Assembly: GCA_903862465.1 (NCBI GenBank)
Contig: CAIOYH010000201.1
Coordinates: 1 to 49,638 of the forward strand
Reading direction: 5' to 3'
Length of the DNA: 49,638 nucleotides
Source of the DNA: an uncultured bacterium
GTDB taxonomy: Bacteria; Bacteroidota; Bacteroidia; Bacteroidales; CAIWKO01
The position numbers were made by a program, and so were the translations under genes. This document shows positions 1 to 49,638 of the stretch, piece after piece; within the stretch, counting starts at the first letter, position 1; the number at the start of each line of letters is the position of its first letter. The notes beneath the pieces are model-generated. The model saw only the letters and a program-made list of their open reading frames with translations, was not told the DNA's origin and did no database searches.

Positions 1-282
1 AGAATTTCAGTATAGCCATCCACAACTGTTTTTGCTTATACTAGAATTTCAGTATAGCCATCCACAACTGTTTTTGCTTATACTAGAATTTCAGTATAGC
101 CATCCACAACTGTTTTTGCTTATACTAGAATTTCAGTATAACCATCCACAACTGTTTTTGCTTATACTAAATTTTCAGTATAGCCATCCACAACTGTTTT
201 TGCTTATACTAGATTTTCAGTATAGTCATCCACAACTGTTTTTGCTTATACTGAATTTCAGGATTGTTAATCACAACTGTAA
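1..282. repeat. 42-bp tandem repeat array, six full copies plus a decayed partial
   Basis: Six head-to-tail 42-bp units start at 1, 43, 85, 127, 169 and 211; a decayed seventh runs from 253 to about 282. Copies 1-3 are identical and copies 4-6 carry a few substitutions each. Each unit holds an AGTATA...TATACT inverted repeat and a conserved CATCCACAACTG core. The period is a multiple of three, so one + strand frame stays open through the array as a 14-residue repeat, but I do not regard it as a gene. The array begins at the first base of the window, so its true left end is unknown. It lies upstream of the gene at 441. Confidence 0.97.
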
Positions 283-440
283 ATAAACTAAAATATATTT
301 TCATTATTACTGTAACCTTTGTCTAAGGCTTTCGTAAAACCTCAATTAAAAGGAAAATATAAAAGAAAAAATAAGACATACATTTATTTATCATTAGACA
401 GGTTCAGAATTTTTTATTCACAAATTAAATTTTAAAAACG

Positions 441-1388
441 ATGATTGATTTACAAATATTTTTTATTGGGCTATTTTTAGGAATAGACATTACGCACGCA
501 CGTTTAGTGGTTTTTGCTTTAGACAACAAAGCCCGCATGGTGCTCAACAATCCCGAAGGCATTTATGATGATGCCATTGCAGCCACCGAAACTGCAGCCA
601 ATAACCTGCTTACACTGCTTCAACTCAAAAAAACTGACAAAAGCACACGCATTGGCGCCACTAGCAACAAAGGTGTTGCTCGCACGAATTTGGAAGTGTA
701 TATCGGCAACAAGATTGGTGTGGTTCGTGACAAATTTGGCGGCAAAAATGATCCACGCTTTAAAGCTACTTTTCCGGATAAGATGAAAGGTTTTTATAAT
801 AAAATAGAAACCGACTTTGATATCAATGTGGCTGCATTGATTGCCAAAGCACATCAATATTCGAGTGTGATAGGTGCTGATATAGAAACCAATTTGACAA
901 GTTTGTATCATATCTATACCACTGCGAGCGCCACTCAAATGGATGATAATGTTAAATGGAGTGCCGATATTGTGAACGAACAAATGGCAGCCGATGTGCT
1001 ATCTGACCAACTTACAGACAATGTGTTGATGATAGCTCATAACAATCGTCGTAGCACCACCGCTGCTAAGTTATATTTTGACACAACTTTGTTGTATCCT
1101 CAACAACAAAAACAAATTTTCAGACGCACGATTGCTGCTAATACCGAAATGGAAATTTGTCCTTTTGAATATCATGCAAGCAAACGTACTAAAGTTTTTG
1201 TCAAGGGAGTTGCCACACTTACTTTTGGCATGAAACTTTATGGTATCAAAATAGGCGAAACCCTTACCTTAGCAACAGGCGGCAAAGCTGATGTTGCCTT
1301 CGACTTTTATTACCATAATGGCACAAGCTTTTATGTGAAAAATAGTAGCGATAATGAGGGAGTATTTCAGTTCACTATTATGAAGTAA
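441..1388 (+). CDS. Unrecognised 315-aa protein
   Basis: I do not recognise this protein. It starts with a hydrophobic stretch of about 16 residues (IFFIGLFLGI) without a clear signal-peptidase site, followed by a mostly polar, mixed alpha/beta-looking chain. The C-terminal third (from about residue 225) is rich in short hydrophobic/glycine alternations that could form a beta domain. If the first ATG is wrong, the next candidate is Met33 at 537, which would remove the hydrophobic start. The gene stands alone: a tandem array lies upstream and a strong hairpin terminator follows 50 bases after the stop. The open frame is long, codon use looks normal and no competing frame is better, so I think it is real. 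A function cannot be given. Confidence 0.75.
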   Translation: MIDLQIFFIGLFLGIDITHARLVVFALDNKARMVLNNPEGIYDDAIAATETAANNLLTLLQLKKTDKSTRIGATSNKGVARTNLEVYIGNKIGVVRDKFGGKNDPRFKATFPDKMKGFYNKIETDFDINVAALIAKAHQYSSVIGADIETNLTSLYHIYTTASATQMDDNVKWSADIVNEQMAADVLSDQLTDNVLMIAHNNRRSTTAAKLYFDTTLLYPQQQKQIFRRTIAANTEMEICPFEYHASKRTKVFVKGVATLTFGMKLYGIKIGETLTLATGGKADVAFDFYYHNGTSFYVKNSSDNEGVFQFTIMK

Positions 1389-1440
1389 TGCTTGAATGCG
1401 ATTCTGAAAAATATTTTTACATTAACCGAACCTAAACCCT

Positions 1441-1469
1441 AAAGGCTTGCTTGATAGCGAGCCTTTTTT
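1441..1469 (+). terminator. Rho-independent terminator
   Basis: An 11-bp stem (AAAGGCTTGCT pairing with AGCGAGCCTTT, one G-T pair) with a TGAT loop is followed by a T run. It lies about 50 bases after the 315-aa gene and fits as its terminator. Confidence 0.85.
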
Positions 1470-1583
1470 ATTCTCATCCCAACAATAACAATTCAACAAT
1501 TCAACCATCTAACAATCCCACCATTTACCCAATGACCACTCCATGACCAATAAATGACCACAAATGACGATTAATGACCCCTC

Positions 1584-4025
1584 CTATTTACTCCCCGAAA
1601 TCTTCAAACTCAGTTTCAAAGCGACGTTCTTCAATGGATTTTCGAAGGCATAATAGCCATAGCGATAAAAACCGCCAATGCCGACTTTCAGATAGGCTAG
1701 ATTGAAGAGTTTGAGGCGCACCAAATTATCTATGATTAGCCCCGACTCGAAATACCAATTGTTGGGCACCTTGAAGTCAATACCCGTATGGTTTTCCGCG
1801 TCCTTCAGCGTGCCATAAAGCACCCCTTGACTCAGGCTCAACTCGGGTTTGAAATTGCCGATATGGAAAAGATTGCTGCCGAAATTATGACTGCCAAACA
1901 GCATCACATAACGGTCGTAGAGAAACTCATCCACCCGCATGGTTTGGAACGAATTGCGGAAATAAAACGTAAAACTAGTGCTGAACGAGCCTTTCCCTTT
2001 AAACAGTTTGGCATAAGGAACGCTACCCAACACCACACCTGCCTCACCAAACAAACTCGTTTTGCCGAAATGCTTTATGAGGAAGTTTTTCTCAATAGCT
2101 CCTTCCACTTTGTCGTAGCGATACATGCCCCCCAACAGATTATTGAAGCCATGGATGTAGGTCAGATACACCACGGGATAATTCGTACCCATGGTAAACC
2201 GCTGATTGAAAGCATCAATAAGTTTCTCTTTATAGGCATAGCGCAAACCGAGTTGCACCTCCGTAAAGTGATAGGTGTGCGTGGAGTCGCTTCCCTTCGG
2301 CAAATAAAAATAGGCATACTCAGGCATATGAATTTCGCTGTTGCCCGACAGGGAAACCTGCAAATAGCGAAACGTGCGGAACCGAAACTGCGCCGAAATC
2401 TTCTCCACGCGGTCAATTTTGTCCAACAAATAATCGGTCCAATAGCTTGAGTTGCTATAGCGATAGAGGTTGGTGGTGCCCGGGCTTTCCAAGTCCTTAA
2501 AGTAAGTGAAACCCAATTTCACTTCATGTTTTTTCGACAAAGTGAAGTCCAAATTGCCACCATATTTCCATTCTTTGTCCCAAAATCCATAACCGAAATA
2601 TCCACCTAGGGAAGCCCATCGCAAAATCCTTTCGTTCGTACGAGCGCCCAATCCCACACGTATGCCCTCTATATTATTATATTGAAAAAGATATTCCAAA
2701 CCCAAATCAAACACGCTCAGGGGCAGATAGCCATCCAAAATCTTTTCGGCAGCTTTCGATATATAATCAAAATTGGTCTTCTTGCCCAAGGAATCTATCG
2801 TCCGATAGGTCTTCATTTCCTTCACAGTCAGGGTATCTTTCCTGTGCTGAGTCCAATAAATGGAATCATGCTTGCCCGCGCCATCCTGAAAAATGATGTT
2901 GCTCGGACCAAAGTCGCTGTTTTTTATCGCCGCATCAAAGTCAATATCGCTGATATAGCTTCGCCCATGCAACACCATGCCCACTTTTTCGGAGGGATAA
3001 TTCGGTAGTACCCAATCATAATTCAGTTGTATGGGAAACCAATGCCGATTGTTGGCAAAGGCATACATTTGCTGAATTTTGATAGACCATAAGCCCGCTT
3101 CGGCAGGTTCGGCTATCACACTTTGGATAGCATATCTATTTGAATTGATATACAATACGCCCTTCAATCCGTTGAAGTTTTTTCCCCTTTCGGGATAAAA
3201 GGAAATCACAAACACGGTGTCGCGATTGTCATAGAGGGTGTCTTCCAACTGATAATGATATCTGCCGATGCTTCCATTGGCGATGGGATTCAGATAATCT
3301 TTCACATCGGTGATGGTCAACGAAATAAAATCCTTATAAAAAGAAAACGGCTGAATGTCTGTAGCCAACGAACTGAAGTTCGGGTCAGAAAAACCCGAAA
3401 CGCGTGTGCCCAAAACGCTTTCCTGACTCCTGCCATGCAGATAAATCCGCTCGGTATTCGACTCCATCATCATGATATATTGTTGTTCCGATAGACGCCT
3501 CAAGCGCAGAAAGGTGCTATCGTCTTTCACCTTCGATTCGGGGTCGGAGTTGATGGCATACTTGGATTTGTCGAGATAATATTCTGCAGAAAGTTTGTTA
3601 TAGGATTTATATTTGAAAGCGGGAATCTTTTCGGGGTCGTTCGCCTCGCGATTGGCTATGACTTTACGGATGATACGATGCGCGGGATTCTCCACAGGAA
3701 AAATATCTACGCCTTTCAGTTCAATTTCCTTGCGCAACAACGTAATCACTAGATTCCGCGTTTCGTTTTCCACCTTGATAGTCCTCGATTGATAGCCCAC
3801 ATACGACAAACGCAACTGATGAATTTGGCTAGCAGATTTCAACACAAAATTGCCATCAATATCCGTAGTGATACCATTTACGCCATTATTGATGATGATG
3901 TTCACAAAAGCCAAAGGTGTCCCCGTAACGGAATCCAACACCTTTCCGCTCACGCTATGCTGCGAAAACGAACGGAAAGCAAAACATATCAAAAACAAAG
4001 TGACGAGGAAAAATCTATATTTCAT
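1584..4025 (-). CDS. DUF5686 / carboxypeptidase-like regulatory domain outer-membrane protein
   Basis: An 813-aa protein with a Sec signal peptide (about residues 1-22, ending FRSFSQ). A carboxypeptidase-regulatory-like beta-sandwich follows at about 24-105 (VSGKVLDSVTGTPLAFVNI and TDIDGNFVL motifs). The DUF5686 segment starts near NPAHRIIRKVI and KYKSYNKL, and a long beta-strand-rich region ends in KLSLKISG, which suggests an outer-membrane barrel. This architecture is common in Bacteroidota and resembles TonB-dependent transducers without a plug; its substrate and role are not established. Length is normal for the family. It is monocistronic, with a 180-base gap upstream that contains a dispersed repeat. 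Confidence 0.88.
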   Translation of the reverse strand: MKYRFFLVTLFLICFAFRSFSQHSVSGKVLDSVTGTPLAFVNIIINNGVNGITTDIDGNFVLKSASQIHQLRLSYVGYQSRTIKVENETRNLVITLLRKEIELKGVDIFPVENPAHRIIRKVIANREANDPEKIPAFKYKSYNKLSAEYYLDKSKYAINSDPESKVKDDSTFLRLRRLSEQQYIMMMESNTERIYLHGRSQESVLGTRVSGFSDPNFSSLATDIQPFSFYKDFISLTITDVKDYLNPIANGSIGRYHYQLEDTLYDNRDTVFVISFYPERGKNFNGLKGVLYINSNRYAIQSVIAEPAEAGLWSIKIQQMYAFANNRHWFPIQLNYDWVLPNYPSEKVGMVLHGRSYISDIDFDAAIKNSDFGPSNIIFQDGAGKHDSIYWTQHRKDTLTVKEMKTYRTIDSLGKKTNFDYISKAAEKILDGYLPLSVFDLGLEYLFQYNNIEGIRVGLGARTNERILRWASLGGYFGYGFWDKEWKYGGNLDFTLSKKHEVKLGFTYFKDLESPGTTNLYRYSNSSYWTDYLLDKIDRVEKISAQFRFRTFRYLQVSLSGNSEIHMPEYAYFYLPKGSDSTHTYHFTEVQLGLRYAYKEKLIDAFNQRFTMGTNYPVVYLTYIHGFNNLLGGMYRYDKVEGAIEKNFLIKHFGKTSLFGEAGVVLGSVPYAKLFKGKGSFSTSFTFYFRNSFQTMRVDEFLYDRYVMLFGSHNFGSNLFHIGNFKPELSLSQGVLYGTLKDAENHTGIDFKVPNNWYFESGLIIDNLVRLKLFNLAYLKVGIGGFYRYGYYAFENPLKNVALKLSLKISGSK

Positions 4026-4112
4026 GAAGCAATTAAGAAGGATATTTTTGAAAAAGAATATGAATAACGTAAGAATAATGACAAATCGTTTATCAGTACG
4101 ATAAATTCATGA

Positions 4113-4165
4113 TTTAAGTTTCTCTGTGCATCTCTTTTTTTCTCTCCGCGAATCTCTGTGTTTAT
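4113..4165 (-). repeat. Copy of a short dispersed CACAGAG-type repeat
   Basis: Read on the minus strand the segment is rich in the words CACAGAG, GCGGAGAGA and AGAGA. It resembles two + strand segments at 23809-23864 and 48064-48110 that share the ACACAGAGA/ACACTAAGA vocabulary. The copies are loose, not exact, and lie between genes. Confidence 0.5.
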
Positions 4166-4205
4166 TCTTAAAGAAGAAAATAGCTAAATTCATCAATCTT
4201 AAAGC

Positions 4206-5519
4206 TCAAACAACCACCTCACCTTTCAAAGTCCCCGAGGTGCAATCCGTGATGCGCACCTGAACATAATCGCCCATAGTGTGTTCCGTATCAGTAAACA
4301 CCACCACTTTGTTTTGCGAAGTGCGCCCTGTCAGTTGTGTCGCCGAACGTTTGGAAGTGCCCTCCACCAACACCTCGAACACCTTGCCCTTATCTCTTTT
4401 ATTGCTGACCATAGAAAGTTCACGTTGCAAAGCGATGATATCGTTCAATCGTTGTGTCTTCACATCCTCGGGAACGTCGTCCTTCAAGGTTTCGGCGGCT
4501 TTGGTTCCTTCGCGTTGCGAATATTTAAACATAAAGGCATAATCAATCTTTGCGGCTCGCATCGCAGATAGGGTATCCTGATGGTCTTGATCGGTCTCAG
4601 TACAAAATCCTGCAATAATATCTGTTGAAATAGCGCAATCAGGAATCTTTTTATAAATGGCGTCAACTCTACTTAGATAATAATCGCGCGTATATCTGCG
4701 ATTCATAAGCTTCAACATCGCATCACTACCCGATTGCAAGGGAAGATGTATCGCTTTGCAGATATTTGGATAGGCAGCCACCACATCAATTAAGTCATCG
4801 GACAAATCCTTGGGATGCGAGGTAGCAAAGCGGATGCGGAGTGCGGGATTAATTTCAGCCACCATAGCCATCAATTTCGGGAAACCTATATTATTAAAGG
4901 TATAAGAATTCACATTTTGCCCCAACAGGGTGATTTCTTTGAAACCATCGTCAAACAATTTGCGAGCTTCCGCCACTATAGTTTCGGGCTCGCGGCTTCT
5001 TTCCTTCCCCCGCGTGAAAGGAACCACACAATAGGAACAAAAATTCTGACATCCCCGCATAATAGAAATGAAAGCCGAAATGCCATTGGTGTTTATCCTT
5101 ACGGGATTGATGTCCGCGTATGTTTCTTCTGCAGATAGCATCACATTGAATGCCTTATGCCCCCCTTCAATAGAAGCTATCAACTGCGGCAACTCGCGAT
5201 AGGAATCGGGTCCTGCCACCAAATCCACCACACCCTCGGCAAACAACTCTTCTTTCAAACGTTCTGCCATACATCCAAGCAAGCCTATAATTAGACTCTT
5301 GTTTTTCCTCTTCAGGTATTTCAAATGCGTCAAACGGTTAAAAACTTTCTGTTCGGCATTCTCGCGAATCGAACAAGTGTTCAACAGAATTAAATCTGCC
5401 TTATTCATGTCGGGTTCAAATTCGAAGAAATTATTTTTCAACACCGATGCAATAATTTCACTGTCCGAAAAATTCATCTGACAGCCGTAAGTTTCAATAT
5501 AAAAGCCTTTTTTTTCCAT
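4206..5519 (-). CDS. miaB: tRNA-2-methylthio-N6-dimethylallyladenosine synthase MiaB
   Basis: A 437-aa radical-SAM methylthiotransferase that adds the 2-methylthio group to i6A37 of tRNAs reading UNN codons. The N-terminal UPF0004 domain holds the three cysteines of the auxiliary [4Fe-4S] cluster: C13 (YGCQMN), C49 (NTCSIRENA) and C83 (LGCMAERLK). The radical-SAM motif C157-x3-C161-x2-C164 lies in RGCQNFCSYCVVPFTRG, and a TRAM tRNA-binding domain closes the protein. The frame is open to 5606, but I start at 5519 because the next residues (MEKKGFYIETYGCQMNF) match the family start and a TACCTTTGC promoter element at 5536-5544 lies inside the longer version. It is divergent from topA. Confidence 0.96.
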   Translation of the reverse strand: MEKKGFYIETYGCQMNFSDSEIIASVLKNNFFEFEPDMNKADLILLNTCSIRENAEQKVFNRLTHLKYLKRKNKSLIIGLLGCMAERLKEELFAEGVVDLVAGPDSYRELPQLIASIEGGHKAFNVMLSAEETYADINPVRINTNGISAFISIMRGCQNFCSYCVVPFTRGKERSREPETIVAEARKLFDDGFKEITLLGQNVNSYTFNNIGFPKLMAMVAEINPALRIRFATSHPKDLSDDLIDVVAAYPNICKAIHLPLQSGSDAMLKLMNRRYTRDYYLSRVDAIYKKIPDCAISTDIIAGFCTETDQDHQDTLSAMRAAKIDYAFMFKYSQREGTKAAETLKDDVPEDVKTQRLNDIIALQRELSMVSNKRDKGKVFEVLVEGTSKRSATQLTGRTSQNKVVVFTDTEHTMGDYVQVRITDCTSGTLKGEVVV

Positions 5520-5535
5520 ACAAATTAAATCGTCT

Positions 5536-5544
5536 GCAAAGGTA
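5536..5544 (-). promoter_or_regulatory. Probable -7 promoter element of miaB
   Basis: TACCTTTGC on the minus strand matches the Bacteroidota TAnnTTTG element and lies 17 bases before the chosen miaB start. No good TTG is seen 18-20 bases further upstream. Its place inside the upstream extension of the frame argues for the shorter MiaB. Confidence 0.6.
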
Positions 5545-5599
5545 ATCAAAACAAACTGTTTAAAAATAAATAGCCGCTGAAAATAAAAAATTGTTTTTC

Positions 5600-5631
5600 T
5601 TTGCAAAAATTATCAATTTTACCTATATTTA
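5600..5631 (+). promoter_or_regulatory. Possible promoter of topA, giving an almost leaderless mRNA
   Basis: TTTG at 5600-5603 and TATATTTA at 5624-5631 are separated by 20 bases, which fits the Bacteroidota -33/-7 arrangement. Transcription would start within a few bases of the topA ATG at 5638, so the message would have nearly no leader. The last base of the -7 box is A instead of G. Confidence 0.45.
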
Positions 5632-5637
5632 AAATAC

Positions 5638-8076
5638 ATGATAAAAAACCTTGTTATAGTCGAATCACCGGCAAAAGCAAAAACCATAGAAAACTTTTTA
5701 GGAAAGGATTATGTAGTCAAATCCTGCTTCGGTCATATCCGCGATTTATCCACAAAGGATATAAGTATTGACATTGATAATGGCTTTATGCCGCTGTATG
5801 AAATCCCCACTGACAAAGCAAAAGTAGTAACAGAACTAAAGAAAAGCGCTAAGGAAGCCGAAACGGTTTGGTTAGCATCCGATGAAGACCGCGAAGGAGA
5901 AGCCATTTCTTGGCACTTGGCGGAAGCACTGAATTTAGACCAAACAAAAACCAAACGCATTGTTTTTCACGAAATCACCAAGAATGCGATAACGGAAGCC
6001 ATTTCAAATCCCCGCACCATCAACATTGATTTGGTGAATGCGCAACAGGCTCGCCGCGTCCTCGACCGCTTGGTTGGCTATGAGTTGTCACCATTATTAT
6101 GGAGAAAGATTCGTCCGGCTTTGTCTGCCGGAAGAGTTCAATCTGTTGCCGTCAAATTGGTTGTGGAACGCGAAGATGAAATAAAAAACTTCAATGTAAC
6201 GTCTTATTTTAAAGTAACAGGTAACTTTTCCATATTTAAAGATAGTAAGACCTATAAAGTAAAAGCGGACTTATCCTCACGGTATAAAACCAAAGAAGAA
6301 GCAGAAACATTTCTAAAAAAATGCATAGGTGCAAAGTATATTGTACAAGACGTTGAAACAAAACCAACAAAAAAATCACCTGCACCACCCTTCACCACAT
6401 CGACACTGCAACAGGAAGCGAGCCGCAAACTCGGTTTTTCCGTTACACGAACCATGGTGATTGCGCAGCAATTGTACGAAGATGGAAAAATAACCTATAT
6501 GCGTACCGATTCTGTAAACTTGTCCAACATGGCATTAGCTATGGCGAAAAACGAAATTGAAATAGCTTTCGGCGAAAACTATGTAAAGATTCGCAACTAC
6601 AAAACTAAAAGCAAAGGTGCGCAAGAAGCCCATGAAGCTATTCGACCCACCTATATGAATAAAAGTAGCATCAGTGGAACTAACGACCAAAAGAAGCTAT
6701 ATGATTTAATTTGGAAACGTACTATCGCATCTCAGATGAGCGATGCCGAATTGGAGAAAACCAATATAAATATAGGTAGTAAATCGTTTCAGGAGCTATT
6801 TATCGCAAGCGGTGAAATCATCAAATTTGATGGATTCTTAAAAGTTTATCTAGAATCTTCTGACGAAGAAGATGAAGAAACACAAAAAGGATTGCTCCCT
6901 CCAATTAAGAAAAACGATGTACTCGACGCGGAAGAAATCACTGCTTTGGAACGTTTCACACAGCATCTACCACGATATACAGAAGCAAGCCTCGTAAAGA
7001 AACTCGAAGAACTAGGCATCGGCAGGCCTTCTACTTTTGCACCAACTATCTCCACCATTCAGAAAAGAGAATATGTTGTGATTGAGAGCAAAGACGGACT
7101 CAACCGCAACTTTGTATGTCTGACACTGATTGACACAACAATTTCAGAAACCACAAGAACTGAAAACACAGGTGCTGAAAAAGCAAAACTATTTCCAACG
7201 GACATAGGTGGTTTGGTTACCAATTTCTTGTCAGAACATTTCAAAAACATCCTCGATTATAACTTCACAGCAAAAGTCGAAAAAGAATTTGACGAAATTG
7301 CTGATGGGAATTTGGTATGGAATGACATGATAAAAGAATTCTACGTCCCATTTCATGAACAGATTAACGAAACACAGAAAACTTCTAAAAAAGTAAGCGG
7401 TGAACGTCATTTAGGTGTGGATATAGCTTCAGGTAAAAACGTATATGTAAAACTCGGACGCTTTGGTCCCATGATTCAGATTGGAGAAAACACCGATGAA
7501 GAAAAACCGAAGTTTGTTGGTTTATTAAAAAGCCAATCCATGGATACTATCACGCTCGAAGAAGGATTAGCACTTTTCCTATTCCCCAAATTGATTGGAA
7601 ACTATCAAGATGAAGATGTTTTCGTTGGTTTTGGTCGTTTCGGACCTTACATAAGACATAAAGGAACATTCACTTCATTGCAGAAGACTGATGATCCATT
7701 AACTGTTACTTTACCAAGAGCCATTGAGCTTATCATAGAGAAAAGCATTAAAAACGAAAAGACCTATATCAAAGAATTTGCGGAAAACCCTGAAGTGAAA
7801 GTGATAAACGGGCGTTATGGACCTTACATTTCTGCCATGAAGCAGAATTACAAAATCCCAAAAGGTACGAAACCCGAAGGGCTTACTTTAGAGGATTGTC
7901 TAAAAATTGCTAGCGAAACTGAAACCACTAGTAAACCAAAAAGAACATTTGTTGCTAAAAAAGAAGCTGCTCCTAAAAAAGCTACAACAAAAACACCTTC
8001 AGCAAAGAAAACCACTACAGCGAAAAAGACTACAGTTAAAAAATCAAGCTCGAAAACAAAGAAAACCACAACTTAA
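5638..8076 (+). CDS. topA: DNA topoisomerase I
   Basis: An 812-aa type IA topoisomerase that relaxes negative supercoils by passing one strand through a transient single-strand break. The N-terminal Toprim domain shows LVIVESPAKAKTIE (catalytic Glu) and the acidic SDEDREGEAI motif. The active-site tyrosine is Y287 in ITYMRTDS. After the core there are glycine-rich C-terminal repeats (VFVGFGRFGPYIRHKG, VINGRYGPYIS) in place of cysteine zinc fingers. The tail from about residue 765 is built of Lys/Thr/Ala, a likely nonspecific DNA-binding extension. The next gene starts one base after the stop, so the two are probably cotranscribed. Confidence 0.98.
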   Translation: MIKNLVIVESPAKAKTIENFLGKDYVVKSCFGHIRDLSTKDISIDIDNGFMPLYEIPTDKAKVVTELKKSAKEAETVWLASDEDREGEAISWHLAEALNLDQTKTKRIVFHEITKNAITEAISNPRTINIDLVNAQQARRVLDRLVGYELSPLLWRKIRPALSAGRVQSVAVKLVVEREDEIKNFNVTSYFKVTGNFSIFKDSKTYKVKADLSSRYKTKEEAETFLKKCIGAKYIVQDVETKPTKKSPAPPFTTSTLQQEASRKLGFSVTRTMVIAQQLYEDGKITYMRTDSVNLSNMALAMAKNEIEIAFGENYVKIRNYKTKSKGAQEAHEAIRPTYMNKSSISGTNDQKKLYDLIWKRTIASQMSDAELEKTNINIGSKSFQELFIASGEIIKFDGFLKVYLESSDEEDEETQKGLLPPIKKNDVLDAEEITALERFTQHLPRYTEASLVKKLEELGIGRPSTFAPTISTIQKREYVVIESKDGLNRNFVCLTLIDTTISETTRTENTGAEKAKLFPTDIGGLVTNFLSEHFKNILDYNFTAKVEKEFDEIADGNLVWNDMIKEFYVPFHEQINETQKTSKKVSGERHLGVDIASGKNVYVKLGRFGPMIQIGENTDEEKPKFVGLLKSQSMDTITLEEGLALFLFPKLIGNYQDEDVFVGFGRFGPYIRHKGTFTSLQKTDDPLTVTLPRAIELIIEKSIKNEKTYIKEFAENPEVKVINGRYGPYISAMKQNYKIPKGTKPEGLTLEDCLKIASETETTSKPKRTFVAKKEAAPKKATTKTPSAKKTTTAKKTTVKKSSSKTKKTTT

Positions 8077-8077
8077 T

Positions 8078-9253
8078 ATGGACATATCAATTTATTTTGA
8101 ACCGATAAAACTAAAAAGTATATTGGATACGGATAACTTACATCCGAATCAACTATACAATTTTGTAAAGATTTTCGGAACAGACATGTCCTTTCCTGAT
8201 ATTGATGAAGTGGATATCGCTATAGTGGGAGTAAATGAAGGTCGTTCGGCGGTAAACAATTTACAATGCTCAAAAGCACCTGACGCGGTTAGAAAATATT
8301 TGTACGCTTTGTATAAACCTAATTTCAACCTAAACATTATTGACTTAGGTAATATTAAACCAGGGAAGACTATTAATGACACCTATTTTGCTTTTCGTGA
8401 TGTAGTTGCCACACTATTGAAAAAAAATATTGTACCTATTATTATTGGCGGTGGTCAGGATCTTACTTTCGCCAATTATTTGGCTTATGAATCTATCGGG
8501 AAAATAATAAATATTGTTACGGTTGACCCTGCCTTTGATTTGGGAGATACTGAAAGCCCTCTAACTTCACGAACCTATTTAAACAAAATCATTACCCATC
8601 AACCCAGTTATCTATTTAATTTTTCGAACATTGGTTATCAAACTTATTTTGTAGATTCAGCTGCTATTGATCTGATGAAAAAGCTTTATTTTGATACGAA
8701 TCGTTTAGGTTCTGTCCAAGCGGATATAGAAGAAGTTGAGCCGATGGTTAGAAATGCCGATATGATCTCCATAGATATTTCATCCGTACGCCACTCAGAT
8801 GCCCCAGGAAACGAAAATGCAAGTCCAAATGGATTCTATGGTGAAGAGTTATGTCGAATTATGCGTTATGCAGGGCTAAGCGACAAACTTAGCACTATAG
8901 GTATTTACGAGATAAACCCGGAAAAGGATATCAACGGTCAAACTGCTCATTTAGCAGCTCAGGCTATTTGGTATTTTGTTGATGGTTTTTATAACCGCAA
9001 ATTCGACTTTCCGGTAAAAGATAAAAAAGATTATATCAAATACAGAGTTGTAATCAAGGAACTTCAAAATGAAATTGTATTTTATAAAAGTAAAAAAAGC
9101 GATCGTTGGTGGATGGAAGTCCCGTGTCCCACCCGCCTAAAATCTAAATACGAACGTCATTATTTAGTCCCTTGTTCCTATAAAGATTATCAAACAGCGA
9201 TGAAAGAAGAAATCCCCGACCGTTGGTGGCAAGCATATCAAAAACTGATGTAA
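8078..9253 (+). CDS. Ureohydrolase (arginase/formimidoylglutamase)-fold protein with degenerate metal site
   Basis: A 391-aa protein of the arginase superfamily. The frame is open from 7907, inside topA, but ATG 8078 lies directly after the topA stop and gives the expected start MDISIYF. Active members bind two Mn ions through GGGHD, DAHxD and SxDxD motifs. Here these read GGGQD (Q127), DPAFD (150-154) and SIDIS (231-235): both histidines and one aspartate are replaced. I infer that it is not a normal Mn-dependent ureohydrolase. It sits between topA and the porP-gldKLMN genes, a neighbourhood I recall from other Bacteroidota, so a role in the type IX system is possible but unproven. Such genes are usually labelled formimidoylglutamase, which is doubtful here. 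Confidence 0.85.
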   Translation: MDISIYFEPIKLKSILDTDNLHPNQLYNFVKIFGTDMSFPDIDEVDIAIVGVNEGRSAVNNLQCSKAPDAVRKYLYALYKPNFNLNIIDLGNIKPGKTINDTYFAFRDVVATLLKKNIVPIIIGGGQDLTFANYLAYESIGKIINIVTVDPAFDLGDTESPLTSRTYLNKIITHQPSYLFNFSNIGYQTYFVDSAAIDLMKKLYFDTNRLGSVQADIEEVEPMVRNADMISIDISSVRHSDAPGNENASPNGFYGEELCRIMRYAGLSDKLSTIGIYEINPEKDINGQTAHLAAQAIWYFVDGFYNRKFDFPVKDKKDYIKYRVVIKELQNEIVFYKSKKSDRWWMEVPCPTRLKSKYERHYLVPCSYKDYQTAMKEEIPDRWWQAYQKLM

Positions 9254-9563
9254 GCTTTCTTTGACTTTATACTTTTTTTTAAAAAAACATTGAGGCTAAA
9301 AAGACTTTTTTCTAAGTTTTTTATTTTTTTTCATTTGATTTAAAATAAAAAAATTATCTTTGCAATGTGAAACTTTTTTTGAAAGAAGAGGTATAAAAGA
9401 GAAAATGTATTTTTACTTTCAAAACTATTTTCATTGGACTAATTTACAACGGTTTAAAAATATCCCAATTATTTAGTTGGTATTTTTTATTAACAATTGT
9501 GTGTTCATATAAAAAAACAGATGGTAATTTATGCTCAATTTTGAATAATATAAAAACGACAAT
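9254..9563 (+). other. 310-bp intergenic leader upstream of the type IX genes
   Basis: AT-rich with several T runs and no plausible gene. It contains the promoter-like pair described at 9334-9362, which would give a leader of about 195 bases before the PorP/SprF-like gene. I see no riboswitch or RNA fold I recognise. Confidence 0.6.
9334..9362 (+). promoter_or_regulatory. Probable promoter of the porP-gldKLMN cluster
   Basis: TTTG at 9334-9337 and TATCTTTG at 9355-9362, 17 bases apart, match the Bacteroidota consensus apart from slightly short spacing. This would place the start of transcription near 9368. Confidence 0.6.
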
Positions 9564-10574
9564 ATGAAAAAATTTTACTTCGCACTTATTTTCTTTTCAT
9601 TTTCTGTTCTAACTTTTGCACAACAAGAGCAACAGTTTACTCAAAACATGTTTACCAATATGTTTACGAATCCTGGTTATGCAGGAATTAATAAACAAAT
9701 TTGTTTAACTACCTTGTTTCGTCAACAATGGACTGGATTTACTGACACATATACAGACAAAAACGGTGTACAGCAAACACATAAAGGTGCACCGCAAACA
9801 ATTTTACTTTCTGTTGATGGTCCTATTCGTGCTTTACGCGGTGGTATTGGTTTGTCTATTTTTAGTGATAAATTAGGCTTTGAGAGCAATTTAGGGGTAA
9901 AACTTGCTTATTCGTTTCATCAACCTATTTCTATTGGTGTTTTAGGAATTGGCATACAAGTGGGATTCTTAAACAAAAGTATTGACTTCTCAAATTTTAA
10001 TCCAATTGATTTAAACGATCCATTGCTGAACAATCAAACTGGTAAGAAATCAACATTTATTACGGATATAGCTGCTGGCTTATTTTACAATATCCCGGGA
10101 AAAGCTTATGTTGGAATATCTTCATCACAATTAATTCAAGGCAAAATAAAAATTGATATTCCTAATATTAAATCTAGTTTAAAAAGACATTATTATTTAA
10201 CAGGAGCTTATCATTGGACAATACCAGGCGCGCCTGATTGGGAATTGAGTCCTTATCTGTTAATAAAAACTGATTTTGCATCTGCTCAATATGATGTTAC
10301 TGCTATGGCAAAATGGAAGAATATGGTTTGGGCTGGTATTTCATATAGAGTTCAAGATGCTGTTGGAATTATTATTGGAGCTTATCCATTTAATCAACCC
10401 ACGATGAAACCTGCGCTACAGCAATTAAAAATAGGTTATTCGTACGACATCACAACATCCGCTCTTGGAAAAAGCAAAAGAAGCAGTGGAACTCATGAAG
10501 TTATGTTGGGCTATTGCTTTAAAATTGTTATCACGCCGCACGTAACAAAATATATTAATACACGATTTTTATAA
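9564..10574 (+). CDS. Type IX secretion system membrane protein, PorP/SprF family
   Basis: A 336-aa outer-membrane protein. The signal peptide covers residues 1-19 (ending LTFAQ). The family start follows: repeated FTQNMFTNMFTNPGYAG and a RQQWTGF motif, the hallmark of PorP/SprF proteins. The rest is beta-strand-rich and fits a barrel of about 14 strands. In the family, PorP/SprF proteins anchor type IX components or specific surface adhesins such as SprB at the outer membrane; many genomes have several paralogs with different partners. Its place directly before gldK suggests it is the paralog that works with the core machine. The gap to gldK is 96 bases and holds its own promoter-like box. 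Confidence 0.93.
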   Translation: MKKFYFALIFFSFSVLTFAQQEQQFTQNMFTNMFTNPGYAGINKQICLTTLFRQQWTGFTDTYTDKNGVQQTHKGAPQTILLSVDGPIRALRGGIGLSIFSDKLGFESNLGVKLAYSFHQPISIGVLGIGIQVGFLNKSIDFSNFNPIDLNDPLLNNQTGKKSTFITDIAAGLFYNIPGKAYVGISSSQLIQGKIKIDIPNIKSSLKRHYYLTGAYHWTIPGAPDWELSPYLLIKTDFASAQYDVTAMAKWKNMVWAGISYRVQDAVGIIIGAYPFNQPTMKPALQQLKIGYSYDITTSALGKSKRSSGTHEVMLGYCFKIVITPHVTKYINTRFL

Positions 10575-10602
10575 AATATCTTCCAATTCGAAACAAAAGT
10601 TG

Positions 10603-10610
10603 TATTTTTG
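10603..10610 (+). promoter_or_regulatory. Possible -7 promoter element before gldK
   Basis: TATTTTTG followed by C fits TAnnTTTGC. The -33 region is poor. It could give a separate start for gldKLMN about 55 bases upstream of the gldK ATG. Confidence 0.4.
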
Positions 10611-10670
10611 CGTTTAAATCATATAGGCAAAAAATAAGTAAAAAATTAATAGTAAGCTAAAAATCATAAT

Positions 10671-12053
10671 ATGAAAAAATTCCTTGTAATTATAGCTTTT
10701 TCTGCAATCATCTTTATAAGTAGTTGCAAAAATAACGGAAGCGGAGAACTTATAGGAGTTCAGGGTAGGGAAGGATTTTATCAACCAACCCCTTATGGAA
10801 TGTTGTTTATTCCTCCTGGAAGCTACCAAATGGGTCCAAGTGATCAGGACGTTCCCTATGCAATAACCTCGCAACAAAAAACTGTGACAGTTCAAGCTTT
10901 TTATATGGACGAAACTGAAATTACTAATAACGAATATCGTCAATTTGTTTATTATGTAAGAGATTCTTTAGCTAGAGAACTTCTTGGCAGTGTTACTCCT
11001 GAAGATTGGTGGATTGAAGAAGATAAATATGGTGAACCATTAGAACCACATCATCTTAATTGGGATACACGTATTAAATGGGATGATTTAGAGCAAGATG
11101 AAAGAGAAGCATTGGAGCCTTTGTATATGCCAGAACATGAAAGATATTTCAGAAGAAAAGAACTTGATACAAGAAAACTAAATTATGAATATTATTGGGT
11201 AGATTATAAAGCGGCTGCTCGCAAAGACTTTACGACAGAAGCAACTGCTACTCAAGACCAAGCTGACCATGATCTTTCAAGTTTATCGAATCGTCCCCAA
11301 GGCGTTAAAGATAGATCTGTTTTTCTTAAGAAAGGCGTTATCAATGTTTATCCTGATACACTTTGTTGGGTTCACGACTTTACATATTCGTATAACGAAC
11401 CAATGTTAAACTATTTTAGTCATCCTGCTTATGATAATTATCCAGTTGTTGGTGTGAGTTGGACTCAAGCACGTGCATTCTGTATATGGAGATCTAATAC
11501 ACTCAATGAATATTTGGAAACAAATGGTGATTATCGTGTAAATGATTTTCGTTTGCCAACAGAATCTGAATGGGAATGGGCTGCTCGTGGAGGTCTTGAT
11601 CAAAGTCCATATCCTTGGGGAGGTCCTTACATTCGTAATAGTAACGGATGTTTCTTAGGAAACTATAAACCATTACGTGGAAATTATCTTGATGATGGCG
11701 GAATTCAAACACTAATTGTTGCTCACTATGCTCCAAACGATTTTGGCTTGTATGATATGGCAGGTAATGTTGCTGAATGGTGTATGGATGCTTATGACGA
11801 ATCAGCATACAATTTTGCACATGATCTCAATATGAATTACTCATACGAAGCAAAAAAATCAGACCCCGAAGTATTGAAACGTAAAGTAATTCGCGGTGGA
11901 TCTTGGAAGGATATCGGATATTATATGCAAGCAGGTGTTAGAACATACGAATATCAAGATACGGCAAAATGTTATATTGGTTTTAGATGCGTACAAACTT
12001 ATTTAGGACGTCATATTGATGACGGCGCTGGTTCTTCGAATATATATAGGTAA
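10671..12053 (+). CDS. gldK: Gliding motility / type IX secretion lipoprotein GldK
   Basis: A 460-aa lipoprotein: a type II signal peptide ends at FISSC with lipidated Cys19. The body is a formylglycine-generating-enzyme (sulfatase-modifying factor) fold: YGMLFIPPGSYQMG, MDETEITNNEYRQF, VGVSWTQARAFC, RLPTESEWEWAARGG, YDMAGNVAEW and IRGGSWKD appear in the family order. In type IX systems GldK/PorK forms a periplasmic ring with GldN/PorN under the outer membrane. The FGE fold is structural here, not known to act as an enzyme. First of four tightly ordered core genes; gldL follows after 58 bases. Confidence 0.97.
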   Translation: MKKFLVIIAFSAIIFISSCKNNGSGELIGVQGREGFYQPTPYGMLFIPPGSYQMGPSDQDVPYAITSQQKTVTVQAFYMDETEITNNEYRQFVYYVRDSLARELLGSVTPEDWWIEEDKYGEPLEPHHLNWDTRIKWDDLEQDEREALEPLYMPEHERYFRRKELDTRKLNYEYYWVDYKAAARKDFTTEATATQDQADHDLSSLSNRPQGVKDRSVFLKKGVINVYPDTLCWVHDFTYSYNEPMLNYFSHPAYDNYPVVGVSWTQARAFCIWRSNTLNEYLETNGDYRVNDFRLPTESEWEWAARGGLDQSPYPWGGPYIRNSNGCFLGNYKPLRGNYLDDGGIQTLIVAHYAPNDFGLYDMAGNVAEWCMDAYDESAYNFAHDLNMNYSYEAKKSDPEVLKRKVIRGGSWKDIGYYMQAGVRTYEYQDTAKCYIGFRCVQTYLGRHIDDGAGSSNIYR

Positions 12054-12111
12054 ACAAAAATAATCACAGTTAAATTTAGTATTAATCAATTAAAAAAATC
12101 AAAATTAAATT

Positions 12112-13131
12112 ATGGGAATTTATAATTTAGTAAGAAGTAAGGGTTACAAACAATTTATGGCCAAATTGTATGGCTGGGGTGCATCCGTCGTAATTTTAGG
12201 TGCATTATTTAAAATTAATCACTATGCAGGAGCAGACCTTATGCTTATATTTGGTCTAGGTACAGAAGCGTGTATTTTCTTTTTCTCTGCATTTGAGCCA
12301 TTGCATGTTGAACATGATTGGTCATTGGTTTATCCAGAATTAGCTGGTATGGAAGATATCGAACATGGTGCTGCTAAAGGAACTGCTACACAGCGTTTAG
12401 ACAAAATGCTAGAAGAAGCAAAAATTGGTCCAGAACTTATTGCTAGTTTAGGAGACGGCATGAGAAATCTTGGTGAAAATGCTTTGAAATTATCTGGCGT
12501 TGCAGATGCAGCATCAGCTACTGATGGCTATGTTACTAACCTTAATAACGCTGCCGGCAACGTTAAAAATTTATCAGAAGCTTATAACAAAACAACTGTT
12601 GCTTTAGAAAACGATATAGTAGCTACTCAAGAATTTTCTGACTCCATTAAAAATGCTTCAACAACTGCCGGTAATTTAGCAGGAGCATATAGTCAAGTTG
12701 CTGATAATATTCAGAAAGATATTCATGCAACAGATGATTATGTAAAAAGCATTGTTCATGCTACAGAGTCTGCTCATAATTTAGCTGATAAATATGTGAA
12801 ATCTGCTGAATCATTGACAAAATCTGCAGATGCTATTGATTTTTCAGCAGTGGATGGAAGAACTTATGGCGAACAAATTCAAAAAATGTCAAAGAACCTA
12901 ACGGAATTGAATGCTGTTTATGAACTTCAATTAAAAGGTTCATCAGACCAACTCCTAAAAACAAATCAAGTTCAAGAAAGCATTGACGGATTTTTGGCAA
13001 ATCTTAATGACTCTGTTGAAGGTACTGCAAAGTATAAAGATCAAGTTAATATTTTGGCTAAAAATGTGGCAGCACTCAATCAGGTGTATGGAAATATGCT
13101 TGCTGCTATGAATGTAAACAAAACAGTTTAA
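12112..13131 (+). CDS. gldL: Type IX secretion motor protein GldL
   Basis: A 339-aa inner-membrane protein. Two transmembrane helices lie near residues 22-40 and 43-61. Lys34 in the first and Glu52 (GLGTEACIFF) in the second match the charged residues known to matter for proton-driven motor function in the family. The remainder is a long cytoplasmic, helical, Ala/Asn/Ser-rich region with imperfect internal repeats of about 40 residues (TxxNLAxAY-like motifs near 150, 195 and 225). Longer than GldL of Flavobacterium, probably because of these repeats. It forms a pentamer around GldM dimers in known systems. gldM starts 38 bases downstream. Confidence 0.95.
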   Translation: MGIYNLVRSKGYKQFMAKLYGWGASVVILGALFKINHYAGADLMLIFGLGTEACIFFFSAFEPLHVEHDWSLVYPELAGMEDIEHGAAKGTATQRLDKMLEEAKIGPELIASLGDGMRNLGENALKLSGVADAASATDGYVTNLNNAAGNVKNLSEAYNKTTVALENDIVATQEFSDSIKNASTTAGNLAGAYSQVADNIQKDIHATDDYVKSIVHATESAHNLADKYVKSAESLTKSADAIDFSAVDGRTYGEQIQKMSKNLTELNAVYELQLKGSSDQLLKTNQVQESIDGFLANLNDSVEGTAKYKDQVNILAKNVAALNQVYGNMLAAMNVNKTV

Positions 13132-13158
13132 TGCTTTATTCATTTTTAAAAAAAATAT

Positions 13159-13163
13159 AGGAG
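13159..13163 (+). promoter_or_regulatory. Shine-Dalgarno-like site before gldM
   Basis: AGGAG, six bases before the gldM ATG. Bacteroidota seldom use Shine-Dalgarno pairing, so its presence here and again before gldN is notable. Confidence 0.5.
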
Positions 13164-13169
13164 CAAATT

Positions 13170-14783
13170 ATGGGTGCAACAAATTGTCCGGAAACCCCGA
13201 GACAGCGAATGATTTCGATGATGTATCTCGTGTTGACAGCACTTTTAGCTCTCAACGTTTCAAAAGAGATACTCGATTCATTTCTTATCGTAAATGAAAG
13301 TTTAGTTACAACAAACGAAAACTTTACTAAAAAAATCGAATTGACATACTCTGCATTCGATAAACAATTGAAAATAAACGAAGCTAAAGTTCGTCCATTT
13401 TTTGAAAATGCACAGAAAGCACGTAAAATGGCTAAGGATATGATAAGCTTTATTGAGCAAACTAGAACTGAAGTAATCGCTGCTGAATCAAAAAAAACCG
13501 TTGCTGAATGTAAAGATATCAATCTAAGAGAAGTCGGTACCCGTGATAGGTATATTGAAGGTACTCGCTATTTTATTGGTAATTCAGAAACTGGTGCTGG
13601 CGGAAGAGGCGAAGCATTGAAGAAAAAGATAGAGGATTTCAAAGCAAATATGTTGAACCTTTTGGACAAAAAGAAACATGCGAAAATGGATTTAGGTTTA
13701 GACACTAAAGGTCCATACAAAAACGCTAGTGGAAAAGCTCAAAATTGGGAAATGCATAATTTCTATTATACTATCCTTGTTGCCAATGTAGTTATCTTGA
13801 ACAAACTTATTGCTGAAGTAAAAAATGCAGAATTCGACGTAGTGAATGCTTTATTGACTGATATCTCCGGTGATGACTTTAAATTTGATGAAGTAGGCGC
13901 TAAAGTTGTTGCAAAGAGCAATTATGTGCTCACAGGAGAAACTTTCGAAGCAGATATTTTTGTGGCAGCTTATGACACTAAACAAAATCCTATTATTGAA
14001 GTTGGTTCTGGAATTGATTCAAATACAATGGTAATTTCGGGAGCAACAACAAAAGTGGATGGTTATAGAGGTGTTGGGAAATTGAAACTGCCAGCGGGTG
14101 CTGCCGGTGTTAAGCAATTTGGTGGAAAAATCACTATAGCGGGTGCGGATGGAACAAGTAAATCGTATCCTTTCAATAGCGAATATGTGGTTGGTACCCC
14201 TTCTGCAACTATTTCTCCGACTATGATGAATGTATTTTATATTGGCGTGGATAACCCTGTTTCTATTTCGGTGCCAGGTGCATCAAACGAACAAGTTACT
14301 CCATCTATTACTGGTGGCGGTGGAACTATTACAAAATCTCCAGGAAATGGACTTTATAATGTAAGAGTTTCTACACAAGGTAAATGTACTGTAAACGTAA
14401 GTGCTAAAATGGGTGCTACATCTAAAAATATGGGCATGATGGAATTTCGTGTAAAACGTATTCCTGATCCTGTTGCTTACGTTGGTGGTGTTAGAGGTGG
14501 AGTGATCCCAAAAGCGAATTTACTTGCTGCAGGTGGTGTTATTCCAAAAATGGATGGTTTTGATTTTAATGTATTCCCAACAATAACTAGTTTTACGTTA
14601 GCTATTGTTAAAGGTGGAGACTATAATACAGAAACAACAGCCGGAGCAAGATTTTCTGCAAAGATGATACAAATGCTGAACAGTGTAAGTAAAGGACAAA
14701 AAGTATTTTTTGAAGATATTAAAGCTAAATTACCTGATGGAACTACTCGTAATTTAGGTGCTATAACATTAAAAGTTGGTTAA
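13170..14783 (+). CDS. gldM: Type IX secretion motor protein GldM
   Basis: A 537-aa protein with the conserved GldM start: NCPETPRQRMISMMYLVLTA leads into a single transmembrane helix (about 17-35) that carries Glu33 (NVSKEIL), a charge used in proton coupling in the family. The large periplasmic part begins with a helical region (about 40-215). Beta-sandwich domains follow: VVAKSNYVLTGETFEADIFV from about 245, NVFYIGVDNPVSISVPG from about 350, and the last from about 430. GldM dimers cross the periplasm and are thought to transmit rotation from GldL to the GldK/GldN ring. Family length is about 510-520, so this is normal. Confidence 0.97.
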   Translation: MGATNCPETPRQRMISMMYLVLTALLALNVSKEILDSFLIVNESLVTTNENFTKKIELTYSAFDKQLKINEAKVRPFFENAQKARKMAKDMISFIEQTRTEVIAAESKKTVAECKDINLREVGTRDRYIEGTRYFIGNSETGAGGRGEALKKKIEDFKANMLNLLDKKKHAKMDLGLDTKGPYKNASGKAQNWEMHNFYYTILVANVVILNKLIAEVKNAEFDVVNALLTDISGDDFKFDEVGAKVVAKSNYVLTGETFEADIFVAAYDTKQNPIIEVGSGIDSNTMVISGATTKVDGYRGVGKLKLPAGAAGVKQFGGKITIAGADGTSKSYPFNSEYVVGTPSATISPTMMNVFYIGVDNPVSISVPGASNEQVTPSITGGGGTITKSPGNGLYNVRVSTQGKCTVNVSAKMGATSKNMGMMEFRVKRIPDPVAYVGGVRGGVIPKANLLAAGGVIPKMDGFDFNVFPTITSFTLAIVKGGDYNTETTAGARFSAKMIQMLNSVSKGQKVFFEDIKAKLPDGTTRNLGAITLKVG

Positions 14784-14794
14784 CCCTTTTAAAC

Positions 14795-14800
14795 GGGAGG
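14795..14800 (+). promoter_or_regulatory. Shine-Dalgarno-like site before gldN
   Basis: GGGAGG, six bases before the gldN ATG and inside the short gldM-gldN gap. Confidence 0.5.
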
Positions 14801-14806
14801 TATATT

Positions 14807-15673
14807 ATGAAAAAAAGCATGTTGATTTTATCTGTAATTGGTCTTTTAATGACCATACAGGTTAAAACCTATTCACAAAACAATCTAGGAAAAACTCCTG
14901 TGGATGGGCTTTTTGATAAACGCACACAAAGTGCAAATTCGTTGAATCGCGTTCCTATTCCCTATACATCTATTCGAGAATCGGATGTCATGTGGTCTAA
15001 ACGGGTATGGCGTGTTATTGATTTGCGTCAAAAAATAAACCTTCCATTTTATTATCCAATTGATGAACAACAAGGTCGTAAGAGCTTGATGCAAATTATT
15101 TATAATGGTATCAAAGAAAATTCAATCACTGCTTATGGAACGGATGACGAAGAATTTCTAACTCCGTTGACTGCTGCTGATCTAGGAAAAAAACTAGACA
15201 GAATTGATACCATACAGGTTACAAGTACTGAACCTCCTTATGATGTTCATGACTCTGTGGTTAATAATAAATTTAATCCATCAGATGTAGTCTTGATTCG
15301 TGTTAAAGAAGATTGGTTTTTTGACAAACAACGTTCTGTGATGGATGTTCGCATTATTGGACTTTGTCCCGTAAAAGAACTTTATGATGACCAAGGAGAA
15401 TTCAAAGCTATGCAACCGATATTTTGGGTTTATTTTCCTGAATGCAGAAAATTGTTTGCAACGAATGAGGTCTATAACAAATTCAATGATGCTGAACGCA
15501 GAACATATGATGACATTTTCTTCAAACGTTTGTTCGGAAGTTATATCTATAAAGAAAGTAATGTTTATGATCGTAAAATTGGTCAATACACCAAGGGAAT
15601 GGATGCATTGCTCGAAGCAGAAAGGATAAAGAACGACATATTCAATATTGAACACGATTTGTGGGAATATTAA
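14807..15673 (+). CDS. gldN: Type IX secretion ring protein GldN
   Basis: A 288-aa periplasmic protein with a Sec signal peptide (about 1-24, ending KTYSQ). The family core is clear: IRESDVMWSKRVWRVIDLR, then NLPFYYP, RIKEDW-like VRVKEDWFFDKQRSVMDVR, IIGLCPV, WVYFPECRKLF and TYDDIFFKRLFGSYIYKESNVYDR. In known systems GldN/PorN binds GldK/PorK to form the periplasmic ring. Only one copy is present; there is no gldO-like duplicate. Last gene of the cluster, 23 bases after gldM and followed at once by a terminator. Confidence 0.97.
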   Translation: MKKSMLILSVIGLLMTIQVKTYSQNNLGKTPVDGLFDKRTQSANSLNRVPIPYTSIRESDVMWSKRVWRVIDLRQKINLPFYYPIDEQQGRKSLMQIIYNGIKENSITAYGTDDEEFLTPLTAADLGKKLDRIDTIQVTSTEPPYDVHDSVVNNKFNPSDVVLIRVKEDWFFDKQRSVMDVRIIGLCPVKELYDDQGEFKAMQPIFWVYFPECRKLFATNEVYNKFNDAERRTYDDIFFKRLFGSYIYKESNVYDRKIGQYTKGMDALLEAERIKNDIFNIEHDLWEY

Positions 15674-15681
15674 AAATATCG

Positions 15682-15720
15682 AAAAAAGCGTTCAACTATT
15701 TAGTTGAGGGCTTTTTTTTT
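15682..15720 (+). terminator. Terminator of the gldKLMN operon
   Basis: An A run, a CAAC/GTTG-centred hairpin with AAAAGC/GCTTTT at the base, then nine or more T. It begins eight bases after the gldN stop. Confidence 0.85.
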
Positions 15721-16114
15721 ACTATCACAAAATCACAAAAAGCAAAAACTAAATAAAACTCTCTTTCAAAAATAAGCTCTTTTGAAAAAGCAATATATTA
15801 AGAAACGTTAGAAACATACATACTAATAGATGTAATATAAAATCAAATCTAACTAACATAAATAAAAATTATAGTACATAAATTTGACCTTAACAAACAT
15901 AATTGATTTCACAACAAACATAAAAAGAGAAAGATCTTATACAAAACTATTTTATATACTATAAAAAGAAAAACAAGTAATATAAAATCAAATCAATCTA
16001 ACATAAAACTAAACAGATCTAACATTAAAATCAAAATAAATAACATAAGCGTAAATTTTTTAATCAATATAGGACTTATAAACGAAAGTAGTATTAACCA
16101 TTAAATTTAAATTT
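15721..16114. other. AT-rich intergenic stretch with a 31-bp direct repeat
   Basis: About 390 bases, very A-rich on the + strand, without an open frame. The segments 15832-15862 and 15977-16007 (both begin GTAATATAAAATCAAATC and end TAACATAAA) differ at only about three of 31 bases and lie 145 bases apart. A looser third relative is near 16019-16050. It may be a regulatory or structural region upstream of the 125-aa gene. Confidence 0.6.
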
Positions 16115-16492
16115 ATGGCATTAAGAAAAAGTAAAGAAAGTGGGGCAGTTACAAGCGCAAAGAAAAGACGTGATGGCATGAAGGCAATTGATGACGCCAG
16201 AGAAGTACCTGTGGAATATGGTGAAGAGGATAAACCATGCAATACTGCAGTTCTTACCGCTAAAATTGCAGCGTATGACGCAGATCAATCTTTAGCCAAT
16301 AGCATGTTATCTGATGTTGACACTGTGCTCAACAGAGTTAAAGCTCATGAAAAAGAAATAAAATCTCTTTTTAAAAGAGCTTTGAGCGGTGCTGTTTCAA
16401 AATTTGGAGAAGATTCAGATGAAGTTGAAATGATGGGTGGCACTCGTTCATCAGAAAGAAAAAAAAGAGTAAGCAAACCTAAACAAGCTTAG
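16115..16492 (+). CDS. Unrecognised 125-aa protein with basic ends
   Basis: A small soluble protein. Residues 1-20 are basic (LRKSKESGAVTSAKKRRDG), the middle (about 35-95) is a helical, Ala/Asp/Lys-rich region (KIAAYDADQSLANSMLSDVD), and the end is again basic (GTRSSERKKRVSKPKQ). The segment GEDSDEVEMMGGTRSSERKK looks like a conserved signature I have met in unannotated bacterial proteins, but I cannot name a family. No signal peptide or membrane segment. It stands alone between an AT-rich spacer and a perfect terminator, which supports it as a real transcription unit. The basic ends would suit nucleic-acid binding; that is inference only. Confidence 0.8.
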   Translation: MALRKSKESGAVTSAKKRRDGMKAIDDAREVPVEYGEEDKPCNTAVLTAKIAAYDADQSLANSMLSDVDTVLNRVKAHEKEIKSLFKRALSGAVSKFGEDSDEVEMMGGTRSSERKKRVSKPKQA

Positions 16493-16511
16493 TCTTTCAT
16501 CTTTCAAAAAG

Positions 16512-16549
16512 AAAAGCCTTGCAAGTTATGATAAACTTGCAAGGCTTTT
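16512..16549 (+). terminator. Strong terminator with a perfect 16-bp stem
   Basis: AAAAGCCTTGCAAGTT and its exact complement enclose an ATGATA loop. The A and T ends let it work on both strands, for the 125-aa gene and for the convergent lipoprotein gene. A separate perfect palindrome, AAGAGAATATTCTCTT, lies at 16562-16577. Confidence 0.9.
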
Positions 16550-16614
16550 GTGTATTTCTTGAAGAGAATATTCTCTTGAAAGGCTAGTGCTTTGCCAAGC
16601 CTTCCCCGCCCCTT

Positions 16615-17304
16615 CTATATCGCATCTGTTACTACTTGAGTTAAGTCTTTTGTTTGTTTTTCGAGAACAATACTACAACGAGTAAAATTATTTATGGGCC
16701 ATCCTCCCCAAAGAACATAGTTTCCATGATTGTCTTTAGTATTATACACTGCCGTTGTTTTTTCATCAATACTCCATGTCATGGTTTTGTTTTCGTCTGC
16801 AAAGCTAATCCCAACATCCATAAATTTGTGATAAACTACTACATCTAAATAATCTTGTGTAATTCCGAGCATATCTAGCAGGGTGGTTAATGACTTTTGT
16901 CCCGGCAAACCTTCCAATTTCATTTCTAAAGTAAAACGATTGACGACACCACCATCAACAAAATATTCGCCACCGTTGAAATCAAGTCCAGCATAATTAA
17001 AAACTTGATCAATTTTTGAAGCAATTTGCGTGTATTTATTATCACCATACACCACATACATAATTAATGGAGATGCAGTGGAAATAACCGTATTGTCACT
17101 ACTTAAATGGAAAGCAGTAATAGGAAAATTCAATTGAGATGCATGATCAGCGCCATTGGCATCGTAAACATGTTTCACTGTCCAAACACCTTCCATTAGG
17201 GTTTTGGTTGGGGTTGCATCTTTTGTACAAGAAGAAAAGAATAATGTGACAGCAATAAAGCTTGCCATAAACATTTTGGCAAGGAAAGAAGTCGTAGTTT
17301 TCAT
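16615..17304 (-). CDS. Lipoprotein of unknown function
   Basis: A 229-aa protein with a lipoprotein signal peptide (MKTTTSFLAK ... TLFFSSC, lipidated Cys near residue 26). The frame is open to 17406, but the promoter pair at 17334-17363 and the classic signal start place the ATG at 17304. After the cysteine, LMEGVWTVKHVYDANGADH suggests a lipocalin-like beta-barrel start, common in Bacteroidota lipoproteins. The rest alternates short beta strands and gives no catalytic motif. Likely anchored at the inner leaflet of the outer membrane or exposed at the surface. Function unknown. Confidence 0.85.
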   Translation of the reverse strand: MKTTTSFLAKMFMASFIAVTLFFSSCTKDATPTKTLMEGVWTVKHVYDANGADHASQLNFPITAFHLSSDNTVISTASPLIMYVVYGDNKYTQIASKIDQVFNYAGLDFNGGEYFVDGGVVNRFTLEMKLEGLPGQKSLTTLLDMLGITQDYLDVVVYHKFMDVGISFADENKTMTWSIDEKTTAVYNTKDNHGNYVLWGGWPINNFTRCSIVLEKQTKDLTQVVTDAI

Positions 17305-17333
17305 AATGTTTTTTCTTAGAATTAATAATTTTT

Positions 17334-17363
17334 CAAAAGTACTATTTTTTTTATTGATAGCAA
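17334..17363 (-). promoter_or_regulatory. Promoter of the lipoprotein gene
   Basis: On the minus strand TTG (17361-17363) and TACTTTTG (17334-17341) are 19 bases apart, a near-ideal Bacteroidota promoter, 29 bases before the ATG at 17304. Confidence 0.75.
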
Positions 17364-17411
17364 TTAATATGCCAAAAGAAATAATAAAATTTCTTTGAAT
17401 TTGCATTTTGT

Positions 17412-18132
17412 TTATAAACCTAGAAATTCAATGCCAATGCCACAAATAAAAATTGTGAAGCCTGCAATAGCATGCATATACCGTTGGAGAAATTTCATTG
17501 GCAACATCTTTAAACCAAATAAAGGCAGCAGTACCATGGCAATCATTGTAAGAATAGTTGTAAGGCTAAAGACGATTACCACTAAAACAACGCCCGAAGT
17601 GCTTTGTTTGGCAGCCGGAAACATCAGCAAAGGTATCAAGGGTTCGCAAGGACCAAACACAAATATCGTGAATAATATCCATGGTGTCATATTGACAGGA
17701 GTGGTTTCCTCATGCTCGTGAGCATGCTCTTTTGTTTGTTTATGATTATGATCATGTCTGTGAAAGCTTCCATCATCATGGACATGACGATGATGATGGG
17801 GTCTATTCCTTAATCCACGCCACAAACCCCCATGAAAAATACACCAATCCAAAAATAATAAACAACCATGCAGCAACACTTCCACGATACCCTTCAAAAA
17901 CCGTCAGATGCGCCACACTTAATCCAAAAGCAATTCCTATAGCTCCAATCACAATAGAACTTCCAACATGTCCTAGTCCACATAAAGTAGTAATCCAAAC
18001 TGTTTTCCAATTCGACCATTTTTTTGCTTTCGAAAGAACGAAGAAAGGCAAATAATGATCAGGACCTGCAAGCGTATGTAAAAAACCTAAAGAGGCAGCA
18101 GTAATAGATAATGTTAGGATTTCTGAGTTCAT
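17412..18132 (-). pseudogene. UreH/NicO-like metal-transporter membrane protein, frameshifted
   Basis: Two frames cover one gene. The first (18132 down to 17803) gives MNSEILTLSITAASLGFLHT with a HTLAGPDHYLPF motif, the HxxxxDH metal signature of UreH/NicO-type nickel or cobalt transporters, and four hydrophobic helices. The second (from about 17840 down to 17412) continues with a His-rich loop (RNRPHHHRHVHDDG, then HDHNH and HAHEHEE) and three more helices. Removing one base from the five-G run (CCCCC at 17827-17831 on +) joins them as YFSWGLWRGLRNRPHHH. Either a sequencing error or a real frameshift; the conserved second half argues for an error or very recent loss. The name is by motif only, and the protein could instead be in the TauE/SafE group. 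Confidence 0.8.
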
Positions 18133-18210
18133 ATAAGCTTTATTTTGGCTTGCTTTTCTACATGATTATTAAATAAAACTATCACAAAGCCATGCACTAA
18201 TTATTGTGCA

Positions 18211-18218
18211 CAAAAGTA
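18211..18218 (-). promoter_or_regulatory. Possible -7 element of the metal-transporter-like gene
   Basis: TACTTTTG on the minus strand, about 80 bases before the ATG at 18132. No clear -33 partner. Confidence 0.4.
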
Positions 18219-18304
18219 TAAAATTAGTTGAACTATTTACTATGAAAAATAAAATATTTTATGCAGGCTTTTTGTAAACATTACCCCTGCAAAGAAGCTC
18301 TTTT

Positions 18305-19579
18305 CTATGAATGATGCATCAATTTTAAACCCACCAAATCAATACGATTGTTACTAGCTTTGAGAATAGTGATTTCATACGGAGAAATGTCTATTTTTTC
18401 ATTGGGCTCGGGGATGCGTTCCACATGTGATAGGATATATCCCGCCAAGGTTTCGTATTCTGAATTTTCAGGAATATCTAAGGGGTATTTGCTGTTTAGA
18501 TAATCTATCTCAAGGCGCCCCGCGAATATATACTCATTTTCGGCAACATGTTTTTCAGTAAGCTCAGGCACATCGAATTCATCATTAATCTCACCGGTTA
18601 TCTCTTCAATCAAATCTTCAAGAGAAATCATGCCTGAAGTTCCGCCAAATTCGTCAACGACTATGGCAATACTTTTATGCTGCGCTATAAACATGCGTAG
18701 TATTTCTTTTGCCAACATCGTTTGTGGTACAATCAAAATAGGTTTTAGTATGGATTTAATCGTCCTTGGCATCCCAAACATATCAAATGAATGGACATAA
18801 CCAATGATATGATCAATATGCTTACGATAGACCAATATTTTTGAATGACCTGATTTCACAAATTTTTCGTTCAACTCGGTCAAAGAATCGTTTTCTTCTA
18901 TCGCCACAATCTCGTTCCGAGGAATCATGCATTCGCGTACCTTCGTAAAGGAGAATTCTATCGCATTTTGAAACATTTGCATCTCGGGCAAATGTTTTTC
19001 ATTTTCGGCATCTGAAATGGCATATTCTCTCACGTAATGATTCAAATCGGCAGCACTAAATTCATACTTTTCGGTATTAAATTTCAATCTAAATATGTAT
19101 TGCAATATAAATTCTGATATCTCAATAAAAATAAATTGGATTGGATACAGCAAATAATATGTAAGAAACAAGGGCAAGATAAATACACGAAGAACACGGT
19201 TTGGGTTGATTCGAAACAATACTTTAGGTGTGAATTCTGCAACAAATAATATCAGCAAGGTTGATATTATGGTCTGAAGAATCATTACAATAAAATCAGA
19301 ATTAAAACTCAAAGGAAGGACATCTCGGATATAAGGTTCAAGAATCTGAGCCATAGCAATACCATAAATAACAAGTGAGACTGTGTTGCCCAACAACATC
19401 GTTGAAATAAAATCGGCAGGATTGTTTTGAAAACCTGATAATACTTTGCCTGAGAAAAGTCGGTTTTTCTTATCTAATTCTATTTTTAATCTGTTGGCAG
19501 TAATGAAAGCAATTTCCATTCCCGAAAAAAAAGCAGAACTGATTACCGTTGAAATTGCTATCAATATGAAATGATTCAT
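18305..19579 (-). CDS. CNNM/CorC-type transmembrane protein with CBS domains (hemolysin family)
   Basis: A 424-aa protein. The DUF21/CNNM membrane domain covers about residues 1-190 with four hydrophobic helices (start: HFILIAISTVISSAFFSGMEIAFITANRL). A CBS pair follows at about 205-330 (VRECMIPRNEIVAI, then SIAIVVDEFGGTSGMISLED). The CorC/HlyC transporter-associated domain is at about 345-420 (YIFAGRLEIDYLN). Family members are linked to Mg2+ or Co2+ transport. GldE has the same architecture, but in gliding bacteria gldE lies next to gldD, whereas this gene follows lptC, so I do not call it GldE. Last gene of the coaX operon, with an 8-base gap after lptC. Confidence 0.92.
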   Translation of the reverse strand: MNHFILIAISTVISSAFFSGMEIAFITANRLKIELDKKNRLFSGKVLSGFQNNPADFISTMLLGNTVSLVIYGIAMAQILEPYIRDVLPLSFNSDFIVMILQTIISTLLILFVAEFTPKVLFRINPNRVLRVFILPLFLTYYLLYPIQFIFIEISEFILQYIFRLKFNTEKYEFSAADLNHYVREYAISDAENEKHLPEMQMFQNAIEFSFTKVRECMIPRNEIVAIEENDSLTELNEKFVKSGHSKILVYRKHIDHIIGYVHSFDMFGMPRTIKSILKPILIVPQTMLAKEILRMFIAQHKSIAIVVDEFGGTSGMISLEDLIEEITGEINDEFDVPELTEKHVAENEYIFAGRLEIDYLNSKYPLDIPENSEYETLAGYILSHVERIPEPNEKIDISPYEITILKASNNRIDLVGLKLMHHS

Positions 19580-19587
19580 GGCGATTG

Positions 19588-20160
19588 CTATTTTTTTCCG
19601 GCTTGAGTATCGTCGGTATTAATATAAAATGTACCGCTCACCTTTTTGATAAACCATTTCAGGAAGGAATCATCAGCCTCCATACCTTCGCCATAAATAA
19701 TTTTATCTTCTGTAGTGATTTTTACAAACACATCTGTATAAATCTTTCTTCGATTCTCGTCCCAAATCAATTTCTCGGTGTTTAACTTCTCCCCTTTTTC
19801 GTTCACTACCACCACATCGTTTTTGGCTTCCATCACATTTTTCTTATCATATTTGATGGCATACTTGGCAGTTAAGTGAGTCTTTACGCGCATCACCGAA
19901 TCGTAGAAAACCACGTTCACACCTTTTGGCATTTCAACATAAGGATTTTTTCCCATATAACGCTTATAAACCGGAGCTTTCATAATAGCTTTGATTTTAG
20001 CAGAATCACTATAAATGATTTCAACGTTCTTGACAGTTTCCAATGGAAAAGTATCCACAAAAGTAATGGCTTCGATATCTTCCATTTTATTTTTGCACGA
20101 ACATAAAGCTATACCTAAAAAAGCAAGTAGGATTAAAGGTTTTAGCAAGGACTTTGACAT
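19588..20160 (-). CDS. lptC: LPS export ABC transporter periplasmic protein LptC
   Basis: A 190-aa protein with a lipoprotein-type signal ending ALCSC (Cys22). The body gives the LptC/OstA-like jellyroll: VKNVEIIYSDSAKIKAIMKA, KGVNVVFYDSVMRVKTHLTA, ENRRKIYTDVFVKIT and IYGEGMEADDSF. LptC takes lipopolysaccharide from the LptBFG transporter and passes it to LptA. The lipid anchor replaces the N-terminal membrane helix of the E. coli protein, which is usual in Bacteroidota. It lies 7 bases after the outer-membrane protein gene in the operon. Confidence 0.92.
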   Translation of the reverse strand: MSKSLLKPLILLAFLGIALCSCKNKMEDIEAITFVDTFPLETVKNVEIIYSDSAKIKAIMKAPVYKRYMGKNPYVEMPKGVNVVFYDSVMRVKTHLTAKYAIKYDKKNVMEAKNDVVVVNEKGEKLNTEKLIWDENRRKIYTDVFVKITTEDKIIYGEGMEADDSFLKWFIKKVSGTFYINTDDTQAGKK

Positions 20161-20167
20161 GGGAGGT

Positions 20168-21463
20168 CTAATCTAGCTTTGGTCTGTAGAACCAAAATTC
20201 GCGGAAAGAAAATCCAAGCGTGAATTTCACATAGTTTTCTTGAATCAGGTTTTGATTGATGGTTCCTTTTTTTCCTGCTTCAACAGCCAAATTGATAATA
20301 GTTCTAATTTTCTTGATAGGGAAGCCTACACCTACGCTTACGCTGAAATCATTGATTTTGGTATTCTTGAGTTCCAAATTACTTTGCCCATAATGAAAAC
20401 CAAAACGATAGCTCATCTTCTTCCAATATTTTGTTAGAGAAGAATAACGTGGAATAATTTCGCCACCAACCGCAAAATTAAAACTATTGGTGATAGAATC
20501 CAACACGCCAAAGCTTTGAAACTTACGCCAATTCTGCCATTCAAAATCTGCACCCAACATCCATTGATTCTTCTTCATAAAAGTGAAACCACCTCCAAGG
20601 GTTAATGGCATACTTATTTTTCCACTTGTATCACTAATATTTATTACTGTATCTTTGATGCTTTCCACATCCCCAACTGCCGTAAAACGTTCCGCTAGTT
20701 GAGTGTTGGTGGCATTAATCTTCATAGGCAAATTAAAATTGGTTCCTAATGTCAAGGCATAGTTCTTCTTTAAATCAATTTGATATTGCAAACCATAATC
20801 AAAATAGAAACTTGAAACATGCAAATCATTTTTAATACGTACGTTGAACGAATAGCTTTGGTCGGGAACATACACCGAGCGATTTTTCAAGGTTGAGCCA
20901 AACAAATAACCCACATTCACGCCGAGAGATAAATGTTTAAATATCCTAAAAGAAGTTCCCAAATAAGCTTTGTTGATGCCACCTGTTCCATCAAATTTCT
21001 CTTGAACCTGACCAATATTTTCCATAGTATCACGGGTTATAATTTGATATCCTGTTTTAGTAAACGGAACCATTCCAATTGAAACACCACACCAATGCGT
21101 TACAGGAAATCCAAACAACAGATAACCAATGGACGTATGGTTGGTAAATGCTTGTGTTGTTACGTTTGATTGCAATTGATTAAAATTACTTATGACACCC
21201 ACATCAAAAATAAAGGTATTTGTATCAAAAGCAGAGTAGGAAGCAGGATTTCCATAATTTATAAAAGCAGGATTACGCACAGCCGATTTCAAGCCACCCA
21301 TAGCCGATGAATATGCCGAATGGCTCGCTTGAATTTCGCCCAAACCATAATAGGAATAGGGTGAACTGATACGGGTTTGCGCAGTGGTTGAGGAATTTGT
21401 TGCACCGAGCAACATCAAAATCAATACGTACTTAATGTGTTTCGTTATTGTCATTATAATCAA
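20168..21463 (-). CDS. Outer-membrane protein, FadL-like barrel of unknown substrate
   Basis: A 431-aa protein with a signal peptide of about 29 residues (ending NSSTTAQ). The mature start TRISSPYSYYGLGEIQ, the alternating SYSAMGG/NPASYSAFD segments and the long series of amphipathic strands ending FREFWFYRPKLD fit a FadL/porin-like beta barrel. I have seen this gene between coaX and lptC in other Bacteroidota, where it is usually left unnamed. The start overlaps the coaX end by 32 bases (Met1) or 23 bases (Met4 at 21454), which suggests translational coupling. A role linked to envelope biogenesis is inferred from context only. Confidence 0.88.
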   Translation of the reverse strand: MIIMTITKHIKYVLILMLLGATNSSTTAQTRISSPYSYYGLGEIQASHSAYSSAMGGLKSAVRNPAFINYGNPASYSAFDTNTFIFDVGVISNFNQLQSNVTTQAFTNHTSIGYLLFGFPVTHWCGVSIGMVPFTKTGYQIITRDTMENIGQVQEKFDGTGGINKAYLGTSFRIFKHLSLGVNVGYLFGSTLKNRSVYVPDQSYSFNVRIKNDLHVSSFYFDYGLQYQIDLKKNYALTLGTNFNLPMKINATNTQLAERFTAVGDVESIKDTVINISDTSGKISMPLTLGGGFTFMKKNQWMLGADFEWQNWRKFQSFGVLDSITNSFNFAVGGEIIPRYSSLTKYWKKMSYRFGFHYGQSNLELKNTKINDFSVSVGVGFPIKKIRTIINLAVEAGKKGTINQNLIQENYVKFTLGFSFREFWFYRPKLD

Positions 21464-22166
21464 GAATTACTTTCAGGCCTGTTAAAACTATATTTGAAAC
21501 TGCAAATATCTTATTTTTTAGCTTACCAACCAAATAATCTCCATCACCACCCGATAAAATAATTTGGAGCGGAGCATAGTTAGCGCGATATAAGTCAATG
21601 ATACCATCAATTTCAGCAATAGTACCGTTTATAACACCTGACAAAATTGACTCGCTTGTGTTGGTGCCAATCAGGGTGTTATATTCAATCAAATCTATTA
21701 ACGGAAGTTTGTCGGTAAAAGTATGTAGTGCGGAAAAACGCATTTGTAATCCGGGAGAAATAGCACCACCAAAATATTCTCCTGCTGCATTTATGAAATC
21801 ATATTTCACGCATGTCCCTGCATCTATCACCAAAACATTTGTATTTGGGAACAAATCATGAGCCGCTACGGCAGATGCTAAACGGTCTTTGCCCAAGGTT
21901 TCGGGGGTTTTATATTTGTTTTTTATGGGAAGAGGCGTTTGATGATTCAAAACAAATAGTTTGCATCGCGCATTTAAAAATTCTTCTATCGCTTCGTCAT
22001 GATGAATTACGCTCGAAAGTAGGCAGGAAGAAATAGCATAACGCTCAAAAACTTCCTGCAACAAAGTTGTATGTAGCTGTTCGGGAGCATAAAGCATCAG
22101 TAATTCTGTATCGGAAAATACAGCTATCTTTTGAAATGTGTTGCCTAAATCAATAACGAGTTTCAT
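21432..22166 (-). CDS. coaX: Type III pantothenate kinase
   Basis: A 244-aa ASKHA-fold kinase that phosphorylates pantothenate in the first step of coenzyme A synthesis. Motifs in order: the phosphate-binding IDLGNT (5-10), TLGKDRLASAVAA, VIDAGTCVKYD, GGAISPGLQMR and ILSGGDGDYL. Type III enzymes need a monovalent cation and are not inhibited by CoA. First gene of a four-gene minus-strand operon (coaX, outer-membrane protein, lptC, CNNM-type). The start follows a good promoter at 22187-22215. Confidence 0.96.
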   Translation of the reverse strand: MKLVIDLGNTFQKIAVFSDTELLMLYAPEQLHTTLLQEVFERYAISSCLLSSVIHHDEAIEEFLNARCKLFVLNHQTPLPIKNKYKTPETLGKDRLASAVAAHDLFPNTNVLVIDAGTCVKYDFINAAGEYFGGAISPGLQMRFSALHTFTDKLPLIDLIEYNTLIGTNTSESILSGVINGTIAEIDGIIDLYRANYAPLQIILSGGDGDYLVGKLKNKIFAVSNIVLTGLKVILDYNDNNETH

Positions 22167-22186
22167 AGTAGAATAAAAAAAACGTA

Positions 22187-22215
22187 CAAAGTTACCTTAA
22201 AGAAAGGAAAAACAA
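22187..22215 (-). promoter_or_regulatory. Promoter of the coaX-lptC operon
   Basis: On the minus strand TTG (22213-22215) and TAACTTTG (22187-22194) are 18 bases apart, about 20 bases before the coaX ATG. A good match to the Bacteroidota consensus. Confidence 0.7.
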
Positions 22216-22234
22216 CATTTTTTTTTAATTATTC

Positions 22235-22264
22235 TTGCTAGATTGAAAATTATTCGTACTTTTG
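22235..22264 (+). promoter_or_regulatory. Promoter of tRNA-Phe
   Basis: TTG (22235-22237) and TACTTTTG (22257-22264) with 19 bases between, followed by C; the tRNA starts 17 bases later. Confidence 0.75.
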
Positions 22265-22281
22265 CAGCACAATACATAGGA

Positions 22282-22354
<73 letters not shown>

Positions 22355-22357
22355 CGC

Positions 22358-22388
22358 AAAGCACATCATTCGATGTGCTTTTTTTTTG
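22358..22388 (+). terminator. Terminator of tRNA-Phe
   Basis: AAAGCACATC and GATGTGCTTT enclose an ATTC loop and run into a long T stretch. It begins four bases after the tRNA. Confidence 0.92.
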
Positions 22389-22429
22389 CAAAAAAGTTTA
22401 CAGATACGCTCTCTTTTCGGTATTTTTTC

Positions 22430-22437
22430 TACCTTTG
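22430..22437 (+). promoter_or_regulatory. Possible -7 element of tilS, giving an almost leaderless mRNA
   Basis: TACCTTTG lies five bases before the tilS ATG. It is a perfect TAnnTTTG match but lacks a clear -33 TTG. If used, the transcript would start at or next to the start codon. Confidence 0.45.
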
Positions 22438-22442
22438 TGGAT

Positions 22443-23771
22443 ATGATTAACCGATTCAAAACTTTTATTCAACAACAACATCTCCTCGCTGCTGAAGCCA
22501 AGATACTGCTTGCCGTTAGTGGTGGCGTGGATTCTATGACGATGGTGGAGCTTTTTCATCAGGCGGGTTATCCGTTTGCTATCGCACATTGCAATTTTTC
22601 TTTACGCGATGCTGAATCAGAAGAAGATGAATTGTTGGTGCGCACAATTGCAAAAGAAAAATACGGTGTGGAATGCTTCTGTAAGCGTTTTGACACCAAA
22701 TCTTATGGGAAACGACAGAAACTTTCCATACAAGAAGCTGCCCGTGCGCTCCGCTATGAATGGTTTGAACAGCTTCGCTCGCAACATACGTTCAGCGTTA
22801 TCGCCACCGCACATCATAAAGATGATCAAATAGAAACTTTTTTCATTAATTTGCTTCGCGGAACGGGAATCGCGGGTCTGACGGGTATCCCACAGCAGCA
22901 AAATCATATCATCCGCCCTTTGTTGTTTGCTTCGCGTAGTGAGATTGAAGCTTTTGCCGAGGATAACAAGATTGCGTTTCGCAATGATTCGTCAAATGCC
23001 GACAACAAATATCTTCGCAATAAAATTCGACATCAGTTGATTCCTTTGTTGGAAGAACTGAACCCGCATTATTCGGCAACACTTCAGCAAACTATCGGAA
23101 ACTTATATTATACGGAACACATTTATCGCGAGTTTTTAGCACAGCAGAGCCCCTTAGTGGAAACTCCTGTTGGCGTGGTTCAGATTGATATCAGTGAGTT
23201 GAAAAAGTTGCAGCCTTGTGCACATTATTTGTATGAATATATCGCTCGCTTTGGTTTCAACGCAGCGCAATGTCAGGATATTTGCACGGTTATGGAATCG
23301 AATTCGGGTAAGGAGTTTTTTTCTGCTACGAATCGTTTGCTTATTGATAGGCAGTTTCTGTTTATTGAGCCTCTTACTGTATCCACTACCCTTGAGCATT
23401 ATTGCATTGAAGCGCATGAGAAAAGCATCACACTGCCGCTGAAATTAAAATTATCGAACCATAAAAAGACCGAGAAAACGCTGCTAAAATTGGATAAAGA
23501 TTGTGGCAGTTTCGACAGGGATAAACTCACATTCCCTCTGACTTTGCGCAGATGGAAACAAGGGGATTATTTTTATCCTTTGGGCATGAAAAGCCGCAAG
23601 AAGTTGAGTGATTTTTTTATTGATACGAAGATTCCACGAACGGAGAAGTCGAAGATTTGGTTGTTGTGTTCGGATGATAAAATTGTGTGGGTGGTTGGAC
23701 ATCGGATTGATGAACGCTTTAAGGTGGATGAGGGGACGAGGAGGATTTATAAGATTGTGATTAGCGGTTAG
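22443..23771 (+). CDS. tilS: tRNA(Ile)-lysidine synthetase
   Basis: A 442-aa enzyme that converts cytidine 34 of tRNA-Ile2 to lysidine with ATP and lysine, changing its specificity from AUG to AUA. The PP-loop motif is ILLAVSGGVDSM (SGGVDS at 26-31). FAIAHCNFSLRDAESEEDE and ATAHHKDDQIETFFINLLRGTGIAGLTG follow. The C-terminal TilS domain is complete (TLRRWKQGDYFYPLGM, KKLSDFFID, VGHRIDERFKV). The frame is open upstream into the tRNA, but homologs start at MINRFK (22443). It sits just behind tRNA-Phe, separated by a terminator. Confidence 0.96.
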   Translation: MINRFKTFIQQQHLLAAEAKILLAVSGGVDSMTMVELFHQAGYPFAIAHCNFSLRDAESEEDELLVRTIAKEKYGVECFCKRFDTKSYGKRQKLSIQEAARALRYEWFEQLRSQHTFSVIATAHHKDDQIETFFINLLRGTGIAGLTGIPQQQNHIIRPLLFASRSEIEAFAEDNKIAFRNDSSNADNKYLRNKIRHQLIPLLEELNPHYSATLQQTIGNLYYTEHIYREFLAQQSPLVETPVGVVQIDISELKKLQPCAHYLYEYIARFGFNAAQCQDICTVMESNSGKEFFSATNRLLIDRQFLFIEPLTVSTTLEHYCIEAHEKSITLPLKLKLSNHKKTEKTLLKLDKDCGSFDRDKLTFPLTLRRWKQGDYFYPLGMKSRKKLSDFFIDTKIPRTEKSKIWLLCSDDKIVWVVGHRIDERFKVDEGTRRIYKIVISG

Positions 23772-24039
23772 GACAAGATCCAAATACCAAGATACATATA
23801 CCAAGCTCCAAGGAGGGGACCACGGAGACACAGAGACCACTAACGAACACTAAGAGAAAGATTTATTTTGATTTTGTTTTTAGAATTGGACACACGTTCA
23901 CAAAGGATAATACATAGAAGTACTAAGGCGGAATGTGTTGGTTTGAAATCTCACGATCAACATATTATATGATTTTGATGATTCGTAAAAAGTTAGTCTC
24001 AATATAAAATCGTATTTATTGTTAAAATGGAGTTAGCAT
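23772..24039 (+). other. Intergenic segment with a dispersed CACAGAG-type repeat
   Basis: No gene. 23809-23864 (AAGGAGGGGACCACGGAGAC and onward) shares the ACACAGAGA/CACTAAGAGAAAG vocabulary with 48064-48110 and, inverted, with 4113-4165. The rest is unstructured AT-rich DNA. Confidence 0.5.
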
Positions 24040-24540
24040 GTGAATTGTTAAAAATTCGAAGTGTAGAACAAAAAAATCGAAGTGCAGAACAAAAATATCG
24101 AAGTGCAGAACAAAAATATCGAAGTGCAGGACAAAAATATCAAAGTGCAGAACAAAAATATCGAGGTGCAGAACAAAAATATATAAGTGCAGAATAAAAA
24201 TATTGGGGTGAAGGACAAGAATATCGAGGTGAATTGTTAAATTGTTGAGGTGCAGGACAAGAATGACAAGGTGAATTGTTAAATTATTGAGGTGCGGAAC
24301 AAAAATATAGAGGTGCAGGGCAAGAATATTGAGGTGAATTGTTAAAAAATCAAGGTGCACAAGAGATTATTTATGGTGAATGAGAAATTAATGGGAATGA
24401 ATACGAAATTATTTATGTCGAGTAACAAATGTTTTATCCTGGATATTAAATCATTAATAGTGATAAGTACCAATTTCGGGGTGAATGAGAAGCTTTATTT
24501 TCTGAAGGAATTGGCATTGATGGTAAAGCATGGAGAATGA
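24040..24540. repeat. 21-bp-period tandem array with a decaying right flank
   Basis: From 24040 to 24360 about fifteen units of 21 bp follow each other, the best being ATCGAAGTGCAGAACAAAAAT. Two unit types mix: GTGCAGAACAAAAAT-type and GTGAATTGTTAAATT-type. The 21-bp phase then continues in faint form to about 24540 (GGTGAATGAGAAATTAATG, GGAATGAATACGAAATTATT and so on). The frames stay open as seven-residue repeats on the minus strand (HLDIFVL-like) and, in the faint part, on the plus strand. No start context, promoter or conserved domain supports a gene. It lies between tilS and two tiny membrane-protein genes. Confidence 0.92.
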
Positions 24541-24905
24541 TGTTAGGAATGCATCTAAATAGATAAGGAGTTTTGTGTTAGAGCTTTCGCCAAACTGGGG
24601 ATTCCTGACCTTGTTGTAGGGTTGGAGGAAAGTTATCTAGGGTTCTCAAACCTTAGACATACGATCTTCCTAAACTTCTTACCTTATTAAATTGTACAAT
24701 ATAAGCGCATATAATAAAAGTAGGTAATAAGGTTGGTTGGTGTGTGGGTGTTTGGGTTTTCGACTAAGGCTAGACTAACAAAAGAAGGTTTTTTGTTCCC
24801 ACGTTGAGTATAGCATATAAAATAATGTATCGAATGATGTTCGGCTATGGTTATATCTTAATAGAAAATAATATTGTAGTCTGAGCTTGTATATGAAAAT
24901 ATGTG
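24541..24905 (+). other. Intergenic segment without recognised features
   Basis: About 360 bases between the repeat array and the promoter of the small membrane-protein genes. The only structure I see is 24831-24852 (CGAATGATGTTCGGCTATGG and two more bases), which recurs with two changes at 25373-25394 beyond the small genes. Confidence 0.5.
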
Positions 24906-24913
24906 TATCTTTG
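24887..24913 (+). promoter_or_regulatory. Promoter of the small membrane-protein pair
   Basis: TTG (24887-24889) and TATCTTTG (24906-24913), 16 bases apart, lie 38 bases before the first ATG. Confidence 0.6.
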
Positions 24914-24950
24914 TACTTAAAAATAAATTTTTGCATCAGCATAATAAATC

Positions 24951-25139
24951 ATGAAATCAATTTTAAAAGTTAGAAATGTCTTTAGAGTTACACTTCTTTT
25001 TGTATTAGTAATTAGAATTTTTTTCATTAAATATATGAACTTTTCTTTTGAAGTGGCTTCTTATGTAATTTTAGGTATTGCATTATTGGGTACGCTTATT
25101 TTTGAGATAATTGTATATAATAAAACCCACAGGAAATAA
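24951..25139 (+). CDS. Small membrane protein (62 aa)
   Basis: A very short protein with a basic start (MKSILKVRNVFR) and two hydrophobic helices (about 12-27 and 33-55), ending in a basic NKTHRK tail. I recognise no family. The promoter upstream and the second small membrane gene three bases downstream make a two-gene transcription unit, which argues for a real gene. Imperfect 22-bp direct repeats flank the pair. Size and pairing would fit a toxin/immunity-like or transport-accessory pair, but nothing in the sequence proves it. Confidence 0.6.
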   Translation: MKSILKVRNVFRVTLLFVLVIRIFFIKYMNFSFEVASYVILGIALLGTLIFEIIVYNKTHRK

Positions 25140-25142
25140 AAT

Positions 25143-25349
25143 ATGAGCAGACAATTATACAAATACACATATTATTCAATCTGTGCTTTTTTTATTATTG
25201 AATTATTCGCGGCTTTAGCGTTACGTGATCATGTAAAAAATGAATTAATTTTACTTATAATCAATTATGGTTTTTGGTTTAGCTTTGGTTTATTGTTTGG
25301 ATTTAGTGTTTCATCCTATATTATTCGATTTCAAAATAAAAACCGATGA
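25143..25349 (+). CDS. Small membrane protein (68 aa)
   Basis: Two predicted hydrophobic helices (about 10-28, YSICAFFIIELFAALAL, and 35-60, LILLIINYGFWFSFGLLFGF) joined by a short charged loop (RDHVKNE), with a basic tail (RFQNKNR). Starts three bases after the stop of the 62-aa gene, so the two are probably translated from one message. No recognised family. Confidence 0.6.
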   Translation: MSRQLYKYTYYSICAFFIIELFAALALRDHVKNELILLIINYGFWFSFGLLFGFSVSSYIIRFQNKNR

Positions 25350-25459
25350 GTTGATCTCATAAAATTACAAAACGAATGACGTTCGGCTAAGGTTCTGTTT
25401 TAGTTAAAAATGTTGTTGGAGGATTAGTAGGATGGTAAGTCTTCTATGGTCCATTCCTT

Positions 25460-25800
25460 ATATAACGCCCTTTCAGGGCTATAGAGTTTCTAGATGCGAT
25501 AGTAACAGCAGGGCTTCACCCTGCGCTAATGTATTATGCCCTTTCAGGGCTGAGGAGTTCATAGATGTGATTTTAACCATAGACCTTCAACCTGTGTTAA
25601 TGTCTAACGCCCTTTCAGGGCTAGAGAGGTTCTAGATGTGATTGTAATGCAGGGCTGCACCCTGCGTTAGTGTATTATGCCCTTTCAGGGCTGAGGAGTT
25701 CATTGAAGGGATAGTAACGCAGGGCTGCACCCTGCGTTAGTGTATTATGCCCTTTCAGGGCTGAAGAGTTCATAGATGTTATATCAACTATAGGCTTTGC
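25460..25800. repeat. 70-71-bp palindromic repeat array, five units (REP-like)
   Basis: GCCCTTTCAGGGC palindromes occur at 25467, 25538, 25609, 25679 and 25749, so the period is 70-71 bases. Between them a second inverted repeat, GCAGGGCTGCACCCTGC, is intact at 25508 (loop variant), 25649 and 25719 and decayed in the other units. A third conserved word is GAGTTCATAGATG. The open frame across 25432-25635 is a by-product. It resembles palindromic repeats scattered in other Bacteroidota genomes; no transposase is nearby. It lies between the small membrane genes and the pterin genes. Confidence 0.93.
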
Positions 25801-25951
25801 CATTTCGGCAGTAGCCTCTGCCTCTGTCGCCGCTATCCGTTTAGGCTTCTGTCTAATTGCCTGCATCTCCTAATCTCCATGTAAGAAATCTATTATCACC
25901 ACCTTCGAAATAAATTTGCGGGCAAGTCCCTGTTATTTTAAGATATTTATG

Positions 25952-25959
25952 TACCTTTG
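25952..25959 (+). promoter_or_regulatory. -7 promoter element of the pterin genes
   Basis: TACCTTTG followed by C, 14 bases before the ATG at 25974. No clear TTG at the -33 position. Confidence 0.6.
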
Positions 25960-25973
25960 CAAAAAAACCACAG

Positions 25974-26390
25974 ATGATATTCATTACGCGTCGCGAACAT
26001 TTTAATGCAGCACATCGTTTGTTTCGGAAGGATTTTTCGGATGCGAAGAATCTGGAGATATTCGGTAAATGCTCTAACCCCAATTGGCATGGGCATAATT
26101 ATGAGTTGTTTGTAACGGTGTGTGGGGAGGTGAATCTGCAAACGGGTTTTGTGATTGACCTGAAGGTGTTGGGCGAAATCATCACCAAACATATCATTGA
26201 AAAACTTGATCACAAAAACATCAATCTCGAAGTTGATTTTATGCAGGGCAAATTAGCCTCAACGGAAAACATCGCCATCGGCATTTGGAATCAGTTGCAG
26301 ACGGTGATAGCCGAACATGAGGGGAGGCTCTATTGTGTGAAACTGTGCGAGACGGAGAATAATTATGTGGAATATTATGGTAAAAAATAA
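25974..26390 (+). CDS. 6-pyruvoyl / 6-carboxy-tetrahydropterin synthase family protein
   Basis: A 138-aa T-fold enzyme acting on 7,8-dihydroneopterin triphosphate, the product of FolE. Zinc ligands are H14 (HFNAAHR) and H39/H41 (WHGHNY); the candidate catalytic Cys is C33. TGFVIDLK, LDHKNIN, STENIA and the substrate-binding ETENNYVEY complete the fold. The motif is C-x5-HGH (CSNPNWHGH), as in animal 6-pyruvoyl-tetrahydropterin synthase, not C-x3-HGH as in typical QueD. It may therefore serve queuosine or a biopterin-type cofactor, so I leave the symbol empty. folE starts 12 bases downstream, so the two are cotranscribed. Confidence 0.9.
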   Translation: MIFITRREHFNAAHRLFRKDFSDAKNLEIFGKCSNPNWHGHNYELFVTVCGEVNLQTGFVIDLKVLGEIITKHIIEKLDHKNINLEVDFMQGKLASTENIAIGIWNQLQTVIAEHEGRLYCVKLCETENNYVEYYGKK

Positions 26391-26402
26391 AAACAGAAAA
26401 AG

Positions 26403-27044
26403 ATGAACACTATTGACGAATCAATGCTAGAAGAGAACAAAATGGACGATGTTCCTGCCGAAATAAAAACGACGAACACCATTTTGATGGAAGCTTTGTC
26501 GCAACATTATAAAAGTATCCTGCAATTAATTGGAGAAGATGCCGATCGGGAAGGCTTGCTGAAAACGCCCGACCGTGTGGCAAAGTCAATTCAATATTTG
26601 ACGCATGGCTACGACCTGAATCCGAAAGAGATATTGGAGTCGGCGATGTTTAAGGAAGATTATAAACAAATGGTGATTGTGAAAGATATCGAAATCTATT
26701 CGATGTGCGAACACCACATGCTGCCCTTTATAGGAAAAGCGCATGTGGCGTATATTCCTAACGGTTATATCGTTGGATTGAGTAAAATTCCGCGCGTGGT
26801 GGATGCTTTTGCGCGCCGTTTGCAGGTGCAAGAACGTTTGACATCGCAAATCAAAGACTGTATTCAAGACACGCTGAAGCCTTTGGGCGTTGCAGTGGTG
26901 ATTGAAGCGAACCATTTATGCATGATGATGCGTGGGATACAGAAACAAAACTCTGTGACCACCACGAGCGACTTTACGGGTGCTTTCTTGATGGAAAAAA
27001 CCCGCTCGGAGTTTTTACATCTGATAAGCTCAAATCTTCATTAA
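26403..27044 (+). CDS. folE: GTP cyclohydrolase I
   Basis: A 213-aa type I enzyme that turns GTP into 7,8-dihydroneopterin triphosphate, the entry to folate, queuosine and biopterin. Family motifs: [18 protein letters not shown], zinc-binding [50 protein letters not shown] (second zinc Cys) and [10 protein letters not shown]. The N-terminal 35 residues are variable, as usual. It follows the pterin synthase by 12 bases and would supply its substrate. Confidence 0.97.
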
Positions 27045-27089
27045 AAAATATCACAAGCTAACGAACTTCCAATGACTAATTAAACGATA

Positions 27090-27413
27090 ATGTCTTCCTA
27101 TATATTCAGCCACTCCATCATCGAATTTCCTATTTTTATCAAATACAAATCCAAAAAGAATTGGTTTTTGTTAGCAGAAGGTATTCGAAAGAATCTGGAA
27201 ACGGGCGTTTGGGATGTTCGGCTTTTGCAAGATTTCAGTGAATTTCCGTGGATGCGGAAGAGTTTGAAGGAAGGCATACGTTTTTCGGTGTCGAACAACC
27301 ACCTTATCGTCATTAAACTGAAACGGGCGTTTCTGTGCAGCCGCATCTGTGTGTTCATCAATGGACATAAATTTAAAAGACATCATTTTTCGCAACACAA
27401 ACTATCCTATTAA
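27090..27413 (+). CDS. Small protein of unknown function (107 aa)
   Basis: The frame fills the gap between folE (45 bases before) and valS (12 bases after) on the same strand. It encodes a mildly basic chain with beta-like segments (FPIFIKYKSKKNWFLLAEG, GVWDVRLLQDFSEFPW, IRFSVSNNHLIVIKLKRAF). No signal peptide and no known motif. The spacing and sense-strand codon use favour a real gene, but competing frames are also open on the other strand, so I am only moderately sure. Confidence 0.55.
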   Translation: MSSYIFSHSIIEFPIFIKYKSKKNWFLLAEGIRKNLETGVWDVRLLQDFSEFPWMRKSLKEGIRFSVSNNHLIVIKLKRAFLCSRICVFINGHKFKRHHFSQHKLSY

Positions 27414-27425
27414 TATCAATCTTTT

Positions 27426-30056
27426 ATGGAACTGCCAACCAAATACGATCCCAAACAAACCGAAGATAAATGGTATGCATTTTGGCTTAAAAACCGTTTC
27501 TTTCATTCAGAACCTGACCATCGTCCGGCTTACACCATCGTGATTCCTCCGCCCAATGTGACGGGCGTGTTGCACATGGGGCATATACTCAATAACACTA
27601 TTCAGGATATCATCATTCGTCGTGCACGTATGTTGGGCTTCAATGCCTGTTGGGTTCCCGGTACGGACCATGCCTCTATAGCTACGGAAGCTAAAGTGGT
27701 GAACAAACTGAAATCCGAAGGCATAGACAAGAAAGATTTGACACGCGATGAATTTCTGCGTCACGCGTGGGAATGGAAAGAAAAACATGGCGGCATCATC
27801 TTAGATCAGTTGAAAAAATTAGGTGCATCTTGCGATTGGGATAGGACAGCATTTACAATGGACCCTGCCCTCTACGAATCAGTGATAGATGTGTTTATTG
27901 ACCTTTTCGAAAAGGACCTTATCTATCGTGGGGTGCGCATGGTGAATTGGGACCCCAATGCTTTGACAGCAGTTTCGGACGAAGAAGTTATTTATAAAGA
28001 AGTGAATTCCAAGCTGTATTATGTTCGTTATCGCATAGAAAACACCGAAGATGATTGGATAACGATAGCGACCACACGACCCGAAACGATATTGGGCGAT
28101 ACGGCTGTTTGCGTTCATCCCGAAGACGAACGTTACACACATTTGAAAGGCAAACGAGTAATCATTCCCTTGGTGAATCGTTCGGTTCCTTTGATTTTTG
28201 ATGCATACGTGGAACGGGAATTTGGTACAGGTGCGTTGAAAGTTACGCCTGCCCACGATATCAACGACTATAACCTCGGCATAAAACATAAGCTGCAAAG
28301 CATAGACATATTCAACGACAACGGAACCCTCAACGAAAAAGCGGAACTATATATTGGCGAAGACCGTTTTGAGGTACGAAAGAAGATAAGCCTCGAGCTT
28401 CAGGGAAAAGGGTTTATGGTGAAGACCGAAGATATCATCAACAAGGTTGGCTATTCCGAACGCACGGACGCGGTCATAGAGCCTAAATTGTCTATGCAAT
28501 GGTTTATGAAGATGGCAAACCTTGCCAAACCTGCGCTCGATGTGGTGTTGAGCGAAGAAGTAAAGTTCTATCCCGGGAAGTTCATCAATACCTATAAACA
28601 TTGGATGGAAAACGTGAAGGATTGGTGCATCTCGCGTCAGCTATGGTGGGGACAACAAATTCCTTCTTATTATGCTCCCGATGGCAGTATTTTCGTTGCA
28701 AAGACGGCTGAAGAAGCGCTTGCAAAAGCACAACAATCCGGTTTGAACCTCAAGATTGAAGACCTCCTTCAAGATGAAGATGTGTTGGACACATGGTTTT
28801 CGTCATGGTTGTGGCCCATCTCTGTATTCGATGGCATACGGAATCCTGATAACAGAGATATCAATTACTATTATCCAACCAAAGACCTCATCACGGCGCC
28901 TGAGATACTTTTCTTTTGGGTTGCCCGTATGATAATGGCGGGATTGGAATACCGCAAAGCCATACCGTTCAGCAATGTTTACCTTACGGGAATCGTGCGA
29001 GACAAATTGGGCCGCAAGATGTCGAAACAGTTGGGCAATTCGCCCGATCCCATCGAGCTGATGGAGAAATTCGGAGCTGATGGCGTACGTATGGGAATGT
29101 TGTTGGCATCGCCTGCCGGAAACGACCTTCCTTTCGATGAGTCGCAATGCGAACAGGGACGCAACTTCAGCAATAAGATATGGAACGCTTTCCGCCTTAT
29201 CAAAGGTTGGCAGGTGGACGACAGCATTCCACAACCGCAAAGCAGTAAAGTATCTGTGGAATGGTTCAATGCTACGCTCAACAGCAGCATGCTCGAACTA
29301 AACGATCATTTCGAAAAGTATAGGATGTCGGATGCCATTTTGTGTATCTATAAACTGATATGGGACGATTACTGCTCTTGGTATTTGGAGATGATTAAAC
29401 CTGCTTATCAGCAACCCATAGACCGCATGACATTTGAAGCTACATTGGATATCTTCGAAAAGCTGATGCAGTTACTTCATCCCTTTATGCCATTCATCAC
29501 AGAAGAACTTTGGCATCACATACGCGAACGCCAAGAAGGCGAATCGGTGATGATGACTGAAATGCCGAAAGCGGGTGCGTTTGATAAAGAGTTTCTGCAG
29601 AAATTTGTTTATACCCAAGAAGTGATTAGCGAAATTCGAACTATCCGCAAAGAGAAGAACATCCCGTTTAAAGATGCTATCAAGCTGATGATTCGGAAAA
29701 ACAATAATGAAGAGATGGATACTACGTTTGATACGGTGGCTGCCAAACTTTGTAATATAAGCCAAATTGAATATGTTACGGAGAAGGTGGAACAGGCTAT
29801 TTCCTTCTTAATCCAATCCACAGAGTTTTATATTCCTGTTGAAGGGAAGATAGATACGGAAGCCGAGATTCGCAAATTGGAAGAGGAGTTGAAATATAAC
29901 CAAGGCTTTTACGATTCGGTGATGAAGAAATTGGGCAACGAACGTTTTGTTAGTTCTGCTCCGCAACAGGTGGTGGATATAGAACGGAAGAAACTTGCGG
30001 ATGCGCTACAAAAAATCAACATTATTGAAGAACAGATTAAATCGCTGAAGGCATAG
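27426..30056 (+). CDS. valS: Valyl-tRNA synthetase
   Basis: An 876-aa class I synthetase. Domains in order: HIGH-type motif HMGH at 50-53 ([16 protein letters not shown]); the editing domain with [16 protein letters not shown] and [13 protein letters not shown]; the second half of the Rossmann fold with [16 protein letters not shown] and [17 protein letters not shown] at 531-534 ([14 protein letters not shown]); a helical anticodon-binding domain; and the C-terminal coiled coil ([11 protein letters not shown] to the end). Length is normal. ATG 27426 gives [17 protein letters not shown], the family start. Confidence 0.98.
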
Positions 30057-30136
30057 TTGATTTTAGGTGATTTGCCTTTTAAGTTTATCCTTTAAATATA
30101 AAGCATGGAGAGCATACTTTCTCTCCCCACATAGTC

Positions 30137-31231
30137 TTATATATGTTCCGTCATTTTTTTGACGAGAGGGGATTTGTGCAGGAATTCTTTCGCGACAATT
30201 CTGATGACGGTGTAGGTTGGAATGGCTAAAATCATCCCGGGGATGCCTGCTGCACTTCCCGCAATCAATATTACCAAGAATATTTCGAGCGGATGGGCTT
30301 TCACCACATTTGAATAAATGGTGGGCTGAAAGAGAAAGGCATCTAAGACATTAATAGCAATAAGAATCCCGCTTATTTTCAAAAAGACAGGCATTAAATC
30401 TAAGGTTTGACCTGATTCGACGATGCCACTCACGGCGAATATCATGGCAATAATCCATCCAATGATAGGACCCACATAAGGAACAATATTCATGATGCCT
30501 GCAAAGAAACCTATCATCAAAGCGTTTTTGAATCCGAACAGCCACGTGGCGACTGTTATTAAGGTGATGACGATAATCAAATCTAAACATAAACCAAGAA
30601 AATACTTCGACAACATTTGAATGGTTTTCAGATACACATGTTTAATTTCAGATTGAAGTCTTAGAGGTGTTAGGAGCATGATGCCATTGAGCAACATACG
30701 ATTTTCTTTCAGGAAAAAGAAAGTAATAAATCCAACAACAAAGATGGCAACCAAAAGACTTCCTGTAAAGCCGATAAGGGTGTTTGCTACGTCTGAGATA
30801 TTGGTAATATTGATAAAGGACATTATCTTGTTGGAAATGATGGTTTCGAGATTATCGGTAGGAAGGATAATTTGGTGAGAAATCAAGAGGTTTTCTATCC
30901 AACTGATAGGCTCTTTTAAACTACTGCTAATTAATTCGGGGTTGATGGCTGACAAAGATGTTATTTGGGTGACAAGCATGGGAAGAACGAGCGCGAAAAA
31001 TCCTAAGATGACACCATAAATAACCAAGAGGGTGATGATGGCACTGAGCGTATGAGGGAATTTTCGTTTGCCTATTTTTATCTTATCTAATAGTAGTACC
31101 AAAGGTCTTCCCATGATGGAAAGCACTGCAGAAACAAGTATATAAACCAAGATACTTGAAAAGAACCAAAGCAAAAAGCCGATTAGGACTAACAGTAGGA
31201 TTATGAAAATCCATTTATTTTTCTTGTACAT
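30137..31231 (-). CDS. AI-2E family (PerM-type) transporter
   Basis: A 364-aa inner-membrane protein with about eight hydrophobic segments. It starts with paired helices (WIFIILLLVLIGFLLWFF, ILVYILVSAVLSIMG) and contains the family signatures IMNIVPYVGPIIGWI and IFLVILIAGSAAGIPGMILA. Members export small molecules or act in Na+/H+ exchange; the substrate here is unknown. A single gene with its own -7 box at 31245-31252; it converges on valS, with a GGAGAG/CTCTCC hairpin (30107-30126) in the gap. Confidence 0.93.
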   Translation of the reverse strand: MYKKNKWIFIILLLVLIGFLLWFFSSILVYILVSAVLSIMGRPLVLLLDKIKIGKRKFPHTLSAIITLLVIYGVILGFFALVLPMLVTQITSLSAINPELISSSLKEPISWIENLLISHQIILPTDNLETIISNKIMSFINITNISDVANTLIGFTGSLLVAIFVVGFITFFFLKENRMLLNGIMLLTPLRLQSEIKHVYLKTIQMLSKYFLGLCLDLIIVITLITVATWLFGFKNALMIGFFAGIMNIVPYVGPIIGWIIAMIFAVSGIVESGQTLDLMPVFLKISGILIAINVLDAFLFQPTIYSNVVKAHPLEIFLVILIAGSAAGIPGMILAIPTYTVIRIVAKEFLHKSPLVKKMTEHI

Positions 31232-31244
31232 AGCATATTTTTTT

Positions 31245-31252
31245 CAAAGGTA
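31245..31252 (-). promoter_or_regulatory. -7 promoter element of the AI-2E family gene
   Basis: TACCTTTG on the minus strand, 13 bases before the ATG at 31231. Confidence 0.55.
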
Positions 31253-31371
31253 GAAAAAAGCCATTACATACAGTGAACAAATATGAAAAAAGTTCAGAAA
31301 CTATTCTATTTAAAGATGCAGTTACGATTTCATCAACGCATAAAGTTTGCTTTGAATCCGAAAAGAGGGCG

Positions 31372-33774
31372 CTACAGGTTCAGTGTATATTGAATCGCGA
31401 TGTTTCTTGGTGCTTCAATATAGCCGGGGCGTGTCATATATTCGGTGTTGAACAAATTGTTTACAAACAAACCGATACGTTGTGTTTCTGTAATATCAAA
31501 CATGCCTCTCACATTGAATAACGCATAGCCTTTATTATGTTTGTCTCTATAGGCTTTAATTCCCGGAAGCAAATCAGAAGGAGCATATCCATCTATAAGA
31601 GGGGCTTCGAAAGCTTTATCAATATTGATGATGTTGCTATTGTAGATAAATGTAGCGCCAAACGTAAAGAAATCAAACGTAACTTCAAAGTCAGCTTTTA
31701 CGGAATGCAAGAAGCGATATTTCAAATATTTATTATTCTCCGTTTTTGTGGTATCTTTCGTAGGATCATAACCTAAGTCAATAGGATTCGTAAAGGTATA
31801 GCCAATCAAAGCAGAGGCAGGAAATCCAAACATGGTGCCTTGTCCTGTGAAAGTGGCATCAATACCATTTATCCTAGCATGACCTACATTGAGCGATTTG
31901 AAACCAACATCTGCAAGGGTTGGGTACGCTGCTGTATCGGGCTTGTAAATACCAAAAGTGAACTCTATCATGTTGGAATATTCTGTCCAAAAACCTGCTA
32001 CGTCGAGGTATCCATTCCAATGACCTAATTTCACCCCTTGCTTTATACCAAGCTCAGCACTCCAACCGGTTTCAGGATTTAGCGTTCTGTTGGGGAAAAT
32101 ATTTAAGCCACCAACACTAGTCTTTACAAACTTCTCGGCGATAGATGGGAATCTGTATCCCTGACCAAAAGAAACTCTGATAAACGTATATTTTGCTGCT
32201 TGATAGTTTGCGCCAATGCGAAAAACAGGAGTGATGGGCAATCTATGTATTTTTCCTTTGATTTTATAGGAAAAGGAGGATTCCGATTGCGCCGTGTCTA
32301 TCCGATAGTACTCCCCACGAACGCCCAACGAAATGGTCAATTTCTTCCAAAATTTCGCATCATACTGTGCATACAAGGACATATTGAGCCCATCATGCTT
32401 GCCGAAGAGTTCAGCCTGTGATTGTGAATAACTGCCCGACATGCCGGCAGTTAAATTATGTTTCCCTTTATAACTCTTTTGATATTGATAATCGCCGTAA
32501 TACAAGTCGGCATCGTTATTTTTGCTAGGGTCGTCAGCAAAATGATTTGTTTGTCTGTAGTAACGCAATTTCAGACTGTATTTACTGCCTTTCTTATTGA
32601 AATAGGTAAAATAGGGGTCAATATTGGTTCTATAGCCTGCATTGGTGGAAATGGCATCTTTACGTTGTTTCCATGCGCCTGAATCGGAGTTTTGCCACAG
32701 GAAGAAACTTACATTGTTTGCATACATATAGTTTGCATTCAAACCGAAAGAAAGTCCTTCGATTTTTTTAACTCTGTAGCGCAAATTGACATTGAACCTT
32801 TCATGGTTTTCGTAATTTGGGGTACGAAAGCCTTGATCCATAAATAAATTACCACCAACGACTAAATCAACCTGCCCAATCTTCCGTGAATGGCAAAAAC
32901 TTAAGGCACCAAAGCCGGGGTTCTTCACGCCAACATTTGATAAAGGAAAGAAAAATATTCCGGCACTACTCTTGGCATAGGGCAGCTCCATTTCATCCCA
33001 CCAAATCAATTCTTTTCTTTTAGGATTCATATACACCCCATTGTTGATGGTTATCTTTGTGCTTGGTTTATCCTTTGGATAGGCTGTGCGTAAATTGATA
33101 ACGCCATTGAGTGCTGAAGAACCAAAAAGCGCAGACGAAGCACCTTTCAGAACCTCCACCTGAGAAATATTTTCTATGGGCATATAATTCCATTTGGCAT
33201 CGCCGGCATCGGGCGCCAACAAAGGCATATCGTCAACCATCACCAAAACGCGACTTCCGGCGCCATAACTGTAGCCACTGCCACCTCTGATACTAGGCTG
33301 TCCATCATACACATCCACACCGGGGAGTTTGTTGATTGCTTCATTCAAAAGATTAGTGTTTTGATTTTCTATTTGATTTGGTTTCAACACCTGCATGGAA
33401 ATAGTTACATCGGAGAGTTTTTGTTCGAACTTTCCGGCACTCACCACAACGCCTTCTATCATCATGGATTCCTCGAAAATATTGACATTCTCCGTGATGG
33501 TTTGCCCCGCTTTCACTTCGTAGGTTTTTTCTATAGAGCCGTAGCCAATATATTTGAATGTAACTGTGACTGTACCAGCATCCACCGTAATAATGAATTT
33601 GCCATCTATGTCTGTAACTGTGCCTTTAGTTGGGCTAATAATCACATTAACTCCGGGAATTGTTTCTTTGGATTTGCCATTAAAAACGGTGCCTTTTATG
33701 GTTGCTTGTTGTGCAAAAAGTAAATTTGCAGAAAAAAGAAAACAGATTAAGAAAAAAGTGTATAATTTTGCCAT
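31372..33774 (-). CDS. TonB-dependent receptor with carboxypeptidase-like N-terminal domain
   Basis: An 800-aa outer-membrane receptor. The frame is open to 33894, but MAKLYTFFLICFLF at 33774 is a typical signal peptide (cut after LLFAQ) and a TAAATTTGC box lies at 33810-33818, so I use that start. Domains: carboxypeptidase-regulatory-like (about 23-105, ATIKGTVFNGKSKETIPGVN); plug (about 115-235, LPGVDVYDGQPSIRGGSGY and VLVMVDDMPLL); 22-strand barrel to the end (AIQYTLNL). No TonB-box partner, SusD-like or cobalamin/iron gene is adjacent, so the substrate is unknown. Confidence 0.95.
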   Translation of the reverse strand: MAKLYTFFLICFLFSANLLFAQQATIKGTVFNGKSKETIPGVNVIISPTKGTVTDIDGKFIITVDAGTVTVTFKYIGYGSIEKTYEVKAGQTITENVNIFEESMMIEGVVVSAGKFEQKLSDVTISMQVLKPNQIENQNTNLLNEAINKLPGVDVYDGQPSIRGGSGYSYGAGSRVLVMVDDMPLLAPDAGDAKWNYMPIENISQVEVLKGASSALFGSSALNGVINLRTAYPKDKPSTKITINNGVYMNPKRKELIWWDEMELPYAKSSAGIFFFPLSNVGVKNPGFGALSFCHSRKIGQVDLVVGGNLFMDQGFRTPNYENHERFNVNLRYRVKKIEGLSFGLNANYMYANNVSFFLWQNSDSGAWKQRKDAISTNAGYRTNIDPYFTYFNKKGSKYSLKLRYYRQTNHFADDPSKNNDADLYYGDYQYQKSYKGKHNLTAGMSGSYSQSQAELFGKHDGLNMSLYAQYDAKFWKKLTISLGVRGEYYRIDTAQSESSFSYKIKGKIHRLPITPVFRIGANYQAAKYTFIRVSFGQGYRFPSIAEKFVKTSVGGLNIFPNRTLNPETGWSAELGIKQGVKLGHWNGYLDVAGFWTEYSNMIEFTFGIYKPDTAAYPTLADVGFKSLNVGHARINGIDATFTGQGTMFGFPASALIGYTFTNPIDLGYDPTKDTTKTENNKYLKYRFLHSVKADFEVTFDFFTFGATFIYNSNIINIDKAFEAPLIDGYAPSDLLPGIKAYRDKHNKGYALFNVRGMFDITETQRIGLFVNNLFNTEYMTRPGYIEAPRNIAIQYTLNL

Positions 33775-33809
33775 TGAAAAATATTTAATTCGTAAAAATA
33801 ATATTGAGT

Positions 33810-33818
33810 GCAAATTTA
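33810..33818 (-). promoter_or_regulatory. -7 promoter element of the TonB-dependent receptor
   Basis: TAAATTTGC on the minus strand, 36 bases before the chosen ATG at 33774 and inside the longer open frame. Confidence 0.5.
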
Positions 33819-34008
33819 AAAAAAAAATGGAACAAATGGGGATTAATACGAGTATGCTACTAATGATAATAATTAATTTGAGTTTTGATGACAAAAGAAA
33901 AATATCTAAACCTATTGATATTAATTATTTTGCGAACGGAATCCCTACGAATTCAATTGTGAATTTGTGCTTTTATTCTTTTGTTAAAAAACCTTAATAA
34001 ATCATTGT

Positions 34009-35106
34009 ATGCTCATTTATAAGATTGCAATCACACAAATTCCGGGGATAGGAGACATCAACGGGAGGAAAATTATAGACTTTTTCGGGGGTGTTGAAGC
34101 TGTTTTTAAGGAAAAGAAAGCGCATCTGATGAAGGTGCCCGGTATTGGAGAAAAAACAGTTGCAACCATCATTAAGGGTCGCGAAGAGGCGCTTCGCCGT
34201 GCCGAAAAAGAAATTGAATTTATAGAGCGATTTAAAATTACTTGTTATTTCTATACAGACGAAGACTATCCTAATCGGCTAACGCAATGCGTGGATGCGC
34301 CTATGATGTTGTATTTTAAAGGGAATGGCAATCTCAATACCGCCAAGATACTGAGCGTGGTGGGCACTCGAAGTGCGACAGATTACGGAAGGGATTGTTG
34401 TATGAAAATTATTGACGACCTTGCCGATCTCGATGTGCTTATTGTGAGTGGTTTGGCTCATGGCATTGACACCGCTGCCCACAAAGAAGCTTTGAAAAAC
34501 CATTTAGAGACCGTAGCGGTTTTGGCACATGGGCTCGACCGAATTTATCCGCAGGTGAATCGCAATTTGGCGCAACGCATGATTGAACAAGGGGGCTTGC
34601 TGACCGATTATATGAGCGAAACCAATCCCGACAGGGAAAATTTTCCGAAACGAAATCGCATTATTGCGGGTTTGGCGGATGCCACTTTGGTGGTTGAAGC
34701 TGCCATAAAAGGGGGCGCTTTGATAACTGCCGACATTGCCAATTCCTATAACCGTGATGTGTTTGCCGTGCCCGGAAAAATCGGCGATAAATATTCGGAA
34801 GGCTGCAACTATTTTATCAAAAACAATAAGGCGGCTTTGGTGCAATCAGCTGACGACATCAAATATATGTTGGGATGGGACACCCAAAAGAAAAAAACCG
34901 AAGCCGTGCAAGGTAAATTGTTTATCAAGCTCGAACCCGATGAGGAGACGATAGTCAACTTGCTGATGGCGCAGCAACAGATTAGTGTGGATGGAATTTG
35001 TATTGAATTGCAAATTCCCACAAGCCGCGTGGCGGCTGCTTTGCTGAATTTGGAGTTTGAAGGTATCGTGAAATGTATGCCGGGGAAGATATATGGGTTG
35101 GTGTAA
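34009..35106 (+). CDS. dprA: DNA-processing protein DprA
   Basis: A 365-aa protein that loads RecA on incoming single-stranded DNA in natural transformation. The N-terminal helix-hairpin-helix region is clear (ITQIPGIGDINGRKIIDFF and MKVPGIGEKTV). The Rossmann DprA core has TRSATDYGRDC, VSGLAHGIDTAAHKEAL, HGLDRIYPQVN, FPKRNRIIAGLADATLVVEA and FAVPGKIGDKYSEGCN. A C-terminal winged-helix (about 305-365, DGICIELQIPTSRVAAALL) completes it. No other competence gene is in the window. A repeat-rich gap follows. Confidence 0.96.
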   Translation: MLIYKIAITQIPGIGDINGRKIIDFFGGVEAVFKEKKAHLMKVPGIGEKTVATIIKGREEALRRAEKEIEFIERFKITCYFYTDEDYPNRLTQCVDAPMMLYFKGNGNLNTAKILSVVGTRSATDYGRDCCMKIIDDLADLDVLIVSGLAHGIDTAAHKEALKNHLETVAVLAHGLDRIYPQVNRNLAQRMIEQGGLLTDYMSETNPDRENFPKRNRIIAGLADATLVVEAAIKGGALITADIANSYNRDVFAVPGKIGDKYSEGCNYFIKNNKAALVQSADDIKYMLGWDTQKKKTEAVQGKLFIKLEPDEETIVNLLMAQQQISVDGICIELQIPTSRVAAALLNLEFEGIVKCMPGKIYGLV

Positions 35107-35498
35107 GAGATGCGCTATTGTAATAACCAATGTCATTCAATAGTTACAAACTATTGATTAGGAGGTTTGGAGTTGCAAATTTCGAACAACGAATAATATC
35201 CACACTAAGAATATTACTAATTTCCCCCTAATAATAAAAGTAGTTTATTATCAAATATGAAATAATCTAAAATTCTTGATTCCAAAATTTAAAATGAAGA
35301 AACAGTATTTTTTTAACCTTAGTAGAAAAGCTAAACAAAGATAAAATTAAACCTTATGACCTCATTTTATCGTCAATATTGCCCCTATTCCAAAAAATCT
35401 TTATGTTAACATCAAGGCTTAATAACTCAAAGCCCAACAATATATAACAGTCGTTCATGTTGCCTTTTAAACATTTTTATAATTGATTGAATATGTGA
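35107..35498. other. Intergenic segment without recognised features
   Basis: About 390 AT-rich bases between dprA and the 21-bp array. I see no promoter of the usual type, no stable hairpin with a T run and no plausible gene. Confidence 0.5.
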
Positions 35499-35920
35499 AG
35501 GAAGAGACTTATATTCTCAAGGAATTGAGTTATAAACTGACGGAATTGAGTTATAAACTGACGGAATTGAGTTCAAAACTCACGGAATTGATTTCTCCGC
35601 TCACGGAAGAGACTTCAAACCTCACGGAAGAGACTTTCAAGCTAACGGAAGAGACTTAGTCCGTTAAAACCTATGTGCTATGCTAGCGGAAGAGAGTTAT
35701 ACGCTCACGGAAGACTCTTCACAGCTCACGGAAGAGACTTATAAACTAGCGGAAGGGACTTCACAGCTCAAGCGGAGCATACTTTTTGTGCGGAATTCAA
35801 TTTAAAATACGCGGAATTGACTTATAAACTCACGGAAGACACTTCTAAGCTTACGGAAGACACTTCAAACCCGACGGAATTGAATTCAATGCTAGAGGAA
35901 GAGAATTGAATATTCAGAGA
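35499..35920. repeat. 21-bp-period tandem array (about 20 units)
   Basis: Units such as ACGGAATTGAGTTATAAACTG follow at 21-bp steps. Two core types alternate in blocks: GGAATTGAG and GGAAGAGAC, followed by a variable TT(A/C)(A/T)AAACTC part. Two units are disturbed (about 35660-35690 and 35770-35800). The first units read as a seven-residue repeat (TELSYKL, TEETSNL) on the + strand, but a TAG breaks it after about nine units and no start codon is convincing. The array fills the gap between dprA and the convergent ABC transporter gene. Confidence 0.93.
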
Positions 35921-35953
35921 ATTATGTAGGTAATATTCTTTATGTAAAAATCC

Positions 35954-36691
35954 TTAATCAAACAATTTATTATACACCCCTGCTGCTTTAGCCGAAGTGC
36001 CGTCAAATATCTTTATGCCATCTTTGAGGCAGATGCCTCTTTTGCAAATCTCCATAACTTCGTTGGGGCTGTGGGAGACGAAAAGCAGTGTGGCGCCATT
36101 TTCAATAATTTGGTGGATGCGCTGCATACATTTTTTTTGAAATCCTTTGTCGCCCACCGCCAACACTTCGTCTATCATCAAAAGTTCGGGATGACCCGTC
36201 ATGACACTGCTGAAGGAGAGGCGCGCCAACATGCCTGTGGAATACATTTTGGTGGGCATGCGCAGTTGTTCGTTGGTTAATTCGGCAAAGTCGCTGACTT
36301 TTTCTATCATTTCGGTGCGGGTTGCTTTGCTATAATTGCCCGTGAGCGCCAAGGCGATGCGCATGTTTTCGTAGCCCGAGAGTTCCATCTCGATTCCGGC
36401 TCCGAGCGCCAAGAGGGGAGAGATGCGGACATGGGTTTGGAGGGTGCCCTCTTCGGGACGTATGATGCCTGCTATGCATCGCAATAAGGTGCTTTTGCCG
36501 CTGCCATTGGGACCTAAGATGCCCACCGAATCGCCTTTCTGTATATCCAAATCAATGTGATGCAACACGCGATGTTTCTGAAAAGGCGCAATAAACGACG
36601 CTTTTAGAACGAAATCTTTTATAGAATGGATTCCCTTGCGGTTTTGGAGATAACTTACGGAAACGTTTTGAAGTTTGATTACAGATTCCAT
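35954..36691 (-). CDS. Polysaccharide/O-antigen ABC exporter ATP-binding protein (Wzt/TagH type)
   Basis: A 245-aa ATPase: Walker A GPNGSGKST (60-68), signature STGMLARLSF (151-160), Walker B LLMIDEVLAVGD (from 170) and switch His in LLFVSHSPNEV. The frame extends to 36955 inside the permease gene, but MESVIKLQNVSVSYL at 36691 is the normal start. It lacks the C-terminal carbohydrate-binding domain of Wzt from E. coli O8/O9, so it resembles the shorter TagH/RfbE form that moves lipid-linked glycan whose chain needs no recognition. The permease gene ends 5 bases upstream: a two-gene unit. Confidence 0.93.
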   Translation of the reverse strand: MESVIKLQNVSVSYLQNRKGIHSIKDFVLKASFIAPFQKHRVLHHIDLDIQKGDSVGILGPNGSGKSTLLRCIAGIIRPEEGTLQTHVRISPLLALGAGIEMELSGYENMRIALALTGNYSKATRTEMIEKVSDFAELTNEQLRMPTKMYSTGMLARLSFSSVMTGHPELLMIDEVLAVGDKGFQKKCMQRIHQIIENGATLLFVSHSPNEVMEICKRGICLKDGIKIFDGTSAKAAGVYNKLFD

Positions 36692-36696
36692 GGCGT

Positions 36697-37470
36697 TTAT
36701 AAGTTTGAGATGAATCCGTTGCGTATTTTTCGATAAATCAACAAAGCGATGAGGGAAGCCACAAGGGTGATAGCGAGACAATTTATCATGTAGTGGAGGG
36801 ATGGGGCTGTGCCCTCGTAGAGCACGTTGCGGATGAGTTGCAGGAAATGATATAAGGGGTTGAATTTGACGATAAGTTTGTATTGTTCGGGCACCATATT
36901 GGAAGGATAAGCGATAGGCGACAAATAGAACAAAGCAGGGTTGATGGTGTTCCACAGGATGCCGACATCGCGAAAGAAAACATTGAGAGCGCCCAAGATA
37001 ATCCCGACCGCGAATATAAAAATAGAAAACAAAAGGATGACGGGAATGAGATAGAGAAGATTGAAGGTGATGTGGAGTCCCATAAAATACATAATAACCA
37101 TGAAGGGAATCAAACCCAACAGAAAGCTGAGCAGTTCGCTGCCCAATTCCGTGAGGGGATATAATGTTTTAGGGATGTTGAAGGATTTGATGAGGAAGGT
37201 GTTTTTGATAAAAACCATACAGAGTTGGCTTGTTCCGCCCGAAAAATAAATCCAAAACACCAAACCGCTCAACACATAAAGCGGATAGTTTTGAATGTTG
37301 GGAAAGGCATGGGAGAAAATCGTGTAGAAAATCAATAGGTAGAGAAAGGGATGCAGCAAACTCCATAAAAATCCCAAAGCAGAATGTTTGTATTTAAGCT
37401 GCAGATTTTTATAAATCAAAAATAAAATAATATACTTGCGACTACCCGTCATGACTAAATTTTTGAACAA
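36697..37470 (-). CDS. Polysaccharide/O-antigen ABC exporter permease (Wzm/TagG type)
   Basis: A 257-aa ABC-2 permease with six hydrophobic segments. The family start (KYIILFLIYKNLQLKYKHSALGFLWSLLHPFLYLLIF), FLIKSFNIPKTLYPL, and LSPIAYPSNMVPEQYKLIVKFNPLYHFLQLIRNVLYEG are typical of Wzm/TagG. Together with the ATPase 5 bases downstream it would form an exporter for a lipid-linked surface glycan. No glycosyltransferase lies in the window, so the glycan genes must be elsewhere. Confidence 0.93.
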   Translation of the reverse strand: MFKNLVMTGSRKYIILFLIYKNLQLKYKHSALGFLWSLLHPFLYLLIFYTIFSHAFPNIQNYPLYVLSGLVFWIYFSGGTSQLCMVFIKNTFLIKSFNIPKTLYPLTELGSELLSFLLGLIPFMVIMYFMGLHITFNLLYLIPVILLFSIFIFAVGIILGALNVFFRDVGILWNTINPALFYLSPIAYPSNMVPEQYKLIVKFNPLYHFLQLIRNVLYEGTAPSLHYMINCLAITLVASLIALLIYRKIRNGFISNL

Positions 37471-37569
37471 AATAAAGCATTTTTTTTGATATAGACAGTA
37501 ACTATTCGCAAATGCATAGTTGTAAGGAAGTTTTTAGGATCGCTGAAACACATAGCTGAAAGCTGACGA

Positions 37570-38586
37570 TCAACAGATTCTAGGCAGTTGTTCGCCCGTG
37601 AGCATATCTATAATGCGCTTCCCTCCTATTTGGGTTTTGAGCAATACTCTTTGAGGGTTTTCGGCGGTCACTTCGCCAATGATGCATGCTTCGGTACCTA
37701 AGATGTTATTGCGCATGACGTCAAGTACCTTGTCGGCATCTTCTTGAGCCACTACCAACACAAGTTTGCCTTCGTTGGCAATATACAGGGGATCGAAACC
37801 AAAGACTTCGCACAAACCCAACACGCTTTCGCTCACAGGGATTTTATCTTCATCCATCAAAATGCCATAGTGTCGGTTTTCGACCAATTCGCATAACACG
37901 GTTGCGATACCTCCGCGGGTGGCATCTCGCATAAACCGAATGGAGTTGGAAGCTTGCATACTATCTTTTATCAATAGGTTAAGGCTAGCACAATCGGATT
38001 TCAAATCATCAGCAAATTTGATATTGTTGCGCGAGCCAATGATGGTTACGCCATGCTCGGCGATATTTCCGTTGATGATAATTTTGTCGCCGGGTTGGAT
38101 GTTGTCGCCATAGCTGATATGTTTGTGTTGCGGATTTATCACGCCGATGCCGCTTGTGTTGATAAATATTTTGTCGCATTTGCCTTTGTCCACCACTTTG
38201 GTATCGCCTGCCACAATGCGGACGCCTGCCTTGCGCGCTTCATCCGCCATGGTTTCCACAATTTCTTCTAATTGGGCGAACGGAAAGCCTTCTTCGATAA
38301 TAAACCCACAACTCAAATATAAAGGGGTGGCACCCGAAACCGCCAAATCATTCACGGTGCCACACACAGCCAACTTGCCGATGTTTCCGCCCGGGAAGAA
38401 TATCGGGTCAACCACGTAGGAATCGGTGGTGAAGGCGATATGTGTGTCGGGCAAATCCAATAAAGAGGCATCCGTAGGGAAATGCTTATCGTTTTCGCCG
38501 AAGTGTTTAAAAAAGATGCTTTGTATCAGTTCGTGGCTTAGTTTGCCGCCGCTGCCGTGTCCGAGGAGTATGGTTTTATTGTTCAT
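37570..38586 (-). CDS. hypE: [NiFe]-hydrogenase maturation protein HypE
   Basis: A 338-aa PurM-fold protein that dehydrates the thiocarboxamide on its own C-terminal cysteine to a thiocyanate, the source of the CN ligands of the [NiFe] centre. The C-terminus reads EQLPRIC, so the essential last Cys is present. Core motifs: ILLGHGSGGKLSHELI, FTTDSYVVDPIFFPGGNIG, GTVNDLAVSGATP, VAGDTKVVDKG, MRDATRGGIATVLCE. The frame is open to 38637, but MNNKTILLGHGSGG at 38586 is the family start and TATATTTG at 38605-38612 precedes it. hypD lies 3 kb away, on the opposite strand. Confidence 0.96.
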   Translation of the reverse strand: MNNKTILLGHGSGGKLSHELIQSIFFKHFGENDKHFPTDASLLDLPDTHIAFTTDSYVVDPIFFPGGNIGKLAVCGTVNDLAVSGATPLYLSCGFIIEEGFPFAQLEEIVETMADEARKAGVRIVAGDTKVVDKGKCDKIFINTSGIGVINPQHKHISYGDNIQPGDKIIINGNIAEHGVTIIGSRNNIKFADDLKSDCASLNLLIKDSMQASNSIRFMRDATRGGIATVLCELVENRHYGILMDEDKIPVSESVLGLCEVFGFDPLYIANEGKLVLVVAQEDADKVLDVMRNNILGTEACIIGEVTAENPQRVLLKTQIGGKRIIDMLTGEQLPRIC

Positions 38587-38604
38587 GATGATTTTATTTT
38601 TCGA

Positions 38605-38638
38605 CAAATATAGATACTTCGTTTCACATTTTGCCAAA
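38605..38638 (-). promoter_or_regulatory. Promoter of hypE
   Basis: TTTG (38635-38638) and TATATTTG (38605-38612) on the minus strand. Spacing of 22 is two or three bases long. It lies 18 bases before the hypE ATG. Confidence 0.5.
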
Positions 38639-38825
38639 TAATTTTTAGGAGGTGAATAAATATTCTACGTTTTTAAACGTTGCTAAAGAACAAGAATTAT
38701 AAATTTCCATAATAAAAACCTTTTTTAATTGATTAAATGTGTAATTTTATGGTTTTAAATCTCAAGGGGGTTTAAGGCATTATAAAAGATAAAAAAGTAC
38801 GGTTATTTCAGTAAATACAAATTAG

Positions 38826-40076
38826 ATGTTTCTATTTTTAAGACTATTACGCGAGAGTTATTTGTTCGCCTTTCAGGCGATAATCGTGAATAAATTGCGC
38901 ACCATTTTATCCTTATTGGGGATAACGATAGGTATTTTTGCTGTCATTACGGTTTTCACCATCGTAGATTCGATGCAATTAACCATTAGAAAGAATATTG
39001 AATCTTTGGGAAACAACACCCTTTTTGTCCAAAAATGGCCCTGGGCTTTTGGAGGGGATTATCCTTGGTGGAAATATATGAACCGCCCCGAACCGAAATA
39101 TACTGAGATGAATGAAGTGTTGAAACGTGCCAATGGCATAGAGTCGGCAGCTTTTATGATTTCGACGAGCAAAACCATAAAACGTTTAGACAGAAGTATT
39201 GATAATGCCGAAGTGCTATGCGTGTCGCACGATTACAGTCAGGTGTGGACGGTGAATGTGGCTAATGGGAGATATTTCACCCCTCTAGAATCGGCAGGTG
39301 GCAAGAATGTGGTGATTATTGGGAGTACTATTGCCGAAAGTTTGTTTCCAAATATTGACCCTATAGGTGAGCAGGTGAAAGTGTTTGGCAGAAGTTTGGA
39401 GGTTATCGGTGTCTTTAAGAAGGAAGGCAAAGATTTATTCGGCAGCGGACCTGATGAGCAGGTGTTGATACCGATAAATTTTGCTAGAAATATTATTGAT
39501 GTTCGTTATGAAGGCTATCAGCCGACGTTAATCGTCAAAGCGCGTCCTATGTATTCGAATGCGGAAGTGAAAGACGAACTCACGGGGGTGATGCGCTCCG
39601 TTAGAAAGCTCAAACCCGGTGCTGACGATGATTTTGCCATCAACGAAACCGATATTTTGACCAAAGGTTTTGAAGGCATCTTCTCTGCCATGACGATAGG
39701 CGGATGGATTATCGGGGGGTTCTCCTTATTGGTGGGCGGTTTCGGGATTGCCAATATTATGTTTGTTTCGGTTAGAGAACGAACCAATATCATTGGGATA
39801 CAGAAGTCATTGGGTGCCAAAAACTATTTCATATTATTCGAATTTTTATTCGAAGCCATCATCTTGAGTTTGATTGGAGGTTTGCTTGGCTTGCTCTTGG
39901 TGTATTTGGGGACCTTGGGTGTTTCGGCTGCTTTTGATATGAAACTTACGCTTACCTCGGGCAATATCATGCTTGGCATCTTTGTTTCTGCAACGATTGG
40001 ATTGATTTCAGGATTTATACCTGCGTTTATAGCTTCTAAGCTAGATCCTGTGGTGGCAATCCGAACAGGAAGTTAA
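38826..40076 (+). CDS. MacB/FtsX-type ABC transporter permease
   Basis: A 416-aa inner-membrane protein: one N-terminal helix (FQAIIVNKLRTILSLLGITIGIFAVI), a large periplasmic MacB_PCD domain (about 45-280, with RYFTPLESAGGKNVVIIGSTIAESLFP), and three C-terminal FtsX helices (GGFSLLVGGFGIANIMFVSVRERTNIIGIQKS-type segment, then two more). It ends with PAFIASKLDPVVAIRTG, the family signature. MacB-type permeases work in mechanotransmission or export with a LolD-like ATPase. No ATPase or membrane-fusion gene is adjacent. Confidence 0.93.
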   Translation: MFLFLRLLRESYLFAFQAIIVNKLRTILSLLGITIGIFAVITVFTIVDSMQLTIRKNIESLGNNTLFVQKWPWAFGGDYPWWKYMNRPEPKYTEMNEVLKRANGIESAAFMISTSKTIKRLDRSIDNAEVLCVSHDYSQVWTVNVANGRYFTPLESAGGKNVVIIGSTIAESLFPNIDPIGEQVKVFGRSLEVIGVFKKEGKDLFGSGPDEQVLIPINFARNIIDVRYEGYQPTLIVKARPMYSNAEVKDELTGVMRSVRKLKPGADDDFAINETDILTKGFEGIFSAMTIGGWIIGGFSLLVGGFGIANIMFVSVRERTNIIGIQKSLGAKNYFILFEFLFEAIILSLIGGLLGLLLVYLGTLGVSAAFDMKLTLTSGNIMLGIFVSATIGLISGFIPAFIASKLDPVVAIRTGS

Positions 40077-40244
40077 CGGGAGTTCTATAAATTAGCTTCG
40101 CTGAGCTCGCCTTTGGCTCGGTTGTCTATTTCTTCATTGGACATCAATTTTTAAAATGCTCACCCCGACCTTTTGTCGGGACTCCGCTTTTAAAAATCTT
40201 GTCCGCCTCGAAAAATCTAATTTTTAGAACCCCTCTTTATAAAA
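40077..40244. other. Intergenic segment with a CCCGAC/GTCGGG hairpin
   Basis: Between convergent permease genes. The hairpin at 40164-40180 has a six-bp stem and a CTTTT loop but no T run, and GCC-TTT-GGC lies near 40112. The mixed palindromic content looks like a small dispersed repeat. Confidence 0.4.
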
Positions 40245-41585
40245 TTATTTCTCAATTTGAGGATCGGTGAAAGCTTCGGAATCTGATTTGGATGCGCCAT
40301 CGAGGTGATACTTTTTATAGGATCGCAAGGAGATGAAGATGGATATCAGCAGCAACACAATTCCTGCAATGAAAGTACCCGTGAACCCAACGATCATATA
40401 AATCCCCAAGCCTAAGACAGGCGCAAAGAAAGATCTAAGCCCTGTAAAACTGAGATGTATGGCTTGATATTCGGAGGCTTCTTCTTTTTTACAAAAATAA
40501 ACCGACCCAATACTCCACAGCAAGGACATTGTAGCAGCAAAAACACCATTGAACAGCATGGCTAAAAACAAGGTGTAATACACTTTTATTCCTTTAATCC
40601 ATATAAACCAAGGGGCATAGGTTGTCAGTCCGATAAACAGCAGATAAAATAATAAGGAAGCAAAGGTGATGGCTGAGAATCGTCGCGGATCCATTTTGCC
40701 TAAGAGTTTTCCGAACAAGGGGAGCAGCAGTATGGCTAACAAATTGTAGGAGTTTTTGTAGAAAGCAACGCTTGAATAATTCAAATCCAAAGCCTTGTTG
40801 AAATAAATGGCAATGACAGAAACGGTGCCCATGAATGCAAAACCATAATACATAAAGCCCACTTCGAAATCACGGAAGGGTTTGTTGATGCGCATTTTTT
40901 GTTGCATATCTGCGATAGTTCTTTTTATGGATTGCCACAATGGGATGCGTATTGTTTCTATGGCTTCCTCTTTAAAATGAATTTGAGCCAACAACCAAAC
41001 CGAAAACATGCCCAAGAGGGCTATAAACGGGAATATATAGCGGTAGATGTTTTGGTCTAAATCGAGCATCATGCCATAAAAAAAGGTGACGAGCAACATG
41101 ACAATTTTATTCGCAATGGTCGCATAGCTATAGAATACGCTGAAATTCTCGTGCGAATAATTTGATTTCAAAAACTGATTTATGGTAGGATAAATAATGG
41201 GGTTGGCAAAATAATACACGAGGAAAATCGTAAGAAATATGTAGTGATACATCCATACGTTGGCGATATGCCCCACATCCATAGGAAAGAGAACAAGCAA
41301 AATCAAAGGCGCTCGTGTGAAAACTCCCAACCAAATCAGAAATCTCTTTTTGTTTTTTACCCTGCGCGACCATTCGTTGAGTAAGACCGAGAACGTTAGT
41401 ACAAAGACACTAAACTGAAATAAAACACTCACGCCAACGTCACTACCATGGAGGCTTTTGAGAAACACAAATTCGTTTAAAGCCAACACGCCAAGAATAA
41501 TCCCTTCGATAATGGAGTATGCGAAATGAATTCTAAAGGTATTTTTCTCGATTGCACCAAGCTTTTGGCGGAATATAAATGGCAT
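40245..41585 (-). CDS. MFS-type transporter
   Basis: A 446-aa protein with about 12 hydrophobic segments (for example YSIIEGIILGVLALNEFVFL, VFVLTFSVLLNEWSRRVKNK, YHYIFLTIFLVYYFANPIIY). Major-facilitator fold by topology; I cannot name the substrate. The frame begins at 41636, but a strong promoter (41604-41637) overlaps the first 17 codons, so I start at MPFIFRQKLGAI (41585). Between hypE, the MacB-like gene and hypD, divergent from hypD. Confidence 0.85.
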   Translation of the reverse strand: MPFIFRQKLGAIEKNTFRIHFAYSIIEGIILGVLALNEFVFLKSLHGSDVGVSVLFQFSVFVLTFSVLLNEWSRRVKNKKRFLIWLGVFTRAPLILLVLFPMDVGHIANVWMYHYIFLTIFLVYYFANPIIYPTINQFLKSNYSHENFSVFYSYATIANKIVMLLVTFFYGMMLDLDQNIYRYIFPFIALLGMFSVWLLAQIHFKEEAIETIRIPLWQSIKRTIADMQQKMRINKPFRDFEVGFMYYGFAFMGTVSVIAIYFNKALDLNYSSVAFYKNSYNLLAILLLPLFGKLLGKMDPRRFSAITFASLLFYLLFIGLTTYAPWFIWIKGIKVYYTLFLAMLFNGVFAATMSLLWSIGSVYFCKKEEASEYQAIHLSFTGLRSFFAPVLGLGIYMIVGFTGTFIAGIVLLLISIFISLRSYKKYHLDGASKSDSEAFTDPQIEK

Positions 41586-41603
41586 ATTTTTTTGTTTCAG
41601 TGT

Positions 41604-41637
41604 GCAAAAGTACTTCATAGAATTGAGATATTGCAAA
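41604..41637 (-). promoter_or_regulatory. Promoter of the MFS gene
   Basis: TTTG (41634-41637) and TACTTTTG (41605-41612), 21 bases apart on the minus strand; followed by C. It decides the start of the MFS gene. Confidence 0.65.
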
Positions 41638-41644
41638 GAAATAT

Positions 41645-41675
41645 TTTGAGATAAAAAAATTATACCGACTTTTGC
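41645..41675 (+). promoter_or_regulatory. Possible promoter of hypD
   Basis: TTTG (41645-41648), 18 bases, then GACTTTTGC (41667-41675). The first T of the -7 box is G. It lies 16 bases before the hypD ATG and back to back with the MFS promoter. Confidence 0.5.
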
Positions 41676-41691
41676 AGCATAATTACTGAAA

Positions 41692-42771
41692 ATGAAATTT
41701 GTTTCTGAATATCGTGATAAAGCACTTGTGGAAAATATCGTGAATGAAATCCGACGGGTTTCTCATAGAGATATTGCTTTGATGGAAGTTTGCGGTGGAC
41801 ACACCATGTCTATACATAAGTTTGGCATCCCTTCCCTATTGCCTCCCAACATTCGTTTGCTGTCGGGTCCGGGCTGCCCTGTTTGTGTAACAAGCAAGAA
41901 GTATATTGACATAGCGGTTCATCTCAGCCGTCATCCCGATGTTATTATTACTACGTATGGGGATTTGATACGAGTGCCGGGTTCTTCGGGCACTCTTGAC
42001 ATGTCGAAAGCTGCCGGGAACTACATCCGTATTGTTTATTCTACCATAGATGCTTTGAAAATTGCGCGTGAAAATCCGCTCAAGAAAATCATCTTTCTCG
42101 GTATCGGCTTCGAAACAACCGCCCCCGGAACGGCTGCCGCTATCATCAATGCACACCAAGAAGGTTTGACGAATTTCTTCATCCATAGTTCGCATAAAAT
42201 TATGCCTCCCGCTATGGAGGCTTTGATTACAGAAGGAGTAAAGATTGATGGCTATATTTGCCCCGGACATGTGAGTGCCATCACAGGCTCTAGTATTTAT
42301 GAATTTATTCCCGCGAAATACAAACTTGGATGTGTGATAGCAGGCTTTGAACCTACCGATATTTTGCAAAGCATATTGATGTTGGTCAAGCAAGTGGAAC
42401 AACAGGACACTAAAGTGGAAATACAATACAAACGCGCCGTGAAACCCGAAGGCAATTTGATTGCGAAAGCCATGCTTAAGGAAGTATTCGAATTGGGAGA
42501 AGAATGGTGGCGAGGCTTTGGGGTGATTCCACTAAGCGGTTTAAAGATACGCGAAGCCTATAAGCAATTTAATGTGTCTTCACATTTCGACATCAATGTG
42601 CCGGAACCAAAAGAAGATAAAGGATGTTGTTGTGGAGACATCTTGAAAGGATTGAAAAAGCCAGGCGATTGTAAGTTGTTTCGGGAAGTATGTACGCCCG
42701 AAAATCCTATAGGTGCTTGTATGGTTTCGAATGAGGGAGCCTGTGCCGCTTTTTATAAGTACGACAATTAG
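41692..42771 (+). CDS. hypD: [NiFe]-hydrogenase maturation protein HypD
   Basis: A 359-aa iron-sulfur protein that, with HypC, assembles the Fe(CN)2CO part of the [NiFe] centre. Signatures: MEVCGGHTMSIHKFGI (C34), LLSGPGCPVCVT (C62, C65), IITYGDLIRVPGS, FLGIGFETTAPGTAAAI, ICPGHVSAITGSSIYEFI and the C-terminal cluster ligands (GCCCGDILKG, CKLFREVCTP, GACMVSNEGACAAFY). Complete. HypE is on the minus strand 3 kb earlier; hypA, hypB, hypC and hypF and any hydrogenase are absent from the window. Confidence 0.97.
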   Translation: MKFVSEYRDKALVENIVNEIRRVSHRDIALMEVCGGHTMSIHKFGIPSLLPPNIRLLSGPGCPVCVTSKKYIDIAVHLSRHPDVIITTYGDLIRVPGSSGTLDMSKAAGNYIRIVYSTIDALKIARENPLKKIIFLGIGFETTAPGTAAAIINAHQEGLTNFFIHSSHKIMPPAMEALITEGVKIDGYICPGHVSAITGSSIYEFIPAKYKLGCVIAGFEPTDILQSILMLVKQVEQQDTKVEIQYKRAVKPEGNLIAKAMLKEVFELGEEWWRGFGVIPLSGLKIREAYKQFNVSSHFDINVPEPKEDKGCCCGDILKGLKKPGDCKLFREVCTPENPIGACMVSNEGACAAFYKYDN

Positions 42772-42792
42772 ATTGTAGGCTTCCGTCCTTGC

Positions 42793-45282
42793 TTATTCAT
42801 AATAATACACGCGCTTCACCCTGCCCGAAACCGAAGTGAGTATTTCGTAAGGGATGCTTTCTAATACATCGGCAAATTGTTTGATAGATGCCGCATCGTT
42901 ATACACAATAACAGGATCGCCTTCTTGCGCTTCAATGTTCGTGATGTCTATCATGCACATGTCCATACATACGTTGCCAATTATGGACGCTTTGTTGCCA
43001 TTGATGTATAAAAAACCTTTGCCGTTGCCGAGTTTTCGATTCAAGCCATCGGCATATCCGATAGGTACTATCGCGATACGGGCATCTTTCGGTACTATCC
43101 AACCCCTGCCATAACCCACGCTTTCGCCTTGCGGAATATTTTTGATTTGTGATATGGTGGTTTTCAAACTGCTGACGTTTTGTAGCATTTGTTGCTCTTC
43201 TTCAAAATAAGAAATACCGTATAGCCCAATGCCCAAGCGAACCATATCAAAATGAGCATCCGCAAAACGAGAAATACCTGCCGAATTCAACACATGCACC
43301 ATGATGTCATTGCGAAACTCTTTCTTTAGTTTGTTGGCAGCTTCGGTAAGGGATTGAATCTGTTGTTTGGTAAAATCATCTTCAGCACTGTTTTCGCTCG
43401 CAGATAAATGAGTGAAAACAGATTTGATGGTAATCTGATCATGACGTTTTAATATTGATATCAATTCGTCCATTTCCTCGGGGTTGAATCCTAAACGGTG
43501 CATACCTGTATCAAGTTTTATATGGATGGGGTGCTCGTGAATTTCTTTCGATTCGGAACTCAGTATGGTATTGATGAGAAGATTTAATGTTCGAAAGCTA
43601 TAAATCTCAGGCTCTAACTTGTATTTACTCATCAAATCAAAGCTCTCTTCCTCTGGATTCATCACCATAATAGGCGTAGCAATTTGCGCTTTGCGCAACT
43701 CAATGCCTTCATCAGCATAAGCAACAGCTAAATAATCAATGTTATGATATTGCAATACATTGGCAATTTCAAAACCTCCACTGCCATACGAAAAAGCTTT
43801 CACCATCGCCATCACCTTGGTGCCCTTATTTAAACGGCTTTTATAATAATTGAGATTATGCACCAAGGAGTTCAGGTTAATCTCCAACACTGTTTCGTGC
43901 GATTTTTGCTGCAACATTCTTCCAATCTGCTCAAACTCATAGATGCGGGCGCCTTTTATAAGTACCGTTTCGTTGTGAAATTCTGTTGGAGAAAATTTGT
44001 TTAAGAAGGCATCTGTGGTAGGAAATAGAGTCTTTTCAATTTTAAAGCAGGATTGATTATTAATGATGGAATTCCCGATACCGATAAAACGGGTGACACC
44101 TTTTGCCAACAATAGATTGGACACTTCGGAATACAAATCGCTATCGCTTAAAGAACTTTGCAAAATGTCGGATAAAATCACCGTGCGTTTCTTATGCTGA
44201 TTTTGTTGATTCATGAAGTCAAGCGCAATGCTTAGGGAATCCAAATCGGAACTATAACTATCGTTGATGATGGAACAATTGTTGATTCCGGCTTTCAGTT
44301 CTAAACGCATCGCCACGGTGGTCAGGTTTGCCATTCTTTCGGCAATAAGCGTGTTGTCGTAGCCCAAATGAAGCATCAGTGCCCAACACTGGATAGCATT
44401 TTCAATGGAAGCATTGTCAACAAAAGGAATACTAATCTCAATGTCGTTGGCGTTGTAGTTCGCTGATATATTGGTTTTATTATTTTCTTTGTTCACGGAA
44501 GTAATCATCAAATCGGCTTTGTGTTTGAAACTCCATGCAAAGAAGTTATGCTTTTTGAGAATCTCTGATTGAATGATTCTGTCTTGAATTTCAAAAACAT
44601 CTGAACAATAAATCAGTTTTTCAACTTTGGTAAATAAATGTAATTTTTCTCCTGTCTTTTGTTTGCTGTTGATGAAATTCTTCTCGTGAGCCGTTCCAAT
44701 GTTTGTGAAAATACCTATCGTGGGTTGAATGATGGGTTGTAGCATCTTCATTTCTTCCGGCTCCGAAATGCCCGCTTCGAAAATGGCTAATTCATTATCG
44801 GCTTGCATCTGCCATACCGACAGCGGCACCCCGATTTGCGAATTATAACTCTTAGGGCTTCGCACAATGTTTTTATCGGGCGAAAGCAGTTGATAAATCC
44901 ACTCTTTCACTATCGTTTTTCCATTGCTACCCGTGATGCCTATCACAGGAATGGCGAATTGTTTGCGATGATGTGCCGCAAGTTGTTGCAATGCCAACAA
45001 GGTGTTTTTAACCTCTACGAAATTCGCATTTGCAAAGACATCCATATCTTCGGGCAAAGTGGAAACAATAAAATTGCGAATGCCTTTTGCGTAAAGTTCA
45101 TGAATATATTTGTGCCCGTCGTTGCGTTGGGTTACCAAGGCAAAAAAAACAGAAGACTCCGTGGCGATAATCTTTCGACTATCAATCAGCAAATGTTTTA
45201 TTATATCATTATTTCCGGAGACAGAAGTATGTGTGCCCTTTAAAATAATTGATATATCGGAAATAGTATATATAGGTGTCAT
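42793..45282 (-). CDS. Bifunctional MurF / alanine racemase
   Basis: An 829-aa fusion. Residues 1 to about 450 are MurF (UDP-MurNAc-tripeptide:D-Ala-D-Ala ligase): LLIDSRKI, ATP site GITGSNGKT (115-123), EAGISEPEEM, FTNIGTAHEKNF, INDSYSSDLDSL. From about 465 to the end is a fold-III PLP-dependent alanine racemase: LEINLNSLVHNLNYYK, catalytic Lys495 in AMVKAFSYGSGG, HIKLDTGMHRLGF, VRLGIGLYG, SVGYGRGWIV and CMDMCMIDIT. Such MurF-Alr fusions are known in Bacteroidota: one polypeptide makes D-Ala and attaches D-Ala-D-Ala. pdxA ends 27 bases upstream, on the same strand. Confidence 0.96.
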   Translation of the reverse strand: MTPIYTISDISIILKGTHTSVSGNNDIIKHLLIDSRKIIATESSVFFALVTQRNDGHKYIHELYAKGIRNFIVSTLPEDMDVFANANFVEVKNTLLALQQLAAHHRKQFAIPVIGITGSNGKTIVKEWIYQLLSPDKNIVRSPKSYNSQIGVPLSVWQMQADNELAIFEAGISEPEEMKMLQPIIQPTIGIFTNIGTAHEKNFINSKQKTGEKLHLFTKVEKLIYCSDVFEIQDRIIQSEILKKHNFFAWSFKHKADLMITSVNKENNKTNISANYNANDIEISIPFVDNASIENAIQCWALMLHLGYDNTLIAERMANLTTVAMRLELKAGINNCSIINDSYSSDLDSLSIALDFMNQQNQHKKRTVILSDILQSSLSDSDLYSEVSNLLLAKGVTRFIGIGNSIINNQSCFKIEKTLFPTTDAFLNKFSPTEFHNETVLIKGARIYEFEQIGRMLQQKSHETVLEINLNSLVHNLNYYKSRLNKGTKVMAMVKAFSYGSGGFEIANVLQYHNIDYLAVAYADEGIELRKAQIATPIMVMNPEEESFDLMSKYKLEPEIYSFRTLNLLINTILSSESKEIHEHPIHIKLDTGMHRLGFNPEEMDELISILKRHDQITIKSVFTHLSASENSAEDDFTKQQIQSLTEAANKLKKEFRNDIMVHVLNSAGISRFADAHFDMVRLGIGLYGISYFEEEQQMLQNVSSLKTTISQIKNIPQGESVGYGRGWIVPKDARIAIVPIGYADGLNRKLGNGKGFLYINGNKASIIGNVCMDMCMIDITNIEAQEGDPVIVYNDAASIKQFADVLESIPYEILTSVSGRVKRVYYYE

Positions 45283-45309
45283 TCGGGGAATTAAATTTCT
45301 AATTATTGT

Positions 45310-46395
45310 TTAGGAATCTTCGTCGGATGTTTTATATGTCCCTACTTTAAGGGGATTGGCATTTATGGTATCGAAATGATGGCGATTATGATGTATGTCG
45401 CAGGCTAAATAGATAGCATTGCGAATAGATACGGGTGAAGCGACATTTTTTCCTGCAATATCATAGGCAGTGCCATGGGCGGGAGACGTTCTGATGATGG
45501 GGAGTCCTGCGGTGAAATTCACGCCTTCGTCGAAGGCTATCGTCTTGAAGGCAATCATGCCTTGGTCGTGATACATGGCGAGGACGCCATCAAATTGACG
45601 ATATTTCATCGCGCCGAAAAAGCCATCGGCAGGATAAGGACCGAAGCATAAAATATTTTCCTTCTGCGCTTTCTTTATGGCAGGAATGATGATGTCGTTT
45701 TCTTCGTTGCCTATCACGCCTTCGTCGCCCGAATGAGGATTCAATCCCAAAAGAGCTATCTTAGGTTTGTTGATACCAAAATCGCGAATCAGCGAATTGT
45801 TCATCACCACCATTTTGCGAACTATCATATCGGTTGTCAATTTCTCGGGAACTTCTTTTATGGAAACATGCCCCGTAGCAAAGCCTATACGCAGATTGCC
45901 TGCCACCATCATCATAAGATAATTGGTGCTTGCAAATTTCTCAGCCAAATATTCTGTGTGTCCGCGAAACGGGAAACGTGCTGATTGAATATTCTTTTTA
46001 TTGATGGGAGCCGTTACCAACACATCAATTTGTTTGTTTTTTAAATCGTCAACAGCCATATTGAGCGCACTCAGGGCAAGTTGTCCAGCTATTTCGGTGG
46101 AGGTGCCGATGTCCACTTTCACTTCCTGTTCGGTACAGTTGATGATATTCTGACGTTTGGCTACCGCAAATTCAGCTTTACGAACTACATTAAAATTCAA
46201 ATCCGTTATGCTAAGCATTTTGCGATGCAAGGACGCTAACTTCGATGAGCCATAGAGCAAGGGCGTACATATCTCAAGTATATGCGGTTCAACTAAGGTC
46301 TTTAGAATTACTTCATAGCTAATGCCATTAAAATCTCCATGTGTGATGCCGACAATCGGTTTGCGATCTTTATCTGTTTCTTTGATGTTTGCCAT
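45310..46395 (-). CDS. pdxA: 4-hydroxythreonine-4-phosphate dehydrogenase
   Basis: A 361-aa NAD-dependent, metal-binding enzyme of pyridoxal-phosphate synthesis (DXP-dependent route). Motifs: PIVGITHGDFNGISYEVILK, VTAPINKKNIQ, FRGHTEYLAEKF (metal/substrate His), LGLNPHSGDEGVIG, DGVLAMYHDQGMIAFK (metal His), GLPIIRTSPAHGTAYDIAGK (metal His). Complete. It is likely cotranscribed with murF-alr 27 bases downstream, whose racemase half uses PLP. Confidence 0.96.
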   Translation of the reverse strand: MANIKETDKDRKPIVGITHGDFNGISYEVILKTLVEPHILEICTPLLYGSSKLASLHRKMLSITDLNFNVVRKAEFAVAKRQNIINCTEQEVKVDIGTSTEIAGQLALSALNMAVDDLKNKQIDVLVTAPINKKNIQSARFPFRGHTEYLAEKFASTNYLMMMVAGNLRIGFATGHVSIKEVPEKLTTDMIVRKMVVMNNSLIRDFGINKPKIALLGLNPHSGDEGVIGNEENDIIIPAIKKAQKENILCFGPYPADGFFGAMKYRQFDGVLAMYHDQGMIAFKTIAFDEGVNFTAGLPIIRTSPAHGTAYDIAGKNVASPVSIRNAIYLACDIHHNRHHFDTINANPLKVGTYKTSDEDS

Positions 46396-46407
46396 ATTAT
46401 TTTTTTT

Positions 46408-46416
46408 GCAAATATA
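46408..46416 (-). promoter_or_regulatory. -7 promoter element of pdxA
   Basis: TATATTTGC on the minus strand, 12 bases before the ATG at 46395; drives pdxA and probably murF-alr. Confidence 0.55.
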
Positions 46417-46506
46417 CTTATAAAAATAGCAATACGACTATTTCTTTATGTGTAAATCTATTAATTATCTAAAAACGAAAGAAAAAGAATGTACTATTTT
46501 TCTATG

Positions 46507-47343
46507 TTATTCAAAAAAGATAGCCTCGGGAAGGCGATCTATCATCTTATGTTGAATGGCATAATCGAACAAATAGCGTATTGCTGCTTTCCCTTTCTCG
46601 TCCAAGCTTCGCGTGTAATCGTTCACATATAAATCAATATGCTTTTGAATCACCTCGTCCTGTATCTCCACGGCATGTTCTTTCACAAAATCTATGGAGG
46701 ACTGCGGATGCTGCATGGCATATTCCACGCTGCTTTTCATGATGCGCGACAATTTTTCTTTCAACGCCTGCGGCATATCTCTTTTGATGACGATGCCGCC
46801 CAAAGGTATGGGGAAGCCCGTTTGCTGCTCCCAATATTCGCCGAGGTCGGCGATTTTTACTAGTCCTTTTTCCTGATAAGTGAATCGGGTTTCATGGATA
46901 ATCACTCCCGCATCTATCGTGTCTTTCAAAATCCGCTTTTCAATATGGCTGAAACGAAACTCATGCAAGTCGGTGGCATCGGGATAGGCAAATTTCAACA
47001 ATAAAGCTGCTGTAGTATATTTTCCCGGGATGCCAATGGCAAGCTTGGCGATTTCGTCGTGCGAAAATTCTTTTTTGCCAATCAACACGGGACCACAGTT
47101 GGAGCCTAACGCACTGCCCGCATCCAAAAGCTGATAGGTGTCGGCTATATGCAAAAATGCATTGAAGCTCACTTTGCACATATCAAAATCTTCGTCAATG
47201 GCTCGTTCATTCAGTTGTTCGATGTCCTCGGCATCGCAAATAAAATCTATGCCTTCGGTATCTATTTTTTTGTTGATGAGCGCGTCGAAGATAAACGTAT
47301 CGTTCGGACAAGGCGAAAAGCCCAATTTTATGATATATGACAT
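46507..47343 (-). CDS. mqnD: 1,4-dihydroxy-6-naphthoate synthase
   Basis: A 278-aa MqnD of the futalosine route to menaquinone; it converts cyclic dehypoxanthine futalosine to 1,4-dihydroxy-6-naphthoate. A periplasmic-binding-protein-like fold with the family motifs LGFSPCPNDTFIFDAL, DMCKVSFNAFLHI, LLDAGSALGSNCGPVL, IGIPGKYTTAALLL, AGVIIHETRFTYQ and GFPIPLGGIVIKR. It implies that mqnA, mqnB or its equivalent, and mqnC lie elsewhere in the genome. Confidence 0.96.
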   Translation of the reverse strand: MSYIIKLGFSPCPNDTFIFDALINKKIDTEGIDFICDAEDIEQLNERAIDEDFDMCKVSFNAFLHIADTYQLLDAGSALGSNCGPVLIGKKEFSHDEIAKLAIGIPGKYTTAALLLKFAYPDATDLHEFRFSHIEKRILKDTIDAGVIIHETRFTYQEKGLVKIADLGEYWEQQTGFPIPLGGIVIKRDMPQALKEKLSRIMKSSVEYAMQHPQSSIDFVKEHAVEIQDEVIQKHIDLYVNDYTRSLDEKGKAAIRYLFDYAIQHKMIDRLPEAIFFE

Positions 47344-47529
47344 GATGTTTTGTTGAATTTTTGGATACGAATTGGTGTTTGTGCTACTAATAAATCTAAA
47401 AAAAAATGCAGTGGAAAAATCGCTCTATAAACTAAGAGGTCTAAACTCTCACGAGTTTAAACCTCATAAATCTATAAAACTTGTTCTTGTTTTTAAAACA
47501 AATAAAACCGGATACTTGAATTACAGGTC

Positions 47530-47631
47530 TTATTTTTTTGTCGTGCCACATCCGCATCCACAACCTGATTTCACGGGTTTTTCTGCTGGTTTGTCGGCTT
47601 TAGGTTTGGTGTCTTTTGTTGGTTCTGCCAT
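47530..47631 (-). CDS. 33-aa peptide with a CGCGC tail
   Basis: A short gene. ATG at 47629-47631, stop TAA at 47530-47532. The product starts MAEPTKDTKPKADKPAEKPV, then KSGCGCGCGTTKK with cysteines 24, 26 and 28. It is rich in Lys, Pro and Thr, so disordered, with three Cys spaced by Gly that could bind a metal ion or cluster. The opposite frame (47372-47653) is open only because of the Lys/Pro codons and looks artificial. Neighbours are mqnD and a ferredoxin. I believe it is real because the composition is strongly biased and the Cys pattern is not random. Function unknown. Confidence 0.65.
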   Translation of the reverse strand: MAEPTKDTKPKADKPAEKPVKSGCGCGCGTTKK

Positions 47632-47771
47632 GATTTTTTTTAGTTTAAATTAGTTCGTACAAAATTACATTAATAAAACCATCTAACGAGAGTTTTCCGA
47701 AAATATTTTATTTATGACGTCATCATGCTCTCAATTATTTTACATAAAAAAATAAATATTTAGAAAAAGGA

Positions 47772-47800
47772 TTGTTGTTTTAAATAATTGAATATCTTTG
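47772..47800 (+). promoter_or_regulatory. Promoter of the ferredoxin gene
   Basis: TTG (47772-47774) and TATCTTTG (47793-47800), 18 bases apart and followed by C; 33 bases before the ATG. Confidence 0.7.
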
Positions 47801-47832
47801 CAAAAAATTATTAACCAAAAAACAAAAAAATC

Positions 47833-48000
47833 ATGGCGTATAAAATTACTGACGATTGCACAGCCTGTGGAACTTGCATCGACGAATGTCCGGTAGAAGC
47901 TATTGCCGAAGGCGACATTTATATTATTAACCCAGACGTTTGTACCGATTGCGGTGCTTGTGCTGATGTTTGTCCGGTGGAAGCTATTCACCCTGAGTAA
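47833..48000 (+). CDS. 2[4Fe-4S] ferredoxin (55 aa)
   Basis: A 55-aa small electron carrier, clostridial type. Two motifs C-x2-C-x2-C-x3-CP: C9, C12, C15, C19 (CTACGTCIDECP) and C37, C40, C43, C47 (CTDCGACADVCP); the halves repeat with VEAI after each. Complete, with its own promoter and terminator, so a monocistronic gene. It likely serves pyruvate- or hydrogenase-linked low-potential electron transfer. The frame read on the opposite strand (47740-47991) is a shadow of it. Confidence 0.97.
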   Translation: MAYKITDDCTACGTCIDECPVEAIAEGDIYIINPDVCTDCGACADVCPVEAIHPE

Positions 48001-48020
48001 TCAAAAAACAGTTTAATGAA

Positions 48021-48053
48021 AGACCCTTCCAATGTTTTTGGGAGGGTTTTTTT
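48021..48053 (+). terminator. Terminator of the ferredoxin gene
   Basis: ACCCTTCC pairs with GGGAGGGT (one G-T pair) around a nine-base loop, followed by seven T; 20 bases after the stop. Confidence 0.88.
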
Positions 48054-48063
48054 ATGGGTTTAG

Positions 48064-48240
48064 GAGGAAAACCACTGAGACACCGAGAGCACTAAGAAAC
48101 ACTAAGAAAAAAACAATAGAACAATATAACCATAGAACAATATAACCATAGAACAATAAAAATGCCTGCCGGTAGGGGCAGAAAATTTTCTGCCCCTACG
48201 ATGACCCCTCAACAATCTGACAATCCAACCATAGAACAAT
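48064..48240. repeat. Mixed short repeats, with a 28-bp perfect palindrome
   Basis: 48064-48110 is a CACAGAG-type dispersed repeat relative (compare 23809-23864 and, inverted, 4113-4165). Then ACCATAGAACAATAT recurs three to four times (48115-48160 and 48229-48241). A perfect palindrome, GTAGGGGCAGAAAA followed by its complement, covers 48172-48199; it has no T run and looks like a REP-type element, not a terminator. Confidence 0.85.
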
Positions 48241-48274
48241 AAAAAAGCCCACTCTCTTGAGCAGGCTTTTTTTG
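48241..48274 (-). terminator. Terminator of the 254-aa gene
   Basis: AAAAAAGCC and GGCTTTTTTT close a hairpin with an inner CTC/GAG pair. It lies directly after the minus-strand gene ending at 48298; A and T runs on both sides make it usable on either strand. Confidence 0.75.
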
Positions 48275-48297
48275 TTTTTTATGCTTTTCGCAATACG

Positions 48298-49062
48298 CTA
48301 TGTCATATCTGGTGCCATTTCGTTGCCATCAGCTGCCAAATAAATGCGAGCAGGAACCGTAATGACATCGGACGCTTGACCAACGATTTTATCATTCTTC
48401 ATATAATAAAACTTATACTTGCGGGTTTCGGGCTTGCGCACTTTGTTTAAGCGAAAATCGTTATACGGCGGATGCGAAACCACTTGAATAAAATCAAATT
48501 TTTCGTCCTGACCGGGAGCCAAAGCAGGGTCGCCGTCCGAAACACGATTACCATACACGGCTATTTGTTCCGAATGTCCTTTGGTGATACTGATTACGAT
48601 TTTGTTGTCAGCATTTTCTTTCACCTTAGCTTTAGGTTTCATTTGAGTTTCGTCAATCACTATTTCGGTACCCTCGATGCCCAACAAGGCGCCAATTTGT
48701 TCGGTGTAGCTTGTTTGTGCTTTGATGAATTTGACCATAGCACGATAGCGAGAAAAAATACCTGCAGCCAAAGGGGATGGTGCATCTGCAATAGGAACCA
48801 AATTCAAATCTTGAATCGGTGTGCCGGGGATTCCATAAAATAATAAGTTTTTGACAGCCGTGAGTTGCTGCACTTGGCTTTCGGCATCAATGCGTCCGTT
48901 GTAAATCCACTCAGCAAGTTGGCGGTCTTTTGCTATAGCGGCTAACTGCTGTGTTGATATGCCTAAAATAGCGGCAACTGAGGGAACTTTCGTGGCAAAT
49001 AATACAATATCGTCAACCATTCCCTTTTCATCATGCGATAAAAAATCTTCGTGTGTACTCAT
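48298..49062 (-). CDS. Unrecognised 254-aa protein
   Basis: I do not recognise this protein. No signal peptide or membrane segment. The first half (about 15-125) is helical, with PSVAAILGISTQQLAAIAKD and FIKAQTSYTEQIGALLGIEG. The second half (from about 145) looks beta-rich: NKIVISITKGHSEQIAVYGN, RKYKFYYMKNDKIVGQASD and VPARIYLAADG, possibly a fibronectin-III-like sandwich with a proline-rich link. It is monocistronic with a promoter at 49088-49096 and a terminator after it. I have met similar two-part proteins without function in other Bacteroidota. Function unknown. Confidence 0.8.
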   Translation of the reverse strand: MSTHEDFLSHDEKGMVDDIVLFATKVPSVAAILGISTQQLAAIAKDRQLAEWIYNGRIDAESQVQQLTAVKNLLFYGIPGTPIQDLNLVPIADAPSPLAAGIFSRYRAMVKFIKAQTSYTEQIGALLGIEGTEIVIDETQMKPKAKVKENADNKIVISITKGHSEQIAVYGNRVSDGDPALAPGQDEKFDFIQVVSHPPYNDFRLNKVRKPETRKYKFYYMKNDKIVGQASDVITVPARIYLAADGNEMAPDMT

Positions 49063-49087
49063 TTTATTTAGTTTTTAGTTTTTGATT

Positions 49088-49096
49088 GCAAAATTA
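49088..49096 (-). promoter_or_regulatory. -7 promoter element of the 254-aa gene
   Basis: TAATTTTGC on the minus strand, 25 bases before the ATG at 49062; weak -33 region. Confidence 0.5.
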
Positions 49097-49224
49097 AATC
49101 TTTTTTTCTAATAAAGCCTACTTTATGGGAAATTTTTTTTTAAACCCGAAGATTTAGTATTACATAAAACGCTAAGAATCGTATCTATATATAAAAAGTT
49201 GGCTTCAAAAACATTTTTTTCGTA

Positions 49225-49605
49225 ACCGCTGAGTCACTTCTTGGTGCCAATGAATGACTCAGCGGCACCACTGGACGACTCAGCGGCACCACTGGATGAC
49301 TCAGTGGCACCACCGGATGACTCAGCGGCACCACTGAATGACTCAGCGGCACCACTGGATGACTCAGCGGCACCGCTGGATGACTCAGCGGCACCTCTGA
49401 ATGACTCAGCGGCACCACTGGGTGACTTATTGGCGCCAAGAAGTGACTCAGTGGTCTCAATAAATGGTTCGTTGGTGCCAAGAAGAAGCCCGGCGGAGGC
49501 AATAAGAGGCGCAGCGGGGACAATAAGTAATATAGTAGGCTCGCTGAGGGCTTGCTTGGCAACAATAATTGGTTTGGTGGAGGCACTAAGTGAAGTGGTG
49601 AAAAA
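49225..49605. repeat. 21-bp-period tandem array (about 17 units) with a decaying right flank
   Basis: Core units GACTCAGCGGCACCACTGGAT repeat at 21-bp steps from about 49255 to 49430, nearly identical. The phase is kept in progressively altered units to about 49605 (for example GACTTATTGGCGCCAAGAAGT, GGTTCGTTGGTGCCAAGAAGA, GGTTTGGTGGAGGCACTAAGT). Both strands have a long open frame (a DDSAAPL-type repeat on +, PLSHPVV-type on -), which follows from a stop-free unit of seven codons. I do not annotate either as a gene. The array is more GC-rich than its surroundings and lies at the right edge of the window. Confidence 0.95.
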
Positions 49606-49638
49606 AAAAATTATTTTTTTCTTGCAATATTTTTGAAA

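Follow-up and report, generated by a model that had tools for sequence, protein, structure and literature searches.

A pseudo-ureohydrolase with an additional C-terminal domain, encoded between topA and porP-gldKLMN, is probably a repurposed enzyme fold

Introduction

What does a protein of the ureohydrolase fold do in a locus of the type IX secretion system (T9SS) when the motifs expected to hold its metals are altered? The question is raised by an open reading frame lying between topA and porP-gldKLMN in a stretch of 49,638 nucleotides of Bacteroidales DNA, called the window hereafter. We use UH as a label for this pseudo-ureohydrolase gene and for its product. In a preliminary description, the altered ligands were taken to make Mn-dependent hydrolysis unlikely and UH was proposed to be a repurposed fold paralleling GldK, for which the usual name formimidoylglutamase would mislead. 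Here we examine the fold of UH, its metal ligands, its C-terminal part, its neighbours and its distribution relative to T9SS genes.

Results

UH is a full-length ureohydrolase-fold protein

UH starts with an ATG at 8078, a single base after the topA stop at 8076, and ends with a stop codon at 9251–9253. The porP start (9564) follows after 310 bases, then come gldK, gldL, gldM and gldN (Table 1). The coordinates confirm the placement given in the preliminary description, one base behind topA and just before porP-gldKLMN. The protein (391 aa) had also rightly been called full length, and this length is conserved among homologs.

Table 1. Features of the UH locus in the window
Feature	Coordinates	Strand	Basis
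topA (type I DNA topoisomerase), immediately before UH	5638–8076	+	TIGR01051 over cut-off
UH, pseudo-ureohydrolase gene	8078–9253	+	ORF of 391 aa; PF00491, 9.3e-22; AlphaFold2 model
Motif 1, residues 124–128, GGGQD (canonical GGGHD)	8447–8461	+	alignment census
Motif 2, residues 150–154, DPAFD (canonical DAHxD)	8525–8539	+	alignment census
Motif 3, residues 231–235, SIDIS (canonical SxDxD)	8768–8782	+	alignment census
C-terminal domain, residues 304–391	8987–9250	+	alignment; no counterpart in 5 true HutG rows
Promoter-like site TTTG-N17-TATCTTTG, UH-porP gap	9334–9362	+	pattern match
porP/sprF-family gene	9564–10574	+	PF11751, 1.8e-61; TIGR03519 over cut-off
gldK	10671–12053	+	TIGR03525, 584.6 bits (cut-off 350)
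gldL	12112–13131	+	TIGR03513 over cut-off
gldM	13170–14783	+	TIGR03517 over cut-off
gldN	14807–15673	+	TIGR03523 over cut-off

By sequence domain, UH belongs to the ureohydrolase superfamily (PF00491, 78.2 bits, cut-off 22). It falls outside the HutG equivalog family, since the formimidoylglutamase model TIGR01227 gave 103.5 bits for a cut-off of 229.15. The AlphaFold2 model of the whole protein (pLDDT 92.3, pTM 0.92) agreed with superfamily membership: it matched 4mxr in the fold search with E 1.3e-18, residues 21–308 of the model aligned to the Trypanosoma cruzi formiminoglutamase with Z 37, and the top match was 4myn (Z 37.2, rmsd 2.0, 278 aligned residues). When the window genome was queried with UH, a single match reached E 1 or better; a plasmid search gave no match. 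Among the matches listed, the closest named homologs were metagenome-assembled genomes of Bacteroidales or Bacteroidetes.

Elsewhere in the window, two overlapping minus-strand ORFs in different frames (17412–17897 and 17803–18132, together 17412–18132) look, from their translations read by eye, as if a frameshift had divided a single membrane-protein gene.

The metal-ligand losses are a family trait

The ligand census covered 129 main-clade homologs, including the UH of the window, and the neighbourhood count 136 loci; both are uneven samples, not de-duplicated across collections. Eighty loci were the best-matching named loci and the rest were selected from a wider homolog search. Seven places had been fetched twice, as short (L002, L004, L011, L015, L020, L022 and L023) and long copies (L051–L057). 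The long copies were dropped from the census, in which five HutG, six f6 and three f8 rows were counted apart; the short copies were dropped from the neighbourhood count, in which the HutG rows, L047 and L048 were left out.

The preliminary description had read all three motifs correctly. At the six ligand positions the UH of the window carries Q, D, A, D, D and S. Throughout the main clade, D150 and D233 were invariant (129/129 each) and position 154 was D in 118 homologs and N in 11. Residue 127 was Q in 109, H in 17 and N in 3, position 152 was occupied by 17 different residues with His in 14 homologs, and no homolog had Asp at 235. His127 together with all three Asp was kept in 15 of the 129 (18 with Asn counted), and the complete set of six binuclear ligands in none. 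The preliminary description had looked to syntenic homologs for a decision: at the 37 loci beside porP/gldK the motif loss was consistent (37/37), Asp235 was found at none and no intact ligand set occurred.

True HutG proteins of the phylum had His127, His152 and Asp235 in 5/5 rows and all six ligands in 4/5, the remaining one (L044) carrying Asn for D154. Outside the main clade, the six divergent f6 homologs had Asp at 235 and had lost the other five ligands, with S, S and N in place of D150, D154 and D233, and an Asp was aligned at 235 in one of the three f8 rows. Other positions were strongly conserved in UH: R225 was present in 129/129 UH and 0/5 HutG, and D89 and R56 were invariant or nearly so. 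R72 and Q188 were conserved as well but are common to HutG (5/5 and 4/5).

These ligand losses are thus a family trait, neither chance nor decay. In the arginase scheme of sites A and B, as we take it to apply here, His152 and Asp235 are the two ligands that belong to site B only. Their losses, which affect residues completing the binuclear metal site, are the decisive ones. The change of the first His alone is not, because the T. cruzi formiminoglutamase 4mxr binds two Mn with Asn at this position (4myn is its N114H variant) and such a change is therefore tolerable. The three Asps left could hold one metal; that UH contains no metal at all is therefore something we only infer. The early view that Mn-dependent hydrolysis is unlikely stands as far as it relies on the missing His152 and Asp235 and on the lack of a full set in all 129 homologs; the first-His change is not decisive for it, and the three retained Asps qualify it.

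UH is separate from HutG and under purifying selection

In a tree of 47 rows (41 UH, 6 HutG), a single branch divided UH from HutG with SH-aLRT 100, the tree being made by a quick method with SH-aLRT only, no bootstrap and some long branches flagged. Two genomes hold both proteins: G381, with UH (L018) between topA and gldK and a HutG elsewhere (L049), and G130, with UH at C1:1328255 and HutG at L050. At all five true HutG loci, a gene from one amidohydrolase-family cluster lay no more than 4 kb away, and two of the five (L049, L050) had an adjoining ORF with a HutH-type motif. No hut gene was found among the typed neighbours of the window's UH (topA, porP, gldKLMN). The low TIGR01227 score, the incomplete ligands and the separate branch all bear out the opinion that the label formimidoylglutamase misleads.

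Purifying selection was apparent within the genus of the window (pN 0.10 against a saturated pS of 0.75, window versus L196). In this pair the C-terminal domain was 94% identical and residues 45–303 were 85% identical; against L197 the values were 88% for the C-terminal domain and 71% for the enzyme-fold part. As judged from these comparisons, UH would qualify as a pseudoenzyme, with catalytic residues lost and the protein under selection.

UH carries an additional C-terminal domain

About 88 residues extend beyond the ureohydrolase fold and are missing from the five true HutG rows. This C-terminal domain went unnoticed in the first reading of the sequence. W344 and W345 were present in 129/129 main-clade homologs and C366, Y371 and P380 in 128/129; the near-invariant residues of the domain are F335, S338, C366, Y371, A374, P380 and W383. 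Among the matches listed, those from other classes of the phylum stopped at or before residue 321. In fast-evolving homologs of f8, f105 and f130, the enzyme-fold half was lost or scrambled in large part and the C-terminal motif retained.

Modelled alone, the domain reached pLDDT 80.2. A fold search of the PDB with this model gave nothing significant (Foldseek E 1.2 and VIA Z 3.9 at best). WGR/WRKY DNA-binding look-alikes recurred in these searches but stayed below significance (E of at least 2.6 in Foldseek, Z below 3). A Pfam scan of the domain in 24 members hit 10 families, each in at most two members (best E 0.0022) and none convincing, and a stand-alone version sought in the 24 UH-negative genomes of the class gave two matches at chance level (E 0.049 and 0.073).

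topA is the most frequent neighbour of UH

Among the 136 loci, 35 had topA upstream and porP or gldK downstream, 18 had topA upstream without T9SS genes directly downstream, one had porP without topA and 59 had neither topA nor porP/gldK adjoining; in the other 23 one side was unresolvable, one of them having porP downstream. In all, topA was directly upstream in 59 loci, of which 35 had T9SS genes downstream, 18 had none and six were undetermined; porP/gldK adjoined UH in 37, including Bacteroidales, Flavobacteriales and Crocinitomicaceae records. The gap between topA and UH had a median of 38 nt (59 loci, start codons being script-chosen), and that between UH and porP/gldK measured 70–411 nt (37 loci).

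In the window this second gap holds a promoter-like site at 9334–9362, called with what we presume to be the Bacteroidota promoter consensus. A relaxed form of the pattern was matched by 0.055 of mononucleotide shuffles of the window gap. It occurred in 5 of the 37 gaps (0.5 expected from mononucleotide shuffles) and in none of the other 32; the strict form occurred in 3/37. Since most gaps lack the pattern, the argument for a separate promoter draws on the site in the window and the length of the gaps. Given the short topA gap and the longer porP gap with its promoter-like site, topA and UH are most likely transcribed together, and transcription of porP-gldKLMN may start separately.

No common functional theme emerged from the 68 loci without topA or gldK nearby (true HutG included). 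The named loci of the Sphingobacteriaceae type mostly had an NAD-epimerase-family gene on the opposite strand, and f5 loci had pheS-like, S13 peptidase and mutL genes nearby. At nine loci, nearly all f5 (L031, L032, L033, L034, L036, L061, L062, L068 and L069), UH was followed, in the same orientation, by a gene of the S13 D-Ala-D-Ala carboxypeptidase family, which came immediately next in 8/9; this neighbour is lineage-specific and might hint at an envelope role. Three loci (L084, L099, L111) carried two or three tandem gldN-like genes after gldM, reminiscent of the gldN/gldO pair.

Co-occurrence with the T9SS is broad and incomplete

In the class sample, a UH profile match was found in 372 of 396 genomes, where the gene would be labelled a histidine-degradation enzyme, a role that its sequence makes unlikely. 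The seven matches with E values above 1e-35 were inspected singly, and all seven contain the C-terminal domain. GldK was over cut-off in 377/396 genomes. Among UH-positive genomes, 370/372 had a match to the GldK model with E no higher than 1e-5, a threshold that also catches paralogs, as 2/14 control genomes were matched below cut-off. Six of the 370 were weak matches (G346, G440, G511, G611 and G693 at 1e-24 to 1e-27, G579 at 1.6e-50) that may stem from paralogs sharing the fold. In the remaining two UH-positive genomes (G667 and G672, fragmented assemblies) GldM was present.

The 24 UH-negative genomes of the class comprised 16 with GldM over cut-off and eight without GldM, one of the latter (G494) being a doubtful case with a weak GldK match (4.1e-24). 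The eight genomes found without GldM were all among the UH-negative, and by GldK or GldM match no genome without a T9SS marker was found among the UH-positive. A divergent UH behind topA was sought in 18 UH-negative genomes: topA was present in 17 and the best profile match there was at chance level (E 0.92).

In the window's order, 204 of 294 genomes had a UH match, one of them a true HutG (G789). GldM was present in 271, SprA in eight of the other 23, and 15 genomes lacked both. UH occurred in at most 201 of the 279 T9SS-bearing genomes and was absent from at least 78, a lower bound because three more weak matches (G756, G865 and G875) may likewise represent HutG. Among the 15 genomes without GldM and SprA, 13 had no UH and two, of one genus, had a half-degenerated copy.

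In this T9SS-less genus (family f130; L191 and L192), UH still lies directly behind topA, its N-terminal half without metal motifs and its C-terminal half retained. In one genome pair of the genus, UH was 53% and TopA 71% identical, as against 69–83% for UH and 69–80% for TopA in the window's genus. UH was missing from two of the four sampled members of that family, representing its two other sampled genera. At L194 an AsnC-type regulator gene comes next on that strand. The pattern in the genus fits a constraint weakened, not abolished, after T9SS loss.

UH is not present wherever the T9SS is, since at least 78/279 order genomes and 16 class genomes with T9SS markers are without it, and a universal T9SS core part is contradicted. 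The co-occurrence anticipated in the preliminary description was borne out in one direction: UH-positive class genomes were nearly all GldK- or GldM-positive, but many T9SS-bearing genomes do without UH. Ancestry is moreover a confounder of this co-occurrence, as the majority of sampled T9SS-less genomes belong to families in which none of the sampled members has UH. We regard the T9SS link of UH as suggestive.

Discussion

That UH is a repurposed enzyme fold is well supported by the sequences compared: in most of the class members sampled it has lost metal-binding residues and gained a new tail domain, and would therefore probably have been reused for another job. It would be an old, widespread formimidoylglutamase paralog in which the ureohydrolase fold appears kept (in the predicted model), His152 and Asp235 are gone, and a new C-terminal domain has been added. 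Its three Asp and its family-specific residues (for example R225 and the RWW region) are held by strong purifying selection. UH would no longer carry out metal-dependent amidine hydrolysis; it is probably soluble and cytoplasmic, no signal peptide being visible by eye. The former active-site face, now remodelled, and the C-terminal domain may bind either a small ligand or another protein, and UH may serve as a scaffold or a sensor. Because UH often precedes porP-gldKLMN and is nearly restricted to genomes with a T9SS, we suggest that it is an accessory of the cell-envelope/T9SS programme, not a core secretion part. As a whole, the reading of UH as a cytoplasmic protein that binds or scaffolds instead of hydrolysing, is transcribed together with topA and is accessory rather than core to the T9SS appears to us moderately probable.

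Were UH an enzyme that has stayed active on a different substrate, with one metal or an otherwise altered centre, then in the single-metal version Asp150, Asp154, Asp233 and Gln/His127 would hold the site A metal, and R225, D89, R56 and RWW would shape a new pocket. The invariance of D150 and D233, the D or N at 154 in 129/129, the Q, H or N at 127, the constancy or near-constancy of R225, D89 and R56, and the Mn2 held by the T. cruzi formiminoglutamase with Asn at the first His all fit such a centre. It is at odds, however, with the six f6 homologs that dispense with D150, D154 and D233, and with the f8/f105 and f130 homologs that have largely lost or scrambled the enzyme-fold half and keep the C-terminal motif; we hold a remaining enzyme to be unlikely. 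The ordinary formimidoylglutamase of histidine breakdown would explain the fold and the similarity to PF00491 and TIGR01227, but not a score less than half of the TIGR01227 cut-off, a ligand set incomplete in 129/129, a branch distinct from HutG, an extra domain, and neighbours among which no typed hut gene is found. This makes it extremely improbable.

That UH is a dedicated component of the T9SS or a factor in its assembly, reusing an enzyme fold as GldK does and partnering, for example, the cytoplasmic region of GldL, is quite unlikely. This would account for the 37/136 loci adjoining porP/gldK, for the GldK-model or GldM matches of UH-positive class genomes and, in the T9SS-less genus, for a UH less conserved than TopA and missing from 2/4 family members. 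Such a component should not be lacking from 16 class and at least 78/279 order genomes bearing the T9SS, nor lie away from both gldK and topA in 59/136 loci, nor persist with a conserved C-terminal half in genomes without GldM and SprA; the promoter-like site before porP in the window also sets UH apart. Of the earlier proposal, the repurposing is supported, and a T9SS part like GldK is disfavoured by these absences and by the loci elsewhere. A partnership with topoisomerase I or nucleic acid would make sense of topA as the commonest neighbour (59/136 loci, closely spaced) and of the topA-UH pair in the T9SS-less genus. Nevertheless, as many loci have neither neighbour, including Sphingobacteriaceae records and the f5, f11 and f12 loci inspected, topA is present in 17/18 UH-negative genomes tried, and the WGR/WRKY resemblance of the C-terminal model stays under significance; we consider this partnership very improbable.

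Beside the accessory scaffold that we prefer, a bolder proposal can be made, tentatively and with a rather low likelihood: UH could represent a new type of bacterial pseudoenzyme, a ureohydrolase fold recast as a cytoplasmic adaptor which, via its hitherto undescribed C-terminal domain, docks on the T9SS inner-membrane motor (e.g. the cytoplasmic part of GldL) or controls its assembly in most Bacteroidia, and which some T9SS-bearing lineages have dispensed with. The latter would presumably be Porphyromonas/Prevotella-like lineages, the subject of much T9SS research. Should UH indeed serve the T9SS or the envelope, most gliding, secreting Bacteroidota would have in it a part that has been overlooked.

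Our search of open PMC papers apparently yielded no paper describing UH; the matches listed in one such search contained no mention of arginase or formimidoylglutamase, and a search within PMC12105760 gave no match. One species description reports no histidine-degradation pathway except formiminoglutamase (PMC11278836). Such a lone formiminoglutamase is what mislabelling of UH would produce, and the gene concerned may be UH.

Three known systems come closest to UH. With HutG (TIGR01227; 3m1r, 1xfk, 4mxr) it has the alpha/beta ureohydrolase fold in common; unlike HutG, it is without the full ligand set, carries the extra C-terminal domain, lies outside a hut cluster and scores under the family cut-off. 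The T9SS lipoprotein GldK/PorK has the formylglycine-generating-enzyme fold (PF03781, 2.1e-50) and is an example of an enzyme fold reused at the very locus of UH, but GldK is over its equivalog cut-off throughout most of the class, whereas UH is missing from many T9SS genomes and is not known to belong to the secretion machinery. MetCb, the metal-free subunit of metformin hydrolase, is a ureohydrolase-superfamily pseudoenzyme pairing with an active paralog (PMC11271267). In contrast to MetCb, UH has no homologous active partner that we could find in the window genome, because the UH query matched only once there. Like UH, MetCb has no binuclear centre, and it is retained as the binding partner of another protein (PMC11271267): inactive ureohydrolase-fold partners are already known elsewhere.
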